A DNA stretch of 64,000 nt from Bacteroidia bacterium (GTDB taxonomy: Bacteria > Bacteroidota > Bacteroidia > UKL13-3): the NCBI GenBank assembly GCA_025454975.1, contig JALONK010000011.1, forward strand, positions 1 through 64,000. The letters are read 5' to 3'. Both the position numbers and the translations under genes were made by a program. Below, one piece after another: positions 1-64,000 of this stretch (its first letter is position 1; each line of letters starts with the position of its first letter). The notes beneath the pieces are model-generated. The model was not told the origin of the DNA, did not search any database, and saw only the letters and a list, made by a program, of their open reading frames with translations.

Positions 1-3000
1 GGATATACATTAACTATTCGTCCGGCCGCAGCTACTCAAGTTATTTTATCTGGTACTTTAGGTAACACCAATGGTTTGGTTAGATTTAATAATGTAAGCA
101 GATTAAACTTGCTTGGTTTTGCTGCCAGCGGAAGCGCTACTGACACCCTACTTACTATTCGTTCAAGCTCAACATTAACTCCTGCAATAGGGTTTATTAA
201 CGGAGGTTCGGCGGATACAATTATGGGTGTGATTTTTGAAAGTAGAACAACAAGTAATGCTGTTGTATTCTTTTCAAGCTCAACCAACACTAATGGAGGT
301 CCATTCTTAAATAATATAACGTTTAGAGATAATTTGGTTCGTCAAGATATGACTTCGCCAATTAGCTCATTACCATCAGTTGGTATTTTAGTTACCGGCT
401 CAAGTCCAAACTTTAACACCAATATCAGAATAGTAAATAACGTAATTTACAATTTTACAGCTTCAGGTATTAATGCATTTACTGCAAACGGAGGAAATTA
501 TTTTATTTCTGCCAATAGTTTCTTCTATGATGCAACAGCCACCGCAGCAACTCATACTTTTATTAATATGACTCCAGGGTCATCTAGTAATGGTAACGTT
601 ATTAGTAACAATTGGTTAGGAGGTAGGGCACGTTTTAGCGGTGGTCCTCGATTGGTTTACACCGGTGGAGTAACAGGTATTACTGTTAATACAGGTTTAA
701 CTACAGGTACAATTATCAACAATAACGTAATTGCAAATTTAACAGCAGGTACATCCTTTACAGGTATTAACGTTGCAGGTTCTGCTACATATTCGGTTAA
801 TGGAAACAGAATTGGAAGTGTTGACTCCTTTACGACTGTCATAGCCAATGGTGCTTTTAGGTTCCAAGGTATCAACAGTACAGCATCAGGTGATGTTACC
901 TTCACTCTTGACACTGTAGTTAATATTTATCACTTAAATACAACTGCAACAGCAAGTATGGTAGGTATTAACGTAAGTAGCGGTTTTAGTAATGTAACGT
1001 TAATTGATAGAAATCATGTTAGAGGATTATTCTTAAATTCACCTAATACCGGTACATCTACTACGGCTTCTGTAATTGGAATTTGCGTTAGCTCAGGTAG
1101 CTTATCACAAACAATTTCTAACAATAATGTTCAAACCTTACAAAATATTAATAACGTTTCTAATCATTCTGTTTACGGTATATTAGCCACCAGTGGTGCC
1201 AATAACATTATTAATAATAGGGTTTATGGATTATTGTCTCGTACTACCAGCATTAGCTCAAATTCAACCATAACTCCGGTTATTGGTATTTCAAATACAA
1301 GCTTTACAACCGGTACCGTAAATATCAATAATAATATTGTTGATAGCGTGTACTATACCGGTACATCAACAACACAAGTAATTGGAATTATGGCAACTCC
1401 TCCTGGTAGTTCGGTAACCCATTTATTCAACTGTAATAATAACATTGTAAGAAATATAAATAGTTCTTCTACTTCTACTTCTACAAATGCAAGTGCAGGG
1501 ATTGTTGGTATTCATTATAACAATGCGTTTGTTACCGGAACATTTAATAGCACTATTTCAGGAAATCAAATAAGTGTTCTTAATCATATTGGTGCGAGTG
1601 GTTCGTTTAACATTATTGGATTGTTAATTGCAAATAGCGGTGTACTGGCCAGTAACAATAGCACAGCAAATGGCAACTTCATACATAGTTTCCGTTCAGA
1701 TGCAATTACAGGAACTCCTATATTCACCGGAATTTTAAACCTAAATGGTTTTATGACTTATACGAATAATATGATTCGTTTAGGTATTGATAGTGCCGGT
1801 GTGCTTATGAGTCGTGCACGTGAACTTAATGGTATCTTTCAATTTACAGGAAATCAAAGCAGGTATTATCATAACACAATTTATTTAAATGGTGCACCAA
1901 CAGTTGGTACCAGTAACACCTTCGGATATAGGGTAAACGCTACTGTTACTGTAGGTCAGCAAAACGACTTTAGAAATAATATCGTTGTAAACGCTGTGGC
2001 TAATTCGGGTACTGCAACAGGAACACACTTTGCTGTTCAGTTACAAGATTCATTGCGCCATACCATGAACTATAATTTGTATCATACACCTGGCAACTAC
2101 ATGGGTAGAATTAATGCTTCAAATACTTTCTATCTACAACTTGAAGATTCAATACATAGCTGGAAGGCCGTTACAGGGTTAGACATGACCAGTGCTGCCG
2201 GTAGTCCTGTATTTACTCCGGAAGCAGACGCAGTAGCTGATTTAGCCATATTAACTGTTTCAACTTCTAATAACATTGAAAGAACCGGTGATCCTAGTGT
2301 AGTGGTAGCGAATGATTATTTTGGTAATTCACGCGCTGCAAATACTCCTAGTGATATTGGAGCTCATGCAGGTAACTTTACTTTAGCGAATGATTTATTC
2401 CCGCCTGCCATTTCATACACTAACTTTAGTAACACAGGTAATACAACAGCAACAAGAACCCTTGCTAATGTTACGATTACGGATAATAATGGAGTTCCAA
2501 CTACAGGTGCTAACCGTCCGCAGTTGTTATACAGCAAAGACGGAACAACTTGGTTTGTGTCGTCAGCTCTTAATATTACAGGAACACCTACTAACTTAAC
2601 TGCATCATTCAACCTTGATCAGTTACAATTGGCTCCATTAGCGATAACCGATTCAGTATTTTACTATGTTCTTGCTCAAGATAATGCGGGCAATACCATC
2701 TCGAATGCACCATTTGCCGTAGCTTCTGGTGTTGGTTTAGCTAACATCTCAAATCATCCATTACGTCCGGCTAATTATAAGTTTTTACCGGTTATTCCGG
2801 CGAATTCGGTATTCTCAGTTGGTAATGGTCAAACGTATCCTAGTTTAACCGGAATTGGTGGATTATTTGAATTCCTTAATACACGTACTTTAGGAGGTAA
2901 TATTTCAGCTGAAATTACTTCGGATATAACTGAAACCGGCTTAGTTGCTTTAAATGCTTTTGCTGAAGATGGTGTTGGTGGATATTCATTAACTATTCGT

Positions 3001-6000
3001 CCATCAGCAGGTACAACCGTTGTTAGAACACTACAAGGAAATCTGAATAATCCTTTGATAGTCCTGAACGGTACTGCAAGGGTTAAGTTTTTAGGAATAC
3101 CAACCAATGGAACTGCCAATCAAAAATTGATTCGTGTAAGAAATAATGGTACGGGAGCGGTAGTTCAGATGCAAAATGGAGCTTTTGGAAACCGAATACA
3201 CAACTTATTAGTTGAAGGAGGGGCGAACACATTTACTAGTGGTGCATTAACATTTATCACCAATGCAGGTACAGTTCCTTGTACGTTTGATACCATTAGT
3301 GGTTGTGTGATTACTAATAATTCAACTTTGTCATTACCAAATGGTATTGCAGCCTTCTCTATCTATTCGCAAGGTATAGCCGGCGTATTTAATGCAAATA
3401 ATACCATCATGGATAATGAAATAGCAAATTTCAGTAATTCGGGGGTTGTTATCGACCAACAAAATGGTAATGATTGGGTAATTACCGGTAATAGTTTCTA
3501 TAATAATTTACCTATTTCATTAAACACAAATCAGTATGCGTGTATAAACATAGTGCCTGGTGTAAATGGTAGTGGTTATATTATCAATAATAACTGGATA
3601 GGTGGAACGGCCGCTAATGCAGGAGGAACCGCATGGAGTCATACCGGAAATACCGTGTTTTTCGGAATTCGTTATTCTGGTGGAACAAATGGAACTGCCA
3701 TTATCAGAAATAATGTTATTCAAAACATGAACTTAAATATTCCTGCGTTTAACACTTTCACAGGTATTACGGTATTGGCCGGAAATGCCAACATTGGCGG
3801 TTCTGTTGCACAAGGTAATATTGTAGGAAGTACTACCCTAACCAATAGTATTATTCATAATGGATTTAGCGGCTTTACCGGGATAACATTTGCAAGTCCG
3901 GGTGATGGTGTTTTATCAGGTAACACTGTTGCAGGTATAGTTCATGGAGCTGCTGCTCAAACCGGTACATTTGTTGGCATAAGCTTTACCAACGGTAGGG
4001 TGCTAGGAATGGAGAATAATACAGTAGGAAGCACAACTGTTGCCAACTCAATTACTTATCTAGGTTCCGGTCAAATTACAGGTATTCAACTTTCATTACC
4101 TGCTACGTTTACTCCTTCGTTTACTGTGTCAAATAACACCGTAAGTAACCTAACTGCATCTGCTACACAATCTAATATTTCATTAAGAGGTATAGCCTTT
4201 AATGGAACAGCGGTTCCAACAATTTCAAATAATACCATTAGCAACCTGAATTCTAATTCAGCAAGTATTCTTACAGGAAGTGGAAATTCAGTAGTAGGTA
4301 TAATTATGCAAGGAAGTTCGGCTGCATTAGGTTTTGTTAATAACAATACCATTAGTGCAATTAGAGCAAACAATACTGTTTCTGCAACTAATGCATCAGG
4401 TATAATTCAAACATCAGGTCAAAGCGTTTCATACAATGCAAACCGCATTTTTGATATTACTAATGCCTCTACTGCTACTTCAAGTAATCCAACTGCAACA
4501 GCGGCCGGTATTCAAATTAGTAGTGGATCAACAAATTGCTTTATCACTAATAATCAGATTAGTTTAGGTTCGGGGCAAACAACCAATACTCAATTCAATG
4601 GTATATGGGTGTCACTTAACAGTTCGGCATTTATTACTAATGTGTTTAATAATAGTGTTGTAATTGGTGGTACAGCCTCATCAGGTGCTAATAATTCTTA
4701 TGCTTTTGTTCGAGGTAATAACACTGGTGCTAACTTATTTACGTTGTTAAGTTTAAGAAACAATATTTTCGCCAATACAAGAACCGGTGGAACAGGTAAT
4801 CACTATGCTATTTCTAATCAAACAACAACACCATCAAATAACGAGTGGACAAACGCCAGCAGTCAGTATAATTTATTGGTTAGCGCTAACACAAATACAG
4901 TTGGTGAGTGGGGTGTAACTGCCAGAAACTATAGTGATTGGTTAACAAGTTCTTTTGCTGATAACTGGAGTTATTACATGCAAAGCGGAACCGGTGCGAA
5001 TCAATTAAACCTAAGTAATCTATTCACAAATATTGCTACAGGAAATTTAGGTATTCAAACTGCTAATGTTGAATCGTGGTATGTGTATGGTAAAGGTATT
5101 GCAGGATCAATCGTTAATAACTTAAATGCCGACTTTGCAGGTACTTCTAGAGGAACAACTTTAGGAACGGGTATTTCAATCGGTTCGATTCAATTGAACG
5201 CTGCACCTACCATACTTCCTCCTGTTGCTGTTGCTTCTGCAACTCCGACAGCAAACGGTACAACCATTTTCAGATTTGCAAGTCGTCCGGTTATTACTTT
5301 AAACTGGGGCGCATCAGCACCAACCTCTGCATTATTATATAATTATGCCGGTGTAAATCCTCCTTCAGCTTTAGGTGGAAATAACTTGAATCAATATTCA
5401 AGGGTAGCTGTTTCAGGTGGTTCAGCTCCATACGATTATACTGCAACAGTTCATTACGATCCAGCATTAATTGGTGGAGTAACATCACAAGGTAATCTTC
5501 GTGTAGCTAATGAAACCACAGGTTCAACAGCAACTTCTCCGGTTTGGCAATTACAAACTATTTCAACAGTTAATACATCAAATAATACTGTAACATCAGG
5601 AGCAATCAGTTCAAATTTCAGCAACTTCTATTTCTCTGCTAATGAAAATACTGCGCCTCCAACAATCAATGGTTTCACACCATCGGCTAGAGAGGTTGGC
5701 GGTAACGTATCTATTAGAGGATCGTTGTTCACCGGCGCAACGGCAGTAAGCTTTAACGGTACAAGTCAACCAACATTTACAGTTGTAAATGATACATTAA
5801 TTACTACTACTGTGCCTACAGGTGCTACCACAGGTCCGGTTTCAGTAACCAATGTTTATGGTGTTGGAACAAGTACTACAAACTTTACAGTTATACCTGC
5901 ACCAACAGTTACCAACTTGTCAGTTAACACCGGTACTTTCGGAACTGCAGTTACCATTACAGGTACAGGCTTTACTTGGGCAACTCAAGTTCAATTTAAT

Positions 6001-8136
6001 ACAACCAATGCTACGTTTACTGTTGTTAACAACACAACAATTACAACCACGGTTCCTAACGGAGCAACTTCTGGTGTAATTACTGTCGTTAACCCAGCTG
6101 GGTCAGCCTCGAGTATTGCCACATTTACTGTAATAGGTGCGCCAACCATAACAGGATTTACCCCGGCTAACGGTCCTGTTGGAACAACTGTTACTATCAA
6201 TGGTACTAACTTCCAAGCTATTTCAAACGTAACGTTCAATTTAATCGCATCATCATTCACCGTTGTTAGTGCTACTCAAATTACTGCTACTGTACCTTCA
6301 GGTGCAACTACGGGCGCAATTAGAGTTATCAATGGTTCGGGTACAGCAGTTAGTGCAACTAATTTTGTGGTATTACCTGTGCCAACAGTTGATGCATTTA
6401 CACCTAGTAGTGGTGGTATCGGAACTGTAGTTACTATAACCGGTACTAACTTTGCAAATATTGATAGTGTTGAATTTGGTGGAGGTGTAAATGCAAGCTT
6501 TACCGTGGTTAATCCAACCCGAATTGATGCAACGGTTGCAGCAGGATCGGTTTCAGGTTTAATTACTGTATATCGTAATGGTGTTGCAGGTGTAAGTAGT
6601 TCAGGTAACTTCACTGTAATCCCTGACTTAGTTGTTTCTACTACTCAATCAGTATCGGGTACTTATAATAACATTACTGTAACAAACACAGGTGTTGCAA
6701 CCCTTGTTGGAAGTTTAGTAGCATTAGGTAATACCACGGTGCAATCAGGTGGTGTAGTAAACTTCGGTACAGAAGTATTAAGTGGAAATGGAAACTTTAC
6801 TGCAAACTCAGGTTCATTATTACGTATCGGTTCATTACAAGGTCTAACTTCAACAGGTGGTTTAACAGGAAACGTTCAGGTTGGTGGTAACAGGGTTTAC
6901 AATGGACGAGTTGAGTTTAATGGATCTCCTGCTCAGTCTTTAGGTAATGCTTTTGTAACTGGCATTGATACATTAATTATCAATAACCCTTCAGGTGTAG
7001 TTTTAAATAATGCTGCTGTTGTAAATAACCATTTAGTATTAGGTAATGGTAATTTAAATCTTTTCAATTTTAACTTAACATTGAACGGAACATTCGTAGC
7101 AAATGCATCTGGATACGTAGTTACAGACGGAACCGGAACATTAAGAAGAACAGTAGCCAACAATGCTACTAATGTATTGTTCCCTGTTGGAACTCAACAA
7201 TCATATACTCCGGCTACTTTACAATTAACCGCAGCTTCAACAACTGATGTATTTAGCGTAAGAGTAGCTAATGCCGTACTATCTGCTGCTACTTCCGGTA
7301 GCATAATCAATCAAAGTGTTGTGAACAGAACATGGTTTGTTTCTGAGAATACTGCCGGTGGTAGTAATTTAACAGTTACTTTAACTTGGGATGATTCACT
7401 TGAAATCAACACTTTTAATCGCGCGAATTGTGCTATTGCAGTATTCAACGGAGCATGGTCTCGTAGTGGTTCTTTAGGTGCGGCTACAGGAACTAACCCT
7501 TATAGCAGAACTGCAAGTGGTATTACAGCATTTAGTGCATTCGCCATTGGCGATATTAATGCAACATTATTACCGGTTCAATTATTAAGCTTTAATGCTA
7601 AGAAACAAGGCGATCAAGTTGTTTTAGATTGGGTAACCGCTTCTGAACGCAACAACAGTCGTTTTGAAATTGAACGTGCAGTTGATGGTGTGTCATTTGA
7701 AAACATTGGCACCGTAAAAGGTAAAGGAAATACCAACAAAGTGAGCAAGTATAACTTTATTGATCCTAAAGCCTTTGATGAATCTAATGTTGTATACTAC
7801 CGCTTGAAACAAGTTGATTTCGATGGTAAGTTCAGCTACAGCGAAGCCATAGCTATTAACAACAAGGAAACTAACAATGGTGAGTTGAGTGTTTATCCGA
7901 ATCCTTTTGCTTCTGGATTACAGCTAAAATTGAATAATGCAACAGATGGTGTTATGACAATTGAAGTGACTGATGCTACAGGTAAAGCAGTGGTAACTTT
8001 AACCAAACAAGTAACTGCCGGAGCACAATTGATGTTGTTAGATGAATTGAGTACGTTACAAGATGGTGTTTATTTCATGAATACAACAATAAATGGTAAT
8101 TCACAACGCATTAAATTAATTAAAGTTAGAGATTAA
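1..8136 (+). CDS. Giant T9SS-secreted beta-helix protein with IPT/TIG repeats (5' end outside window)
   Basis: The reading frame is open from base 1, so the start lies upstream; about 2,711 residues are visible. Probable cell-surface or secreted protein, perhaps an adhesin. In order: the tail of one long Asn/Ser/Thr-rich right-handed beta-helix block (1-2400, many short 'NN.I' turns), an Ig-like linker (about 2383-2700), a second complete block opening with FSVGNGQTYPSLTG (about 2811-5200), four IPT/TIG repeats (5656-6627), a beta-solenoid-like stretch (6628-7560), an FN3-like module containing LPVQLLSFNAKKQG (about 7570-7860) and a T9SS type A sorting domain opening with LSVYPNPF (about 7885-8133). 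Block order and linkers match the giant protein at 15648-26042, so the two are paralogues. A terminator follows. No enzymatic residues are recognisable; the adhesin role is inference, T9SS export is well supported. Confidence 0.9.
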   Translation, partial: GYTLTIRPAAATQVILSGTLGNTNGLVRFNNVSRLNLLGFAASGSATDTLLTIRSSSTLTPAIGFINGGSADTIMGVIFESRTTSNAVVFFSSSTNTNGGPFLNNITFRDNLVRQDMTSPISSLPSVGILVTGSSPNFNTNIRIVNNVIYNFTASGINAFTANGGNYFISANSFFYDATATAATHTFINMTPGSSSNGNVISNNWLGGRARFSGGPRLVYTGGVTGITVNTGLTTGTIINNNVIANLTAGTSFTGINVAGSATYSVNGNRIGSVDSFTTVIANGAFRFQGINSTASGDVTFTLDTVVNIYHLNTTATASMVGINVSSGFSNVTLIDRNHVRGLFLNSPNTGTSTTASVIGICVSSGSLSQTISNNNVQTLQNINNVSNHSVYGILATSGANNIINNRVYGLLSRTTSISSNSTITPVIGISNTSFTTGTVNINNNIVDSVYYTGTSTTQVIGIMATPPGSSVTHLFNCNNNIVRNINSSSTSTSTNASAGIVGIHYNNAFVTGTFNSTISGNQISVLNHIGASGSFNIIGLLIANSGVLASNNSTANGNFIHSFRSDAITGTPIFTGILNLNGFMTYTNNMIRLGIDSAGVLMSRARELNGIFQFTGNQSRYYHNTIYLNGAPTVGTSNTFGYRVNATVTVGQQNDFRNNIVVNAVANSGTATGTHFAVQLQDSLRHTMNYNLYHTPGNYMGRINASNTFYLQLEDSIHSWKAVTGLDMTSAAGSPVFTPEADAVADLAILTVSTSNNIERTGDPSVVVANDYFGNSRAANTPSDIGAHAGNFTLANDLFPPAISYTNFSNTGNTTATRTLANVTITDNNGVPTTGANRPQLLYSKDGTTWFVSSALNITGTPTNLTASFNLDQLQLAPLAITDSVFYYVLAQDNAGNTISNAPFAVASGVGLANISNHPLRPANYKFLPVIPANSVFSVGNGQTYPSLTGIGGLFEFLNTRTLGGNISAEITSDITETGLVALNAFAEDGVGGYSLTIRPSAGTTVVRTLQGNLNNPLIVLNGTARVKFLGIPTNGTANQKLIRVRNNGTGAVVQMQNGAFGNRIHNLLVEGGANTFTSGALTFITNAGTVPCTFDTISGCVITNNSTLSLPNGIAAFSIYSQGIAGVFNANNTIMDNEIANFSNSGVVIDQQNGNDWVITGNSFYNNLPISLNTNQYACINIVPGVNGSGYIINNNWIGGTAANAGGTAWSHTGNTVFFGIRYSGGTNGTAIIRNNVIQNMNLNIPAFNTFTGITVLAGNANIGGSVAQGNIVGSTTLTNSIIHNGFSGFTGITFASPGDGVLSGNTVAGIVHGAAAQTGTFVGISFTNGRVLGMENNTVGSTTVANSITYLGSGQITGIQLSLPATFTPSFTVSNNTVSNLTASATQSNISLRGIAFNGTAVPTISNNTISNLNSNSASILTGSGNSVVGIIMQGSSAALGFVNNNTISAIRANNTVSATNASGIIQTSGQSVSYNANRIFDITNASTATSSNPTATAAGIQISSGSTNCFITNNQISLGSGQTTNTQFNGIWVSLNSSAFITNVFNNSVVIGGTASSGANNSYAFVRGNNTGANLFTLLSLRNNIFANTRTGGTGNHYAISNQTTTPSNNEWTNASSQYNLLVSANTNTVGEWGVTARNYSDWLTSSFADNWSYYMQSGTGANQLNLSNLFTNIATGNLGIQTANVESWYVYGKGIAGSIVNNLNADFAGTSRGTTLGTGISIGSIQLNAAPTILPPVAVASATPTANGTTIFRFASRPVITLNWGASAPTSALLYNYAGVNPPSALGGNNLNQYSRVAVSGGSAPYDYTATVHYDPALIGGVTSQGNLRVANETTGSTATSPVWQLQTISTVNTSNNTVTSGAISSNFSNFYFSANENTAPPTINGFTPSAREVGGNVSIRGSLFTGATAVSFNGTSQPTFTVVNDTLITTTVPTGATTGPVSVTNVYGVGTSTTNFTVIPAPTVTNLSVNTGTFGTAVTITGTGFTWATQVQFNTTNATFTVVNNTTITTTVPNGATSGVITVVNPAGSASSIATFTVIGAPTITGFTPANGPVGTTVTINGTNFQAISNVTFNLIASSFTVVSATQITATVPSGATTGAIRVINGSGTAVSATNFVVLPVPTVDAFTPSSGGIGTVVTITGTNFANIDSVEFGGGVNASFTVVNPTRIDATVAAGSVSGLITVYRNGVAGVSSSGNFTVIPDLVVSTTQSVSGTYNNITVTNTGVATLVGSLVALGNTTVQSGGVVNFGTEVLSGNGNFTANSGSLLRIGSLQGLTSTGGLTGNVQVGGNRVYNGRVEFNGSPAQSLGNAFVTGIDTLIINNPSGVVLNNAAVVNNHLVLGNGNLNLFNFNLTLNGTFVANASGYVVTDGTGTLRRTVANNATNVLFPVGTQQSYTPATLQLTAASTTDVFSVRVANAVLSAATSGSIINQSVVNRTWFVSENTAGGSNLTVTLTWDDSLEINTFNRANCAIAVFNGAWSRSGSLGAATGTNPYSRTASGITAFSAFAIGDINATLLPVQLLSFNAKKQGDQVVLDWVTASERNNSRFEIERAVDGVSFENIGTVKGKGNTNKVSKYNFIDPKAFDESNVVYYRLKQVDFDGKFSYSEAIAINNKETNNGELSVYPNPFASGLQLKLNNATDGVMTIEVTDATGKAVVTLTKQVTAGAQLMLLDELSTLQDGVYFMNTTINGNSQRIKLIKVRD
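5656..6627 (+). repeat. Four tandem IPT/TIG domain repeats inside the giant protein
   Basis: Four consecutive units of about 80 residues (240-243 bases) begin near 5656, 5896, 6139 and 6379. Each opens with a P-T-[IV] turn, has a G.G..V.I.G..F strand, then F.VV....I...VP.GA. IPT/TIG units are immunoglobulin-like folds common in surface receptors and adhesins. The block is absent from the paralogous giant gene at 15648-26042, so it is a lineage-specific insertion or replacement. Confidence 0.85.
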
Positions 8137-8166
8137 CATTAATCTATTAACCCTAGTTTATGCAAT

Positions 8167-8206
8167 AAAAGGAAAAAGGCGGCGCGAAAGTGTCGCCTTT
8201 TCCTTT
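8167..8206 (+). terminator. Rho-independent terminator of the first giant gene
   Basis: A stem of about 13 pairs with one bulged A (left arm AAAGGAAAAAGGCG, right arm CGCCTTTTCCTTT) lies 31 bases after the stop at 8136. The T-rich right arm runs into TTATTA. Confidence 0.8.
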
Positions 8207-8230
8207 ATTAGGCATTTAAAGGAATAATTT

Positions 8231-8238
8231 TACCTTTG
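8231..8238 (+). promoter_or_regulatory. Candidate Bacteroidota -7 promoter box (TACCTTTG)
   Basis: TACCTTTG matches the TAnnTTTG consensus exactly and lies 17 bases before the ATG at 8256. There is no good -33 TTG at the usual distance, only a T-rich stretch overlapping the terminator. It would drive the small membrane protein and the FkbM gene. Confidence 0.5.
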
Positions 8239-8255
8239 CGACATAGAATTTAACC

Positions 8256-8480
8256 ATGTTAAAGTTTTTATTATATCTGTTTTTATTTTATGTGGTTTCA
8301 AGGTTATTGTTTGGAAAACTAACCGGAACCGGCATTGGCACAAAAATTTATCGTTTTAATACTCATCATCATCATTACCATGAATCGAACCCTAATGCTG
8401 CACAAGCAAAGGAAGGTTCAACTAAAAAAGGTAACGATAAGCACTTAGGTGATTATGTGGACTACGAAGAAATCAAATAA
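8256..8480 (+). CDS. Small membrane protein, possibly DUF4834-like
   Basis: 74 residues. One N-terminal membrane segment (residues 1-20, MLKFLLYLFLFYVV) is followed by a short polar tail with a His run (HHHHYHE, about 37-43) and an acidic end, DYVDYEEIK. The overall plan, an N-terminal helix and a closing YVDYEEIK, resembles the short Bacteroidota DUF4834 proteins; I assign that with low confidence and know no function. A TAnnTTTG box precedes it and the FkbM gene starts 9 bases after its stop, so the two are probably co-transcribed. The His cluster could bind metal, but that is speculation. Confidence 0.65.
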   Translation: MLKFLLYLFLFYVVSRLLFGKLTGTGIGTKIYRFNTHHHHYHESNPNAAQAKEGSTKKGNDKHLGDYVDYEEIK

Positions 8481-8489
8481 TTATTTAAG

Positions 8490-9239
8490 ATGAGTAAATT
8501 GATTAGAGCGGCATTATTAAAATGGTTGGGATACGAACGTTATTTGCAATTAGTAAGTGCTGTTTACATTCAACTAATAAAAGCAGGATTTTACAAACAA
8601 AGATACGCCGAACTATTTTACTTGAAGCAATTGGTTAAGCCGGGTTTTCAGGTAGTAGATATTGGTGCCAATGTTGGTTATTACAGTGTGTTTTTGTCAT
8701 TGCTCACCGGTGAATCGGGTCGAGTGTATGCAGTTGAACCTGTAGAATTATTTGCGAAGGTGTTTACAAAGAACATAAATAAGTTTGCACTAGATAATGT
8801 TACCCTGTTTCAAACTGCACTAGGGGATAAGCAAGGAAAGTTGCTAATGGGAACACCAATCGTGAATGGTGTTTTCCGACATGGCTTAACTCATATTTTA
8901 GATGATACCGAATCGAGGGAAGGAATGCATGTGTATGAAGTACCCGTGCAAGTTCCTGATCAATTATTTAATCAATTATCCAAAATTGATTTTATTAAAT
9001 GTGATGTAGAAGGGTATGAAGTAGTGCTTATGCCTCTATTTGTTGAAACCATTAATAAACATAAGCCAATATTACAAATAGAAATTAGCGGTAGTGATAA
9101 TCGAACGAAAATATTTAATCTGATGTCGTCCATTGGCTACGAATATCACATCTTAAATGAACAGGGTTTAAGAAAATTATCTTTTGAACAAGCGTTGGAT
9201 TCAACGAAGGATGATTTTTATTTTATGCCTTTAAAGTAA
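8490..9239 (+). CDS. FkbM family SAM-dependent methyltransferase
   Basis: 249 residues, normal for the family. The SAM-binding motif I is VVDIGANVGYYSVFL (about 55-69), followed by an acidic strand AVEP, and the family signature FIKCDVEGYEVVLM lies near 165-180. FkbM-type enzymes O-methylate sugars, lipids or secondary metabolites; the substrate here cannot be told, though glycan modification is common for this family in Bacteroidota. It follows the small membrane protein by 9 bases. Its stop overlaps the end of the convergent PAP2-like gene by 9 bases (9231-9239), and no terminator fits between them. Confidence 0.85.
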   Translation: MSKLIRAALLKWLGYERYLQLVSAVYIQLIKAGFYKQRYAELFYLKQLVKPGFQVVDIGANVGYYSVFLSLLTGESGRVYAVEPVELFAKVFTKNINKFALDNVTLFQTALGDKQGKLLMGTPIVNGVFRHGLTHILDDTESREGMHVYEVPVQVPDQLFNQLSKIDFIKCDVEGYEVVLMPLFVETINKHKPILQIEISGSDNRTKIFNLMSSIGYEYHILNEQGLRKLSFEQALDSTKDDFYFMPLK

Positions 9240-9833
9240 TAACATTACAATAAAAAATCCTGTAAGAAAACCTGCATATATTTGTTTTAAATCATGTGCT
9301 TGAAGAATTAACCTCGCACTTAAAATAAAGCCTGATATTACAAACAGTATCGGAATAATTAAACTTAAATTGATAAGAGCTAAAGGTTGAAGTTTAATGG
9401 CCACTGCACACAAGGCTCCGCAAGCAGTAGCATGTGCACTAATTTTTGTAAAAAAGTTAACAACCAAAAGTGTTATAGTGATGGTTGCCATCGCTAGCAT
9501 AAATGCTTGAATTGGTTTAGGACTACCAATTGTTCCAAACAAATAATATCCAAATAAATAAGCAAATGCAGCAGTTATATAGGGAATATGACGGTCGTCG
9601 GAATTATCCAACATGATAGAAGATGTATAACCTAAAGCCTTACGTATTACTACAACAAATAAAGGAATCATACTTGTTGTAATAAAAATAAACAAGGTGT
9701 AAAACCACTTAGCTTCACCTGATAGTCCGGCTTTTAAATAAGGATGTGTTTGCAACATCAATGTAAAAGTAATCAGATTAACAAATACCGGGTGACAAAC
9801 AATTGAGATGCCTAATGCTGTGTTCTTATCCAT
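9231..9833 (-). CDS. PAP2-like integral membrane protein
   Basis: 200 residues, mostly hydrophobic, with about six membrane segments. The C-terminal half carries two motifs resembling the type 2 phosphatidic acid phosphatase signature: KISAHATACG (130-139, compare the PSGH motif) and SARLILQAH followed by QIYAGFLTG (172-192, compare SR......H......G). The first motif lacks the usual Pro-Ser-Gly and the KX6RP motif is not evident, so catalysis is unproven; a lipid phosphatase-like role is inferred. Its start overlaps the end of the upstream Mpo1-like gene by 8 bases, so it is the last gene of the operon that begins at 14577. Confidence 0.75.
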   Translation of the reverse strand: MDKNTALGISIVCHPVFVNLITFTLMLQTHPYLKAGLSGEAKWFYTLFIFITTSMIPLFVVVIRKALGYTSSIMLDNSDDRHIPYITAAFAYLFGYYLFGTIGSPKPIQAFMLAMATITITLLVVNFFTKISAHATACGALCAVAIKLQPLALINLSLIIPILFVISGFILSARLILQAHDLKQIYAGFLTGFFIVMLLL

Positions 9834-10143
9834 TAGCTTTAAATCGTTGTTTGCCGATGATTAGATGATAGTACAAAACGAAATCGCTTGCTAAACTATA
9901 TAAAGGGTATGTGAATGTTGCCGGTTTATTTTTTTCAAAAAAGAAATGTCCAACCCATGCAAATCCGTATCCGGAGAGTGGACACCCAATTAACCACCAA
10001 AGATTTTGTTTTAACAAGGCTATCAAAACAAAAATGAAAAACAAGGTTGTGCCTATAAAATGTAAAACCCTGCAAGTCGTATCTTGATGTTCGCTCAGGT
10101 AATAAGTGTAGAATGTTTTAAAGTCGTTTATTTTGTTAGCCAT
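9826..10143 (-). CDS. Mpo1-like (DUF962) membrane protein
   Basis: 105 residues. It matches the DUF962/Mpo1 family: an early His in RVLHFIGTTL (25-34), two hydrophobic segments, then GYGFAWVGHFFFEKNKPATF (58-77) with the conserved GHF..E.N.PATF core, and a C-terminal YPLYSLASD. The yeast member Mpo1 is an iron(II)-dependent dioxygenase that shortens 2-hydroxy fatty acids, using conserved His residues; the His residues seen here are compatible with that. It lies 19 bases after the MoxR gene and overlaps the PAP2-like gene, a neighbour that also suggests lipid handling. Confidence 0.85.
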   Translation of the reverse strand: MANKINDFKTFYTYYLSEHQDTTCRVLHFIGTTLFFIFVLIALLKQNLWWLIGCPLSGYGFAWVGHFFFEKNKPATFTYPLYSLASDFVLYYHLIIGKQRFKANG

Positions 10144-10162
10144 TTTTATGAATAGACAACCG

Positions 10163-11131
10163 TTAAAATAAACCTTTTATGATTTGGTCAATTGTTAAGC
10201 CTTCTGCCTCTGCTTTATAGTTTTTTACTACACGATGGCGCAACACATTTAATGCAACAGCTTGTACATCTTCTATATCCGGACTATATCTGCCATTTAA
10301 GAGGGCGTGGCATTTAGCTCCTATGGTTAAATATTGTCCGGCACGCGGTCCTGCACCATAACTAATATAATTGTTGATTTGTTGCGTAGCTAGTTCAGTG
10401 CCGGGCCTTGTTTTTGATACAAGTTTAACTGCATAAGTTAACACATTATCAGCAACAGGTACCTTTCTTATCAGTTGTTGAAACGTTAAAATGTCTTCAC
10501 CTGAAATAATTTTATTAACTGATGGCACGTAAGTACCGGTTGTGTTTTTTATAACTTGTAGTTCCTCTTCAAATGTTGGATAACCCAATATTACGTTAAA
10601 CATAAAACGGTCGAGCTGCGCTTCAGGTAATGGATAGGTTCCTTCTTGCTCTATGGGATTTTGTGTTGCTAATACAAAAAAGGGTTGTTCTAATGTATGC
10701 AGTTTACCGCCAACTGTTACACTTCGCTCCTGCATCGCTTCAAGTAATGCCGATTGCGTTTTAGGTGGTGTACGGTTGATTTCATCAGCTAAAATAATAT
10801 TGGCAAATAATGGTCCTTTAATAAAAGAAAACGATCTCGATTCATTTAATATTTCACTACCTGTGATATCACCGGGCATTAAATCAGGTGTAAATTGAAT
10901 TCTGCTGAATTTTAAATCAAGAACATCGGCAATGGTACGAACCAATAAGGTTTTAGCTAAGCCGGGTACCCCAATTAATAAGGTGTGACCATTGGCAAAA
11001 ATCGACATTAAAACTGCATCAATAACATCAGTTTGACCAACGATAACTTTGCCGATTTCTTTTTTAAGTTCAGTATATTTTTGATGCAACAAATTAGCGG
11101 CATCAACATCAGATTGAATAGGATTACTCAT
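10163..11131 (-). CDS. MoxR-family AAA+ ATPase
   Basis: 322 residues, typical length. Walker A GVPGLAKT is at 54-61 and Walker B IILADEINR at 112-120, followed by PPKTQSALLEAMQE (sensor region); ATQNPIEQEGTYPLPEAQLD is the usual MoxR signature. MoxR ATPases act as chaperones that help metal insertion or maturation of partner proteins, often with vWA-domain partners and a DUF58 protein. Neither lies next to this gene: it starts 3 bases after the stop of the SurA-like isomerase and is followed by lipid-type membrane genes. A vWA-like membrane protein occurs much further away at 39374, a link that is only speculative. Confidence 0.92.
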   Translation of the reverse strand: MSNPIQSDVDAANLLHQKYTELKKEIGKVIVGQTDVIDAVLMSIFANGHTLLIGVPGLAKTLLVRTIADVLDLKFSRIQFTPDLMPGDITGSEILNESRSFSFIKGPLFANIILADEINRTPPKTQSALLEAMQERSVTVGGKLHTLEQPFFVLATQNPIEQEGTYPLPEAQLDRFMFNVILGYPTFEEELQVIKNTTGTYVPSVNKIISGEDILTFQQLIRKVPVADNVLTYAVKLVSKTRPGTELATQQINNYISYGAGPRAGQYLTIGAKCHALLNGRYSPDIEDVQAVALNVLRHRVVKNYKAEAEGLTIDQIIKGLF

Positions 11132-11134
11132 TTG

Positions 11135-12499
11135 CTAATTGTTTTTCTTAATAAATTCGGAAATGATGTCACAATTTTTATATGCATCACTTACTTGAAT
11201 AAAATACTTTTGTTTGTTTTTAGTTATCCAGTTTTGCATGGTTTGCATTTGCTTCCTTTGCAAGGATAGCGCCTGAAGCTTTTGATAATCGTCTCTTAAA
11301 TTAGCCCGATGCGGTGCAGCTAAACTTTTCACGTAAAATACACGCCATGCTTGTTGCCTGTCAGGGGTAGGTAAAGTAATCAGTTCGGGTTCCGAAATTT
11401 GGCCTGGCTCTAACTTATCAATCGCATAAAAAATTTCTTTTGGCAATTCATCAATAGCAATTTTAGTTGACCCTACTTGTCCGTCAGAAAAAAAACCTCC
11501 GTTAGATTTTGTGCTTTCGTCATCACTAAAACGTTTAGCAGCTTCTTCAAATGTTAAAGTATCAATTTTAATTAACCAAAGAACACTATCTAAGGTAGTT
11601 TTTATAAGAGCAATATCACTTCTGAAAATTTGTGGACGAATCAAAATATGTCTCACACTAATATTCTCACCTTTTCGGTCAATTAATTGAAGTATATGAT
11701 ATCCATATTTAGTTTCAACAATTTTTGAAACACTGTCCGGCTTTAATTTATAGGCCGCTGCTTCAAACTCCGAAACCATATCACCCCTAGTAAAATAGGG
11801 TAATTCACCCCGTCTTTGAGCCGATAGTTTATCGTCGCTGTATAACAGTGCAAGTGTACCAAAGTTCTCTCCATTTAATATCCTTTGCCGCAATTCACTA
11901 ATCTTTTCATAAGCAAGTTCTTTTGCTTCTCTACTCACCTTAGGAATCATTATTAATTGAGCCAATTCAACTTCAGCACTGTAGTATGGCAAACTATCAA
12001 GTCGGTCTAATTCATTATAAAACTTTTTAATATCAGTGGGGGTTACCTTTACATCGCGCATAAGTTTACCTTGAATTTCTTGTGTTAGTAAACTTTGTTT
12101 GATTTTTTCACGGTTACTGGATTTTATTTCTGCAATTGATTTGCCATAATAGCTCTCCATTTCCTTTTCGCCTCCCGGGAACTGAGATGCAAAATATTTA
12201 ATCCTTTTTTCCAGTTCCATATCAACCCTGTCTTCCGATAATGGAATACTATCCCATTGCGCTTGGGTTAATAACATTCTTTCAATAATTTTCTGGCGAA
12301 GGATTACACATTTTACACTATCATCAATTTTACCCAGTTCCTTTTGTAACTGTTGAAACTCAATCTCAATTTCTGATTGCATGATGATGTTATCGCCAAC
12401 TACTGCCGCAATCTCATCTATTACCTGTCCGCTTACCTGCGCATTACTTAAATGCGGGCAAATAATCAGCAAGAAAATTATCAATACATTTCTCATCAT
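11135..12499 (-). CDS. SurA-like periplasmic peptidyl-prolyl isomerase
   Basis: 454 residues. A signal peptide (MMRNVLIIFLLIICPHLSNA, cleaved after residue 20) precedes a SurA-type N-terminal chaperone domain (VIDEIAAVVGDNIIMQSEIE, about 26-45) and two parvulin (PpiC) domains at roughly 175-275 and 280-390; the ETKYGYHILQLI and VRHILI motifs are visible. SurA proteins escort unfolded outer-membrane proteins through the periplasm and catalyse proline isomerisation. The gene lies 71 bases after a second PpiC protein and 3 bases before the MoxR gene, as part of one operon. Either of two adjacent ATG codons (12499 or 12496) may start it. Confidence 0.92.
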   Translation of the reverse strand: MMRNVLIIFLLIICPHLSNAQVSGQVIDEIAAVVGDNIIMQSEIEIEFQQLQKELGKIDDSVKCVILRQKIIERMLLTQAQWDSIPLSEDRVDMELEKRIKYFASQFPGGEKEMESYYGKSIAEIKSSNREKIKQSLLTQEIQGKLMRDVKVTPTDIKKFYNELDRLDSLPYYSAEVELAQLIMIPKVSREAKELAYEKISELRQRILNGENFGTLALLYSDDKLSAQRRGELPYFTRGDMVSEFEAAAYKLKPDSVSKIVETKYGYHILQLIDRKGENISVRHILIRPQIFRSDIALIKTTLDSVLWLIKIDTLTFEEAAKRFSDDESTKSNGGFFSDGQVGSTKIAIDELPKEIFYAIDKLEPGQISEPELITLPTPDRQQAWRVFYVKSLAAPHRANLRDDYQKLQALSLQRKQMQTMQNWITKNKQKYFIQVSDAYKNCDIISEFIKKNN

Positions 12500-12570
12500 T
12501 ACCTTTTTACTAACGATAAACCAATTCAGCTATTACACTTACTTATGTTAGTCGTTATAAATCAATCAAA

Positions 12571-14577
12571 TTATTTAAATAACAGTCTTACAGTTTCTTC
12601 ATTTACCTGAACAGGATACTTAGCTCTTAATTCTTTTATCCATTCTTTTTCAAGATAAGTTTGATAATCGCTGGTAATAATTCCTTTGGCTTCTTTTAAT
12701 GATTTAGGTTCAGGTGGAACAATGCCTGTAACCACATAAAATTTGAATTGACCATTTTCATTTGGAATATCTACCACACCTGTCTTATCATATAATTTAT
12801 CCATGCTTACGTTTTCACCTCGTTCAGCTTTTTGCTCGGTAACCACAACAGAACCAACAATTTTTTTGCCAAGCTTAGCTTTTATTTCTTCCGGAGTTTT
12901 ACCCGCAGCAGCCATTTTCATTGCAGCTTTTTTAGTTTTTTCATCCAAACAACTGAAAGTTAAAACTCTTACACGCTCTTTCCACATATACTTGTTTTTG
13001 TTTGTTTCATGAAACTTTTGAAGTCCAACACTATCATTTACCGCTTTGTTCCAAACCAACTTATCCGTTAAATCAAATAACAAAATTCCATCGTGATACT
13101 CTTGCATTAAATTTCTGAAATCTTCATATTTAGTTTCTAATTGAGCCTCTTCAAAAATTAACGCTTCTTCGTCAATATAACGTTTGTATATATTGGTTAT
13201 CATCATCATTACTGATTGTCCGGGTTCATAATGATCATGTCCGGCAATCATATAGTTTACAAATTCACTTTCAGTGTAGTTTTTATTTCCTAATTTAAAC
13301 AACGGAGTAGATGTAAATTTTTTCTCATCAACCACATATCCGTCCATAAACATACTGCTATCACACTTATTAATAAAAAGCCTGAAGTTAGCAGGGAATT
13401 CTGTGAAGTTATTTTCTCTTCTTATTCTTGCCGATACTGATGCTTTACTGCTTTCTGCGCGACTATCGCGTGCAACCCTGGTTTTTAAAGTTTCTTCTAT
13501 TTCTTTTAATTCAGGTATTCCTTTTTTCTCTACTAATTTAACCAAATGATAACCATAAGATGTACTAAATACCGCCGATACTTCGCCAATAGATAAACCA
13601 AATGCTGCATTTTTAAATTCTTCAGGATACCTGCTACTGCTGCTAATCCAACTCATCATGCCTTTATTTGCTTTGCTTGATTCATCTTGACTAAAATTAG
13701 CAACCAATTCATCAAAAGAAACGCCTGATTTAGCTAAGCGATAAACACTGTCCATTATCTTCTTTTGTTCTATTTGTGTTTCAAGTGTCGAGTTTTGCCC
13801 GGTGCTTCTCATGATATGCTGAACCTTTACCTCGCCTCTAGCTGCACGAACGTCATTAACCTTAATGATATGGTATCCAAACCTTGTTCTGAAAGGCATT
13901 GATGTTTGTCCTTTTGCAGTTGAATAGGCCATTTTTTCAAATGGATAAATCATATCAAAGGCCGAAAACCAGCCCAAGTTTCCAAAATTTTGAATGGCTG
14001 ATGGATCATTTGAATAATCTTTTGCCAACGTATCAAACGACTCACCTTTTAATATCCGCTTACGTAATTCTAAAATTTTATTATATGCTGCTAAGGTATC
14101 AGCGGGTTTTGCATTCTCGGTACAATTAATTAAAATATGGCTTGCATATACCTCTGTTAACATATGGTTGTATGCCTCCTTAATTAATCCTTCAGTTGCT
14201 TTTTTGTCTGTTAAATAAGGATTAGCCAATTGTTTTCGATAACCGGCAAGTTCAGTTCTAAATGAGTTGAAAGTATCCAGTTGCATTAATTTTGCTTCAT
14301 TAACTTTCATCTTAAAGTTTTGATATAACTCTAAATATTCTCTAACACTTGCTTCCGTTGGCGCTTCTTTTTGATTCTTGTTTTTGGTAAGCAACCGCTC
14401 AAATTCTGAACGATAAACCGTGTCTTTTCCATAGGTAAACACCCACGGATTGGGTTTTACCGCTTCTTGCGGCGGAGTAATTTTTTCTGGTTTGATTACT
14501 TTACTTTTTACTTTTTGAGCAAAGGCAACACTGCTCATTAATGAAAATGCACAAAGTACTGCAAGGCTTTTATTCAT
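12571..14577 (-). CDS. Parvulin-type (PpiC) periplasmic peptidyl-prolyl isomerase
   Basis: 668 residues from the ATG at 14577, which gives a clean signal peptide (MNKSLAVLCAFSLMSSVAFA). The frame is open a further 25 codons upstream, but that extension would destroy the signal sequence. An N-terminal SurA-like helical region is followed by two PpiC domains (about 120-230 with ASHILIN and FGYHIIKV; about 235-345 with VQHIM and YGYHLVKL), then about 300 residues that may be a second chaperone-like domain and a C-terminal extension. Probable role: folding of exported or outer-membrane proteins. It is the first gene of the operon running to 9231. Confidence 0.9.
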   Translation of the reverse strand: MNKSLAVLCAFSLMSSVAFAQKVKSKVIKPEKITPPQEAVKPNPWVFTYGKDTVYRSEFERLLTKNKNQKEAPTEASVREYLELYQNFKMKVNEAKLMQLDTFNSFRTELAGYRKQLANPYLTDKKATEGLIKEAYNHMLTEVYASHILINCTENAKPADTLAAYNKILELRKRILKGESFDTLAKDYSNDPSAIQNFGNLGWFSAFDMIYPFEKMAYSTAKGQTSMPFRTRFGYHIIKVNDVRAARGEVKVQHIMRSTGQNSTLETQIEQKKIMDSVYRLAKSGVSFDELVANFSQDESSKANKGMMSWISSSSRYPEEFKNAAFGLSIGEVSAVFSTSYGYHLVKLVEKKGIPELKEIEETLKTRVARDSRAESSKASVSARIRRENNFTEFPANFRLFINKCDSSMFMDGYVVDEKKFTSTPLFKLGNKNYTESEFVNYMIAGHDHYEPGQSVMMMITNIYKRYIDEEALIFEEAQLETKYEDFRNLMQEYHDGILLFDLTDKLVWNKAVNDSVGLQKFHETNKNKYMWKERVRVLTFSCLDEKTKKAAMKMAAAGKTPEEIKAKLGKKIVGSVVVTEQKAERGENVSMDKLYDKTGVVDIPNENGQFKFYVVTGIVPPEPKSLKEAKGIITSDYQTYLEKEWIKELRAKYPVQVNEETVRLLFK

Positions 14578-14706
14578 GGTTTGTTGAATTGTAATTGTTA
14601 AATGAGTTGCAAAAATATACAATTTGATGGCTTTAACTAATTTGTAATACAATTACGACAAAGCTATGCCGCAGAAAACCAATTCGGTATATTCAAACGT
14701 GTAAAA

Positions 14707-15582
14707 TTATGGTTTATGTTTCTTGTATAAACGCTTGGTTAACTTATAAATCATTCCCTTTAAATGCGACGGAGATTGTACACTAATGTTACCTTTCTGA
14801 CTAATGATGAACGAAGCTAATTGTTCGCCATAACTCATTTTATAACTAAAAATTGTATTGTTTTTTTTTCGTTCTATCAATTGTTGTGAATGATGCAACG
14901 GACTAATCATAAATGTCTCAACTAAGTCGTTCCTGATTTCTAACACAATATCTTCTTGCAATGATTTTTCACCTAAATCAACTCCATAATGACCTTCGAT
15001 TTTTGTATTTATTGCTTCATTTCTTTTAAAAGATTTCTTCAGCATTTGTGCTGATTCAATCATTTCAAAACTTATAACCTTTAATAAATTATCATTACTT
15101 AAATAAAATAAGTGATATTGTTTATTGTACGACTTTATTAAATACGGCTTTACCTCTAATTTTTCATTCGAAACAGTTGTCAGCTCACAAACTTGCTCTT
15201 TCCAAGCGGCATCAAGTAGAGTGGTTAAGTTGATGTAGTTGAATTGCGATTTTTCAACTACTAAATAATTAAGATGAACAGCTTGCACATGTTGTATCCA
15301 ATGTTGCTGTTCAGCTAATTGATTTAGTTCAAGAAATTTCTTTGCAATAAGAATGGTTTCTTCAGGAAGAAAATAATAATTTTTTGTTTTGTTATATTTT
15401 ATCTGGATTCCGTAGTCGGAACGAAGCAACTCAAAAAGCCGTTGTATAGTTCTTCTTGATGATTTAACACCTGCTGCAGAAAATATTTTTTCAATTTCGG
15501 AAAAGTTTAGTTTCACTCCACCAATTAAAGGTTGTAGGAGTAACTTGATGCTTAATAAAGGATTGTATGATTTTGATTCCAT
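14707..15582 (-). CDS. WYL-domain transcriptional regulator
   Basis: 291 residues from MESKSYNPL at 15582. A start 12 codons further upstream (15618) would lie inside the terminator hairpin of the preceding gene, so it is rejected. The N-terminal half has a helix-turn-helix (about 25-75, KSSRRTIQRLFELLRSDYGI) and the rest resembles the WYL/YafY-type ligand-sensing region (about 110-200, LDAAWKEQ, VKPYLIKSYNKQYHLFYLS) with the WCX-like C-terminus. WYL proteins sense nucleotides or other ligands and control stress genes. It lies 65 bases downstream of the second giant gene on the same strand; its target is unknown. Confidence 0.82.
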   Translation of the reverse strand: MESKSYNPLLSIKLLLQPLIGGVKLNFSEIEKIFSAAGVKSSRRTIQRLFELLRSDYGIQIKYNKTKNYYFLPEETILIAKKFLELNQLAEQQHWIQHVQAVHLNYLVVEKSQFNYINLTTLLDAAWKEQVCELTTVSNEKLEVKPYLIKSYNKQYHLFYLSNDNLLKVISFEMIESAQMLKKSFKRNEAINTKIEGHYGVDLGEKSLQEDIVLEIRNDLVETFMISPLHHSQQLIERKKNNTIFSYKMSYGEQLASFIISQKGNISVQSPSHLKGMIYKLTKRLYKKHKP

Positions 15583-15598
15583 CAGCCACAAATAAAAA

Positions 15599-15622
15599 GA
15601 GGATGTAAAACTATACATCCTC
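15599..15622 (-). terminator. Terminator of the second giant gene
   Basis: A perfect 9-bp stem, GAGGATGTA with TACATCCTC, and a 6-base loop are followed on the minus strand by TTTTTATTTG. It begins 26 bases after the stop of the giant gene and ends just before the WYL gene start, which separates the two transcripts. Confidence 0.85.
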
Positions 15623-15647
15623 CTTTCAAAAGTAATTACAAAAGTTG

Positions 15648-18600
15648 TTATTTAATATGAACTACTTTATGTGTTTGACTGAATTGTTGATGTGTGATTT
15701 TTACAAAATATACACCTCTTTCAAACGAAGTAAGTTCATTTAAAGTTATTTCATTAATGCCTGTACTTACTTCTACAGTCTTGTTAAATACAATCCTTCC
15801 ATTCATATCAAAAACCTCAATATTGGTGCTGCCTTCCGAAACAGTTCTTAAGGTTAATGAAAGATTATCGCTGAATGGATTTGGATAAACCAAACTACTA
15901 TTTTGCTCTGTTTCAGTATCGCTTAATTGAATGGTACTGCTGTATTCGTAATTACCATCAATATCTACTTGCTTCAAGCGATAATAATATACAGGATTTG
16001 TGGTGAAAACTTCTTTATCAACAAAACTGTAGCTTCTACTCACGCTGCTATTTAAGCTTCCTTTTACAAAACCTGCATATTCAAACTTCATTCCATCTGC
16101 CGAGCGTTCAACAATAAATCCACTGTTGTTTCTCTCAAACGTGGTGGTCCAGAAAAGCGAAGCATCTTTTCCAATTCGCTTTCCATTAAAGTTTAGCAAA
16201 GCAACCGGAAGCGGCGCAGTAATATCAGTGCCTGTAAATGATCCAAATTGGTTAGAAGCAAAATTACTTGCTATGGTTGAGGCACCTGTATTTGGAGTAC
16301 TGAGGAAGTCGTATGACCATATAGCATTCCATCTTGCAATACGAAGGTTGTTTTCTGAACTTACACTGCCTAAAAGTGCCGGGTCGTAATTCAGTACCAT
16401 TTGATAATTATAGTTAGATCCACCTGTTGCATTTATTTGCAAATACATATCCATATAGTTTGCTCCAAAGAAAACATTCGGAGGTGTTAATCCACTAAAA
16501 TAGTTAGCTGCAATTGCACTTGGTACTGTTCCTGAATTACCCCATGTAATGGTTGCTAAAGTGCGTTCTCCAAAACTTATCACACTTGTGCCATTTAAGG
16601 CAGGTGTTCCAACAATATTAGCGGCCGGTGGAGTTGATAAAGAGTTAAATTCATGTGCTCCGATATTAGTTCCATAACCTAAAACTGTTCCCCTGGTATT
16701 ACCATTAAAGTCGGTATTGATATTTGCAGATGTTGCGCCTGCAATTCCTTTTCCATGCAAATACCAGTTTTGGGATGCATTAACATTTGCGTTAAGATTT
16801 CCATTAGGTATATCAATAAATAATGCGGTAGGGTTAACCAAACTACTTATCGCCGACCAAGAATTTCTATCTCCATTCGTATTACTTCTCCAGTCATTCA
16901 TATTTAAGTCGTTTGAACCCCATAAACCAACAGTAGTTGTTGAAGAAGACGATAATAAATTGTAGTTAGATAATAGCCATCCTCCTCCTGATGCAGTACC
17001 TGAAAGTTCATTTGCGATAGCATAATTTTTAGATGAACCTCCTGCACGATGATTGATAAATGCATTATTTACTAACCTTATACTTGCCGTAACTTCGGTA
17101 GTGCTGTTAGATCCGCGATGGAATGCAAATGAAGTTAAACTACCTGACGAAACATTTCCGGTTATTAGAACTGTATTATAGTAAGCATTTACATCAAACA
17201 CACTGTTTAACGGAAGCCAAATCCCGTTGAATTGAACATTATTAGTTTGAGCTTGTCCCAAAGTAATTTGATTATTAATAACATTAGCCAAATTAACTAC
17301 GTTGAATATGACTAAACCGTTGGCAGTTGGTGTTGGACTTAAGGATGTTGAAGTACTTAAATTACGAATATCATATATTCTGTTTGCACTTATCTGTGGT
17401 GCGTTAGCACTTTGTACTAAAACACCTGCTGCATTTGTAATTACCGAACCATTGTTTGATGCTGTTAAACTGTAAATGATATTATTGCTGATTACAGGAC
17501 CTGCATTCGTGCTACCTGATAATGAAATTCCAAAAACAGCAACATTAATTCCTGAAAGTGTAGTATTACTTGAGGTGGTAGTGAGGTTGAATATTCTGTT
17601 ATTACTAATGTTTGCAACTGTTGAGCCACTCATGAAAATACCACCTAAACTTACGCCGGTTTGATTGTTCAAAGCATTTATATTACAAATGGTATTACCG
17701 GTAATTTGTGTGGCAGGATCAACATTTACTGCTGTGGTTACATTTATTCCTCGTGTAATTGCGTTGGCATTATTTGTAATACTGTTCGCCGTTCCTACAG
17801 CACCAATAATATTATTAGATATTGTTGTTATTCCTCCGGCAACATTAATACATAATAAGGTTGCAGCGTTACCGGGACTGTTTACTGCAATGCCTGCAAA
17901 CCTGTTATTATTGATAGTTGTTTGAACTGTAACAGTAGCATTTACCGCAATTCCACTATGGGTAGTTGGAGGAGCCAATTCAATTGACCCAACAACTGTT
18001 GAATCTCCAATCATGTTTGATGATATATTGGTTCTTCCTGCTGTTACAAGAATACCATTGAATTGAATGGCACTTGCCGATTGGGTAAATCTGATATTTC
18101 TTATTGTATTACCTGTTACTTGCGTGGTTGTGTTGTTGCCTACAGCCAATTGAATACAATTCCAAGCAGCAGCTACGTTACTGGTCCAGCTTGAACCAGC
18201 CGCTTGAGGTAATGTACCACCTATAAAATTATTATTAATTGTATGTCCATCAGATACTGCAGCACCGTTAAATCGAACCACAACCGGATTAGCTGTGATA
18301 ATAGGTAAGGTGTTATAAAAACTGTTGTTTGTAACTATCCAGCCATTACCCGAACCGGCATCAACATTTAAATAAACCGATGAAGCATTTAAGAAATTAC
18401 AACCTGTAATTACATTATTTGAATTTAATATGGTTCCACTATGGAAGCTGCTAATCAAACTTGCCGGAACTCCATTAGGAAATGTTAATGATTGATCATT
18501 TCTGATGGTACAATTTGTAATACTATCTTGACTGTTTCCTATTGGAGCAACAGTTGAACTTGCAAATGATATTACACCGCCATTTATTCCAAGTGGAGTA

Positions 18601-21600
18601 GTTAAATTCGCCGATTCAATTGTTAAATTATGAAGCCTGCATTGGGTTGAACCATTTGTAAATAAAACAGCAGGTGAAATGGTTGAACTGCTTCTTATTG
18701 TTAATAGATTTAAGTTATTATTAGTGCTTTGATCAGGAATACCAATAATTTTTATTCTGTCGGCTCCATTTAATCGTATTAATCCACTGTTGCTATTTCC
18801 TGATATTATTCTTGAAGAAGTTGCAGAAGAGTCAGGTCTTATTGTGATAGTATAGCTACCTGCACCTACTCCATCTTCACCTAATTGATTTAAACCTACT
18901 GTTCCCGGTTCAACAATGTTACTGGTAATTACTGCAGTAACCGAACCGCCAAGTGTATTATTATTTAAAAACTCAAATAATCCTCCCGTTCCGGTTAAAG
19001 TTGAATATGGTTGTCCGTTTCCTACATAAAATTTGCTGCCAGCCGGAATAGTAGGAAGAAGTGTATAGAAATCAGTAGTTGCCGGTTCATTGCTGATTGA
19101 GTTTATATTTAATCCAATAGCTAAAGGTCTTTGTGAGGTAAGATTTCCACCAGCACTATCCTCTGCTGCAATATAATAATAGATAGTATCTCCTGTAGTA
19201 ACACCACCAAATGACCCGTAGAAAATTTCGAAGGTGTAATTTGCATTTGTTGGTGTACCTGTTGCACTAGATGCTTGATTACTAACCCAAGTACCTAATG
19301 TTCCTTTTTTGTAATAAATCCTTGGAGCATTTGGTGCAGGTAATAAAGGGCTTCCAACATTATCTCTAATGTTTACATTCGAGATGGTTAAGGGTCCTAT
19401 AAGGTTTCCTTGATTATTTACCGGAGTGTATGTAATTGATGGAGGGAAGGCATCTGAGGCTAGTGTAAAATTAGCTGCATCAGCTCCAACATCCATTCCT
19501 GCTATTCCTGTCCTGGTATTACCGTCGAAGTCAACCGTTACTACACCAATTAAACTTTGATCACCACTACCCTCCAATGGATTAGCATTTTGTAAATGTA
19601 AATCAAGAGTGGCTGCACTACCTGTAGGATCAATAAGTAACGGGTTTGTAGAAGCACTTTGTAAATCATATCCGCTATTTCTTGCCCAACCGGATAATCC
19701 TCCAAGTGTAACAAAATCTAAGGTATTGGTACCACCAATAATTCCTCCTGTTCCATTAGCAAGTAATAAGTTATAATTAGAAACAACTGAGGTGCTGCTG
19801 GCAGGGAAAGCAGCGAGCCTAATCGCAAAATGTTTACCGGTTGCGGCTCCACCATTAGTAGTAGCGTTTACAAATACATTATTTCTTAAGTCATTTATAT
19901 TTACTCCGGTCGGTGTTCCATTTAATCGAATACAAGCCGTAATAGCAGCTCCCGAAGTAGGATTTCCGCCTAAATAAACAGTGTTATGGTAATATTCAAA
20001 ATTACCTGATACATCATTTAAAAATCCATAAACTTCGTAATTACCGGTGTTTACTGTGCCAGCTGAGTCAATACCCAATCGAATCATATTGTTGCTATAT
20101 CTGGTAAACGAACCTGAATTTTGCTGAATACCAATCATGCGACCATTTCCTATGGTTGCAAGTTTGAAGCTATGAACAAAATTTCGTGCTACCGAATTTA
20201 ATACATTAGTTGTAGTTCCTTGATAAAGCATACCAACAATACTGGTATTACCTGTTAAACCTGCACCTTCCAATCCAAAAACAGTATTGCCATTCATGGT
20301 TATTTGACTTCCGGAACCATTATGCATGATTCCAATTATTCCTGATAATGTTGTAGTATTTGAAGAAATGGTATTAGAGAACAAATTATGTACTAAGTTA
20401 TTATTAATGGTGTGACCACTACCGCTTGATTGCATGATACCGATAAGTTGCGTTGAATTAGGTGTTAAAGTTGTATAATTTAAGAATCTAACAGTGTTAT
20501 TCGTAATTATCTGACCCGGAGTTGTACTGGCGTTCCAAATGCCTATAAGGCCGCTGCTAGTTGTGGTTGATGTATTTTGAGCGTTGGAACGAATACTTTC
20601 AACCACATTATTTGATAGGTTAGCCAACCCTGCATTGGTAACTATACCTAAGGTTTGTATTGTTGAAGTTGCAGTCACAATATTGGCTAAATTTCGGATA
20701 GTGTTACCGGTTATTGCAATACTTGTTGTTGAACTTGATACATTGATACCAATCATTGCAGCAGAAGAAGAAGTACTTGCCGAAGAACTTGAGTCTAACA
20801 GATTACTAATTAAATTATTGGCAATTTGAAGCGTGGCAGTTTGATTCCAACTTCTAATTCCGTTAATAACAGTAGTATTACTTGTAGTTGCTGAATTAAT
20901 TATTCCTGAAACAATATTATTATTTATTATGCTTGCCGAATTGGTTTGACAACTTATGCCTAATAAGGTACCTGATGTTCCAAAGTGTTGGATTGATGTT
21001 GGATTTAAAGTATCACCAATATAATTTCCTGCTATCGTTGCTATACCGCCACTAGTGTTAACTAATATTCCCGTAAATGAGGTAGAACCGGTGTTGCTCA
21101 TTAAAATATTTGCAATTCGGTTATTTGAAATATATGTTCCTGTATTAGTTCCCGAACTTACGCTTATACCTGTTAATGAAAGAGCGTTATTTATTCTCCA
21201 TAATCCTGTTAATCCATATCCGCTTCCTCCAATTATGTTTTCTGAAATAGTATCGTTGTTTGAAACTGCACCGGGAGTAAAATTGATAACTGTAGATGTT
21301 AATGTATGAACACTGGTTGAATCATAGAAGAATGTGTTATTCTTAATTCTGATATTATTACCATTACCAGTCGCAAACCAAATAGAATTTAAATTCATGC
21401 CGTAAAAGGTTGAATTTTCTATTAATATATTATCATTCTCACGATTTACTCCGGTTGTTCCTGATGCTGCTAATAAAATGCCGGGAATACTAGTTGTTCC
21501 AAGGGTTTTTCTGAATACCGAGTTACCTATATAAATATTGTCGTTACCTGTTACTACAGAGGTTGGACTAATTCTTAATGCTCCACCTGATGTTATCGCT

Positions 21601-24600
21601 GTTCCAGTATTATTTGATTCAAATATTACTCCTTGAATAAAAATATTAACTGCATCATTTAAAATGGTTAATGCCGGCTGTGATGTGGATGTGTTTCTAA
21701 TAATTAAGTCCGTATCATTAATACTTCCTCCAACTGCATAGCCAAGAATTCTAACCCGATCTGCTCCATTTAGTCTTAATAATCCATCGGTTGTATTAAC
21801 TGTTCCTGCTAAAATGGTTTGATTTAGTCCGGCCGGACGAATAGTGAGTGTATACCCAAAATTACCTGTTGTTACCCCATTAAATTCTAACCACTGGTTT
21901 AAACCAATATTACCGTTTTCAACGATAGTTGCACCATCTTCTAATAACACTTCTGTATTCCCCTGTAACAAACTATTGTTTATGGCATTAAACAAGCCTG
22001 TAGGTCCTGTTAAATTTGGATAAGTACCTGTTGGCCCAACTGTTATTGAAGTAGCTATTGGTGTTGAAATTGAATATTGATTAGGAGTTGTGTGAGTAGT
22101 TATTTGTGTTATATCTGCACCAATACCATAAGTTGGTAATGTACTATAATTACCCGAGCTGTCTTGTGCTGCAACAAAGTACCTGATAATGTCGTTAGGT
22201 ACAACTCCACCAATTAAACTATAATCAATAGTAAACTCCCAAGTGCCCTCTTTACTATTTCCTGATTGTTGAGTACCATTAGTGGTAAACCACTGACCGT
22301 TGTTTTTATTAAAGTATAATTTAGGGACAAAAGTTCCTGCGGCAATTCCACTATTTAAGTCTCTGATGGTGGCAATGATTGTTCTGTTTTGTATAGAAGC
22401 AGTATTTAATAAAGCAGTATAAGATATTTCGGGAGCTGCTGAGTCAAAGCTTAAAGTATTTGTAGCCGATGCATAAGCACCAATATCTACCGGGGTTGCC
22501 GATAAACGTTGTGTGCCGTTAAAATCATTGCTTACTCCGCCTAATACTATTGCACCTCCGATTCCTTCTGCCGGATTCGAAGATGGTAAATTTAAATTGA
22601 TTGTTCCGGCTGCACCTGTTGGAGCAATTAAATTCGGATTTGCATGTATGCTATTCACATCACGTCCATATACACTTTTTAAACTGTTGTTACCTGATAA
22701 TGTTGCAACGTTCGTGAATCCTCCGGCAAGAAAATTACCTGTCAACCCTGAACCAACCCAATAAATATTGTTATTGCAAGTAAATAATGGCGTTGATGGT
22801 ATACTACCATAGTTGATGGCAAAGTTATTACCTGTGCCACCTGCATTTTGAACCAGATTAACAAAGATATTATTTCTAATTTCCGACCAAGAAATAAACC
22901 CTATGCTTGAACGATAGGCAGCCGTTATAGATGTGCCCGAAGTTGGAGCTCCATCTATATAAACAGTGTTATGGAAAATTCTACTTGCAAATGTTGATGA
23001 GCTATGGGTATTGTTTATCCCTGACACAACAAATGGTCCGCTAAATGGAACACCGGCCGTATCTATACCAAGTCTTATTAAGTTGTTGGCAGTGGTAGCT
23101 GCTGCTGTTGACAAATCTATACCAATTAAATTGGTAGCAGTTGTACTGGCACTTGCAAAACTATGTATGAAGTTTCTGTTACAAAAAGATACATTACTTG
23201 ATGTTGCCGATGAGGATGTATATCTTATACCTATTATGCTTCCTGTTGTAGCTGTATGTAAATTATACAACCCCCAAATAATATTGCTATCACATTCTTG
23301 ATTTATTACCGAACTTACGTATTGTATGCCACATATACCTGGTGCCGTTGTGGTAAATCTGTTATACATTGATTTAATCTGGTTTCCTGCAACCCTGTTT
23401 CCTGCAGCACCTGATACCACAATTCCATTAATTTGTGATGTGCTAATCGTTACACTCTGAAGGGAAATTGAATCAATATAATTATTAAGAATTGAACTCA
23501 CACCACTACTGGAAAAGTTAATTCCATTAATAGCGCTTGATGTGCTTGTACTGGTATTAGAACTTCTTGAGAATAATCCATAAATTGTATTGGCTGATAT
23601 AGTTGTAAAACCTGAACTAGCATAGCATATACCGTTTATTTGAGTTGTTTGTGTGGTTTGATTTGAACGTTGATACAAATGTCTTATAGTATTGTTTCTG
23701 ATTACTTGTCCGGCAGTTGATGAAGAAACCAATATTCCGTTAATTGCTGCAAGCGTTGATGAACCCAATGCTGAACATGCAGTGCTATCTTGAAACAATC
23801 CATCAATGGTGTTATTTTCAATTACTGAAATACCTGATGTGCTAAGAATGCCGGTAATTCTAACTGCATTTGCACTTGTATTATTATTTGTTAATGGTTC
23901 AGCAAAGGTACCAATAGTATTGCCGCTAATTGTAATGGTATTACTTGTAGAGGCTGAATTAATACCAATTAATGATGCACCTGTTGTACTGCCCGTATTA
24001 CCGGAGTTGGTTTTTAAGTTTTTAACTGTGTTATTTTGAATTAAAACATTTAACCCTGCTGAGGTAGATATTGCGCGAATTGCATTTGTGGTTCCGGTAT
24101 TATAGGCAGATATGTTTTGTACAGTATTTCTAGATATGGTATAATCAGAAGCTGCACTTGCGTTTATACCGATAACCACTGCATTGTTTAAACTTAAAAT
24201 ATTATCCACCAAATTACTGTCTATGATTGATGTTCCGGCGGTAGCAGAAATTGCCGTAAAGGTGCCTGTAGCGGTTGTGCTACCCAATACCCAGTTTTTA
24301 ACTTGGTTTCCATAAACTCTAGTGGCTGTTCCATTCGCAGTACTCACTAAAATTGCAGTTCTGGCAATGGCTGTATTATTGTTTAATGCACCACCAAGTG
24401 CTAAGGCACTATTGCCTCCAATAATATTGTTCAAGATTTGATTACCTGTTGAATTACTACTAGTTCCTGGAACAAAATTAATAGCCGACCAAGTAGCAAC
24501 CTGTGTAGTGTTTAAAGCAGTATCATAAAAAATATTATTTGCAATTAACCAATTGCTGCCATTATTTGTGGCAGCAACATTTATACCGTTAAACGTGAAG

Positions 24601-26042
24601 CTGTTAAACTCGTTGCCAATAATAGTATTATTATCATTTTGTACCACATTTGATTGTCCGGTAGAAATGATACCTACAGCGAAAGCTCCCGCTGCTGAGC
24701 GACCGAAATAATTGTTTTGAATTAAGTTATTATCATTACCTGAAATGCCTGTTGACCCGCTAATGGTAATAGTTCCCGAAGCTGTACCGGTATTTGCAGA
24801 TAACAAATTCATATTTATTAATTGATTATTTCGTGCATCGTTTGATAAATTGAAAATTACTCCTGCTGTATTATAGTTCTTAATGGTTAAGTCTCTGGTG
24901 TTAGCTGCACTATTACTACCATTTACAATAAGCCAATTTGCTCCAGACAATACAAACATTGTGGTTGTATTACCTTCAATTAATGGCGAATTACCGGAAG
25001 CGGGCTTTATTGTAACTGTATTGGTTGAAGATGCCCCGGGAATATTTGCAAATGAAATAGGATATGTTTCTCCGTTGGCCGTATTGTAATTCGTGCCAAT
25101 TAAAGTGAATGTAACAGGTCCGTTTAATCCAAATCTAGAAGCCGCTTGAGCTGCTTCGCTTATGGTTATAAAATCTCCACCGGGTCCAACTGTGAATGTT
25201 CCATTTAGTGGCGATCTATAAATAGCAGTAGCTGTGTCATCAATGTTTACAGTGTCTGGCGTATTGTTGGGTAACGATGTAAATACCTTTACACGATATA
25301 AAGTGTTATTAGCAAAAGTGAAATTACCTAATTGGATACTTTGAACATTACTACCAATTCCCCCTAAAGTATCAATTAATCCGGTAAAGTTAATTGGTGT
25401 TTGTGCTACGCCATTCACTTCCCAATTTACATTGACACTGGTTATTTGATTGGTCCCTGAATTTCTTATTCGAGCAGTAAATAAATTGCTACCCGTACTA
25501 AAAGCTAATGGAGTATCTATGGCCAAGGTAGCTGCATTATTTGATCCTGAGGCCAATTGGATTACTTGAATTTCTCTAAAATTAGGATTTGTACCTTGTA
25601 CATTATTAAAGCGTAAACGTGTAGTGGTTATTGGTAGAGCAAATGTTATAGAATCAACTTGTGGTATTGGACTTAAAAATGGGTTCGGACTTAAAGCAAC
25701 ATAAGATGTCCCATTCCAAATTTCAATTACTGCTGAAGTAAACGGCCTATTGTCTTTATAAAATACAATTTTATTAAAGGTTACAGGAGCTGCCCATGTG
25801 TATTCAATATTTGCATTTGTGTTTATCCATCCCCAACCGCATGGAGTAGGGGCACAATTAAATGGGTTAATGATGCCATCATTATAATTGGCAGGCCCAA
25901 AGCCCAAAGCCGGATTACCACCTCCACTGTGTGTTGCAGTCGCGGTTAAGGCATGATTGGTTTGTGCTGATGCCTTAAAACCACTTACAATTACCGTTAG
26001 TATAAAGGTAATCTTAACAATTGTTTGTAGAAATTTTACCAT
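15648..26042 (-). CDS. Giant T9SS-secreted beta-helix protein (3464 residues)
   Basis: Complete giant exported protein. Signal peptide 1-26 (ends GFKASA), then a discoidin/F5-8C-like module (about 27-160, with W-containing NIEYTWAAPVTFNKI) and a CARDB-like stretch (160-275). Three large beta-helix blocks follow, each with a conserved opener: TVGPGGDFITISEAA (near nucleotide 25200), ITVGPTGTYPNLTG (near 22050) and FYVGNGQPYSTLTG (near 19030). Blocks are separated by Ig-like linkers that start with PPSITYT-type motifs. The end has an FN3-like module (LPVALLNFNGKRIGKDA) and a T9SS type A sorting domain (VYPNPFSDN, about 15890-15651). Function is probably surface adhesion or matrix, by inference. 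It has the same architecture as 1-8136 but lacks IPT/TIG repeats, and has its own terminator. Confidence 0.93.
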   Translation of the reverse strand: MVKFLQTIVKITFILTVIVSGFKASAQTNHALTATATHSGGGNPALGFGPANYNDGIINPFNCAPTPCGWGWINTNANIEYTWAAPVTFNKIVFYKDNRPFTSAVIEIWNGTSYVALSPNPFLSPIPQVDSITFALPITTTRLRFNNVQGTNPNFREIQVIQLASGSNNAATLAIDTPLAFSTGSNLFTARIRNSGTNQITSVNVNWEVNGVAQTPINFTGLIDTLGGIGSNVQSIQLGNFTFANNTLYRVKVFTSLPNNTPDTVNIDDTATAIYRSPLNGTFTVGPGGDFITISEAAQAASRFGLNGPVTFTLIGTNYNTANGETYPISFANIPGASSTNTVTIKPASGNSPLIEGNTTTMFVLSGANWLIVNGSNSAANTRDLTIKNYNTAGVIFNLSNDARNNQLINMNLLSANTGTASGTITISGSTGISGNDNNLIQNNYFGRSAAGAFAVGIISTGQSNVVQNDNNTIIGNEFNSFTFNGINVAATNNGSNWLIANNIFYDTALNTTQVATWSAINFVPGTSSNSTGNQILNNIIGGNSALALGGALNNNTAIARTAILVSTANGTATRVYGNQVKNWVLGSTTATGTFTAISATAGTSIIDSNLVDNILSLNNAVVIGINASAASDYTISRNTVQNISAYNTGTTNAIRAISTSAGLNVLIQNNTVKNLKTNSGNTGSTTGASLIGINSASTSNTITISGNTIGTFAEPLTNNNTSANAVRITGILSTSGISVIENNTIDGLFQDSTACSALGSSTLAAINGILVSSSTAGQVIRNNTIRHLYQRSNQTTQTTQINGICYASSGFTTISANTIYGLFSRSSNTSTSTSSAINGINFSSSGVSSILNNYIDSISLQSVTISTSQINGIVVSGAAGNRVAGNQIKSMYNRFTTTAPGICGIQYVSSVINQECDSNIIWGLYNLHTATTGSIIGIRYTSSSATSSNVSFCNRNFIHSFASASTTATNLIGIDLSTAAATTANNLIRLGIDTAGVPFSGPFVVSGINNTHSSSTFASRIFHNTVYIDGAPTSGTSITAAYRSSIGFISWSEIRNNIFVNLVQNAGGTGNNFAINYGSIPSTPLFTCNNNIYWVGSGLTGNFLAGGFTNVATLSGNNSLKSVYGRDVNSIHANPNLIAPTGAAGTINLNLPSSNPAEGIGGAIVLGGVSNDFNGTQRLSATPVDIGAYASATNTLSFDSAAPEISYTALLNTASIQNRTIIATIRDLNSGIAAGTFVPKLYFNKNNGQWFTTNGTQQSGNSKEGTWEFTIDYSLIGGVVPNDIIRYFVAAQDSSGNYSTLPTYGIGADITQITTHTTPNQYSISTPIATSITVGPTGTYPNLTGPTGLFNAINNSLLQGNTEVLLEDGATIVENGNIGLNQWLEFNGVTTGNFGYTLTIRPAGLNQTILAGTVNTTDGLLRLNGADRVRILGYAVGGSINDTDLIIRNTSTSQPALTILNDAVNIFIQGVIFESNNTGTAITSGGALRISPTSVVTGNDNIYIGNSVFRKTLGTTSIPGILLAASGTTGVNRENDNILIENSTFYGMNLNSIWFATGNGNNIRIKNNTFFYDSTSVHTLTSTVINFTPGAVSNNDTISENIIGGSGYGLTGLWRINNALSLTGISVSSGTNTGTYISNNRIANILMSNTGSTSFTGILVNTSGGIATIAGNYIGDTLNPTSIQHFGTSGTLLGISCQTNSASIINNNIVSGIINSATTSNTTVINGIRSWNQTATLQIANNLISNLLDSSSSASTSSSAAMIGINVSSSTTSIAITGNTIRNLANIVTATSTIQTLGIVTNAGLANLSNNVVESIRSNAQNTSTTTSSGLIGIWNASTTPGQIITNNTVRFLNYTTLTPNSTQLIGIMQSSGSGHTINNNLVHNLFSNTISSNTTTLSGIIGIMHNGSGSQITMNGNTVFGLEGAGLTGNTSIVGMLYQGTTTNVLNSVARNFVHSFKLATIGNGRMIGIQQNSGSFTRYSNNMIRLGIDSAGTVNTGNYEVYGFLNDVSGNFEYYHNTVYLGGNPTSGAAITACIRLNGTPTGVNINDLRNNVFVNATTNGGAATGKHFAIRLAAFPASSTSVVSNYNLLLANGTGGIIGGTNTLDFVTLGGLSGWARNSGYDLQSASTNPLLIDPTGSAATLDLHLQNANPLEGSGDQSLIGVVTVDFDGNTRTGIAGMDVGADAANFTLASDAFPPSITYTPVNNQGNLIGPLTISNVNIRDNVGSPLLPAPNAPRIYYKKGTLGTWVSNQASSATGTPTNANYTFEIFYGSFGGVTTGDTIYYYIAAEDSAGGNLTSQRPLAIGLNINSISNEPATTDFYTLLPTIPAGSKFYVGNGQPYSTLTGTGGLFEFLNNNTLGGSVTAVITSNIVEPGTVGLNQLGEDGVGAGSYTITIRPDSSATSSRIISGNSNSGLIRLNGADRIKIIGIPDQSTNNNLNLLTIRSSSTISPAVLFTNGSTQCRLHNLTIESANLTTPLGINGGVISFASSTVAPIGNSQDSITNCTIRNDQSLTFPNGVPASLISSFHSGTILNSNNVITGCNFLNASSVYLNVDAGSGNGWIVTNNSFYNTLPIITANPVVVRFNGAAVSDGHTINNNFIGGTLPQAAGSSWTSNVAAAWNCIQLAVGNNTTTQVTGNTIRNIRFTQSASAIQFNGILVTAGRTNISSNMIGDSTVVGSIELAPPTTHSGIAVNATVTVQTTINNNRFAGIAVNSPGNAATLLCINVAGGITTISNNIIGAVGTANSITNNANAITRGINVTTAVNVDPATQITGNTICNINALNNQTGVSLGGIFMSGSTVANISNNRIFNLTTTSSNTTLSGINVAVFGISLSGSTNAGPVISNNIIYSLTASNNGSVITNAAGVLVQSANAPQISANRIYDIRNLSTSTSLSPTPTANGLVIFNVVNLANVINNQITLGQAQTNNVQFNGIWLPLNSVFDVNAYYNTVLITGNVSSGSLTSFAFHRGSNSTTEVTASIRLVNNAFINHRAGGSSKNYAIANELSGTASGGGWLLSNYNLLSSSSTTTVGLWGSNDLNMNDWRSNTNGDRNSWSAISSLVNPTALFIDIPNGNLNANVNASQNWYLHGKGIAGATSANINTDFNGNTRGTVLGYGTNIGAHEFNSLSTPPAANIVGTPALNGTSVISFGERTLATITWGNSGTVPSAIAANYFSGLTPPNVFFGANYMDMYLQINATGGSNYNYQMVLNYDPALLGSVSSENNLRIARWNAIWSYDFLSTPNTGASTIASNFASNQFGSFTGTDITAPLPVALLNFNGKRIGKDASLFWTTTFERNNSGFIVERSADGMKFEYAGFVKGSLNSSVSRSYSFVDKEVFTTNPVYYYRLKQVDIDGNYEYSSTIQLSDTETEQNSSLVYPNPFSDNLSLTLRTVSEGSTNIEVFDMNGRIVFNKTVEVSTGINEITLNELTSFERGVYFVKITHQQFSQTHKVVHIK

Positions 26043-26118
26043 ATCATTAATTTTAGAATTTGTAAGAACTGATAATTGTCAATGATTGACGAAAAACTAA
26101 ATTGTTAATTTTTATGTG

Positions 26119-26161
26119 CAATTTTAATAATCACCCTTAAAATTAATCCAATTTTAATAAT
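26119..26161. repeat. Pair of 13-bp direct repeats 30 bp apart in the divergent intergenic region
   Basis: CAATTTTAATAAT occurs at 26119-26131 and again at 26149-26161. Between and overlapping them is an 8-bp inverted repeat, TTAAAATT/AATTTTAA (26137-26157). The spacing of 30 bp is about three helical turns, as expected for two binding sites on one DNA face. It lies between the divergent giant gene (start 26042) and serine hydrolase gene (start 26321). The region is very AT-rich, so chance is a real alternative. I see no other feature in this 278-base gap. Confidence 0.4.
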
Positions 26162-26320
26162 TTTAAGACAATTATTTTTTTCCGATTATTTAAGCTAACA
26201 ATAAAAAAAATGAATGTTGAGTAAAGATGAATAATTAAGGACTAAAAAGATTTAATTTTGAGATTAATTTATTCTAAAAAACGGTGTATTAGATACACTT
26301 ATTTAATCTTGTAATATAAA

Positions 26321-27847
26321 ATGAAATTATTGAAACCATTTTTTTTAATATGTATAAGCTTATGCATTTTTAAGTTAAATGCTCAAACACCTTCCTTCAT
26401 TTCCGATTCATTAGATGTATACATTACACGAGAAATGAATCGTTGGCAAATTCCAGGTTTAGCAATTGCTATTGTTAAGGATGGTAAAGTGATTGTTGAA
26501 AAGGGTTATGGTGTAAAACAAATGCATGATAAAAGTCCGGTGGATGAATATACACTGTTTCAAATTGCCAGTAATTCAAAAGCATTTACAGGAACCGCAA
26601 TAGCTTGGCTTCATCATGAACAGAAATTAAGTTTGGAACATCAAGTTAAAAAGTATTTGCCAAATTTTAACTTGTATGATAGTGTTTCAGGTAGCCTATG
26701 CACCGTTCGTGATTTATTATGTCATCGTTTAGGGACCCAAACTTTTCAAGGTGATTTTCTCAATTGGGGAAGTAATCTTTCTCGTATGCAAATAGTAGAA
26801 GGATTAAAACGTACAAAACCTGTTTATCCATTTAGGTATAAATATGGTTACAATAATGCGGCCTTTGTTACGGCAGGCGAAATTATTAAACAAGTTACTG
26901 ATACAACATGGGACGATTTTCTTAGCACCAGATTGTTTATGCCAATGGGAATGACAAGAACCGGTACACGTTTTCAGCAAATGTTAACTGATAAAAACGC
27001 TTGTAGCCCTCACACCATTTACAAAGGAAAACTACAACCTATTCCTTTGTGTAATATCGAAAATATGAGCGCAAGTGCTGCAATTTTCTCATGTGTTGCC
27101 GATATGAAATATTGGTTGTTATTACAACTTCAAAATGGAAAGCACAATAACCTCCAACTTGTTCCCGAAAGCGTAATTCTTGAAACCAGAAAATCAAATA
27201 TGATTGCAAATGATGTGAATAGCAAGGTGTTTAAATCAAAGCACTTTGTAACTTACGGATTAGGCTGGCAGTTATATGACTACCATGGTCGTCGAGTTAT
27301 TGAGCACAGCGGGGGAGCAAATGGTTTTGTTACAAAAACCGAGTTGATACCGGAAGAGCAACTGGGTGTTATTGTTTACACAAATACAGATCAAAACAGT
27401 TTATATGATGCTTTATGTAAGCAAATAATTGAAGCTTATTTAAACATGCCTTATCGTAATTTAAGTGAGTTGTATTTCAATAATTCAAATGCACAACAAC
27501 AGTATAAAATGAATCAATTGAAACTGTTGGAAGACTCAATTAAATCAGCAAAACAAATGCCATTACCTGCATCTGAGTATTGTGGTAAATATAAAAATGA
27601 ATTATATGGTGAGATAGAGATTAAATTAGAAAAGGGAAAACTTATCATTTACTTTTCTAATCATCCTCATAACAAAGGAAAACTTGAGTACATTGCCGAA
27701 CAAAGATTTATGTGCTATTATACCGACATTACCTGTGGAATTGAAACTGCATCATTTGTGGTGAAAGAAAACAAAATTACTGGTGTTAAAATAAAAGTTG
27801 ACGATTTTATAGATTATATAACCTACGATTTCGAAAAAACAAATTGA
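26321..27847 (+). CDS. Serine hydrolase, class C beta-lactamase/PBP-like
   Basis: 508 residues with a signal peptide (1-21, ending FKLNA). Catalytic motifs of the beta-lactamase-related (class C/EstB) family are present: S-x-x-K as SNSK (84-87), Y-x-N as YNN (177-179), and the third motif HSGG within IEHSGGANG (about 328-336). The C-terminal 100 residues resemble the DUF3471-type lipocalin-like domain often fused to these enzymes. Substrate could be a D-Ala peptide, an ester or a peptide; it is not a proven beta-lactamase. Its stop is 2 bases before the ATG of hutI, so the two are probably co-transcribed, an unusual pairing. Confidence 0.9.
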   Translation: MKLLKPFFLICISLCIFKLNAQTPSFISDSLDVYITREMNRWQIPGLAIAIVKDGKVIVEKGYGVKQMHDKSPVDEYTLFQIASNSKAFTGTAIAWLHHEQKLSLEHQVKKYLPNFNLYDSVSGSLCTVRDLLCHRLGTQTFQGDFLNWGSNLSRMQIVEGLKRTKPVYPFRYKYGYNNAAFVTAGEIIKQVTDTTWDDFLSTRLFMPMGMTRTGTRFQQMLTDKNACSPHTIYKGKLQPIPLCNIENMSASAAIFSCVADMKYWLLLQLQNGKHNNLQLVPESVILETRKSNMIANDVNSKVFKSKHFVTYGLGWQLYDYHGRRVIEHSGGANGFVTKTELIPEEQLGVIVYTNTDQNSLYDALCKQIIEAYLNMPYRNLSELYFNNSNAQQQYKMNQLKLLEDSIKSAKQMPLPASEYCGKYKNELYGEIEIKLEKGKLIIYFSNHPHNKGKLEYIAEQRFMCYYTDITCGIETASFVVKENKITGVKIKVDDFIDYITYDFEKTN

Positions 27848-27849
27848 TC

Positions 27850-29097
27850 ATGCAACAAACATTAATACATAATATAAAAACCATATTTGGAATTATCCAA
27901 AACTCAAGCACGAAAATCAAACGAGGAGCAGAAATGGCTGTGCTGGAAAGTTTAGATAATGCGTGGATTCTTATAGAAAATGGTAACATAAAAGGCTTTG
28001 GAAGCGAAAACTCAAAACCTGAAATAAATAATCAGTGCAAGTTGATTGACGCAAATCAAGGTTACGTGATTCCTGCCTTTGTTGATTCTCACACACATAT
28101 TGTATTTGCAAAAAGTAGGGAAGAAGAATTTGTGATGAGAATTAAAGGTAAATCTTATGAAGAAATTGCTGAAGCCGGCGGTGGGATATTAAATTCAGCC
28201 AAACGATTACAAGAAATGAGTGAAGATGAACTCTTCGCTCAAGCTATGCATAGATTAAATGAAGTTATTAAGTTTGGTACAGGAGCAATTGAAATAAAAA
28301 GCGGCTATGGTTTAACAGTAGACGATGAACTTAAAATGTTGCGTGTTATCAAACGAATCAGCAACGAGTCTCCAATAACTGTGAAGGCTACTTTTTTAGG
28401 TGCGCATGCATTTCCTACAAAATACAAACAAAACCGTCAAGGTTATATCAACGAAATAATTCATGTAATGTTGCCTCAAATAGCCGAACAACAATTGGCA
28501 ACTTATATGGATGTTTTTTGTGACAAAGGTTTTTTTTCCGTTGAAGAAACTGAACAATTATTAATTGCGGCAAAACTATATGGATTAAAACCAAAAATTC
28601 ATGGCAATGAGCTTGGTTATACCGGCGGTGTTCAAGTTGCAGTTAAACATCATGCCATAAGTGTTGATCATCTCGAATATACCGGCAACGAGGAAATTGA
28701 ATGCTTATTAAATAGTGAAACGATTCCTGTTGCATTACCAAACTGTTCGTTTTTTCTAGGTATTCCTTATGCTCCCCTTCGAAAAATGATTGATGCCGGT
28801 TTGCCGGTTTGTTTAGCATCTGATTATAATCCCGGTTCATCTCCGAATGGGCGAATGGGTTTTGTGATTTCATTAGCTTGTACGCAAATGAAACTTACTC
28901 CTGAAGAGGCCATTAATGCTGCTACGATAAATGCAGCCGCAGCCCTCGAATTAAGCGATACTCATGGCAGTATAACTGTTGGTAAGGTGGGTAATGTTAT
29001 CATTACTGAAGCAATGCCATCGTTAGCATATTTACCTTATCGCTTTGGAAATAACACCATTGCTAAAGTGATTATTAATGGTAGCGAAATAAAATAA
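27850..29097 (+). CDS. hutI: Imidazolonepropionase
   Basis: 415 residues from the ATG at 27850; a TTG two codons earlier would overlap the upstream stop. Third enzyme of histidine degradation: hydrolyses 4-imidazolone-5-propanoate to N-formimino-L-glutamate. The amidohydrolase metal site is visible as H81 and H83 in DSHTHIVFA. IEIKSGYGLTVDDELKMLR, KIHGNELGYTGGVQ and LASDYNPGSSPN are the family signatures. The other hut genes are absent from the window. It is followed by a bidirectional terminator. Confidence 0.95.
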   Translation: MQQTLIHNIKTIFGIIQNSSTKIKRGAEMAVLESLDNAWILIENGNIKGFGSENSKPEINNQCKLIDANQGYVIPAFVDSHTHIVFAKSREEEFVMRIKGKSYEEIAEAGGGILNSAKRLQEMSEDELFAQAMHRLNEVIKFGTGAIEIKSGYGLTVDDELKMLRVIKRISNESPITVKATFLGAHAFPTKYKQNRQGYINEIIHVMLPQIAEQQLATYMDVFCDKGFFSVEETEQLLIAAKLYGLKPKIHGNELGYTGGVQVAVKHHAISVDHLEYTGNEEIECLLNSETIPVALPNCSFFLGIPYAPLRKMIDAGLPVCLASDYNPGSSPNGRMGFVISLACTQMKLTPEEAINAATINAAAALELSDTHGSITVGKVGNVIITEAMPSLAYLPYRFGNNTIAKVIINGSEIK

Positions 29098-29127
29098 AAA
29101 AGCGACTGTTTTAAAAAACAGCCGCTT
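29096..29127. terminator. Bidirectional terminator between hutI and the convergent T9SS gene
   Basis: AGCGACTGTTTT pairs with AAAACAGCCGCT in an imperfect stem around 29101-29126. The minus strand gives the better signal, since the stem is followed there by a run of T. On the plus strand the tail is weak. Confidence 0.7.
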
Positions 29128-29156
29128 AGTGTATTGATGGTTTAGGGGATAATTTC

Positions 29157-32100
29157 TTATTCAATTAAAACTTTACGAGTTCCAATAACTGTGTTCTGTT
29201 GTTCAACACTTACAAAATATACTCCTGATTGTTGTATAGATTGCTGCATGTTAACAGGAATAACATTAATTCCATTTATGGTCGTGCTCATTTGAGTATA
29301 TACAACCCTTCCAAGAATATCTAATACTTTTATGGTAATCTCGGATGATTTTTTAGTTGTAAACGAAAGCTCAAAACGACCATTGTTTGGATTTGGTAAA
29401 AGCATAATTCCATTCGGATTTAAATCAACCGTTTTTGATAATGCAGTTGATTGAGGAATAAATGCTACGTTTCCTACCGCAACTTCCATATTTTCCGGTG
29501 CTGTTGGTCCTTGATATCCTCTCGAGAACATGATCATTCTGATGTCATTTGGAACGAATGCAGCTTCAATAGAATCTGATTTGAAATCTGTGAACGGTAT
29601 CGTATAAACCATACCTGCCGAACTTAAGTCAACCGTGATATAATATTGCTGTCTCCATCTGCTTATACTATCTTTCGGTAAGGTAACCATTAACTTTCCA
29701 TTACCCCTTGCATAAAATGTAACATGAGAATAACTTCTTAAATCAGCTAATGTATTACCTTGACGTATACCTTTGAACAGCATCACATAATCGTCACTAA
29801 TTGCAGATACTGACGCATAACGATAAACAGAAAGTTCGTTAGTTCGATAAACCCTGCTTGGTTCGTTTGAAGTGGTGTAATTTGTAACCAAGGTATAGTT
29901 TCTGTCATAATCTAATCCCCAATTTCCATCTGCTAAGTAAACCACATCTTGAGTTTTTGCTCCTTCTAGCATGTTAATGCTGTATTCGTAGCCATCATTC
30001 ACCACAATCTCAACTTCCTTATCTGCTGTATTTTCAATTGTAACTGTTTGACTGCGCTGCAATAAATTTGCTTGCTCATGTAAACGTTCTTCAATTGCCA
30101 TTTCTGTTGTTATGGTAGAGCCTGTATTTCTAAAATGCAATACTAATTTACCTCCGCGACGATATCCTTTAGTAACATATAACTGAGGAATGGTTACTGT
30201 ATTTAACTGTGTAACGGGTTGGTTTACTTCAACCCTTTCAATAATATCACTCACCAACTTGTTTGTATAAGCAGGCTCTGTTGCCCAAACCTGAAAATTA
30301 TATAATGAATCATCTTCCATCATTTCAGCCAGCAACCAATTGGTTTGTAAATTATAACCGGCCCGATTCAGGTTTGAACTAATAACGAATGATGTTCCAA
30401 ATTCAAGATTCCCATTTTCCTGCTTTAATACATATCTGATAAATTTATAACCTCTAATGGTTACACTGTCTATTTGTATTAATTCACCTCCGCGTAAACG
30501 GTCGCAAATATATTTTGTATGGCTGTATGCCTTGTTCTTTGTTTTTATGCCTAATACAACAGCCTTAGCTTTATTATTTCTGGTATAGTCTACAGATAAT
30601 ACTTCTAGTGCAGAGGTAATATTTACCAAGTCAGTAGGTGAGGTTATTCTTGTTACATCACCTTGCTCTAGTGTTACCGGAAACATGTCTTGTAACGTGA
30701 GTACCCCTGTTTTATTTAAGTTACCCATATCATGTTGCACAAAAACCGGCGTTGATGAATAATCAATAGGTTTGTTCAAGCTGTTTTTTATTCTATTAAA
30801 CTCTCTTAAACCAACTAAACCTCCTAAACTTTCACTTTCAATGCCTCCACCGTTTCCTGATCCACAACTGTCGGAGGTTACTACTACCCAAGTTACAGCG
30901 GTATCTACGCAACCTTGAGGATTCGTAACTATTTGGCAAACAAAATAAGGACCTGCTGCTTGATACGTTTTAGTTGTATTCACTGTGGTTCCATACGTAC
31001 TGCCATCACCATACCTCCATTCGTAACTATAATTTTGTACTGGAGTTGTAGTAGTAAAAATGAAAAGATTGTTTTGCAGTGATTGCATGCTATCATTTAC
31101 GGTAAATCCAATAGTAGGGCGAGGAGCTACGGTTACTGTTTGTGTTGTGCTATCCATTCCACCTAAAGTGTTTACTCTATGTTTAACTGTGTAAGTGCCT
31201 ATGTGGTTATATATTTTCACAGGATTTGATACAGTTGAGGTTGTACCATCTCCGAAGTCCCAAAAATATGTTATCGGAGCTGTACCCGTAGCTGTTGATG
31301 TAAATTGAAACCTATTATCATTTATGCATTGTGTACTTTTATTTGTGGTGAAAGTGGCACTGGCCGGAGCCGCACATCCCGGAACGCTTGGCGAAAATAC
31401 TGCGTAATGCACCTCACCCCCCGAATGAAAAAATGATTGAGCAATAACTTGTCCTTCAATATTGGATTGATTTACTGTTTTTGTTACATCAGCAAATGGC
31501 GCAAATAGCGTTCCTTCTACTGTGCTGTTGCCTGCTATATTTAAGATTGTTGTGTTGTAGAAATTATAAATAATAAATGGACATTGTGAAAAACCTATTC
31601 CTGCTTGATTCCAAACATTCCAAGTAAAATTGCCGGGTGCATTTACATTAATTACTAATATTCTGTTAGCATTAGGATGTTGGTTGTAAGTTAATACTTG
31701 CACCCTGTTCATTTCAGCCCCATTTATGTTTAACACATTTATACCGTTGTTCAAATTAATTTTAACTTGGTTTGGTAAGTTGTTATTAGATATGGGTTGA
31801 CCATTAGGAGTAGTTAATTGTGCATTGTTATTGCAAACACTCATTCGTAATGAGTTTGTTTTTAAAATGGTGAATGCCTGACTAAATGAAATTAATCCGG
31901 ATTGAAATACAGGATTATTGGTAGCACTTACACCAAGATTAACAGCATTCGCCTGTAGCTGAATGTGAGGATTGCTGTTATAATTTGAGCCGTTTGTTAC
32001 CCTTATAGGTGATGCAGCTCCATTTAAATCTCGGTACCATACCCTTGACCCAGTGCTGTCACCAATTTTTATATAACTGTTTTGATTTAATTGAAGAGTG

Positions 32101-32387
32101 CCGGCTGAAAAATAATTAACCTTACCACCTACTAATAAACCAATCCTAACATTGCCCGACATAAAATTACCTGCATTATTTGTTGCTACTTGATATGAGC
32201 CATTAAGTATTAAATCACGGCCAATAGCAACCGGACCTTCTGTTTCATTCGTTGATAAGCGTGCATCTTTCTCAACAAATACGTTAAATCCTAACGCAGG
32301 GGCGGTCGGACTTTGAGAATATCCTTTAAAAGCAAGGGCAAGAAACAAAACAATAATGCAAACCCTTGGGGTAAGGTATGTTTTCAT
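29157..32387 (-). CDS. T9SS-secreted protein with choice-of-anchor A domain and PKD repeats
   Basis: 1,076 residues. Signal peptide 1-24 (ends FKGYS), then a choice-of-anchor A domain (about 32-335: LGFNVFVEKDARL, EGPVAIGRDLILNG, GGKVNYF), two PKD domains (about 345-420 with FWDFGDGTTS, and 425-505 with EWRYGDGSTYG), and about 450 residues without a clear family. The last part of that region (about 880-985) looks like a beta-sandwich module similar in style to CBM11/CIA30. A T9SS type A sorting domain closes it (LLPNPNNGRFELSF to the end). It is a cell-surface or secreted product, with no catalytic motif recognised. It lies 111 bases downstream of the EEP hydrolase gene. Confidence 0.88.
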   Translation of the reverse strand: MKTYLTPRVCIIVLFLALAFKGYSQSPTAPALGFNVFVEKDARLSTNETEGPVAIGRDLILNGSYQVATNNAGNFMSGNVRIGLLVGGKVNYFSAGTLQLNQNSYIKIGDSTGSRVWYRDLNGAASPIRVTNGSNYNSNPHIQLQANAVNLGVSATNNPVFQSGLISFSQAFTILKTNSLRMSVCNNNAQLTTPNGQPISNNNLPNQVKINLNNGINVLNINGAEMNRVQVLTYNQHPNANRILVINVNAPGNFTWNVWNQAGIGFSQCPFIIYNFYNTTILNIAGNSTVEGTLFAPFADVTKTVNQSNIEGQVIAQSFFHSGGEVHYAVFSPSVPGCAAPASATFTTNKSTQCINDNRFQFTSTATGTAPITYFWDFGDGTTSTVSNPVKIYNHIGTYTVKHRVNTLGGMDSTTQTVTVAPRPTIGFTVNDSMQSLQNNLFIFTTTTPVQNYSYEWRYGDGSTYGTTVNTTKTYQAAGPYFVCQIVTNPQGCVDTAVTWVVVTSDSCGSGNGGGIESESLGGLVGLREFNRIKNSLNKPIDYSSTPVFVQHDMGNLNKTGVLTLQDMFPVTLEQGDVTRITSPTDLVNITSALEVLSVDYTRNNKAKAVVLGIKTKNKAYSHTKYICDRLRGGELIQIDSVTIRGYKFIRYVLKQENGNLEFGTSFVISSNLNRAGYNLQTNWLLAEMMEDDSLYNFQVWATEPAYTNKLVSDIIERVEVNQPVTQLNTVTIPQLYVTKGYRRGGKLVLHFRNTGSTITTEMAIEERLHEQANLLQRSQTVTIENTADKEVEIVVNDGYEYSINMLEGAKTQDVVYLADGNWGLDYDRNYTLVTNYTTSNEPSRVYRTNELSVYRYASVSAISDDYVMLFKGIRQGNTLADLRSYSHVTFYARGNGKLMVTLPKDSISRWRQQYYITVDLSSAGMVYTIPFTDFKSDSIEAAFVPNDIRMIMFSRGYQGPTAPENMEVAVGNVAFIPQSTALSKTVDLNPNGIMLLPNPNNGRFELSFTTKKSSEITIKVLDILGRVVYTQMSTTINGINVIPVNMQQSIQQSGVYFVSVEQQNTVIGTRKVLIE

Positions 32388-32449
32388 AAGTTAAAAAATT
32401 TAAGGAAAATAAAGTTTTGTTTATAATCAAGCCATCAAATATGATAATC

Positions 32450-32503
32450 AATAAGTTTACAGTTTAAAATGCTGTATAGATGGTTTAAAACGCTAAACTT
32501 ATT
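32450..32503. repeat. Long AT-rich imperfect inverted repeat at the end of the EEP hydrolase gene
   Basis: AATAAGTTT (32450-32458) pairs with AAACTTATT (32495-32503), and an inner arm GTTTAAA pairs with TTTAAAAC with one bulge. The right arm covers the stop codon of the minus-strand gene at 32499. It may serve as a weak terminator or RNA-stability hairpin; the stem is almost free of G-C and no U-tract follows. Confidence 0.35.
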
Positions 32504-33584
32504 TCGTTTTTATCATACAACTTACCAGTTTATGGTCGCTGAAATCAAAAGCCTTAGCATAGTAATTATAGAATTCAAATTGTTGATGCCCAAAAATATA
32601 ATCTATCCTAAAACTTGGCATTCGTCCAACATAGGTTCTTCCTAATCCACTTCCTGCCTCTATAAATGCATCCTTCATTTCACCCTTTATTGTTCGATAG
32701 GCATATGAAAGCGGTGAATCGTTGAAATCACCACAAACAATTATTTTATATGGACATTGAGCGATGAAGTCAGAAATGCTATCTGTTTGTTTGGCACGCA
32801 ACAGGTAGGCATATTTCATTTTTGAAATGATGTTTTTGTAAACATCAACCTCCTCAGGATTTTGGTTTACCTTTAATTGTTCAACAGCTTGGTAATCTCT
32901 TTTTTCAAATTTAATAGATTGTAAATGGGTGTTGATAACCCTTATGGTGTCACCGTCAAATAATATATCTGCAAAAATGGTGTAATTATAGCTTTCCGGA
33001 TTTTTTTCAATAACGCCTTTGTTAATGATGGGATACTTGCTCAAAATTCCCATATTATCACAATACCATTTGTCGCCCTTCACTTTAATATTCGCTTTAT
33101 GAAAAGATATAAATTTTTTCTTGAAGGATTGATGAAGAGTGCTATTCTTATCATCTGTATTCACAAACATTTCTTGCATACAAATAACATCAGCATCCAG
33201 CTTATTTAACTTTTCGGCAAATAGTTCCTCCTCTTGAGATGCTACATTATCCATAATGCCAAAGTAACGTGCATTAAAGCTTATAACTGACAAGGAATGT
33301 GGCTTTCTTTCCGGCGATTTTTTTGCGTTTAATTGAACAAATTCGGTGATGTGCGACCATCCAATTACAATAGCTGCCAATGAAAACAAAAAGCGCATAT
33401 TAAAAAAGGCCAACCAGTAAATTATAAATATAAAATTGATGATAAGCAGTAATGGAAAAGTAAGCCCTAAGAATGCAAATGGCCAAAACAAATCCGGGCT
33501 GATAAATGGAGCTAAATATGAAGCCAATAAGGCTAAAATAAATATACTGTTGATTAAAAAAACAATTCGGTTTACAATAAACAT
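32499..33584 (-). CDS. Membrane-anchored endonuclease/exonuclease/phosphatase family protein
   Basis: 361 residues. Two or three N-terminal membrane segments (about 1-85) are followed by a complete EEP fold: VISFNARYFG (about 101-110), DVICMQEMF with the metal-binding Glu, VINTHLQS, VCGDFNDSPLS with the catalytic Asp and Asn, RIDYIFGHQQF and the final FSDHKLV with catalytic His. The family includes nucleases, inositol phosphatases and sphingomyelinases; this membrane-anchored type is common in Bacteroidota, substrate unknown. It starts 2 bases after the stop of the upstream rhomboid gene, so all three genes form an operon. Confidence 0.9.
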   Translation of the reverse strand: MFIVNRIVFLINSIFILALLASYLAPFISPDLFWPFAFLGLTFPLLLIINFIFIIYWLAFFNMRFLFSLAAIVIGWSHITEFVQLNAKKSPERKPHSLSVISFNARYFGIMDNVASQEEELFAEKLNKLDADVICMQEMFVNTDDKNSTLHQSFKKKFISFHKANIKVKGDKWYCDNMGILSKYPIINKGVIEKNPESYNYTIFADILFDGDTIRVINTHLQSIKFEKRDYQAVEQLKVNQNPEEVDVYKNIISKMKYAYLLRAKQTDSISDFIAQCPYKIIVCGDFNDSPLSYAYRTIKGEMKDAFIEAGSGLGRTYVGRMPSFRIDYIFGHQQFEFYNYYAKAFDFSDHKLVSCMIKTK

Positions 33585-33586
33585 GG

Positions 33587-34450
33587 CTAGTCTTTACTTG
33601 CTTTAAACAAGATGTTTTTTTCTTTTACGGTTAAACTATCATATCCTGATTGGGTAATTTTATCTAGGATTTTATTTATTTCTTCTTCGCTAGGTTTGTT
33701 TGTTGTATTCGAGCTTCCACTACCTTTATGTATTACTTTTAAGTTACTTTTTTTACTGAACATGGATGTTAGCTTAGTAAATTGCGGATTTATATTAATA
33801 TTTTTATATAACGATCTGATGTAAAATAAACCAAACATTCCACCTGCAATATGAGCAATATGCCCGCCACTATTTCCTGTTGGGATAGAAATAAGATCAA
33901 TTATAATAATAACTAATGCCAACCATTTTAGCTTAACATTTCCTATTAATAATAATTGTATTTCATAATTAGGTAATAAAGTAGCAGTAGCAACAATAAC
34001 ACTTAAAACACCAGCAGAAGCACCAACAGCGCTAGATGTTAGCCGAATGGTTTCAAAAACAGGAAATATATTGTAGGATAACATATAAAATAATCCACCA
34101 AAAATACCTCCCAGCACATAAGCATAAATAACGCGTTTGCTTCCTAAATATTCATGTAAAATATTGCCAATCCAATAAAACCATAACATGTTAAATAGCA
34201 AATGAAAGAATCCACTATGCATAAACATGTATGTAATAATACTCCACGGTTTAGTGATAAAAACCTTTAATGTTGCCGGTAGCGTAAACCAATAACTTAT
34301 TTGGTCGGCAATATTCGTGATATTTAATAAAAATGAAACAACACCAAGTAATGCAAAAAACAAATACACTAATACATTTATACCAATAATTTTATTTACT
34401 GCATTACTGCTGTACAAATAGTTTTGCTTAAATTCTTGAAATAGGTTCAT
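33587..34450 (-). CDS. Rhomboid family intramembrane serine protease
   Basis: 287 residues with six membrane helices. Visible rhomboid features: HSGFFHLLFNMLWFYW (L1/TM2 motif), GASAGVLSVI with the catalytic Ser in GxSx, and GGHIAHIAGGMFG with the catalytic His. The C-terminal soluble tail (about 225-287, ILDKI..GYDSLT..EK..L) is of the DUF6576 type often found on Bacteroidota rhomboids. These enzymes cut membrane proteins inside the lipid bilayer. The gene is 13 bases downstream of a second rhomboid gene and 2 bases upstream of the EEP hydrolase. Confidence 0.92.
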   Translation of the reverse strand: MNLFQEFKQNYLYSSNAVNKIIGINVLVYLFFALLGVVSFLLNITNIADQISYWFTLPATLKVFITKPWSIITYMFMHSGFFHLLFNMLWFYWIGNILHEYLGSKRVIYAYVLGGIFGGLFYMLSYNIFPVFETIRLTSSAVGASAGVLSVIVATATLLPNYEIQLLLIGNVKLKWLALVIIIIDLISIPTGNSGGHIAHIAGGMFGLFYIRSLYKNININPQFTKLTSMFSKKSNLKVIHKGSGSSNTTNKPSEEEINKILDKITQSGYDSLTVKEKNILFKASKD

Positions 34451-34463
34451 ATGTAAATAATAT

Positions 34464-35297
34464 TTAATAAAACGTATTTCTATTTGTTTTATTCCAAAAT
34501 TTAATCAGAAAAAAACCAAACAACATTCCGCCAAGATGTGCAAAGTGGGCTACATTATCAGCCGGGTTATTTGAAACACCCAAATATAATTCAATTGCCC
34601 CGTATAATAATACAAAGTACTTGGCCTTAATGGGGAATGGAATAAACAATAAGAACAACACGGTATTTGGAAATAACATACCGAATCCTAATAATAAACC
34701 AAATACGGCACCGCTGGCACCAACTGTTGGTTGGTTCATTTTCCCCTGCAAGATGGCTTCGGCTATTTCTATACTGTAACGTATAAAATTAAAATTACTT
34801 TGGTCCTGACTCCATGCTTTCAAAAATTGGCCGAACTGCTCATTGTTAATCAACCTCGAGTCAATAGATTGAATAGAATTAAAAGTCTGAAAACTTGGCT
34901 GAGATATGTAACTATTTATTACCTCTTTTATTTGCATGATTTCATAGGCATTAAAGCCAATATGTATTGCTGCCGCTCCTAAGCCCGTGGTAAAATAAAA
35001 TATAAAAAAGCGTTTAGGGCCCCAATAATTTTCTAATACACTACCAAACATCCATAAGCTGAACATATTAAAAATTAAATGTGTCCATCCGGCATGCATA
35101 AACAAGTGCGTAATTAGTTGATAGGGTCTGAAATAACTTGATTCAGGATAGAACAAGGCTAATTTTTCGGTAAGTGAAATGCCGAACCTATCATTTAAAA
35201 CCAAGGTTATAAAGAACAATAAACCATTGATGATGATTATATTTTTCACAACCGGAGGAAGTATATTAAAGCCAACGGGCCTGAATTGATTTTGCAT
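34464..35297 (-). CDS. Rhomboid family intramembrane serine protease with inserted loop
   Basis: 277 residues. HAGWTHLIFNMFSLWMFG is the L1/TM2 motif, VGASGAVFGLLLGFG holds the catalytic Ser in GASG, and NVAHFAHLGGMLFGF holds the catalytic His. Compared with the neighbouring paralogue it has about 65 extra residues between two helices (about 124-190, QIKEVINSYISQ onward), polar and helix-forming, before the catalytic Ser helix. It lacks the C-terminal DUF6576-like tail. First gene of the rhomboid-rhomboid-EEP operon, downstream of the rpoD terminator and therefore probably separately transcribed. Confidence 0.92.
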   Translation of the reverse strand: MQNQFRPVGFNILPPVVKNIIIINGLLFFITLVLNDRFGISLTEKLALFYPESSYFRPYQLITHLFMHAGWTHLIFNMFSLWMFGSVLENYWGPKRFFIFYFTTGLGAAAIHIGFNAYEIMQIKEVINSYISQPSFQTFNSIQSIDSRLINNEQFGQFLKAWSQDQSNFNFIRYSIEIAEAILQGKMNQPTVGASGAVFGLLLGFGMLFPNTVLFLLFIPFPIKAKYFVLLYGAIELYLGVSNNPADNVAHFAHLGGMLFGFFLIKFWNKTNRNTFY

Positions 35298-35348
35298 ACC
35301 TTAATTTAACAAAAAACGAACCTATTTGATTACAAACTTTTGAAAATA

Positions 35349-35382
35349 AAAAACATCTGTCAAGTGAACCGACAGATGTTTT
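35349..35382 (-). terminator. Terminator of the primary sigma factor gene
   Basis: A perfect 12-bp stem, AAAACATCTGTC with GACAGATGTTTT, lies just after the rpoD stop at 35407. On the minus strand it runs into TTATTTTC. Confidence 0.85.
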
Positions 35383-35406
35383 AAATGCAGACATAACGAC
35401 CGCAGT

Positions 35407-36270
35407 TTACCCTAAATAAGCCTTAAGTATTTTACTTTTACTTGATTTACGCAAACGGCGCAGTGCTTTTTCTTTTATTTGGCGAACACGTTCACGCGTT
35501 AGTCCAATTTTTTCACTAATGTCTTCTAAGGTGTGAGCCGGACCACCATCTAACCCATAATAATATTTTAGTACATCTCGCTCTTTTTCGCTTAATGTAG
35601 ATATTACACGGTTGATTTCTTTTTGTAATGATTCGTTGATTAACTGTACATCCGGACGTGGCTCATCATTGTTGTCTAAAATACCTAATAAAGTATTGTC
35701 TTCTCCTTCTGTTAATGGAGCATCAATTGATAAGTGTCTTCCGGTTGAACGTAAAGCATTCTCTACCTCTTGAAGTGGAAGGTCCATTTCAACAGCAATT
35801 TCTTCAACAGTTGGCTCACGCTCTAAACGTTGCTCCAACTTTGCTGCAACACTTCCAATCCTACCAATAGAGCCTACTTTATTTAAAGGTAAACGAACAA
35901 TTCTTGATTGGTCGGCTAAAGCCTGTAAAATTGATTGGCGAATCCACCAAACCGCATACGATATAAATTTGAAACCCCTTGTTTCATCGAAGCGTTTGGC
36001 AGCTTTAATAAGTCCTAAGTTTCCTTCGTTGATTAAGTCTCCTAACGTTAATCCCTGGTTTTGATATTGTTTAGATACCGATACCACAAAACGAAGATTT
36101 GCATTTACCAAACGCTCTAACGCTACCTGATCTCCTTCGCGGATTCTGCGTGCAAGTTCCACTTCCTCTTGGGCGTCTATCATTGGAACCTTGCTGATTT
36201 CGTTCAGATACTTGTCTAGCGATTTACTCTCACGATTGGTAAATTGTTTACTTATTTTTAATTGTCTCAT
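35407..36270 (-). CDS. rpoD: Primary RNA polymerase sigma factor (sigma-70/SigA type)
   Basis: 287 residues, the short form usual in Bacteroidota, with no region 1.1. Region 1.2 is [20 protein letters not shown] (about 18-37); region 2 has [20 protein letters not shown], the [18 protein letters not shown] core helix and [10 protein letters not shown] for -10 melting; region 3 follows; region 4 ends with the helix-turn-helix [20 protein letters not shown]. It directs transcription of housekeeping genes, in this phylum from TTG/TAnnTTTG promoters. It has its own terminator and a candidate promoter of the same type upstream. Confidence 0.96.
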
Positions 36271-36315
36271 TGCGGGATGTTACTCCTTTACTTTTTAGAA
36301 GATGGCAAATTTCGT

Positions 36316-36345
36316 GAAATATAAATGATTTATCATGATTATCAA
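36316..36345 (-). promoter_or_regulatory. Candidate promoter of rpoD
   Basis: On the minus strand, TTG (36345-36343) is followed after 19 bases by TATATTTC (36323-36316), a 7-of-8 match to TAnnTTTG. The spacing is as expected for the Bacteroidota -33/-7 pair. It would leave a 5' leader of about 40 bases before the ATG at 36270. Confidence 0.42.
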
Positions 36346-36488
36346 CAAATTTTTTCACGATTTAGATTTTGACTACAGGTAAATTTTATTATTGAATTTA
36401 TTTTACTGAAAATCAATTTCGTAATAAATTAATACTGTAATTTAACAATCGGTTTAACACCTTTGTAATTATTCAAGTGATAAAAATC

Positions 36489-37856
36489 ATGCTAAGGTTT
36501 ATTCTTCTTTTTTGTTTTCAAATACTTTTTATTCGGGTTGTATTCGCTCAAAAACCTGAACTCACAGCCGGTCCAATGCCCGGTTATATCGAGCATAAAG
36601 AAACAGTAATCTGGTTGCAAACGAAAAATGCATCTTCTGTTAAACTAGTATATTGGCTACTGGCAGACAGTAATTCAACTCATAAACATTTATCACAAAC
36701 TAAATTAGTTAATCCTAATGTTACTAGTGAGCATCATTTTATCCTTACTCAATTGCATATGGGAGCCACATACGGTTATCGAATTGAACTTAATAAAAAA
36801 GCTATTTCTTTTCCTTATCCTTTAAGGTTTGCAACAAAGCCACTTTGGGAATGGCGAACCAATGCTCCTGATTTTACATTTATAACCGGTAGTTGTTTAT
36901 ACGTAAACGATTCAGCTTACGATCGCCCCGGAAAGCCTTATGGTCAACAATCAAATATTTTATCACAAATGGCTGATTATAAAGCTGCATTTATGTTGTG
37001 GCTTGGTGATAATGTTTATACCCGTGAAGCTGATTACGGCAGTGAAAGTGGTTTGGCGTATCGCTATTTTCATACCCGATCTTATAAACCCCTTCAGCCT
37101 TTACTCGCCTCAAAAAATCATTATGCAATTTGGGATGATCATGATTATGGTAGTAATGATGCATGTTTGTCGTATCCATTAAAATACTCGACCCTTAACT
37201 TGTTTAAATCATATTGGGCTAACAAAACTTATGGCAATGGAAAAGAAGGAATTTATTCGCAGTTTTCTTTTGCCGATGCCGACTTTTTTTTGTTAGATGA
37301 TCGTTTCTTTCGTGATTATCAGTTTTTAAATGATTCGTTGTTCCCGGATAAAACCCAATTAGGGGAAGAACAGTTTAGATGGCTATGCAATGCATTATCG
37401 TACAGTAGGGCTACTTTTAAATTTATTGCCATAGGCGGACAGTTTTTAAATGAATATACAGATAAAGAAAGCTATAACTTTTATAAAAAGGAACGTGAAC
37501 GAATATTAAACTTTATAACCAAACAAAAAGTTAGCGGAGTGATTTTTTTAACAGGAGACAGGCATCATACCGAATTATTAAAAAACACGGCATTGGTTGC
37601 TGAATTAGGATATGCTCCTTATGATTTAACTAGCAGTGCTATAAGCAGTAAGGCGAGCGATATTTCAAAAAGTGCAGAATTTAAAAACCCAATGCGCGTA
37701 GATGGAACACTAGTAATGGAAAATAACTTTTGTGCATTGTCAATAACAGGGGCGAGAGGAAAACGATTGCTTACTATCACTTGTTTAAGTGCTGAGGGCA
37801 AAATACTTTGGGAGCAACAAATACCTGAATCAGCGCTAAAAGCAAGTCAACCTTAA
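36489..37856 (+). CDS. PhoD-like alkaline phosphatase family protein
   Basis: 455 residues from ATG 36489, which gives the signal peptide MLRFILLFCFQILFIRVVFA; a GTG four codons earlier is possible. An N-terminal FN3-like domain (about 25-115) precedes a metallophosphatase domain with ITGSCLYVND, MLWLGDNVYTREAD, AIWDDHDYGSND and FLTGDRHHTEL, the PhoD metal ligands. PhoD enzymes are calcium/iron-dependent exported phosphodiesterases or phosphomonoesterases used for phosphate supply. The stop codon overlaps that of convergent marC in a shared TTAA. Confidence 0.9.
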   Translation: MLRFILLFCFQILFIRVVFAQKPELTAGPMPGYIEHKETVIWLQTKNASSVKLVYWLLADSNSTHKHLSQTKLVNPNVTSEHHFILTQLHMGATYGYRIELNKKAISFPYPLRFATKPLWEWRTNAPDFTFITGSCLYVNDSAYDRPGKPYGQQSNILSQMADYKAAFMLWLGDNVYTREADYGSESGLAYRYFHTRSYKPLQPLLASKNHYAIWDDHDYGSNDACLSYPLKYSTLNLFKSYWANKTYGNGKEGIYSQFSFADADFFLLDDRFFRDYQFLNDSLFPDKTQLGEEQFRWLCNALSYSRATFKFIAIGGQFLNEYTDKESYNFYKKERERILNFITKQKVSGVIFLTGDRHHTELLKNTALVAELGYAPYDLTSSAISSKASDISKSAEFKNPMRVDGTLVMENNFCALSITGARGKRLLTITCLSAEGKILWEQQIPESALKASQP

Positions 37857-38419
37857 ATATTGGTTTTGAATAGTTTTTCAGCTATCGCCAATAATACGAT
37901 GCCGAAGAATTTTCGCACTAAGATTAATCCTGATTTACCCAACACCCGTTCAATGTGTTTGGTTGATTTTAAAACGGTGTAAACAATAACTAAATTTAAT
38001 ACTACCCCGATAAGAATGTTCTGGATCTGATAAACAGCCTTTAGTGAAATAATGGTAGTGAGTGTTCCACTTCCCGCAATAATGGGAAAAGCAATAGGTA
38101 TTATACTTCCTGATTTTTCATCAGGGTCGGTTCTGAAAATATCAATACCTAAAATCATTTCTAATGCAATGATAAAAATGACAATTGAACCTGCTACCGC
38201 AAATGACGACACATCAATCCCAAATAAGTTTAAAAGGTTTTCGCCTATGAAAAGGAATATCACCATTAAAAAGCCCGCTGCCAATGTTGCTTTTTCTGAT
38301 TCAATATGTTTAACTTTTTGCCTTATTGATAAGATTATCGGAATAGCACCCAGTATATCAATCATGGCAAATAAGGTTAGAGTGCTGGTAATAATTTCTT
38401 GAAAAGAAAACAAGTTCAT
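37853..38419 (-). CDS. MarC family integral membrane protein
   Basis: 188 residues with six hydrophobic helices. The MarC/UPF0056 features are the N-terminal FAMIDILGAIPIILSI, GENLLNLFGIDVSSFAVAGS, and IPIAFPIIAGSGTLTT (a conserved P...P...GPG-like stretch, here AGSG). Its function is unknown; despite the name, E. coli MarC was shown not to take part in multiple antibiotic resistance. It is monocistronic as far as the sequence shows. A TAACTTTG promoter box lies 4 bases before the ATG. Confidence 0.9.
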   Translation of the reverse strand: MNLFSFQEIITSTLTLFAMIDILGAIPIILSIRQKVKHIESEKATLAAGFLMVIFLFIGENLLNLFGIDVSSFAVAGSIVIFIIALEMILGIDIFRTDPDEKSGSIIPIAFPIIAGSGTLTTIISLKAVYQIQNILIGVVLNLVIVYTVLKSTKHIERVLGKSGLILVRKFFGIVLLAIAEKLFKTNI

Positions 38420-38423
38420 GCCA

Positions 38424-38449
38424 CAAAGTTACTACTTCATCGCTTACAA
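38424..38449 (-). promoter_or_regulatory. Candidate promoter of the marC family gene
   Basis: On the minus strand TAACTTTG (38431-38424) is an exact TAnnTTTG match, with TTG at 38449-38447, 15 bases upstream and shorter than the usual 19-21. It lies only 4 bases before the start codon, so the transcript may be leaderless. Confidence 0.42.
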
Positions 38450-38574
38450 CTTGAAATAACTTATGGTTAACTCTACATAATGTTTAACTATCATATAATA
38501 ATTGATTTCCTAAAGAATATTTGCGTAAACGATTGTTTGCACATAGATTTACAACAAATTTAATAATTGACGTT

Positions 38575-39324
38575 ATGGGATTATTATCAGGAAAAACAGC
38601 ATTAGTTACAGGCGCAACCAGAGGAATAGGAAAGGGTATTGCACTACGATTAGCAGCAGAAGGGGCTAACATAGCTTTTACTTTTGTGAGTTCAGTAGAA
38701 AAAGCAAAACTATTTGAAGATGAGTTAAACGCTATGGGAATTAAAGCCATAGGATACCAAAGTAATGCAGCCGAATTTACTGAAGGTGAGCGCATAATAG
38801 ATGAGGTTGTTAAGTCGTTTGGAACCATTGATATATTGGTTAATAATGCAGGAATAACACGAGATAATTTATTAATGCGCATGAATGAGCAAATGTGGGA
38901 TGAAGTAATGGATACAAACCTAAAATCAGCATTTGCATTAATTAAAGCCGCACAACGCCCGATGATGAAAGCCAGAAACGGTTCCATTATTAATATCACT
39001 TCGGTGGTTGGAATTACAGGTAACGCCGGACAAGCAAATTATGCTGCCTCAAAAGCCGGAATGATAGGTTTAACCAAATCAGTTGCTAAAGAGCTTGGCT
39101 CTCGCAATATTCGCTGTAATGCTATTGCTCCCGGTTTTATTGAAACTGAAATGACTGAAGCGCTTGCCGAGGATGTGAGAGCAGAGTGGGTAAAAGGTAT
39201 ACCATTAAAAAGAGGTGGATCTCCGGTTGATGTTGCTAATACAGTGGTTTATCTCGCCTCTGATTTATCTGCTTATGTTACCGGACAAACCATTTGTGTT
39301 GACGGTGGAATGGTAATGCCATAA
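38575..39324 (+). CDS. fabG: 3-oxoacyl-[ACP] reductase
   Basis: 249 residues from MGLLSGKTALVTGATRGIG at 38575; the upstream open frame has no good start. It reduces 3-oxoacyl-ACP with NADPH in fatty acid elongation. The cofactor motif TGATRGIG (about 13-20), the NNAG motif, and the active site S-Y-K (NITSVVG, then NYAASKAG) are all intact; IRCNAIAPGFIETEMT is the usual FabG stretch. A second FabG-like gene lies at 44756. The downstream gene starts 49 bases later on the same strand. Confidence 0.92.
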   Translation: MGLLSGKTALVTGATRGIGKGIALRLAAEGANIAFTFVSSVEKAKLFEDELNAMGIKAIGYQSNAAEFTEGERIIDEVVKSFGTIDILVNNAGITRDNLLMRMNEQMWDEVMDTNLKSAFALIKAAQRPMMKARNGSIINITSVVGITGNAGQANYAASKAGMIGLTKSVAKELGSRNIRCNAIAPGFIETEMTEALAEDVRAEWVKGIPLKRGGSPVDVANTVVYLASDLSAYVTGQTICVDGGMVMP

Positions 39325-39373
39325 TAACTTTTATCTTTTTTATTCGTTAAACCTTAACTATTACGTTATTATC

Positions 39374-41464
39374 GTGAGGCTTATTACTGAATATCCCTTG
39401 TGGATGCTTCTTTTCTGTTTGCTGTTTGCAGGTGTAGGTTCTTGGTTTTTATACCGAAACAACCCGCTTGCTTTAGAAGGCAAATCGAAAAACTGGTTAC
39501 AGGCCACACTCTTAACCTTGCGATTTATTACTCTTGCGCTTATTTCATTTTTGTTATTAGGACCATTATTAAAATGGATTTCACAGCTAACGGAAAAGCC
39601 TGTAATATTAATTGTTACTGATAACTCAAGTTCTATACCATTTGGAACGGATAAAAACAAACTCGCAGCCTGGCATCAAGAAACCATTAATAAATTTAAA
39701 CAATCGTTTGATGAGGATTATCAAGTGTTGCCTTATTTGGCAGGCGACAAATTCCGACCCGCAACTGAAGCAAATTTTAATGACCGAATAACCAACTTAC
39801 AACAGGTATTTACCGGTACTTCCGACGAATTTGACAATAATAACGTGGGCGCAATCGTATTGATGTCTGATGGTATTTATAACCAAGGTGAAAACCCATC
39901 TAATGATGCAGCTTCGATCAAGGCTCCCGTGTACACCATTGCGTTAGGTGATACCCTGCAGAGAAAAGATGTATTGGTAAAACAAGTAAGAACAAATCAA
40001 GTTGTTTATAAAGGCAATGCATTCCCTTTAGAAATAGATATTGCATCTTTTGCAGCAGCAGGAACATCGTCTATGCTTAACATTACCCAAAATGGTAAGC
40101 AGGTTTATCAAAACAATATTAAATGGTCTGATAACTTCTTTTCAACACTTAAAACTAACCTAACCGCAACTGAAGGTGGAACCCAGCATATCATTGTTAC
40201 TGTTACTCCTGTAAATGCTGAGGTAAGCACTGCTAATAATAAGTTCGAGTTGTTTATTAATGTAATTGATGGTAAACAAAAAATTGCAATAATGGCCTAT
40301 ACACCGCATCCCGATATAGGCGCTTACGCTCGTACCATCTCATCAAATAAAAATTATGACGTTGATATTTTTATCTTAAATCGTACACCATTACCTCAAC
40401 AATGGAATAAATATAACCTGGTATTGTTGCACCAAATACCGGGCTTAAATGGGGAAGGACTTAATATCATAAAACAGTTAAAAGAAAGTAAAGTACCGTT
40501 GTTATATGTATTAGGTGCACAAACCAATATTTCTTATCTGTTGCAAGCCGAACCTTTATTACAAGTTAGTGGATATAGAGGAAGTATGAATGAGGTTTTA
40601 CCAACAGTTCAACAGCCATTTTCATTATTTAGTTTGAGTGAATCGGATTTAGATATGATTAAAAAATTTCCACCATTGATGGCGCCTTATGGAAACTATC
40701 AAATAAAAGGTAAGGCTGAAATATTATTTAATCAGCAAATTGGTTATATCAAAACTGCTTATCCATTAATATTTTTTAACTATGACGAGCAAACTCGAAT
40801 TGGTTTTATTTGTGGAGAAGGTTTTTGGAAATGGAGTTTAAGCGATTTGGCAAATAACGAAGGTGCTACTACTTCGAAAATTATGAGTGGCGCAGTCCAG
40901 TTTTTGGCCGGTAAAAAAGAAGTAAGCCGATTTAGAATAACAGCAGATAAACAAATGGATGAAGGAGCTGAACTAATCATGCAGGCCGAAGTGTATAACG
41001 AAACATATCAGTTAATTCCAAACGCAGAAGTGGAAATTGAATTAATCAATTCCACCGGTCAAAAGTATAACTATACCTTTAGTCCCAACCAAGGTACTTA
41101 TCAATTGCAGGCTGCAGCCCTACCATCAGGCGTATATCAATACAAGGCTCAGGCAAAATTTCCCAATAATAAACTTTTTGCTGAAGGACGATTTGTAGTT
41201 AAACCTCGCCAAACTGAATTCATACAAACAAAAGCTAATCATCAGTTATTAAAAAATATTGCCGAATCAGGTAATGGTAAGATGTTTTATCCAAATAAAG
41301 TGGATGAATTAATTAAAGACATGAAAAATAATGAAGCCATTAAGCCAGTTATTTATGAAAAAGAAACCTTAAAAAACTGGATTGATTTCAAATGGCTGTT
41401 TGCCTTTATACTGCTGATATTATCAGTAGAATGGTTTATTCGTAAATGGAATGGTAGTATTTAG
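39374..41464 (+). CDS. vWA-like membrane protein of unknown function
   Basis: 696 residues from GTG at 39374; the next Met is 10 residues in. Two N-terminal membrane helices (about 8-28 and 38-65) are followed by a periplasmic or cytoplasmic vWA-like domain (about 74-195, with VILIVTDNSSS in place of DxSxS, then GAIVLMSDGIYNQGENP), a beta-rich region that may be Ig-like (about 195-295), a glutamine-amidotransferase-like stretch (about 300-480, LVLLHQIPGLNGEGL), a second beta domain (about 515-625), and a final membrane helix (KWLFAFILLILSVEWF). Proteins of this layout occur in Bacteroidota without a known role; relation to BatA/CglB-type proteins is only by fold. Confidence 0.78.
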   Translation: MRLITEYPLWMLLFCLLFAGVGSWFLYRNNPLALEGKSKNWLQATLLTLRFITLALISFLLLGPLLKWISQLTEKPVILIVTDNSSSIPFGTDKNKLAAWHQETINKFKQSFDEDYQVLPYLAGDKFRPATEANFNDRITNLQQVFTGTSDEFDNNNVGAIVLMSDGIYNQGENPSNDAASIKAPVYTIALGDTLQRKDVLVKQVRTNQVVYKGNAFPLEIDIASFAAAGTSSMLNITQNGKQVYQNNIKWSDNFFSTLKTNLTATEGGTQHIIVTVTPVNAEVSTANNKFELFINVIDGKQKIAIMAYTPHPDIGAYARTISSNKNYDVDIFILNRTPLPQQWNKYNLVLLHQIPGLNGEGLNIIKQLKESKVPLLYVLGAQTNISYLLQAEPLLQVSGYRGSMNEVLPTVQQPFSLFSLSESDLDMIKKFPPLMAPYGNYQIKGKAEILFNQQIGYIKTAYPLIFFNYDEQTRIGFICGEGFWKWSLSDLANNEGATTSKIMSGAVQFLAGKKEVSRFRITADKQMDEGAELIMQAEVYNETYQLIPNAEVEIELINSTGQKYNYTFSPNQGTYQLQAAALPSGVYQYKAQAKFPNNKLFAEGRFVVKPRQTEFIQTKANHQLLKNIAESGNGKMFYPNKVDELIKDMKNNEAIKPVIYEKETLKNWIDFKWLFAFILLILSVEWFIRKWNGSI

Positions 41465-41494
41465 TTAAGAAATTTTTAGAAAGCCATTCACCTA

Positions 41495-41502
41495 TATTTT
41501 TG
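41495..41502 (+). promoter_or_regulatory. Candidate -7 promoter box for the TonB receptor
   Basis: TATTTTTG is an exact match to TAnnTTTG, 56 bases before the ATG at 41559, in the gap after the vWA-like gene. No convincing -33 TTG is seen at the expected distance. Confidence 0.4.
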
Positions 41503-41558
41503 AGCCGTTTATCTAATTGTCTAACAATTTAGTGGTGGCTACATTACATTCGCACCGC

Positions 41559-43940
41559 ATGAAAAGAATTGTTTGGTTAATTATCATTACCTTATCGGCT
41601 ACCTTGCCGCTTTTTACCTCCGCTCAAAATACAAAACATAGCATCAGCGGCTATGTAAAAGACGCTGCAACGGGCGAAGAACTAATTGGTGTTACTATTT
41701 TAGTAAAAGAGTTAAACACAGGAACTTCATCTAATGTTTATGGATTTTATTCGCTTAGTTTACCTGACGGAGCTTATAATCTAACGTTTTCTTATGTAGG
41801 GTTTTCAGTGAAAACAATTCCTGTTAACTTAAAAGGTGGAAACATAACTTTAAATGTTGAATTAACTGAGGATAAAAGAACCTTAAAAGAAGCCGTGATT
41901 ACTACAGATAAGGCTGATGCAACTAACGTTGAATCTACAAAAATGAGTGTGGTAAAAATGGATATCAAAGAAGTGAAGAAAATTCCGATTTTGTTAGGTG
42001 AAGTTGACATTATTAAAGCCATTCAGTTACTTCCCGGAATTCAGGCAGCAGGTGATGGAAACACTTTATTTATAGTTCGTGGCGGTAATGTAGATCATAA
42101 CTTGGTTCAACTTGATGAGGCTGTTGTATATAATCCAACGCATGTGGTCGGATTTTTCTCGGTATTCAATGGTGATGCCATCAAAGATTTTGAAATTTAT
42201 AAAGGAGGAATTCCTGCTAATTATGGCGGAAGACTTGCCTCTGTTTTAGATGTTCGTATGCGTGATGGTAATGCTAAAAAATTTACCGCTCAAGGTGGTA
42301 TTGGAATACTGTCATCTCGATTAACCTTGGAAGGACCTATACAAAAAGATAAAAGTTCATTTATGGTTTCGGCACGCAGAAGTTATTTTGATGTGTTCTT
42401 TCCGTTGAGTTCTCAAACTAAAGATGTAACAGCATACTTCTATGATGTGAATATGAAAGCTAACTTTACGTTGAGTAGTAAGGATAAAATTTTCATTTCA
42501 GGATATTTTGGTCGTGATGTATTAGGTACAGGACGTCTTTTCGGATTAGGCTGGGGTAATCAAACTTTTACCACTAGGTGGAATCATATATTTAACCCAA
42601 AATTATTCTCCAATACTAGTTTAATATTTAGCCGTTACAACTATAATTTTGATTTAAATGTTGCTCGTAACCTAAACTTTACAAGAACCAATAATATTAC
42701 GGATTATACCTTTAAACAAGATTTTAATTATTATATAAATCCTAAAAATGCCATCAAATTCGGCGGGGTATTTACTCACCATACATTTGAACCCGGCGAA
42801 ATAAAACCTATTAACTCAGAGTCAATTATTTTAGCCGATAAACTTCCAGAGAAAAGAGCTTTGGATTATGCAGTTTATGCATCACATAACAGTAAAATAA
42901 CTACAAGATTAAGTGTTGAGTATGGAGCAAGATTCTCAGTATTCCAAAATATTGGTAAGGGACGTTCATTTAATTACTTGGGCAATGAACCTAACGCATT
43001 AAATAATGGAATTTTAAAGCCATCTACTATACTTGATACTATAAATTATGGTAGTGGCGATATCTATAATACTTTCACAGGTTTCGAACCGCGTGCTGCA
43101 GTAACTTACGTGCTTAATTCGAAAACATCTGTTAAGGCTTCTTATAACCGAATGTTTCAATATATGCATTTGATTCAGCCAACATTGGCCAGCACAGGTC
43201 AAGAGTTTTGGACCCCAAGTGATAAATACATTAAGCCGCAAATTGCTGATCAAGTAGCTTTAGGTTATTTTAAAAATTTAATGGATAATCAAATAGAAAT
43301 TTCTGTTGAAGGATATTACAAATGGATGCAAAATACTGTTGAGTTAATTGATGATGCTGATGTTCAGTTTAATGAAGCAGTTGAATCAAATGTAACCGTA
43401 GGTAAAGGCAGGTCGTATGGGTTAGAGTTTTTATTACGTAAACAGCGCGGTAATACCACCGGTTGGGTTAGTTATACCTTATCACGTTCTGAACGAAAAG
43501 CTAATGGAGTAAATAATAATGAGTGGTATAATTTCAGGTTCGACAGACGACATTATATTACTGCAGTACTTTCACATGACCTAAGTAAAAGAGTTTCAGT
43601 GTCGGGTAATTTTATTTACGCCACAGGCGATACATATACCCCGGCCCTAGGATATTATGAATTCGAAAATCAACGGGTTGTTGAATATGGCAAACGTAAT
43701 AGTGCTCGTATTCCCGCTTATCATAGGTTTGATGTTAGCTTAACACTTAACAGGAAAATTATTCCGGGTAAAGTATATAAGAATGAAAGCAATTGGGTAT
43801 TCTCTATTTATAACCTGTATGGTAGAAGAAATCCTTACAGCATCGACTTCAGGACTAATCCTGATACCGGAAAAAATGAAGCGGTAAAAACCTACTTGTT
43901 TAGAATGGTGCCTTCTGTGACTTACAATTTTAAATTTTAA
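41559..43940 (+). CDS. TonB-dependent receptor with N-terminal carboxypeptidase-regulatory-like domain
   Basis: 793 residues from MKRIVWL at 41559, giving a signal peptide that ends FTSA before Gln. A CarboxypepD_reg-like domain (about 27-110, ISGYVKDAATGEELIG) is followed by the TonB plug domain (about 125-235, with FIVRGGNVDHNLVQLDEA and GGIPANYGGRLASVLDVR) and an outer-membrane beta-barrel ending in an aromatic residue (YNFKF). It imports a ligand using the proton-motive force through TonB; the substrate is unknown. It is followed after 12 bases by a DUF4249 lipoprotein, a recurrent partner in Bacteroidota that may act like SusD. No cognate sigma/anti-sigma genes are beside it. Confidence 0.93.
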   Translation: MKRIVWLIIITLSATLPLFTSAQNTKHSISGYVKDAATGEELIGVTILVKELNTGTSSNVYGFYSLSLPDGAYNLTFSYVGFSVKTIPVNLKGGNITLNVELTEDKRTLKEAVITTDKADATNVESTKMSVVKMDIKEVKKIPILLGEVDIIKAIQLLPGIQAAGDGNTLFIVRGGNVDHNLVQLDEAVVYNPTHVVGFFSVFNGDAIKDFEIYKGGIPANYGGRLASVLDVRMRDGNAKKFTAQGGIGILSSRLTLEGPIQKDKSSFMVSARRSYFDVFFPLSSQTKDVTAYFYDVNMKANFTLSSKDKIFISGYFGRDVLGTGRLFGLGWGNQTFTTRWNHIFNPKLFSNTSLIFSRYNYNFDLNVARNLNFTRTNNITDYTFKQDFNYYINPKNAIKFGGVFTHHTFEPGEIKPINSESIILADKLPEKRALDYAVYASHNSKITTRLSVEYGARFSVFQNIGKGRSFNYLGNEPNALNNGILKPSTILDTINYGSGDIYNTFTGFEPRAAVTYVLNSKTSVKASYNRMFQYMHLIQPTLASTGQEFWTPSDKYIKPQIADQVALGYFKNLMDNQIEISVEGYYKWMQNTVELIDDADVQFNEAVESNVTVGKGRSYGLEFLLRKQRGNTTGWVSYTLSRSERKANGVNNNEWYNFRFDRRHYITAVLSHDLSKRVSVSGNFIYATGDTYTPALGYYEFENQRVVEYGKRNSARIPAYHRFDVSLTLNRKIIPGKVYKNESNWVFSIYNLYGRRNPYSIDFRTNPDTGKNEAVKTYLFRMVPSVTYNFKF

Positions 43941-43952
43941 TCAAGCGTAACA

Positions 43953-44759
43953 ATGAAACAATTATTATATATTTTATTCGCTGTTGTTATCTTATCATCA
44001 TGTGAACAGGTAATTGATGTTGATTTACCTCCAAATACAGTTAAACTGGTTGTTGAGGGGCAAATATCAACAGAAACCGACAGCTCTTTTGTTCGCTTAA
44101 CTAAGTCATTACCTTATTTTGATAATACTTCAGCAACACCATTAGTTACTAACGCTCAAGTAACCGTTAATGGAGTTAATTTTTTGCATGATACACTTGG
44201 CATCTACCGACCGGCAAAAGGATACACCGGAGTTACCGGAACGTTATATAATTTAAATATACAGCATGAAGGTAATACATATACTTCGGCAAGTGTTTTA
44301 GAACCGCTCTTCAGAATTGATACCATTATCCCGGTTTTTAAAAATGAAGAAGCTATCTTAGAATCCGGTTATACAGTTAAGTATATAGGATTCGATTCAC
44401 GTCAGCCGGTTAAATATACCTACGTTCGTTTTGGGTTTAATAGCCCGGAAGTAGAAAATGGTATTGATTCCTTTTTTGATTTTAGGGTATTGTTCGACAA
44501 CAAAAACAGTGTATTAAATAGAACTTTCGAATTTGAAATTCCATTTTTAAGGTTAGAATCAGGGGATACCAGTTTACTTATTTTTCGCTCTATTGATGAA
44601 AATACTTTTAAATTCATAAATGCATTAAATAATAGAGATAATGGAGGCGGACCGTTTGGTACGCCCCCTGCAAATTTACCTTCTAATATTGTGGGTAAGG
44701 ATGTATTAGGTATTTTTTCTGCTTACGATGTTCGAAGATTCAGAACTCGCATACCTTAA
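43953..44759 (+). CDS. DUF4249 family lipoprotein
   Basis: 268 residues. A lipoprotein signal with lipobox LSSC (Cys at residue 17) is followed by EQVIDVDLP and KLVVEGQISTE, then a beta-rich body typical of DUF4249. The gene starts 12 bases after the TonB receptor stop, so the pair is probably co-translated and the product likely sits at the outer membrane as the receptor's accessory lipoprotein; this role is inference from the recurring pairing. At about 268 residues it is shorter than many DUF4249 members. The stop codon shares TTAA with the convergent FabG-like gene. Confidence 0.9.
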   Translation: MKQLLYILFAVVILSSCEQVIDVDLPPNTVKLVVEGQISTETDSSFVRLTKSLPYFDNTSATPLVTNAQVTVNGVNFLHDTLGIYRPAKGYTGVTGTLYNLNIQHEGNTYTSASVLEPLFRIDTIIPVFKNEEAILESGYTVKYIGFDSRQPVKYTYVRFGFNSPEVENGIDSFFDFRVLFDNKNSVLNRTFEFEIPFLRLESGDTSLLIFRSIDENTFKFINALNNRDNGGGPFGTPPANLPSNIVGKDVLGIFSAYDVRRFRTRIP

Positions 44760-45493
44760 AGGGTAATTCCTCCATCAACGCTCAAACAGTGTCCGTTTAT
44801 AAAGGATGCTTGCCCTGATGACAAAAATACGTATGCATGTGCAATGTCCTCTGGTTTTCCTAATCGTTGCACAGGTGTACGCTCGATAATATTATTAATT
44901 ACTTTTTCAGGAACAGTAGTAATCATTTCGGTAGCTATAAATCCCGGAGCTACTGCATTTACAGTAATTCCTTTTTTACCAAGTTCTCTGGCCCAAACTT
45001 TTGTTACGCCAATTAATGCGCTTTTTGCAGCTACATAGTTGCTTTGACCATAATTGCCGTACAATGCAACAACTGACGAAGTATTGATGATGCGGCCATA
45101 CCCTTTTTCAACCATATAAGATGATACTGCTTTCGTACAATTAAATACACCTGTAAGGTTTACGTCTATCACCTTTTGCCAATCTTCGGGTGATAATTTA
45201 GCCAAAGTTGCGTCTCGGGTTATTCCGGCATTATTTATTAGAATATCTATTCGTTCAAATAAAGAAATGGTTTCTTTAGCGGCTTTTTCTACTGATGCAT
45301 ATAAAGCCGTATTTACTTCAATAAAATGTGATTTTCCTCCTGCATCTTCCAACATTTTAACTGCATCTTTTCCTTTTTCAACCTGAACATCCCAAATTAC
45401 AACAACAGCGCCATTTTTAACGAAGTGCTTGGCTGTTTCCAAGCCAATACCTGATGCACCACCAGTAATGATGGCTATTTTTTTATCTAACAT
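44756..45493 (-). CDS. FabG-like short-chain dehydrogenase/reductase (3-oxoacyl-ACP or acetoacetyl-CoA reductase)
   Basis: 245 residues. Rossmann motif TGGASGIG (about 10-17), NNAG, catalytic Ser in NTSSVVALYGNYG, Y-x-x-x-K as YVAAK, and ITVNAVAPGFIATEM are all intact. It resembles FabG and PhaB-type reductases of 3-oxoacyl thioesters. A more typical fabG is at 38575, so this copy may serve another pathway. It lies 104 bases after lgt on the same strand and might be the last gene of the operon starting at 48589, but the longer gap leaves this open. I see no terminator in the gap. Confidence 0.88.
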   Translation of the reverse strand: MLDKKIAIITGGASGIGLETAKHFVKNGAVVVIWDVQVEKGKDAVKMLEDAGGKSHFIEVNTALYASVEKAAKETISLFERIDILINNAGITRDATLAKLSPEDWQKVIDVNLTGVFNCTKAVSSYMVEKGYGRIINTSSVVALYGNYGQSNYVAAKSALIGVTKVWARELGKKGITVNAVAPGFIATEMITTVPEKVINNIIERTPVQRLGKPEDIAHAYVFLSSGQASFINGHCLSVDGGITL

Positions 45494-45597
45494 AACCTTA
45501 ATTTTTGAAGCGGCGAATCAACAAAATAATCCCAACTTTGCCTTGTTTTTAAGGTTAAGTTTTTGAAATTGTAGTTTATAAGATTGAATGTGTGGTG

Positions 45598-46374
45598 CTA
45601 AAGTTTTTTTATTGCATTAGCCTGACCTTGCCACTTTCTATACAAAACAATTCCGGCCAGGATAAGTATAATGGAAATAAGTTGTGAGTGACTAAGTGTT
45701 TCATTAAATAATAATCCTCTTTCTTCATCTCCTCTAAATGTTTCTGTAAACATGCGAATACTTGGATATAGTATTAAGTATAAAGCGAAAATTTGTCCAT
45801 TAAAGGCACGTTTTCTTTTAATCAAATACAAAACCAATAATAAACAGCCAATTAATAACGACTCATATAATTGTACCGGATGCAAACTACAATTTATTGG
45901 TGCCGAACTCCTAGGATGAGTATAAACTACTCCTAACCAGCTATCCGTTGCTTTTCCATAACAACAGCCCGCCATAAAACAGCCCAATCTGCCACAGGCA
46001 TGTAAAATGCAAATAACAATGGCAATTAAATCTAAAAAGGGTAAAGCAGGTAATTTGTGTTTTTTAATAAACCAAAACAATACGCCGAAACAAAATAGTA
46101 ATGACCCATAAAAAACAAAACCACTACCCGATATTAGTCCCGATAAATTTTGTAAATGTTCAGTTGGATTTTCGAATATCAATAAAAATTTGCCGCCAAC
46201 CACTGCAGCAATAATTAAGTAAATCAATAATTGATTAATGAGGTCAGGTTTTAAATTAATATCATTTGCTCCTGCTTTGGTTAGGTATGAAATTGACATA
46301 ACAATACCTAGGCCTATTAATAAACCATAAGCATATAATTTTAAAGGGCCTAACTCAAATAATATTGGATACAT
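45598..46374 (-). CDS. lgt: Prolipoprotein diacylglyceryl transferase (Lgt), variant type
   Basis: 258 residues with about seven membrane helices. Lgt moves diacylglycerol from phosphatidylglycerol to the lipobox Cys of prolipoproteins. Visible family features are YAYGLLIGLG near the N-terminus (Tyr and Gly of the H-motif region), HACGRLGCFMAGCCYG for the Lgt signature with its conserved Gly-Arg, HPVQLYES, and the C-terminal FRGDEERG with the essential Arg. The signature has Cys residues (three) where the E. coli protein has GRIGNFINGELWG, a variant seen in Lgt-like paralogues. The gene starts 9 bases after the antiporter stop. Confidence 0.85.
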   Translation of the reverse strand: MYPILFELGPLKLYAYGLLIGLGIVMSISYLTKAGANDINLKPDLINQLLIYLIIAAVVGGKFLLIFENPTEHLQNLSGLISGSGFVFYGSLLFCFGVLFWFIKKHKLPALPFLDLIAIVICILHACGRLGCFMAGCCYGKATDSWLGVVYTHPRSSAPINCSLHPVQLYESLLIGCLLLVLYLIKRKRAFNGQIFALYLILYPSIRMFTETFRGDEERGLLFNETLSHSQLISIILILAGIVLYRKWQGQANAIKKL

Positions 46375-46383
46375 AGTGATAAT

Positions 46384-47682
46384 TTAAGAAGCTGCCGGAT
46401 TATCAGAGTTGTCGTCAATAAAAGGAATAATTTCTTTTATGCCTGTGCCTACCTTCATTTCTCCGGTAATAAAATATTGCAATAATGGGCCAGCCATAAT
46501 ACTAGTTATTACAGCCATAATAACCAACGCAACAAACAAAGGAGGTGTTATTACACCTGCCTGCAAGGCTAATAAGCCCAGTACAATTTCCATAGCACCT
46601 CTTGCATTCATTCCAAACCCAACTGCTAAACTTTCTTTAAGTGTTAAACCTCCCCATAACGAACCAAGTCCTGCACCCAGCAATTTACACACAATGGCGA
46701 GCCCAATAACAACACTCACAATTTGCAGATTAAAGTTAGCTACAAAGTCAATTTTAAAGCCAATTGAAACGAAGAACAGCGGTGCGAAAATATTTGTAAC
46801 AAACTGATGAATGATTTCCCTGGTTTTTTCACTTAAGTGAACACTGTCGCCAACAGCAATACCTACGATAAATGCACCAAATATTGCGTGAATGCCTATT
46901 GCTTCTGTAAAAGCTGCACCTAAAAAGGCTAATCCTAAAGAAAAAGCCAATACTCCTCCCGGCCATGATAAATTGCGTTGTGCCCAAGGTAACGATTTAT
47001 TGATGATGATCCTTCCTGCGCTTAACATCAGCATTGCAAATGCAAGAGTATATCCTAAAGTATATAGCACATGAAGCGAATTCCCGCCATTATTCATTAA
47101 ACCTAATACAACACTAAACAAAAGCCATCCTATAAGGTCGTCAAACATTGCTGCTGCAATAATTATCATCCCTATTTTAGTTTTAAATAGATTTAAATCC
47201 ATTAGGGTTCTTGCTATTATCGGCAATGCAGAAATCGCCATTGCAGTCCCCATGAATAAAGCAAATACAAGCGTGTCGTTTCCTGCGGTTCCTCCCAGCC
47301 AATGATTGAAATAATGACCTGCCCCATAGCCAAGAATAAGTGGGATTATTAATCCTATTAAACTTACTTTAAAAGCAGTTTTACCTTGCTGTCTGATAAT
47401 TGATAATTCAACTTCCATACCGGCAACAAAAAGAAGCATTACAACCGAAATTGTTCCAATGCCTCCTAGTACAAGTCCTTGCGTACCGTTAGTAGTAAAT
47501 ATGGTTTGATTTAAACTTGGAATATATTTACCTAAAACGCTTGGTCCTAATAAAATACCGGCCACCAATTCTCCAACTACCAATGGCATTCTTAGTTTTC
47601 TAAAAAACTCACCAAATATCCTACCTAACAGTAGCATACTCCCAAGTGCAATTAGTAGATATATAATATCGTGGTGTTTCAT
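46384..47682 (-). CDS. Cation/proton antiporter, CPA2 family
   Basis: 432 residues, about 12 membrane helices (the 30-residue C-terminus is hydrophilic). The motifs LVVGELVAGILLGPSVLG at the start, and AMAISALPIIARTLMDL and AMFDDLIGWLLF in the middle (with the paired Asp of the CPA2 ion site), are typical. GAFIVGIAVG and GMNARGAMEIVLGLLALQAG follow. It exchanges Na+ or K+ for protons. No KTN or TrkA-C domain is attached. The gene lies 22 bases after the universal stress protein gene, a pairing seen in other bacteria, and 9 bases before lgt. Confidence 0.92.
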   Translation of the reverse strand: MKHHDIIYLLIALGSMLLLGRIFGEFFRKLRMPLVVGELVAGILLGPSVLGKYIPSLNQTIFTTNGTQGLVLGGIGTISVVMLLFVAGMEVELSIIRQQGKTAFKVSLIGLIIPLILGYGAGHYFNHWLGGTAGNDTLVFALFMGTAMAISALPIIARTLMDLNLFKTKIGMIIIAAAMFDDLIGWLLFSVVLGLMNNGGNSLHVLYTLGYTLAFAMLMLSAGRIIINKSLPWAQRNLSWPGGVLAFSLGLAFLGAAFTEAIGIHAIFGAFIVGIAVGDSVHLSEKTREIIHQFVTNIFAPLFFVSIGFKIDFVANFNLQIVSVVIGLAIVCKLLGAGLGSLWGGLTLKESLAVGFGMNARGAMEIVLGLLALQAGVITPPLFVALVIMAVITSIMAGPLLQYFITGEMKVGTGIKEIIPFIDDNSDNPAAS

Positions 47683-47704
47683 TTATAGGCTTTGGTATAA
47701 TTTT

Positions 47705-48589
47705 TTATTCGTCATCAGGTGTAATTCTCGAATGCACAATTAATAAATCGCAAGGCAAGTCAGCCAATGCATATTCAATGTCATGAGGAAATACACGATC
47801 AATTAAATTTAATTTAGTATCGGGAGAATTTAAAACTAATAAATCAGCTTGTTGCTCGCGAGCAAACTTACTAATTACATAACCGGGTTTACCTTCAAGT
47901 CTTTCCTTATGGATTTGCAGCTTACCACAATCAGTGCAAGCAAGTATCTCATTTAAGCGCTCGGTTTCTTCTAGCACAATCTTTTCCTTATGAGTATCCG
48001 CTTCCCCTTCACTAAATACATCACTTCTAATTAAAGCCATTTTGCCTGCATCCTCCTCTTGTATCACCCAAACATCATCTGCATCGGTTTGCTTAGCTAA
48101 ATAAATGGCGGTTTCAATAGTGTTAGGTGTTTTAGGATGATCGCTTCCCTCTACTACAATTCTTTTAACAGGATTTGATTTAATATCAGGTTCCTTAAGC
48201 ATTAGCATACTACATTTCGCTCTTCTGCATAAAGTGCGAGAGATGCCGCCAATAAAATACTTAAGCATATTTTCTTTTTCCAATGCACCGGCCACCAATA
48301 AATCCACTTCTTCTTCCTTGCATATTGCCAAGATTTCATTTACGGGCTCACCCGATCGCCAAATTAACTTATTATCATTTCCGTCTAATTCGAAACGATG
48401 TAATAAATGTTTAAGATACTGTTCTTGTTGTAAATTGCTTTCACCAATATGAATAAAAAGCATGGCTGACTTAAATAACTGCTGTAACCTGCGTGATTCA
48501 GCCAATATAGCTTCAGTGCGAGGTGTAAACCCAATAGCCACTGCAATTTTTTTAAACGGGAAAGGAGCTTTTTTTCCGGTTGTATTCAT
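47705..48589 (-). CDS. Tandem-domain universal stress protein (UspA family)
   Basis: 294 residues from MNTTGKKAPF at 48589; a longer frame starts 17 codons upstream without support. Two Usp domains: residues about 12-140 (FKKIAVAIGFTPRTEA, VDLLVAGA, then GGISRTLCRRAKCSMLML, a G-x-x-x-x-G-9x-like nucleotide loop) and about 145-285 (VKRIVVEGSDHPKT, ADLLVLNSPD, ADLPCDLLIVHS). The second lacks an obvious ATP loop and may be a non-binding partner domain. It is the first gene of an operon with the antiporter, which suggests a link between stress signalling and ion or pH balance. Confidence 0.88.
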   Translation of the reverse strand: MNTTGKKAPFPFKKIAVAIGFTPRTEAILAESRRLQQLFKSAMLFIHIGESNLQQEQYLKHLLHRFELDGNDNKLIWRSGEPVNEILAICKEEEVDLLVAGALEKENMLKYFIGGISRTLCRRAKCSMLMLKEPDIKSNPVKRIVVEGSDHPKTPNTIETAIYLAKQTDADDVWVIQEEDAGKMALIRSDVFSEGEADTHKEKIVLEETERLNEILACTDCGKLQIHKERLEGKPGYVISKFAREQQADLLVLNSPDTKLNLIDRVFPHDIEYALADLPCDLLIVHSRITPDDE

Positions 48590-48821
48590 GATGCGAAGAT
48601 AGTAAAATATGATACGAAGAATAATTAAATACACCTGCAAATCAGAATATTTGACATTGTGGTTCCCGATAAAGTAAACCGGATTATCCTTAAATGAAAA
48701 ACATAACCTCCGCCATTCGCTTAACTACACTAGGATTTGCTGATACACCACAGGTTAAAGCAATACACCTTATTATCATTAGCTTTTTCAGCCTGTATTG
48801 TGTAAACTTGCCGTTTCTATT

Positions 48822-50873
48822 ATGGTTAAAAAAGACATTTTACTCGAAGCTTATATGCACATGTGCGAAGCCAGGGCTATGGCTGAGATTTATGATGCGA
48901 ACAGGCCTATATGTAAATACGTTCATTCAACTTCCCGTGGCCATGAGGCGATTCAATTGGCGGTTGGAATGCAGCTAATGCCTTACGATTACTGTTCTCC
49001 ATATTACAGGGATGAGTCAATACTGCTAGGTATGGGCCTTAGTCCATACGAACTGATGCTCCAACTTTTAGGTAAGGCTGAAGACCCATTTTCGGGAGGT
49101 AGAACATACTACGCACATCCAAGTTTAAATCGTCCGGAGTTTCCTAAAATTCCTCACCAAAGCAGTGCAACAGGAATGCAAGCAATTCCTGCCACCGGTA
49201 TGGCACATGGAATTGCATATAAAGAAACTGTCGGGTTAAATATAAAAGGTGAATTTCCTGTCGTGGTTTGCAGTTTTGGTGATGGTTCTGTTACTGAGGG
49301 TGAAGTAGCAGAGGCATTCCAGATGGCTGTTTTAAAAATGTTGCCTATAATTTATTTGGTTCAAGATAATGATTGGGGAATAAGCGCAAGTGGTGATGAA
49401 ATGAGGGCAATGGATGCTTATGAATATGCTGCGGGGTTTAAAGGCTTAAAACGCATGAGGGTTGATGGAAGTGATTTTATTGAAAGCTTTAAAGGAATTA
49501 CCGAAGCAATTGATTACGTGCGCAAAAATCGTAAACCTATTTTGGTTCATGCTAAAGTTCCTTTGTTAGGGCATCATACTTCAGGTGTTAGGAAAGAATG
49601 GTATAGAAGTGAAGATGACATGAACAAACATCTAAAGAACGACCCATTACCCAAACTCAAGAATGTATTGTTAGAAATTGGAATCAGTGAAGCCGAGTTG
49701 ATTGATATTGAAAAAGATGCCGGATATAAAATAGAGCAACAATTTAAACAAGCCATAGAAAGTCCCGATCCACATCCTTCTACTGTTGAAGATCATATTT
49801 ATGCGCCTAGTGGAGCAACAAATGAGATTGGTACAAGAACACCAGAAGGAAAAGAGCCAAGTGTGATGGTTGATGCGGCTTTGCATGCAGTAGATGAGTT
49901 AATGGCCAAACACCCTGAATGTTTATTCTATGGTCAGGATGTTGGTGCCCGACTTGGTGGCGTATTTCGTGAAGCCGCAACTTTGGCAAAAAAATATGGC
50001 GACCATAGGGTTTTTAATACTCCTATTCAAGAGGCATACATTGTTGGTTCAACAGTTGGGATGAGTGCAGTAGGGTTAAAACCTATTGTTGAAATTCAGT
50101 TTGCTGATTATGTATGGACAGGTGTAAACCAGTTGGTTTGTGAAATTACAAAATCAAATTATCTTACTATGGGTAAATATCCGGTAAGTACCATTATTCG
50201 CGTACCAATAGGTGCTTACGGAGGAGGTGGTCCTTATCATAGCGGAAGTATTGAATCAACCCTGCTTACCTTGAAAGGAATTAAAATTGCATACCCCAGC
50301 AATGCTGCTGATATGAAAGGGTTGATGAAAGCTGCATATTACGACGGAAACCCGGTAATTATGCTTGAACATAAAGGTTTATATTGGAGCAAAAACCCGG
50401 GGACAGAATCGGCGCGATGCATTGAGCCTGACGATGATTATATACTCCCTTTTGGTAAGGCTAATGTAGTTTTACATGCCGAAGATGATTGTATAAATAA
50501 TGGTGAAAGTTGTGTGATTATTACATGGGGAATGGGTGTTCACTGGAGCATTAATGCCGCAAAAAATTTCTCTGGAAAAGTTGAAGTAATTGATTTACGT
50601 TCATTACAGCCTTTAGACGAAGAGGCTATAATGCAAGCTGTAAATAAACATGGCAAATGTTTAATTGTTACGGAAGAACCTTTGTTAAACTCATTTGCAG
50701 AAAGTATTGCCGGTCGTATTGCACAAAAGTGTTTTCAAAATTTAGATGCACCGGTGGCTACTATTGGAGCAAAAAATATTCCGGCTGTGCCGCTCAATAT
50801 GGGGCTTGAAGCTGAAATGTTGCCAAATACAGCAAAGGTTGCTGATGCTATTCAGCAGTTACTTTTGTATTAA
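48822..50873 (+). CDS. Fused E1 alpha/beta subunits of a 2-oxoacid dehydrogenase (branched-chain or pyruvate type)
   Basis: 683 residues from the ATG at 48822. Two subunits normally separate are fused in one chain: an alpha domain (about 1-330) with the thiamine diphosphate motif GDGSVTEGEVAEAF ... QDNDWG, and a beta domain (about 355-683) with TPIQEAYIVGSTVGMSAVGL, EIQFADYVW and the C-terminal VTEEPLLNSF. Such fused E1 components are common in Bacteroidota. It decarboxylates a 2-oxoacid and passes the acyl group to lipoyl E2; the substrate, branched-chain 2-oxoacids or pyruvate, is not decided here. A convergent gcvH, also lipoyl-dependent, follows across a bidirectional terminator. Confidence 0.9.
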   Translation: MVKKDILLEAYMHMCEARAMAEIYDANRPICKYVHSTSRGHEAIQLAVGMQLMPYDYCSPYYRDESILLGMGLSPYELMLQLLGKAEDPFSGGRTYYAHPSLNRPEFPKIPHQSSATGMQAIPATGMAHGIAYKETVGLNIKGEFPVVVCSFGDGSVTEGEVAEAFQMAVLKMLPIIYLVQDNDWGISASGDEMRAMDAYEYAAGFKGLKRMRVDGSDFIESFKGITEAIDYVRKNRKPILVHAKVPLLGHHTSGVRKEWYRSEDDMNKHLKNDPLPKLKNVLLEIGISEAELIDIEKDAGYKIEQQFKQAIESPDPHPSTVEDHIYAPSGATNEIGTRTPEGKEPSVMVDAALHAVDELMAKHPECLFYGQDVGARLGGVFREAATLAKKYGDHRVFNTPIQEAYIVGSTVGMSAVGLKPIVEIQFADYVWTGVNQLVCEITKSNYLTMGKYPVSTIIRVPIGAYGGGGPYHSGSIESTLLTLKGIKIAYPSNAADMKGLMKAAYYDGNPVIMLEHKGLYWSKNPGTESARCIEPDDDYILPFGKANVVLHAEDDCINNGESCVIITWGMGVHWSINAAKNFSGKVEVIDLRSLQPLDEEAIMQAVNKHGKCLIVTEEPLLNSFAESIAGRIAQKCFQNLDAPVATIGAKNIPAVPLNMGLEAEMLPNTAKVADAIQQLLLY

Positions 50874-50891
50874 TTTAAAACTACAAGGCAT

Positions 50892-50931
50892 AAAAAAAGC
50901 TGTCCACTTCATATAGCGGACAGCTTTTTTA
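50892..50931. terminator. Bidirectional terminator between the E1 gene and gcvH
   Basis: A 13-bp perfect stem, AAAAAAGCTGTCC with GGACAGCTTTTTT (50893-50905 and 50918-50930), has a 12-base loop. The A and T runs at both ends make it work on either strand. Confidence 0.9.
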
Positions 50932-50947
50932 TTATTAATTTTTTAGT

Positions 50948-51328
50948 TTATGCACCTACTAATTTTATGTAATCAGATGCGCTCATCAATCCACCTACCT
51001 CATCTTGATTAATACCTGTAAGTTTAATCATCCAACCATTTCCATAAGGATCATTATTTACTGATTCAGGTGCAGCATCCAATTCGTTGTTCATTTCTGC
51101 AACTGTGCCACTTAATGGTGCAAATAAATCCGATACTGTTTTAACAGCCTCAACTGTTCCAAATACATCGTGTTGTGCAACCTGTTTCCCAACAGTATTA
51201 ATGTCAACATAAACAATATCACCTAATTCTTTTTGAGCAAAGTCAGTGATGCCTACGAAAGCGGTATCACCTTCAATACGCACCCATTCGTGATCTTTTG
51301 TGTAAAGTAAATTGTCCGGAAAATTCAT
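50948..51328 (-). CDS. gcvH: Glycine cleavage system H protein
   Basis: 126 residues, standard length. H carries the aminomethyl group from glycine on a lipoyl-lysine between the P and T proteins. The start [20 protein letters not shown] is typical, and the lipoylated Lys lies in [15 protein letters not shown] (about 55-69). The P and T genes are not in the window. Transcribed divergently from rsmI with a 111-base gap; the terminator at 50892 ends it. Confidence 0.96.
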
Positions 51329-51439
51329 ATTAGTTAATTGATTAATTCTGCGACTAAAATACAGGTTGCAAGCAAATAAAAAAATTATAATTCGCAGCTT
51401 CCGTTACTTGCCCTAATTTCATAGTATATTGCATCAAAC

Positions 51440-52123
51440 ATGAGCGGAAAATTAATTTTGGTACCAACGCCCATTGGTAACCTTGAAGACATTACACTAA
51501 GAGCACTTAGGCTATTAAAGGCGTGTGACGTGATTTTAGCTGAAGATACTCGTCAGACCGGGAAATTGTTAAAGCATTACGAAATTGTTAAGCCTATGCA
51601 ATCATACCATATGCATAATGAGCATAAAGTGCTGCAACAGATAATTGAACAATTGCATTCCGGAAAAAATATTTGTTTGGTTAGTGATGCAGGTACGCCG
51701 GGAATTAGCGATCCCGGGTTTTTAATTGTGCGCGAATGTTTACGTAGTGATATTGAAGTAGAATGTTTACCGGGTGCAACAGCCTTTGTTCCCGCTTTGT
51801 TAAAAAGTGGCTTTCCTACCCAAGGTTTTTGTTTTGAAGGATTTTTACCTGAAAAAAAAGGCCGACAAACCAAAATAATTAAGCTATCAGAAGAATCACG
51901 TACGATAATATTTTACGAAGCGCCACACCGGTTGGTAAAATGTTTGGGTCAATTACAACCGTATTTTGGTGGCCAGCGACAAGTATCAGTATCTCGTGAA
52001 CTTACAAAAATGTTTGAAGAAACTAAAACAGGAACAATTGACGAATTGATTGAATATTTTACTAATCATCCTCCTAAAGGAGAAATTGTTTTAGTTGTTG
52101 CCGGTAAACCGGATAAGGATTAA
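51440..52123 (+). CDS. rsmI: 16S rRNA (cytidine-2'-O)-methyltransferase
   Basis: 227 residues, a tetrapyrrole-methylase fold. It 2'-O-methylates C1402 of 16S rRNA. The start LILVPTPIGNLEDITLRALR, CDVILAEDTRQTGKLLKHY and LVSDAGTPGISDPG are signature stretches, and IIFYEAPHRL is near the middle. It is somewhat shorter than E. coli RsmI (286), lacking the C-terminal extension, a form common in Bacteroidota. It shares TTAA stop codons with the convergent isochorismate synthase. Confidence 0.95.
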   Translation: MSGKLILVPTPIGNLEDITLRALRLLKACDVILAEDTRQTGKLLKHYEIVKPMQSYHMHNEHKVLQQIIEQLHSGKNICLVSDAGTPGISDPGFLIVRECLRSDIEVECLPGATAFVPALLKSGFPTQGFCFEGFLPEKKGRQTKIIKLSEESRTIIFYEAPHRLVKCLGQLQPYFGGQRQVSVSRELTKMFEETKTGTIDELIEYFTNHPPKGEIVLVVAGKPDKD

Positions 52124-53175
52124 TGCAAGATTTTTTGCATGATTCCAAACTTACGATTGGTTTCTTTCCACTCTTCTTGTGCATCACTTTTTGCAGTAAT
52201 CCCTGCACCTGCGTACAATGTAGCATGCTTATCAAATAATTCGGCACAACGAAGGTTTACGTAAAGATGTAGTTCGCCATCAGGTAAAAATAATCCATGA
52301 AATCCCGAGTAAAATTTGCGCTCTAACTGCTCGTGTTCACTGATAAATAATCCCGCTTCAAACGATGGTAGTCCACAAACTGCAGGTGTTGGATTAAGTA
52401 CTGCTAATAATTTGTGTAATTTTAATTTCAAAAATTCTTCATCAACCTTTACTACAAAGGTTGTACTTAAGTGCTTAACACTTCCCGCAATAACTGTTTC
52501 CTTTTCAGCCTCAATAAAATTTTCAATATGTAAGGATTGAAAAGTTTGCTCAATAAAAAAAGCAATCATATCCTGTTCTTCCAATTCCTTGTCGGTCCAC
52601 TCTAAACCTTGTTCAGCGGGTAATGTTCCGGCTAAGGCTACGGTTTTTAACTGTTGTTGATTGGCATGTAACAACAGTTCAGGTGAAGCACCTATCCAAT
52701 TACCCAGTTCATGCATATTGCAATAGTAAACAGATGCATGAGGATAAGTTTTACATGCCTCAATAAATAAACTTGCTTTATCATCCGTATTACAATCTAT
52801 ATTGATGGCTCTTGCAGCAACTACTTTATCAATAGTTTTATTAGCAATGGCTTGTTTAATTAAGTTTACATAGTTCAGATATTGTTCTTCATTCAGTGTA
52901 TGAATAGCTTTTGTTGGCGAAGTTTCTTGTTTGTTAGTCTGCGGAAATAATAACTCACTTCCAAATACACATAAATCATTTTTATAAACCAATTGAGGAT
53001 AGCTATGATAAGCCATTTCGGCACCCATGTAAGGAGAAAACAAGAATACTACCGATTCAGGGATTTCATATTTTACTTTCTTCATTACAGGCGTTTCGGC
53101 AGCAAAAGTGAAGTAAAAATCTTGGCTGTCAGGCAAACGATACGCAGCGAAGTACGCACCTGTATCAGTTGCCAT
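52120..53175 (-). CDS. Isochorismate synthase (chorismate-binding enzyme)
   Basis: 351 residues from the ATG at 53175, one base after the stop of the upstream thioesterase; a longer start at 53211 would overlap that gene by 35 bases. The chorismate-binding domain shows GASPELLL, TVALAGTLPAEQG, KHLSTTFVVKV, NPTPAVCGLP, ERKFYSGFHGLF and YAGAGITAKSDAQEEW. It converts chorismate to isochorismate, the first step of menaquinone synthesis in this phylum. The neighbouring hotdog thioesterase fits the same pathway, but the remaining men genes are not in the window. MenF is likely; an EntC-type role cannot be excluded. Confidence 0.9.
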   Translation of the reverse strand: MATDTGAYFAAYRLPDSQDFYFTFAAETPVMKKVKYEIPESVVFLFSPYMGAEMAYHSYPQLVYKNDLCVFGSELLFPQTNKQETSPTKAIHTLNEEQYLNYVNLIKQAIANKTIDKVVAARAINIDCNTDDKASLFIEACKTYPHASVYYCNMHELGNWIGASPELLLHANQQQLKTVALAGTLPAEQGLEWTDKELEEQDMIAFFIEQTFQSLHIENFIEAEKETVIAGSVKHLSTTFVVKVDEEFLKLKLHKLLAVLNPTPAVCGLPSFEAGLFISEHEQLERKFYSGFHGLFLPDGELHLYVNLRCAELFDKHATLYAGAGITAKSDAQEEWKETNRKFGIMQKILH

Positions 53176-53176
53176 A

Positions 53177-53644
53177 TTAAATTTTTGGCGGATCAAATCC
53201 TCGTTCATCATTTTTAATTTCTATTACAGCCATAGTAAGTCGGCTGATGCAATTTAATTTTCCGCGTTGGTCGGTTATTTTAATTTCCCAAACTTGTGTG
53301 GTTCTCCCAATATGTATTGGTTTGGCTGTACCATATACATATCCATTGCCTTCATGAGCACTTCTGATGTGATTGGCATTAATATCAAGTCCAATTGCAA
53401 CATATTTAGTTCTATCAACGGCTAAATTGGCCGCCATACTTCCAACTGTTTCGGCAAGTACACAATATGCTCCACCATTCACAATTCGCAAAGGCTGAAC
53501 AGTTCGATAGTCGATAGGCATTCTTGCAACTAAATAATCAGGACCTATTTCTACTGTTTCAATGCCAATGAAATCAGCCATTGTATTGGCATTTCTGGCA
53601 TTAAGTTGTTCAAGGGTAACTTGTTCAATATTTTTAAAAACCAT
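53177..53644 (-). CDS. Hotdog-fold acyl-CoA thioesterase (PaaI/MenI-like)
   Basis: 155 residues. It matches the PaaI thioesterase fold: MADFIGIETVEIGPDYLVAR, MPIDYRTVQPLRIVNGGAYC, VLAETVGSMAANLA and GLDINANHIRSAHEG, with the acidic and histidine-type residues of the family. In many bacteria the menaquinone gene cluster carries such an enzyme for 1,4-dihydroxy-2-naphthoyl-CoA hydrolysis (MenI); here the 1-base gap to isochorismate synthase suggests this role. Other acyl-CoA substrates remain possible. Confidence 0.85.
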   Translation of the reverse strand: MVFKNIEQVTLEQLNARNANTMADFIGIETVEIGPDYLVARMPIDYRTVQPLRIVNGGAYCVLAETVGSMAANLAVDRTKYVAIGLDINANHIRSAHEGNGYVYGTAKPIHIGRTTQVWEIKITDQRGKLNCISRLTMAVIEIKNDERGFDPPKI

Positions 53645-53697
53645 AGTGTATGTTACTATCAGCTACGAAGTAAACTTAATTTATGTACTAAACAATA

Positions 53698-55665
53698 TTA
53701 CGAAGCAAGGTGTTTGATGATTTTGTTAAAAAGCTCTTCCTGTTTAAAAGGTTTGGTAACAAAATCATTCATCCCTGAACGAATTACGTGGGTTCTAGTT
53801 TCATCAAAGGCATCCGCAGTTAAAGCAATAATCGGAATTGATGCTTCGATACCTTCAATCCCACTTCTTATAGCTTCTGTTGCTTCATACCCATTCATTT
53901 CAGGCATATGTAAATCCATTAAAACAAGGTCGAATGATTGTTTACGTAAAAGTTGTATGGCTTCTATTCCATTTTCTGCGGTAACTACGTCTGCTTTCAC
54001 TTTCTTTAAAATTTGTTGAGCCACAAACTGGTTTATACTATTGTCTTCTACCAATAATAATCGCTTGTTTTCAATAATTGAGTAGTCAACTTCTTCTTTC
54101 TTTAGTTGTTGATGATTTTGCAACACAGAGGCCGGTTCGGCACTTTGATAATTTAAGTCGACATAAAATAATGAACCTTCTCCTAAGGTGCTGCTTACAC
54201 CTATTTGTCCATGCTGCATTTCTACTAAATTTTTGGTTATGGCTAACCCTAAACCCGATCCTCCATATTTTCGGGCTGTATTGGTGTAGGCCTGCGTAAA
54301 TGAATCAAATATGTTGTCGAGTTTGTCTGATGCTATTCCAATTCCCGAATCTTTTACACTAAAACGAAGCTCAAATTTATTGAGCAATTGACGCTTAACT
54401 TCTACCTTTACTTGAACATTCCCTTCTTTTGTAAATTTAATGGCATTGCCTATAAGATTAAATAGTATTTGATTTAGTCGGTAGGGATCACCGATGATAT
54501 AATCAGGTACATCATGATTTATCTGTAATAATAATGTCAACCCTTTCTCTTCCGACTTATACCTAAAGGTTTTAAGTATATCATGTAGTAGATTTTGCAG
54601 ACTGAAGGTTATACTTTCAAGTTCTATTTTTCCGGCCTCTATTTTGTTATAATCAAGTATGTCGTTAATAAGGAATAATAAATTATCTGCTGAAAACTTA
54701 ATAGACTTTAAGTCTTTTATCACATTTTCTTCCTTCACCTTTTCCAATAGTAAATCAGTTATACCAATAATGGCATTCATGGGGGTTCTGATTTCATGAC
54801 TCATATTTGATAAAAATGCTGATTTTGCTTCAGCAGTTTTTAAAGCTTCATTTTTCGCTTTTAACAAGGCAATTTTTGCATGTCTGTTCTCCGTTACATC
54901 CTTGGCGAAAATTGTAATCCCAATTAATTGTTTATTATTCCCAAAAATAGGATTGTATGAGGTTTCAAAATATCTTTTATCGTAAGCGGTATGTCCGTAC
55001 TCTTCATCAAACACAAATGACTTTCCTGTAAATGCTTCTCTAATACGTAACCTTATTGGTGCATCTTCAGGTAAGTTTAAGTTTTGTAAGTTAAATCCTT
55101 GTTCAACATTACTACCATATTGTTCAATGAAAAATTGCTTTGCGGCATTGTTAATAACAGTGACTTCAAGTTTTTTATTTAATGCAAAAATTATTGCGTT
55201 GGTACTTTGTATAACCGACTCTGTATTGGCAGCAATTGATTCCAATTGAATTATCGCTTGAGCTTTCTCAATTTCAGCCTGATGAATTCGCATGGCCAAT
55301 TGCACAGTTCTTTCAATACGTTCAGTAGAAATATCATTTTTATTACAATAATCAACCGCTCCATGTTGCAATAACTCTACTGCTAATGTTTCATCTCCAT
55401 ACGATGTTAAAATTGCCACAGGTATGTTACATTCCATTTTGGCTAAAGTAGTAATTACCTCAAAACCATCTGTGCCCGGCAATCTAAAATCTAACCATAT
55501 ACAATTGAAATGGCCGGTTTTTAAAATCTCAAATGCCTCTTGTGCAGTAGCTGCTTCTGTTAGTTCATAGTTGAGTGATGAAGCTTGTAATAGTCGTTTG
55601 AATAATTTCCTGTCAACTAAATCATCGTCAATTAATAAAATATTTATAGTTTCTTCTTTCAGCAT
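53698..55665 (-). CDS. Hybrid sensor histidine kinase, REC-PAS-HisKA-HATPase-REC
   Basis: 655 residues from the ATG at 55665, which avoids overlap with the upstream gene. An N-terminal receiver (about 1-125, ILLIDDDLVDRKLFKRLL, with phospho-acceptor Asp in WLDFRLPGTDG) precedes a PAS domain (about 145-270), HisKA (about 290-355, FLSNMSHEIRTPMNAIIG with the phospho-His), HATPase (NQILFNLIGNAIKFT, DSGIGI, GGSGLGLAI) and a C-terminal receiver (about 540-650, LLLVEDNSINQFVAQ, LMDLHMPEMNG). It has no membrane segments. Input through an N-terminal REC suggests that it is controlled by phosphotransfer from another kinase. It follows the lone receiver gene by 7 bases. Confidence 0.93.
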   Translation of the reverse strand: MLKEETINILLIDDDLVDRKLFKRLLQASSLNYELTEAATAQEAFEILKTGHFNCIWLDFRLPGTDGFEVITTLAKMECNIPVAILTSYGDETLAVELLQHGAVDYCNKNDISTERIERTVQLAMRIHQAEIEKAQAIIQLESIAANTESVIQSTNAIIFALNKKLEVTVINNAAKQFFIEQYGSNVEQGFNLQNLNLPEDAPIRLRIREAFTGKSFVFDEEYGHTAYDKRYFETSYNPIFGNNKQLIGITIFAKDVTENRHAKIALLKAKNEALKTAEAKSAFLSNMSHEIRTPMNAIIGITDLLLEKVKEENVIKDLKSIKFSADNLLFLINDILDYNKIEAGKIELESITFSLQNLLHDILKTFRYKSEEKGLTLLLQINHDVPDYIIGDPYRLNQILFNLIGNAIKFTKEGNVQVKVEVKRQLLNKFELRFSVKDSGIGIASDKLDNIFDSFTQAYTNTARKYGGSGLGLAITKNLVEMQHGQIGVSSTLGEGSLFYVDLNYQSAEPASVLQNHQQLKKEEVDYSIIENKRLLLVEDNSINQFVAQQILKKVKADVVTAENGIEAIQLLRKQSFDLVLMDLHMPEMNGYEATEAIRSGIEGIEASIPIIALTADAFDETRTHVIRSGMNDFVTKPFKQEELFNKIIKHLAS

Positions 55666-55672
55666 AACGAAT

Positions 55673-56092
55673 TTAATTTGGAAATTCACACATATCCCAA
55701 TAGTTATTAATAATGTTTAATTGGTTGATAAAATCATCATACTTAAGTTGCTTGATAAAATAACCTGAAACATGATATAAATATGCATCTGATTTATCTT
55801 TTTCCTGCGAAGAAGTAGTTAATACAACTACGGGAGCAAATCGGTTGATTTCGGTTGAACGTATGGCTTTTAAAAATTCGATGCCATTTAATCCGGGGAT
55901 ATTTAAGTCTAAAACAATTACAAAAGGTTTGGGTATCAATTCTTTTTCCAACAGATCTAAAGCATCTGAACATGACGAAATCACATGCAAGGGTTTATCT
56001 ATACCTAAGTTTTGCATTGCACGTTTAAAAGTCATTGCATCTATTTCATCATCTTCTATTAATAATATATGGAGTTGCTTTTTTAGTTTCAT
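55673..56092 (-). CDS. Single-domain response regulator (Rcp1-like)
   Basis: 139 residues, just a receiver domain. Acidic pair IEDDEID (about 12-18), phospho-acceptor Asp in VIVLDLNIPGLNG, Thr in LTTSS and the conserved Lys in YFIKQLKYDD. The residue after Lys is Gln, not the usual Pro. Rcp1-type regulators serve PAS or phytochrome kinases that lack their own receiver, which fits the kinase encoded 6 bases upstream. It may act as a shuttle to the hybrid kinase encoded 7 bases downstream. Confidence 0.92.
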   Translation of the reverse strand: MKLKKQLHILLIEDDEIDAMTFKRAMQNLGIDKPLHVISSCSDALDLLEKELIPKPFVIVLDLNIPGLNGIEFLKAIRSTEINRFAPVVVLTTSSQEKDKSDAYLYHVSGYFIKQLKYDDFINQLNIINNYWDMCEFPN

Positions 56093-56098
56093 GTGTGG

Positions 56099-58939
56099 TT
56101 ATGCTTTATTTTCTGTTTCAAATTTACTGCTGTGTAACAATGATAAAGGCCAATAGAATATAAAGTTGCAACCTTCATTTTCTTTTGATTCAATTCTTAT
56201 TGAGCCTTCTTTTTCATCAATAATTTTTTTGACAATGGCTAAGCCTATACCGGTACTTTCAATTTTATCTCTGGGCTCTAATGTCTGAAATATTCTGAAT
56301 ACTTTTTCCTGATACGCTTCTGCAATGCCAGGTCCATTATCAATTACCTGAAATTCTATTTCATTCGATACTTTTTGGGCTTTAATTTGTACAAGTGGCA
56401 TAGAATTATTATTGTATTTGATAGCATTCGAAATTAAGTTTGTTAGCACTTGCTCTAACAATAAAGCTTCTGTAAATACTTCAATTTGTTCGCATGAGTT
56501 AATGATATCCATATTTCTAGGTAATTGCATCACCTGAAGAATATCCTCTACAAAAAATTTGATGTTAATTCTTGACGGCTTTAAATTTCTTTTACCTGCC
56601 CTTGAATAATCTAACAATCCATTAATGAATTGCTCCATTCTATAGATACGCTTGGCCATTAGTTCAAAGTGCTGCTCACTTTCTAGGGTTAAATGTGATT
56701 TTACATCTTCTTTTATCCAATGCGATAAATTAGAAATGGCACGTAATGGAGCTTTTAAATCGTGCGAAACTACGTAAGCAAATTCATCAAGTTCCTTATT
56801 TATAGCTTGTAATTCTTCTGTATATCTTTCTAATTTTAATTGGGCAGTTTTAAGTGCAGTAATTTCTCTTGCAATGGCTTGTGTTCCCGCAAATTTTTGG
56901 TTTTCATACACCAGTTGTACGTTTTGTCCAATCCATTTTTGCTTGCCGGTTTTGGTTATAATTGGAAATTCAAAATAGGTTAAGGGTATTTGCTTTTTAA
57001 ATTGATTAGAGTAAAACTGTTCGGCTTGTTGAAGATACTTGGAATCAATTAGCTCTAAATAATTCATGGTTAACAATTCATCTATACTGTATTCTGTTAT
57101 CCTAGATGCTACATCATTCACATAAACAAATCTTCCAAGTGCATTTGTATTATAAAATATATCTATAGCTGATTCAATTAAACTTCGATATCGAACTTCA
57201 TTACTTTGTAAATTCACTTCAAATAACTTACGGTCATGAATATCTATCAAAGAGCCTACCATCCTAATTGGTTCACCTTTTTCATTTCGATAAACTTGTC
57301 CATGTCCCCAAAACCATTTATATGTTCCTTGTTTTGTTTTAACCCTATATTCTGTATGAAATGGAATGTTGTGTTCAAGATGTAATCTTATTTTTTCCTG
57401 AGTCATTTCCTTATCATCAGGATGTATTAACTCCCAAAACGTTTGTGTGTTCGGCTCAATTTCCTGATATTTAAAACCTAACATCTCAAATAGTTTAGGC
57501 GACCACCATGATGCCCCTGTTTTCGTATCAAACCAATCCCAAATACCTGCAGCAATTCCATTTACAGCTAACTCATACCTTAATTCACTTTCTATAAGCT
57601 TTAACTCAGCTTCTTTTTTGGCTGTAATATCAGTAACTATTCCTTCGAAATCAATTACTTGATTAAGTTCATTTCTGTTGATATGACTAACTTCTTCAAC
57701 CCATATATAGTTTCCTTTAGCATGTTTTAAACGATAGTTAACTTGTATTTCAGTCTTAAATTCTTTAACAGCCCTGTCAGTTTCTGCTAACACCGTATTG
57801 ATATCTTCCGGATGTATTAAGGTTGAATAAGACACTTTTTCTGAAGTAAAATCAATAGTTTGATAGCCTAATACTTTTTTGATATTGCTCGATACATATA
57901 GTACCCGCCATCCAGGTTCCGGAAGCCATTTAAATAAAACAGAAGGGCTGTTTGATATAATGGTTTCGGCATTATATTGTTGTTGCAATGCTAATTTTTG
58001 TTTACTCACATCTTTAAAAACGAACAGATAGCCGGTTACTTGCTTTGATAGATTTTTTAAATTACTCACTTGTAAACTGATATCTATCCTCTGATTATTT
58101 TGCAGTTTGAAGCTCACCTCAAATGAATTACTCGAACCAATTTTGGTTTTAAAAACTAATGCTTCAAATCCGGGAGCTAAGCTCAGTTGATATCTCGCAT
58201 TTATTTGCTGTGTAAATGTCTTTAAATCTTTTTCATCAATTAGTTCAGCAATATTCAAGCGATTTACAGCTTCTTTAGATTGCATTCCCAATAACTCTTC
58301 TGCTCCCGAATTAAAATCAATAATTATACCCTTACTATCCGTAGCAATGCTTCCTCCTTCATTTGCATTTAGCATTTGCCTGTATAAGTTAACCCGCTTC
58401 TGTAATTCAAATTGTTCAACCATTGTTTCTGATGATTGAACGTCAATCCTAATTCTTAGTTCAATAAATTTTTCTAATATAATAGTTGATAAAAATCCAA
58501 TACTTGAAACTACTGCACATCTTGCCAGCACAAACCCAATATCATCGTGTTGCAGATATCCAATTACTCCAATCATTCCAACATTAATTAATAGCAAACT
58601 TGCTATGGCCGGTGTTCCCGCTAGTAAAAATATAGTTGCATAAGTACCAATAATAGTAAATAGCCAAACAGGAATTTTATCATCTAGTAGTATGGTTAAT
58701 ATCCATGGGAGTAGGCTAAGTAAAATACAATATACATATTGTATCCATGTTGGTCGGTCAAGTGTTAAGGTTTGTCCCGACCAGTATAAAATTATCGTCG
58801 TTACAGTAGTATACAACATTACTAAAAGCTGATGCTCGCTTGTTAGTAAATTGATTACACCAAACGACATTACGATTACATATACAAACGGAAGTAGTCC
58901 TGAATAAATACTTGTTTTGTATCTATAATACTTGATCAT
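56099..58939 (-). CDS. Membrane-bound multi-PAS sensor histidine kinase
   Basis: 946 residues. Five to six N-terminal membrane helices (about 12-160), then four PAS domains (about 190-310, 325-445, 455-580 and 590-705), with PAC-like ends, HisKA (about 715-785, ELDEFAYVVSHDLKAPLRAI) and HATPase (about 825-935, NLISNAIKYN, DNGPGI, STGIGLAIVKKI). No haem or FMN-binding residue is visible, so the signal cannot be named. No receiver is attached; the next gene encodes one 6 bases later. The three genes (kinase, receiver, hybrid) form a co-transcribed phosphorelay locus. Confidence 0.92.
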   Translation of the reverse strand: MIKYYRYKTSIYSGLLPFVYVIVMSFGVINLLTSEHQLLVMLYTTVTTIILYWSGQTLTLDRPTWIQYVYCILLSLLPWILTILLDDKIPVWLFTIIGTYATIFLLAGTPAIASLLLINVGMIGVIGYLQHDDIGFVLARCAVVSSIGFLSTIILEKFIELRIRIDVQSSETMVEQFELQKRVNLYRQMLNANEGGSIATDSKGIIIDFNSGAEELLGMQSKEAVNRLNIAELIDEKDLKTFTQQINARYQLSLAPGFEALVFKTKIGSSNSFEVSFKLQNNQRIDISLQVSNLKNLSKQVTGYLFVFKDVSKQKLALQQQYNAETIISNSPSVLFKWLPEPGWRVLYVSSNIKKVLGYQTIDFTSEKVSYSTLIHPEDINTVLAETDRAVKEFKTEIQVNYRLKHAKGNYIWVEEVSHINRNELNQVIDFEGIVTDITAKKEAELKLIESELRYELAVNGIAAGIWDWFDTKTGASWWSPKLFEMLGFKYQEIEPNTQTFWELIHPDDKEMTQEKIRLHLEHNIPFHTEYRVKTKQGTYKWFWGHGQVYRNEKGEPIRMVGSLIDIHDRKLFEVNLQSNEVRYRSLIESAIDIFYNTNALGRFVYVNDVASRITEYSIDELLTMNYLELIDSKYLQQAEQFYSNQFKKQIPLTYFEFPIITKTGKQKWIGQNVQLVYENQKFAGTQAIAREITALKTAQLKLERYTEELQAINKELDEFAYVVSHDLKAPLRAISNLSHWIKEDVKSHLTLESEQHFELMAKRIYRMEQFINGLLDYSRAGKRNLKPSRINIKFFVEDILQVMQLPRNMDIINSCEQIEVFTEALLLEQVLTNLISNAIKYNNNSMPLVQIKAQKVSNEIEFQVIDNGPGIAEAYQEKVFRIFQTLEPRDKIESTGIGLAIVKKIIDEKEGSIRIESKENEGCNFIFYWPLSLLHSSKFETENKA

Positions 58940-58995
58940 AACATTTCATTTGATAGTTAATTCCCTAAATTAGTATATTCATACAACATTACAAT

Positions 58996-59003
58996 TACTT
59001 TTG
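58996..59003 (+). promoter_or_regulatory. Candidate -7 promoter box of the histidine phosphatase gene
   Basis: TACTTTTG is an exact TAnnTTTG match and lies only 5 bases before the ATG at 59009, which implies a very short or absent leader. No good -33 TTG is seen. Confidence 0.35.
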
Positions 59004-59008
59004 TTTAA

Positions 59009-59629
59009 ATGAATACAAAGCACATATATATTATTCGTCATGGTGAAACTGAATTTAATAAGCTTAATATCGTTCAAGGCAGTGGAGTGAATACACCGTT
59101 AAATGATACAGGTTTAAAACAAGCAGAAATGTTTTATCAAGTGTATAAGAACTATCCCTTTAAAAAAATTTACACATCAGCACTTCTACGAGCACAGCAA
59201 AGTGTAAACGCATTTATTCAATCAGGTATTCCCCATATTGTTTTACCTGAATTAAATGAAATCAGTTGGGGTGTTTTTGAAGGTAAACAACAATCGGAAC
59301 AACAAAAGGAACAATTTCGAAGGCTGATTCAACAATGGAATGAAGGATTTTTACACGCAAAAATTGAAGGTGGTGAAAGTCCGGTTGACATGCAAAATCG
59401 TCAACTTGTTGTTAAACAAAGGTTAATAGCAGAAGAGTCTGACCAAGTTTTGATTTGTATGCATGGGAGAGCCATGAAAAGTTTATTGTGTTTATTATTA
59501 AACAAACCTTTAACTAAAATGGAATCTTTTGTACATGGTAATCTTTGTTTGTATCAATTGGAATTCAATACTTTAAATTCTGAATTTGTGCTTATTAAAG
59601 CCAACGACCAAAGTCACTTGGGTAAATGA
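59009..59629 (+). CDS. Histidine phosphatase family protein (phosphoglycerate mutase-like)
   Basis: 206 residues. The catalytic RHGET motif is in YIIRHGETEFNK (about 6-17), followed by PLNDTGLKQAE, the EISWGVFEG motif with the acidic residue, and the second catalytic His in CMHGRAMKSLL (about 151-161). The family covers cofactor-dependent phosphoglycerate mutases, cobalamin phosphatases and many others; the substrate here is not evident. It starts close to a TAnnTTTG box and ends 36 bases before the SDR gene. Confidence 0.88.
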   Translation: MNTKHIYIIRHGETEFNKLNIVQGSGVNTPLNDTGLKQAEMFYQVYKNYPFKKIYTSALLRAQQSVNAFIQSGIPHIVLPELNEISWGVFEGKQQSEQQKEQFRRLIQQWNEGFLHAKIEGGESPVDMQNRQLVVKQRLIAEESDQVLICMHGRAMKSLLCLLLNKPLTKMESFVHGNLCLYQLEFNTLNSEFVLIKANDQSHLGK

Positions 59630-59665
59630 TAAGAACCTTTTGTTACATAGGTTGTTTTTAATAAC

Positions 59666-60352
59666 ATGAAACAATATCTAGTAGCAGGGGCTTCAGGAGG
59701 AATCGGAGCTGAATTAGTTAAACTGCTTTCAAAACATGCTCATGTTATTGCTTTAACCCGAAATCCGGAGGCTTTAAGCGGTATGAATCAAGTAACTGCT
59801 TTGCATGCCGACATTACAAATGTTCAACAACAATTGCCCAATATTGAAGGTGAATTAAATGGACTTGTATATTGTCCCGGTACTATAAATCTAAAGCCAT
59901 TCAGAGCGCTTAAACAGGAAGACTTTTTAAATGATTGGCAGGTTAATGTTGGTGGCGCTATTCATGTAATTAAGCATTACCTTCCACATCTACAGCAAGC
60001 AAATCATTCATCTATTGTGTTATTCAGCACTGTTGCTGTGCAAACAGGAATGGCATTTCATGCCTCAATTGCCGCTGCTAAAGGTGCTATTGAAGGATTA
60101 ACAAAAAGTTTAGCAGCCGAATTTGCGCCTAAAATTCGAGTTAATGCAGTTGCCCCTTCTCTTACTAAAACTCCCTTAGCAGATAAGTTAATAAATGCAG
60201 AGGCAAAATTAAAAGCAGCCGAGGAACGTCATCCACTTAAACGAATTGGTGATGCTGTAGAACCGGCAAGTGCCGCCCATTTTTTATTAACATCAGATTG
60301 GATCACCGGACAAATTTTAACTGTTGATGGTGGTTTAAGTTCGTTGAGATAG
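59666..60352 (+). CDS. SDR-fold protein lacking the catalytic tyrosine
   Basis: 228 residues. The Rossmann motif VAGASGGIG (about 6-14) is intact, as are the VYCPG stretch and the C-terminal WITGQILTVDGG. In the usual active site the Ser is present (LFSTVAVQTG), but the Tyr-x-x-x-Lys motif reads I-A-A-A-K (within FHASIAAAKGAIEG), so the catalytic Tyr is an Ile while Lys is retained. The same HASIAAAKGA wording is, as I recall, shared by a family often next to flavin reductase and photolyase-like genes. It could bind NAD(P)H without classical catalysis. The flavin reductase-like gene starts 2 bases after its stop. Confidence 0.85.
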   Translation: MKQYLVAGASGGIGAELVKLLSKHAHVIALTRNPEALSGMNQVTALHADITNVQQQLPNIEGELNGLVYCPGTINLKPFRALKQEDFLNDWQVNVGGAIHVIKHYLPHLQQANHSSIVLFSTVAVQTGMAFHASIAAAKGAIEGLTKSLAAEFAPKIRVNAVAPSLTKTPLADKLINAEAKLKAAEERHPLKRIGDAVEPASAAHFLLTSDWITGQILTVDGGLSSLR

Positions 60353-60354
60353 CT

Positions 60355-60969
60355 ATGACAGATAAAAAAATAATATCAAGTATTGACATTCTTGGCATGG
60401 AAAAACAAATGCGAACAAATTTGATTAATTCATTGCCAGGTATTCGTCAGGCTAACCTAATTGCCACTATAAATAAGGAAGGAATAACCAACGTAGCAAT
60501 TTTTAATTCTGTTGTACATATTGGTGCGCATCCTCCTTATATGGGGTTTATTATGCGCCCTGTAACAGTGCCAAGGGGTACATATAAAAATATCAAAGAA
60601 ACCGGATTTTTTACCATTAATCATGCTTCAGAGAACATATTTAAACAAGCCCACCAAACCTCAGCACGTTATGATATAAGTGAATTTACTGCCACAGGTT
60701 TAACTCCGGAGTATATATCAGATTTCCAAGCTCCATTTGTGGCTGAAAGTGATGTTCAAATTGGTTTAAAGTTTGTAGAAGAATATCACATTAAATGTAA
60801 TGATACTATATTAATGATTGGTGAAATTCAACTCGTGAGATTAGATACTTCATTATTAAATGAATCAAATATTTTACAATTACATCAGGCCGAAAGTATA
60901 GGCGTAGGCGGACTAGAGACTTATTATTCACTGTCAAAATTAGCCGAACTACCTTACGCTAAACCATAA
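60355..60969 (+). CDS. Flavin reductase-like FMN-binding protein
   Basis: 204 residues, the split-barrel flavin reductase-like domain: INSLPGIRQANLIATINKEG, NVAIFNSVVHIGAHPPYMGF, RGTYKNIKETGFFTINH, and a C-terminal half close to other members. Such proteins bind FMN and use NAD(P)H to reduce flavins, or simply bind FMN. With the SDR gene 2 bases before, a two-protein function using NAD(P)H and flavin is plausible, by inference. No photolyase lies in the window. About 115 bases follow before the ECF sigma gene with no gene in them. Confidence 0.85.
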   Translation: MTDKKIISSIDILGMEKQMRTNLINSLPGIRQANLIATINKEGITNVAIFNSVVHIGAHPPYMGFIMRPVTVPRGTYKNIKETGFFTINHASENIFKQAHQTSARYDISEFTATGLTPEYISDFQAPFVAESDVQIGLKFVEEYHIKCNDTILMIGEIQLVRLDTSLLNESNILQLHQAESIGVGGLETYYSLSKLAELPYAKP

Positions 60970-61084
60970 CTCCAAGGTCTTACAGGCTTTCTTTCTTTTT
61001 AAAAATATTTTTTAGGGTATTTTATTCCTTAGGTGTCTTTTATTAAGTTGATACAATTTTGCTGTTGTATATTGCGAGCGATAA

Positions 61085-61675
61085 ATGAAAAAATATCCCG
61101 AACAGTTACTGGCACAATTGATTAAAGACGGTGATGAAAAGGCATTTGAGTTTGCCTACAGCTTATATGTACCTGATTTAATTGATTATGCTTTTACAAT
61201 TTTAAAGGATATGGGAGAGGCAGAGGATGTGGTACAGCAACTATTTGTTCAACTGTGGCTAGATAAAGCAACAATTATGATACACACAACCTTAAAAGGA
61301 TATTTGTATAAATCAGTTCAACACCGTAGTTTGAATAAGATTAAGCAACGCAATGTTAGAACAAGCCACGCATTATTCGTACAAAATAATTCGTGGCAGG
61401 TTACAGAAAAAAGTGCAGCAGACGTTGCAGAAAATAATGAACTGCAAAAAGCTCTTCATACTGCAATTAACAACCTTCCGGAACTCACTAAATCTGTTTT
61501 TACCTTGGCAAAGTTTGAACAGAAAAAGTATATTGAAATTTCTGAACAGTTAAATATTCCTGTTAAAACTGTAGAAAATCAAATGGGTAAAGCCTTGAAA
61601 TTATTAAGGAATAACCTAAAACATTTTTTGCCATTATTTTTATTGCATATAATATTACCTACCCTTGGAAAATAA
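61085..61675 (+). CDS. ECF-type RNA polymerase sigma factor
   Basis: 196 residues. Sigma-70 region 2 (about 14-90: EKAFEFAYSLYVPDL, EAEDVVQQLFVQLWLD) and region 4 (about 115-175: LTKSVFTLAKFEQKKYIEIS, then IPVKTVENQMGKALKLLR) are present with no region 3. It belongs to the Bacteroidota family of FecI-like sigma factors, controlled by a FecR anti-sigma. A membrane-like C-terminal helix (FLPLFLLHIILPTL) is present, common in these factors. Its stop overlaps the start of the FecR gene by 11 bases. Confidence 0.94.
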   Translation: MKKYPEQLLAQLIKDGDEKAFEFAYSLYVPDLIDYAFTILKDMGEAEDVVQQLFVQLWLDKATIMIHTTLKGYLYKSVQHRSLNKIKQRNVRTSHALFVQNNSWQVTEKSAADVAENNELQKALHTAINNLPELTKSVFTLAKFEQKKYIEISEQLNIPVKTVENQMGKALKLLRNNLKHFLPLFLLHIILPTLGK

Positions 61676-62639
61676 GCCGGATATAAATGATATTGATGAA
61701 TTGCTAGCCAAATATTTTTCAGGTGAAGCAACAGCTGATGAGGCTTTGCATATTCATGAATGGAAAAATGCAACCGATGGTAATCAAAAATATTATAATC
61801 AAGTTGCAATGATATTTAATCATAAGCAACCCGTTACCGATGTTTCAAAAAATTATAAAATTATTCAAGCACAAATAAAACAATCTGTTGTGCATAAGGT
61901 AATACCCATCTGGTATAAAGTAGCTGCTACTATTACCTTTTTTATATTTACAACACTAGCTGTTTTATGGTTTGTAAAATATAATACTTCAATTCCATCA
62001 CAAACCATCACTGCTGAGAATGTTAAATCAGTATTCTTGCCGGATAGTTTATTTGTAACCTTAAATAAATCAGCAAGTATTACGTATGATGATTCGTATA
62101 ACAAAACCAATAGAAAAATTATCTTAATCGGTGAGGCCTTTTTTGATGTTGATACTAAAAGTAAAATACCCTTGGTTATTAATGCTGGAGGTTTACAAAT
62201 AACTGATATTGGTACTTCTTTTAATGTGAAAGCAAACCAAGCTAACGATACCGTAGAAGTTTTTGTAGTAGAGGGCATAGTTGAATTATATAACGATAAG
62301 GAACGAATGCGGGTATATAAAAACGAAGTAGCTTATTATATAAAAAGTACAAAACACTTATTTAAAACCGGCAACTATTCTAAAAATGCTATTGCTTATA
62401 AAACACATACATTTGATTTTAGAAATGCATCGCTGGCAGATGTTGTTGCAACCATTAATCAAGTTTATGGTAACGTAATAGTATTGGCCAACTCAAAATT
62501 AAATGATTGTTTAATAAATGTTGAATTTAAAGACGAATCGCCAGAAACTATAGTTATGGTTTTAGCTGAAACCTTAGGCTTAAGTTATACCAAGAAGGAG
62601 GCATACTTTGAATTGAATGGTAAAGCATGCAACGAATAA
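61665..62639 (+). CDS. FecR family anti-sigma factor
   Basis: 324 residues from the TTG at 61665, since an in-frame stop at 61650 and the absence of any ATG for 40 codons leave no other early start. N-terminal anti-sigma region (1-80, DELLAKYFSGEATADEAL) in the cytoplasm, a membrane helix (about 86-104, KVAATITFFIFTTLAVLWFV), then the periplasmic FecR domain (about 120-220, GEAFFDVDTKSKIPLVINAG) and a C-terminal DUF4974/STN-like region (about 245-320, SLADVVATINQVYG). It holds the ECF sigma factor inactive until the outer-membrane partner signals. Overlap of 13 bases with the next gene's start indicates coupled translation. Confidence 0.93.
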   Translation: MENKPDINDIDELLAKYFSGEATADEALHIHEWKNATDGNQKYYNQVAMIFNHKQPVTDVSKNYKIIQAQIKQSVVHKVIPIWYKVAATITFFIFTTLAVLWFVKYNTSIPSQTITAENVKSVFLPDSLFVTLNKSASITYDDSYNKTNRKIILIGEAFFDVDTKSKIPLVINAGGLQITDIGTSFNVKANQANDTVEVFVVEGIVELYNDKERMRVYKNEVAYYIKSTKHLFKTGNYSKNAIAYKTHTFDFRNASLADVVATINQVYGNVIVLANSKLNDCLINVEFKDESPETIVMVLAETLGLSYTKKEAYFELNGKACNE

Positions 62640-64000
62640 TTGTTTTTATTTTTCTATTGTCTTTTATTATTGATGGTAATGCACAACATTCATCAGTTTT
62701 AGATAAGAAGGTAAGTATAGATGTTCAACAAAGAACTATTGAAGAAGTACTCGAACTTATAAGTAAACAAACAGGGCTTTCCTTTTCTTACAATCCTAAG
62801 GTAATTGATGTAACCAAAAAAGTATCCTTACATGTTGCCAACAAGCCTATAAAAACAGTACTAACAATGGTTTTAGGCATTAATGTGGCCTTTAAAATTC
62901 GTGGACATTTTATAATATTAACGCTTAAGAATAATGTTAAACCAAAGTATAAAGTGGTTAGTGGTTATATCTCTAATAATAGTGGTAATGCCATTTCATC
63001 TGTAAGTGTTTATAATAAACAACAACAACTCGCAACTCTGTCTAATCAACTTGGCTATTTTAAATTGGAATATCCTATAAATAGCTCTGTAACTTCATTA
63101 AAGATTGCTAAGGTTGGGTATTACGACACCATTATTGTTATTCCTCCAAATCATCACGTTGATGTGGTGTTGAAAGAAATTGTACAGGCACGAAATCACC
63201 TTAATGATCAAGAAGATGATTCCTCTTTTTCTTTTGTTATGGCCAAGCATCTTCCGGATACATTAAGCTCAAGTGAAGCCATTGAAACTGATAGTCTGAT
63301 TTCAATGAATGAAAAAATACGTAACTTTTTTTTGAATGAAAAATCAATTTCTACCTATAAAAATATTACCGATACTTTTTTCAAACAGTTCCAATTGGCT
63401 TTCGTGCCGATGATAAGTACGAATGAATTATTAACGGCAAATACCATTAATGATTTCTCTTTTAGTGTTTTGGCCGGGTATAATAAAGGAGTAAATATGG
63501 CGGCTGTTGCCGGATTGGCAAATATCATTAATGGAAAAGCATCATATAGTGCTACTGCCGGATTATTTAACCTAATAACTGATACAGCAAAAGGATGCAT
63601 GGTAGCCGGATTATCAAATATTCATTCCGGTTACGTAAATGCTGTGCAGGTAGCTGGAATTTCAAATGTTAACACATCTGATGCCAAGGCTATACAAATT
63701 GGTGGGGTATTTAATATAAATACAGGTAAGATGGATGGCATACAAATCGGTGGTGTATTTAATCAAGCAAATGCAGATACCATTACCATGCAATTAGCAG
63801 GAATCACAAATATTGCAAGCGGACATATTGAAGGCGTTCAAGCATCGGGTGTATTGAATATTTTGCATGGAAGCATTACAGGAGCACAACTTAGTGGAGT
63901 TGTAAATATTGCAAATGAAGTAAATGGTGTACAACTCGGTTTAGTCAATATTTCAAACCAAATAAACGGTATACCAATAGGATTGTTAAGTTGGAGTGCA
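62627..64000 (+). CDS. STN-domain protein with LA_2272-like surface repeats (3' end outside window)
   Basis: The frame is open from the ATG at 62627 to the end of the window (458 residues visible, incomplete). A signal peptide (1-19, MQRIIVFIFLLSFIIDGNA) is followed by an STN (secretin/TonB short N-terminal) domain at about 27-95 (SIDVQQRTIEEVLELISKQ, LSFSYNP), a CarboxypepD_reg-like domain (about 106-190, VVSGYISNNSGNAISSVSVY), a linker, then at least eleven 14-16-residue repeats of GxQxGGxxN-type (about 289 to the end) as in LA_2272-family surface-repeat proteins. STN domains pass a signal to FecR in TonB receptors; here the usual plug and barrel are not seen. The overlap with FecR supports one signalling operon. 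Confidence 0.88.
   Translation, partial: MQRIIVFIFLLSFIIDGNAQHSSVLDKKVSIDVQQRTIEEVLELISKQTGLSFSYNPKVIDVTKKVSLHVANKPIKTVLTMVLGINVAFKIRGHFIILTLKNNVKPKYKVVSGYISNNSGNAISSVSVYNKQQQLATLSNQLGYFKLEYPINSSVTSLKIAKVGYYDTIIVIPPNHHVDVVLKEIVQARNHLNDQEDDSSFSFVMAKHLPDTLSSSEAIETDSLISMNEKIRNFFLNEKSISTYKNITDTFFKQFQLAFVPMISTNELLTANTINDFSFSVLAGYNKGVNMAAVAGLANIINGKASYSATAGLFNLITDTAKGCMVAGLSNIHSGYVNAVQVAGISNVNTSDAKAIQIGGVFNINTGKMDGIQIGGVFNQANADTITMQLAGITNIASGHIEGVQASGVLNILHGSITGAQLSGVVNIANEVNGVQLGLVNISNQINGIPIGLLSWSA
63491..64000 (+). repeat. LA_2272-like protein repeats, about 48-base period
   Basis: At least eleven degenerate units of 14-16 residues, including AVAGLANI, MVAGLSNI, VQVAGISNV, IQIGGVFNI, IQIGGVFNQ, MQLAGITNI, VQASGVLNI, AQLSGVVNI and VQLGLVNI. 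The core is [VI]Q[LIV][GA]G[VIL].N, with Asn at a fixed place. Such short alternating repeats suggest a beta-solenoid or barrel-like surface fold. The last unit (IPIGLLSW) is cut near the window end. Confidence 0.85.

Follow-up and report, generated by a model that had tools for sequence, protein, structure and literature searches.

An ECF sigma/FecR operon of Bacteroidia with the STN signalling domain on a repeat protein and a neighbouring TonB-dependent receptor without STN

The first 64,000 nucleotides of contig JALONK010000011.1 of a Bacteroidia bacterium (assembly GCA_025454975.1; this stretch is called the window throughout) end within an operon that encodes an ECF sigma factor, a FecR-type anti-sigma regulator and a protein that combines an STN signalling domain and a CarboxypepD_reg-like domain with 16-residue repeats (in the following: STN/repeat protein). 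The next gene encodes a full TonB-dependent receptor that lacks the STN domain. The operon is probably a split cell-surface signalling system (we put this at roughly 60%), in which the repeat protein donates the signal and the receptor is its partner and probable target.

Operon layout

All genes of the operon are on the forward strand. The sigma factor gene (61085..61675, 196 amino acids) belongs to the Bacteroidota subfamily Sig70_bacteroi1 (TIGR02985, 135.9 bits, cut-off 126.4), and its product matches Sigma70_r2 and Sigma70_r4 in profile searches. It overlaps by 11 bases (61665..61675) with the FecR gene (61665..62639, 324 amino acids), which in turn overlaps by 13 bases (62627..62639) with the STN/repeat gene. 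The latter occupies positions 62627..64000 and is still open at the window end; on the contig it is complete, with a stop at contig position 64453 and a product of 608 amino acids. Gene order and overlaps agree to the base with the first-pass annotation of the window. FecR starts at a TTG; an alignment with relatives agrees with this start, and there is no in-frame ATG close by.

The overlaps suggest that translation of the three genes is coupled, and tight coupling appears to be conserved among relatives: 71 of 106 pairs of FecR and STN/repeat genes overlap, a number that is an overestimate as it is based on the longest open reading frames. The lengths of the overlaps vary among relatives, however, and conservation of the exact 11 and 13 bases was therefore rejected.

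The FecR protein matches both FecR (PF04773, 44.1 bits, 2.9e-11) and FecR_C (PF16344, DUF4974, 38.1 bits, 1.6e-9) above the respective cut-offs. Hydropathy analysis indicates a single membrane helix (residues 86-104); the FecR domain is periplasmic, and the FecR_C domain is at the C-terminus, where anti-sigma factors of the FoxR/PupR type have an STN-like domain. The STN-like nature of the FecR_C domain is established for PupR and FoxR, and FoxA and PupB attach through their signalling domains to this STN-like part of the anti-sigma factor (PMC11637429). In one genome of the same genus the FecR gene is split into two frames (L037:1445-2658), either by decay or by an assembly error.

The receptor gene (796 amino acids) is outside the window, at contig positions 64495-66885, and starts 41 bp past the stop of the STN/repeat gene; a search for terminator-like sites in this 41-bp gap found none. 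Also beyond the window, at contig positions 68955-72154 (L003:8455-11654), an open reading frame with similarity to DUF5615 (PIN-like) lies between two others that we take to resemble kynurenine 3-monooxygenase and kynureninase; all three are on the strand opposite to the operon.

Domains of the STN/repeat protein

The STN/repeat protein starts with a predicted signal peptide (residues 1-19, 62627..62683), which is its most hydrophobic 19-residue stretch and forms a helix at residues 2-15 in the structure model. The STN domain follows at residues 28-100 (62708..62926, Pfam core 51-100): the profile search, on which the first-pass annotation had staked this assignment, gave 45-46 bits for PF07660 with a cut-off of 28.4 (E-value 8.4e-12), and the fold matches too. 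The CarboxypepD_reg-like domain (residues 111-168, 62957..63130) resembles the N-terminal extension (NTE) of SusC; it had also been predicted. CarbopepD_reg_2 is below its cut-off of 32.2 in this protein (24.5-25.1 bits; PF13715, E-value 2.9e-5), but 28 of 30 relatives match it with E <= 0.001, and there is a fold match with a TM score of 0.80. A linker of mostly low model confidence (residues ~176-245, 63152..63361; pLDDT <50 at 176-201 and 211-224) separates the two domains from about eleven 16-residue repeats of the LA_2272 type (residues 284-457, 63476..63997). The repeats are followed by a C-terminal beta domain that ends at residue 608.

Pfam scans of the complete 608-residue protein and of 30 relatives identified neither a plug nor a TonB barrel. 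The first-pass annotation was thus right that FecR has an STN partner other than a TonB receptor, and also in proposing a different kind of sensor: the STN domain is on a repeat protein, and this architecture is conserved. When the STN-CarboxypepD part is used alone as a query, it matches the N-termini of SusC-type receptors; this tandem forms the N-terminus of the TonB receptor transducers of Bacteroidota. Sequence searches of the PDB with the STN/repeat protein returned NTE domains and weak STN relatives, and nothing else. The final residue is phenylalanine in 25 and leucine in 5 of the 30 relatives, as is usual for outer-membrane barrels.

Repeats and predicted fold

Self-identity of the repeat region peaks at lag 16 (25%) and lag 32 (22%), values that were reached by none of 2000 shuffled sequences. 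Ten units are anchored by an asparagine (N299, 315, 331, 347, 363, 379, 395, 411, 427 and 441) and one further unit is degenerate (GIPIGLLS). Pooled from 30 relatives, 225 units show the pattern G-x-Q-x-[AG]-G-x-x-N per 16 residues, and the number of repeats differs among relatives. The count agrees with the first description, namely at least eleven units of the LA_2272 type. The NCBIfam model LA_2272_repeat reaches only 16.5 bits in the 608-residue protein (cut-off 25) but matches 19 of 30 relatives with E <= 0.01 (best 2.4e-15).

The AlphaFold2 model of the STN/repeat protein, made from an alignment of 30 sequences, has a pLDDT of 84. Foldseek searches with this full model returned the SusC NTE (9hfj, TM 0.80 over the target) and the signalling domain of PupA (2a02, TM 0.70 over the target, rmsd 2.8), with both folds at the N-terminus of the model; all other matches were weak and were to the outer-membrane barrels PcoB, NspA, OmpA and OmpX. 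The C-terminal part of the model has about eight long strands. A model of the repeats only (pLDDT 91, pTM 0.83) shows one 7-residue and one 4-residue strand in each repeat, in a regular arrangement. It found no confident match in the PDB (best E-value 0.86) or in BFVD (0.012); almost every weak PDB match is a beta-helix (LpxD, GlmU, tapirin), and the repeat domain is therefore tentatively regarded as solenoid-like. That the repeats themselves form a barrel was considered as an alternative. The full model gives residues 246-275 a higher confidence than the model of the repeats alone, which hints that they may pack on the C-terminal strands. We infer a protein whose C-terminal beta domain probably anchors it in the outer membrane and which carries a solenoid-like repeat domain.

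The neighbouring TonB-dependent receptor

The first-pass annotation covered the sequence up to the window end; what follows gives no support to a system in which no TonB receptor takes part. The 796-residue product of the next gene has a CarboxypepD domain, a plug (PF07715, 24.8 bits, cut-off 23.9) and a barrel, and hhalign aligns the entire protein, also in its barrel, with the other TonB receptor of the genome (probability 98, 673 columns). Profile searches found no STN domain on it, nor on any of 140 receptors of the same family. After the CarboxypepD domain, the receptor has the sequence NEVIV, and most relatives have EVVV, EVVI or EIVI there; by comparison with DEVVV, the TonB box of Bt1763 (PMC7782687), this stretch is likely to be TonB-box-like. 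Given this neighbour, the proposal that the system senses envelope assembly rather than nutrient import lost its support for the operon of the window: import is the simplest theme in this lineage.

Conservation across the class

In the class, the order sigma factor, FecR, STN/repeat protein, zero to two further genes, receptor is widespread. The STN/repeat protein as the only query retrieved no related loci, probably because its fast-evolving repeats give poor patterns, and a search with a receptor alignment succeeded. Among 395 genomes, the receptor profile gave 24 receptors a score of more than 1000 bits (the next at 910), and these were defined as the closest; 22 of them have an STN/repeat gene at a distance of at most 9 kb, and 21 lie downstream of it in the same orientation. 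One of the two exceptions is at a contig edge (L075). The other (L092:5301-12751) has full flanks and no STN/repeat gene nearby; it lies beside a gene for a 1593-residue SprB/PKD adhesin with a type IX secretion tail. In a second sample, made of contigs from named genomes (Algoriphagus, Aquiflexum, Spirosoma, Larkinella, Niastella, Flavihumibacter, Fluviicola and others), 31 of 49 receptors are near an STN/repeat gene and several of Algoriphagus are not; linkage is thus common, not universal.

The STN/repeat profile matches 78 of the 395 genomes with E <= 1e-60, and some of these matches are repeat proteins without STN. Operons of sigma factor, FecR and STN/repeat protein recur in other genomes: FecR is directly upstream of the STN/repeat gene at 106 of 108 loci and is preceded by the sigma factor gene at 99. 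The open reading frames are mostly 536-723 amino acids long and share one architecture in numerous families and in named isolates, and there are residues that are invariant in 30 divergent STN/repeat sequences. On a plasmid of Hymenobacter volaticus (L267:4920-6724), the STN part (194 amino acids, annotated as DUF4974) and the repeat part (387 amino acids, annotated as hypothetical) are adjacent genes, either a natural split or a frameshift.

Two further genes recur at these loci. A further repeat protein, which lacks STN and is homologous to the repeat part (hhalign 2e-45), is often encoded between the STN/repeat gene and the receptor gene; a second repeat protein is present at 23 of 70 loci. 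A gene for a head-GIN protein (DUF2807) is within three genes on the same strand at 36 of 108 STN/repeat loci, often between the STN/repeat and receptor genes (for example L078:7528-8247, L083:8872-9696 and L143:9070, also L267:2975-3706); the operon of the window has none. The head-GIN protein may be part of the system.

Distances between corresponding parts were compared in 55 operons. Distances of the STN domain correlate with those of the periplasmic part of FecR when sigma factor distances are removed (partial r 0.49) and less so with those of the receptor (0.27), and distances of the C-terminal beta domain correlate with those of the receptor when STN distances are removed (partial r 0.47); the permutation p-values ignore shared ancestry, which inflates both 0.49 and 0.47, so that only the ranking is informative.

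Proposed mechanism and alternative explanations

In the split system that we favour, FecR would hold the ECF sigma factor at the inner membrane. The signal peptide would send the STN/repeat protein to the periplasm, with the C-terminal beta domain as an anchor in the outer membrane, and the STN domain would touch the STN-like C-terminal domain of FecR and thereby govern sigma release. The STN-CarboxypepD tandem is joined here to an LA_2272 repeat/beta protein, probably of the outer membrane, rather than to a TonB receptor, and transport would be left to the separate STN-less receptor. This receptor is probably a target of the sigma factor and, at the same time, a partner that the repeat protein would monitor for its loading or presence. 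A wider version of this reading is possible, at somewhat worse than even odds: the proteins could be widespread split transducers of Bacteroidota, in which a repeat-built outer-membrane protein signals to FecR and reads a separate TonB receptor by contact within the outer membrane, and which elsewhere read surface states unrelated to transport.

The main rival is a stand-alone sensor, in which the LA_2272/beta protein itself would sense a state of the surface or envelope (assembly, adhesion, lipid or polysaccharide) and signal via STN to FecR, the receptor being just one regulated output. We consider this rather unlikely, but several observations speak for it. Many STN/repeat genes have sigma factor and FecR and no receptor of the same family nearby: such a receptor is in the same-strand operon for 36 of the first 70 STN/repeat genes (an approximate fraction, since these loci are a mix fetched partly via the receptor and partly via the STN/repeat protein), and it is absent from the neighbourhood of 25 of the 101 genes in the tree set. 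The frequent presence of the second repeat protein and of the head-GIN lipoprotein would also fit. Furthermore, linkage is labile: a quick tree of STN/repeat operons requires at least 13 switches between operons with and without the receptor, and together with the 31 of 49 in named genomes this means that the receptor is not an obligate partner. On the other hand, in the supported clade that holds the gene of the window the receptor is kept in 15 of 15 operons, nearly all of the closest receptors are tied to an STN/repeat gene, and nothing points to an envelope state as the signal.

It is improbable that the STN/repeat protein is instead a brake, a feedback or decoy protein that keeps FecR occupied, with the actual signal given by TonB receptors with STN that are encoded at other places in the genome. 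STN domains can shield an anti-sigma factor from proteolysis without a signal (PMC11637429), which would suit such a role. However, a Pfam STN search of the genome matches the gene of the window alone, and the one other receptor with an STN domain, which is below the Pfam cut-off, has its own FecR and sigma factor. This second of the two FecR systems found in the genome (C63, L004:5551-10587) is classical, with STN on the receptor, and forms a built-in contrast to the operon of the window: it encodes the TonB receptor, a DUF4249 lipoprotein, FecR and, last, the sigma factor, a gene order that is the reverse of the operon in the window.

A decayed TonB receptor, or a chance or misassembled fusion without function, to which the differing repeat numbers might point, is refuted by the conservation of the STN/repeat gene in length, architecture and invariant residues, together with its confident structure model.

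Comparison with known systems

Systems of the FecI/FecR/FecA type (Fec of E. coli; Fox, Fpv and Pup of Pseudomonas) have in common with the operon described here an ECF sigma factor, a FecR whose C-terminal domain is STN-like (presumably so here) and an exported STN partner, all encoded together. In these systems the STN domain is on the TonB receptor, whereas here it is on a separate LA_2272-repeat protein and the neighbouring receptor has none.

The closest precedent, and the single known STN protein without a barrel in the literature searched, is VreA of the PUMA3 system of Pseudomonas aeruginosa, which is likewise encoded with an ECF sigma factor and a regulator (PMC2729926). VreA has about 240 amino acids and a TolA/TonB-like C-terminal domain (PMC2729926); here, the STN domain is followed by CarboxypepD, 16-residue repeats and a beta domain of the outer-membrane type, with no TolA/TonB-like tail, and the operon also encodes a full TonB receptor as a protein of its own. 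SusC and TonB receptors in ECF loci of Bacteroidota share the N-terminal STN and CarboxypepD (NTE) domains and the control by ECF and anti-sigma factors (PMC7782687). In SusC proteins, however, the NTE precedes STN and is combined with a plug and a barrel (PMC7782687), while in the STN/repeat protein the order is STN, then CarboxypepD, with neither plug nor barrel. The LA_2272 surface repeat family (NCBIfam NF047436) has the 16-residue pattern in common with the protein, and in the literature searched no member with an STN head is described.

Neither an operon of sigma factor, FecR and STN/repeat protein nor a fusion of STN to LA_2272 repeats with a separate STN-less receptor was found in the literature, in a search with subscription papers mostly outside its reach; relatives are annotated as hypothetical or as DUF4974 proteins (in a Hymenobacter record). 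This suggests that, while cell-surface signalling as such is known, a two-protein sensor with STN on a repeat protein is apparently undescribed.

Implications

In textbook cell-surface signalling, sensing is coupled to a transporter because the STN domain belongs to the TonB receptor. Here, sensing and transport would be on two proteins, and this is so in many families of one class; at about half of the related loci in the class sample, an approximate fraction, the operon has no transporter of the same family. For the LA_2272 repeats, the operon gives a functional hint, namely signalling to FecR. It may also offer a tractable system to study how the state of a receptor reaches FecR when the STN domain is detached from it.
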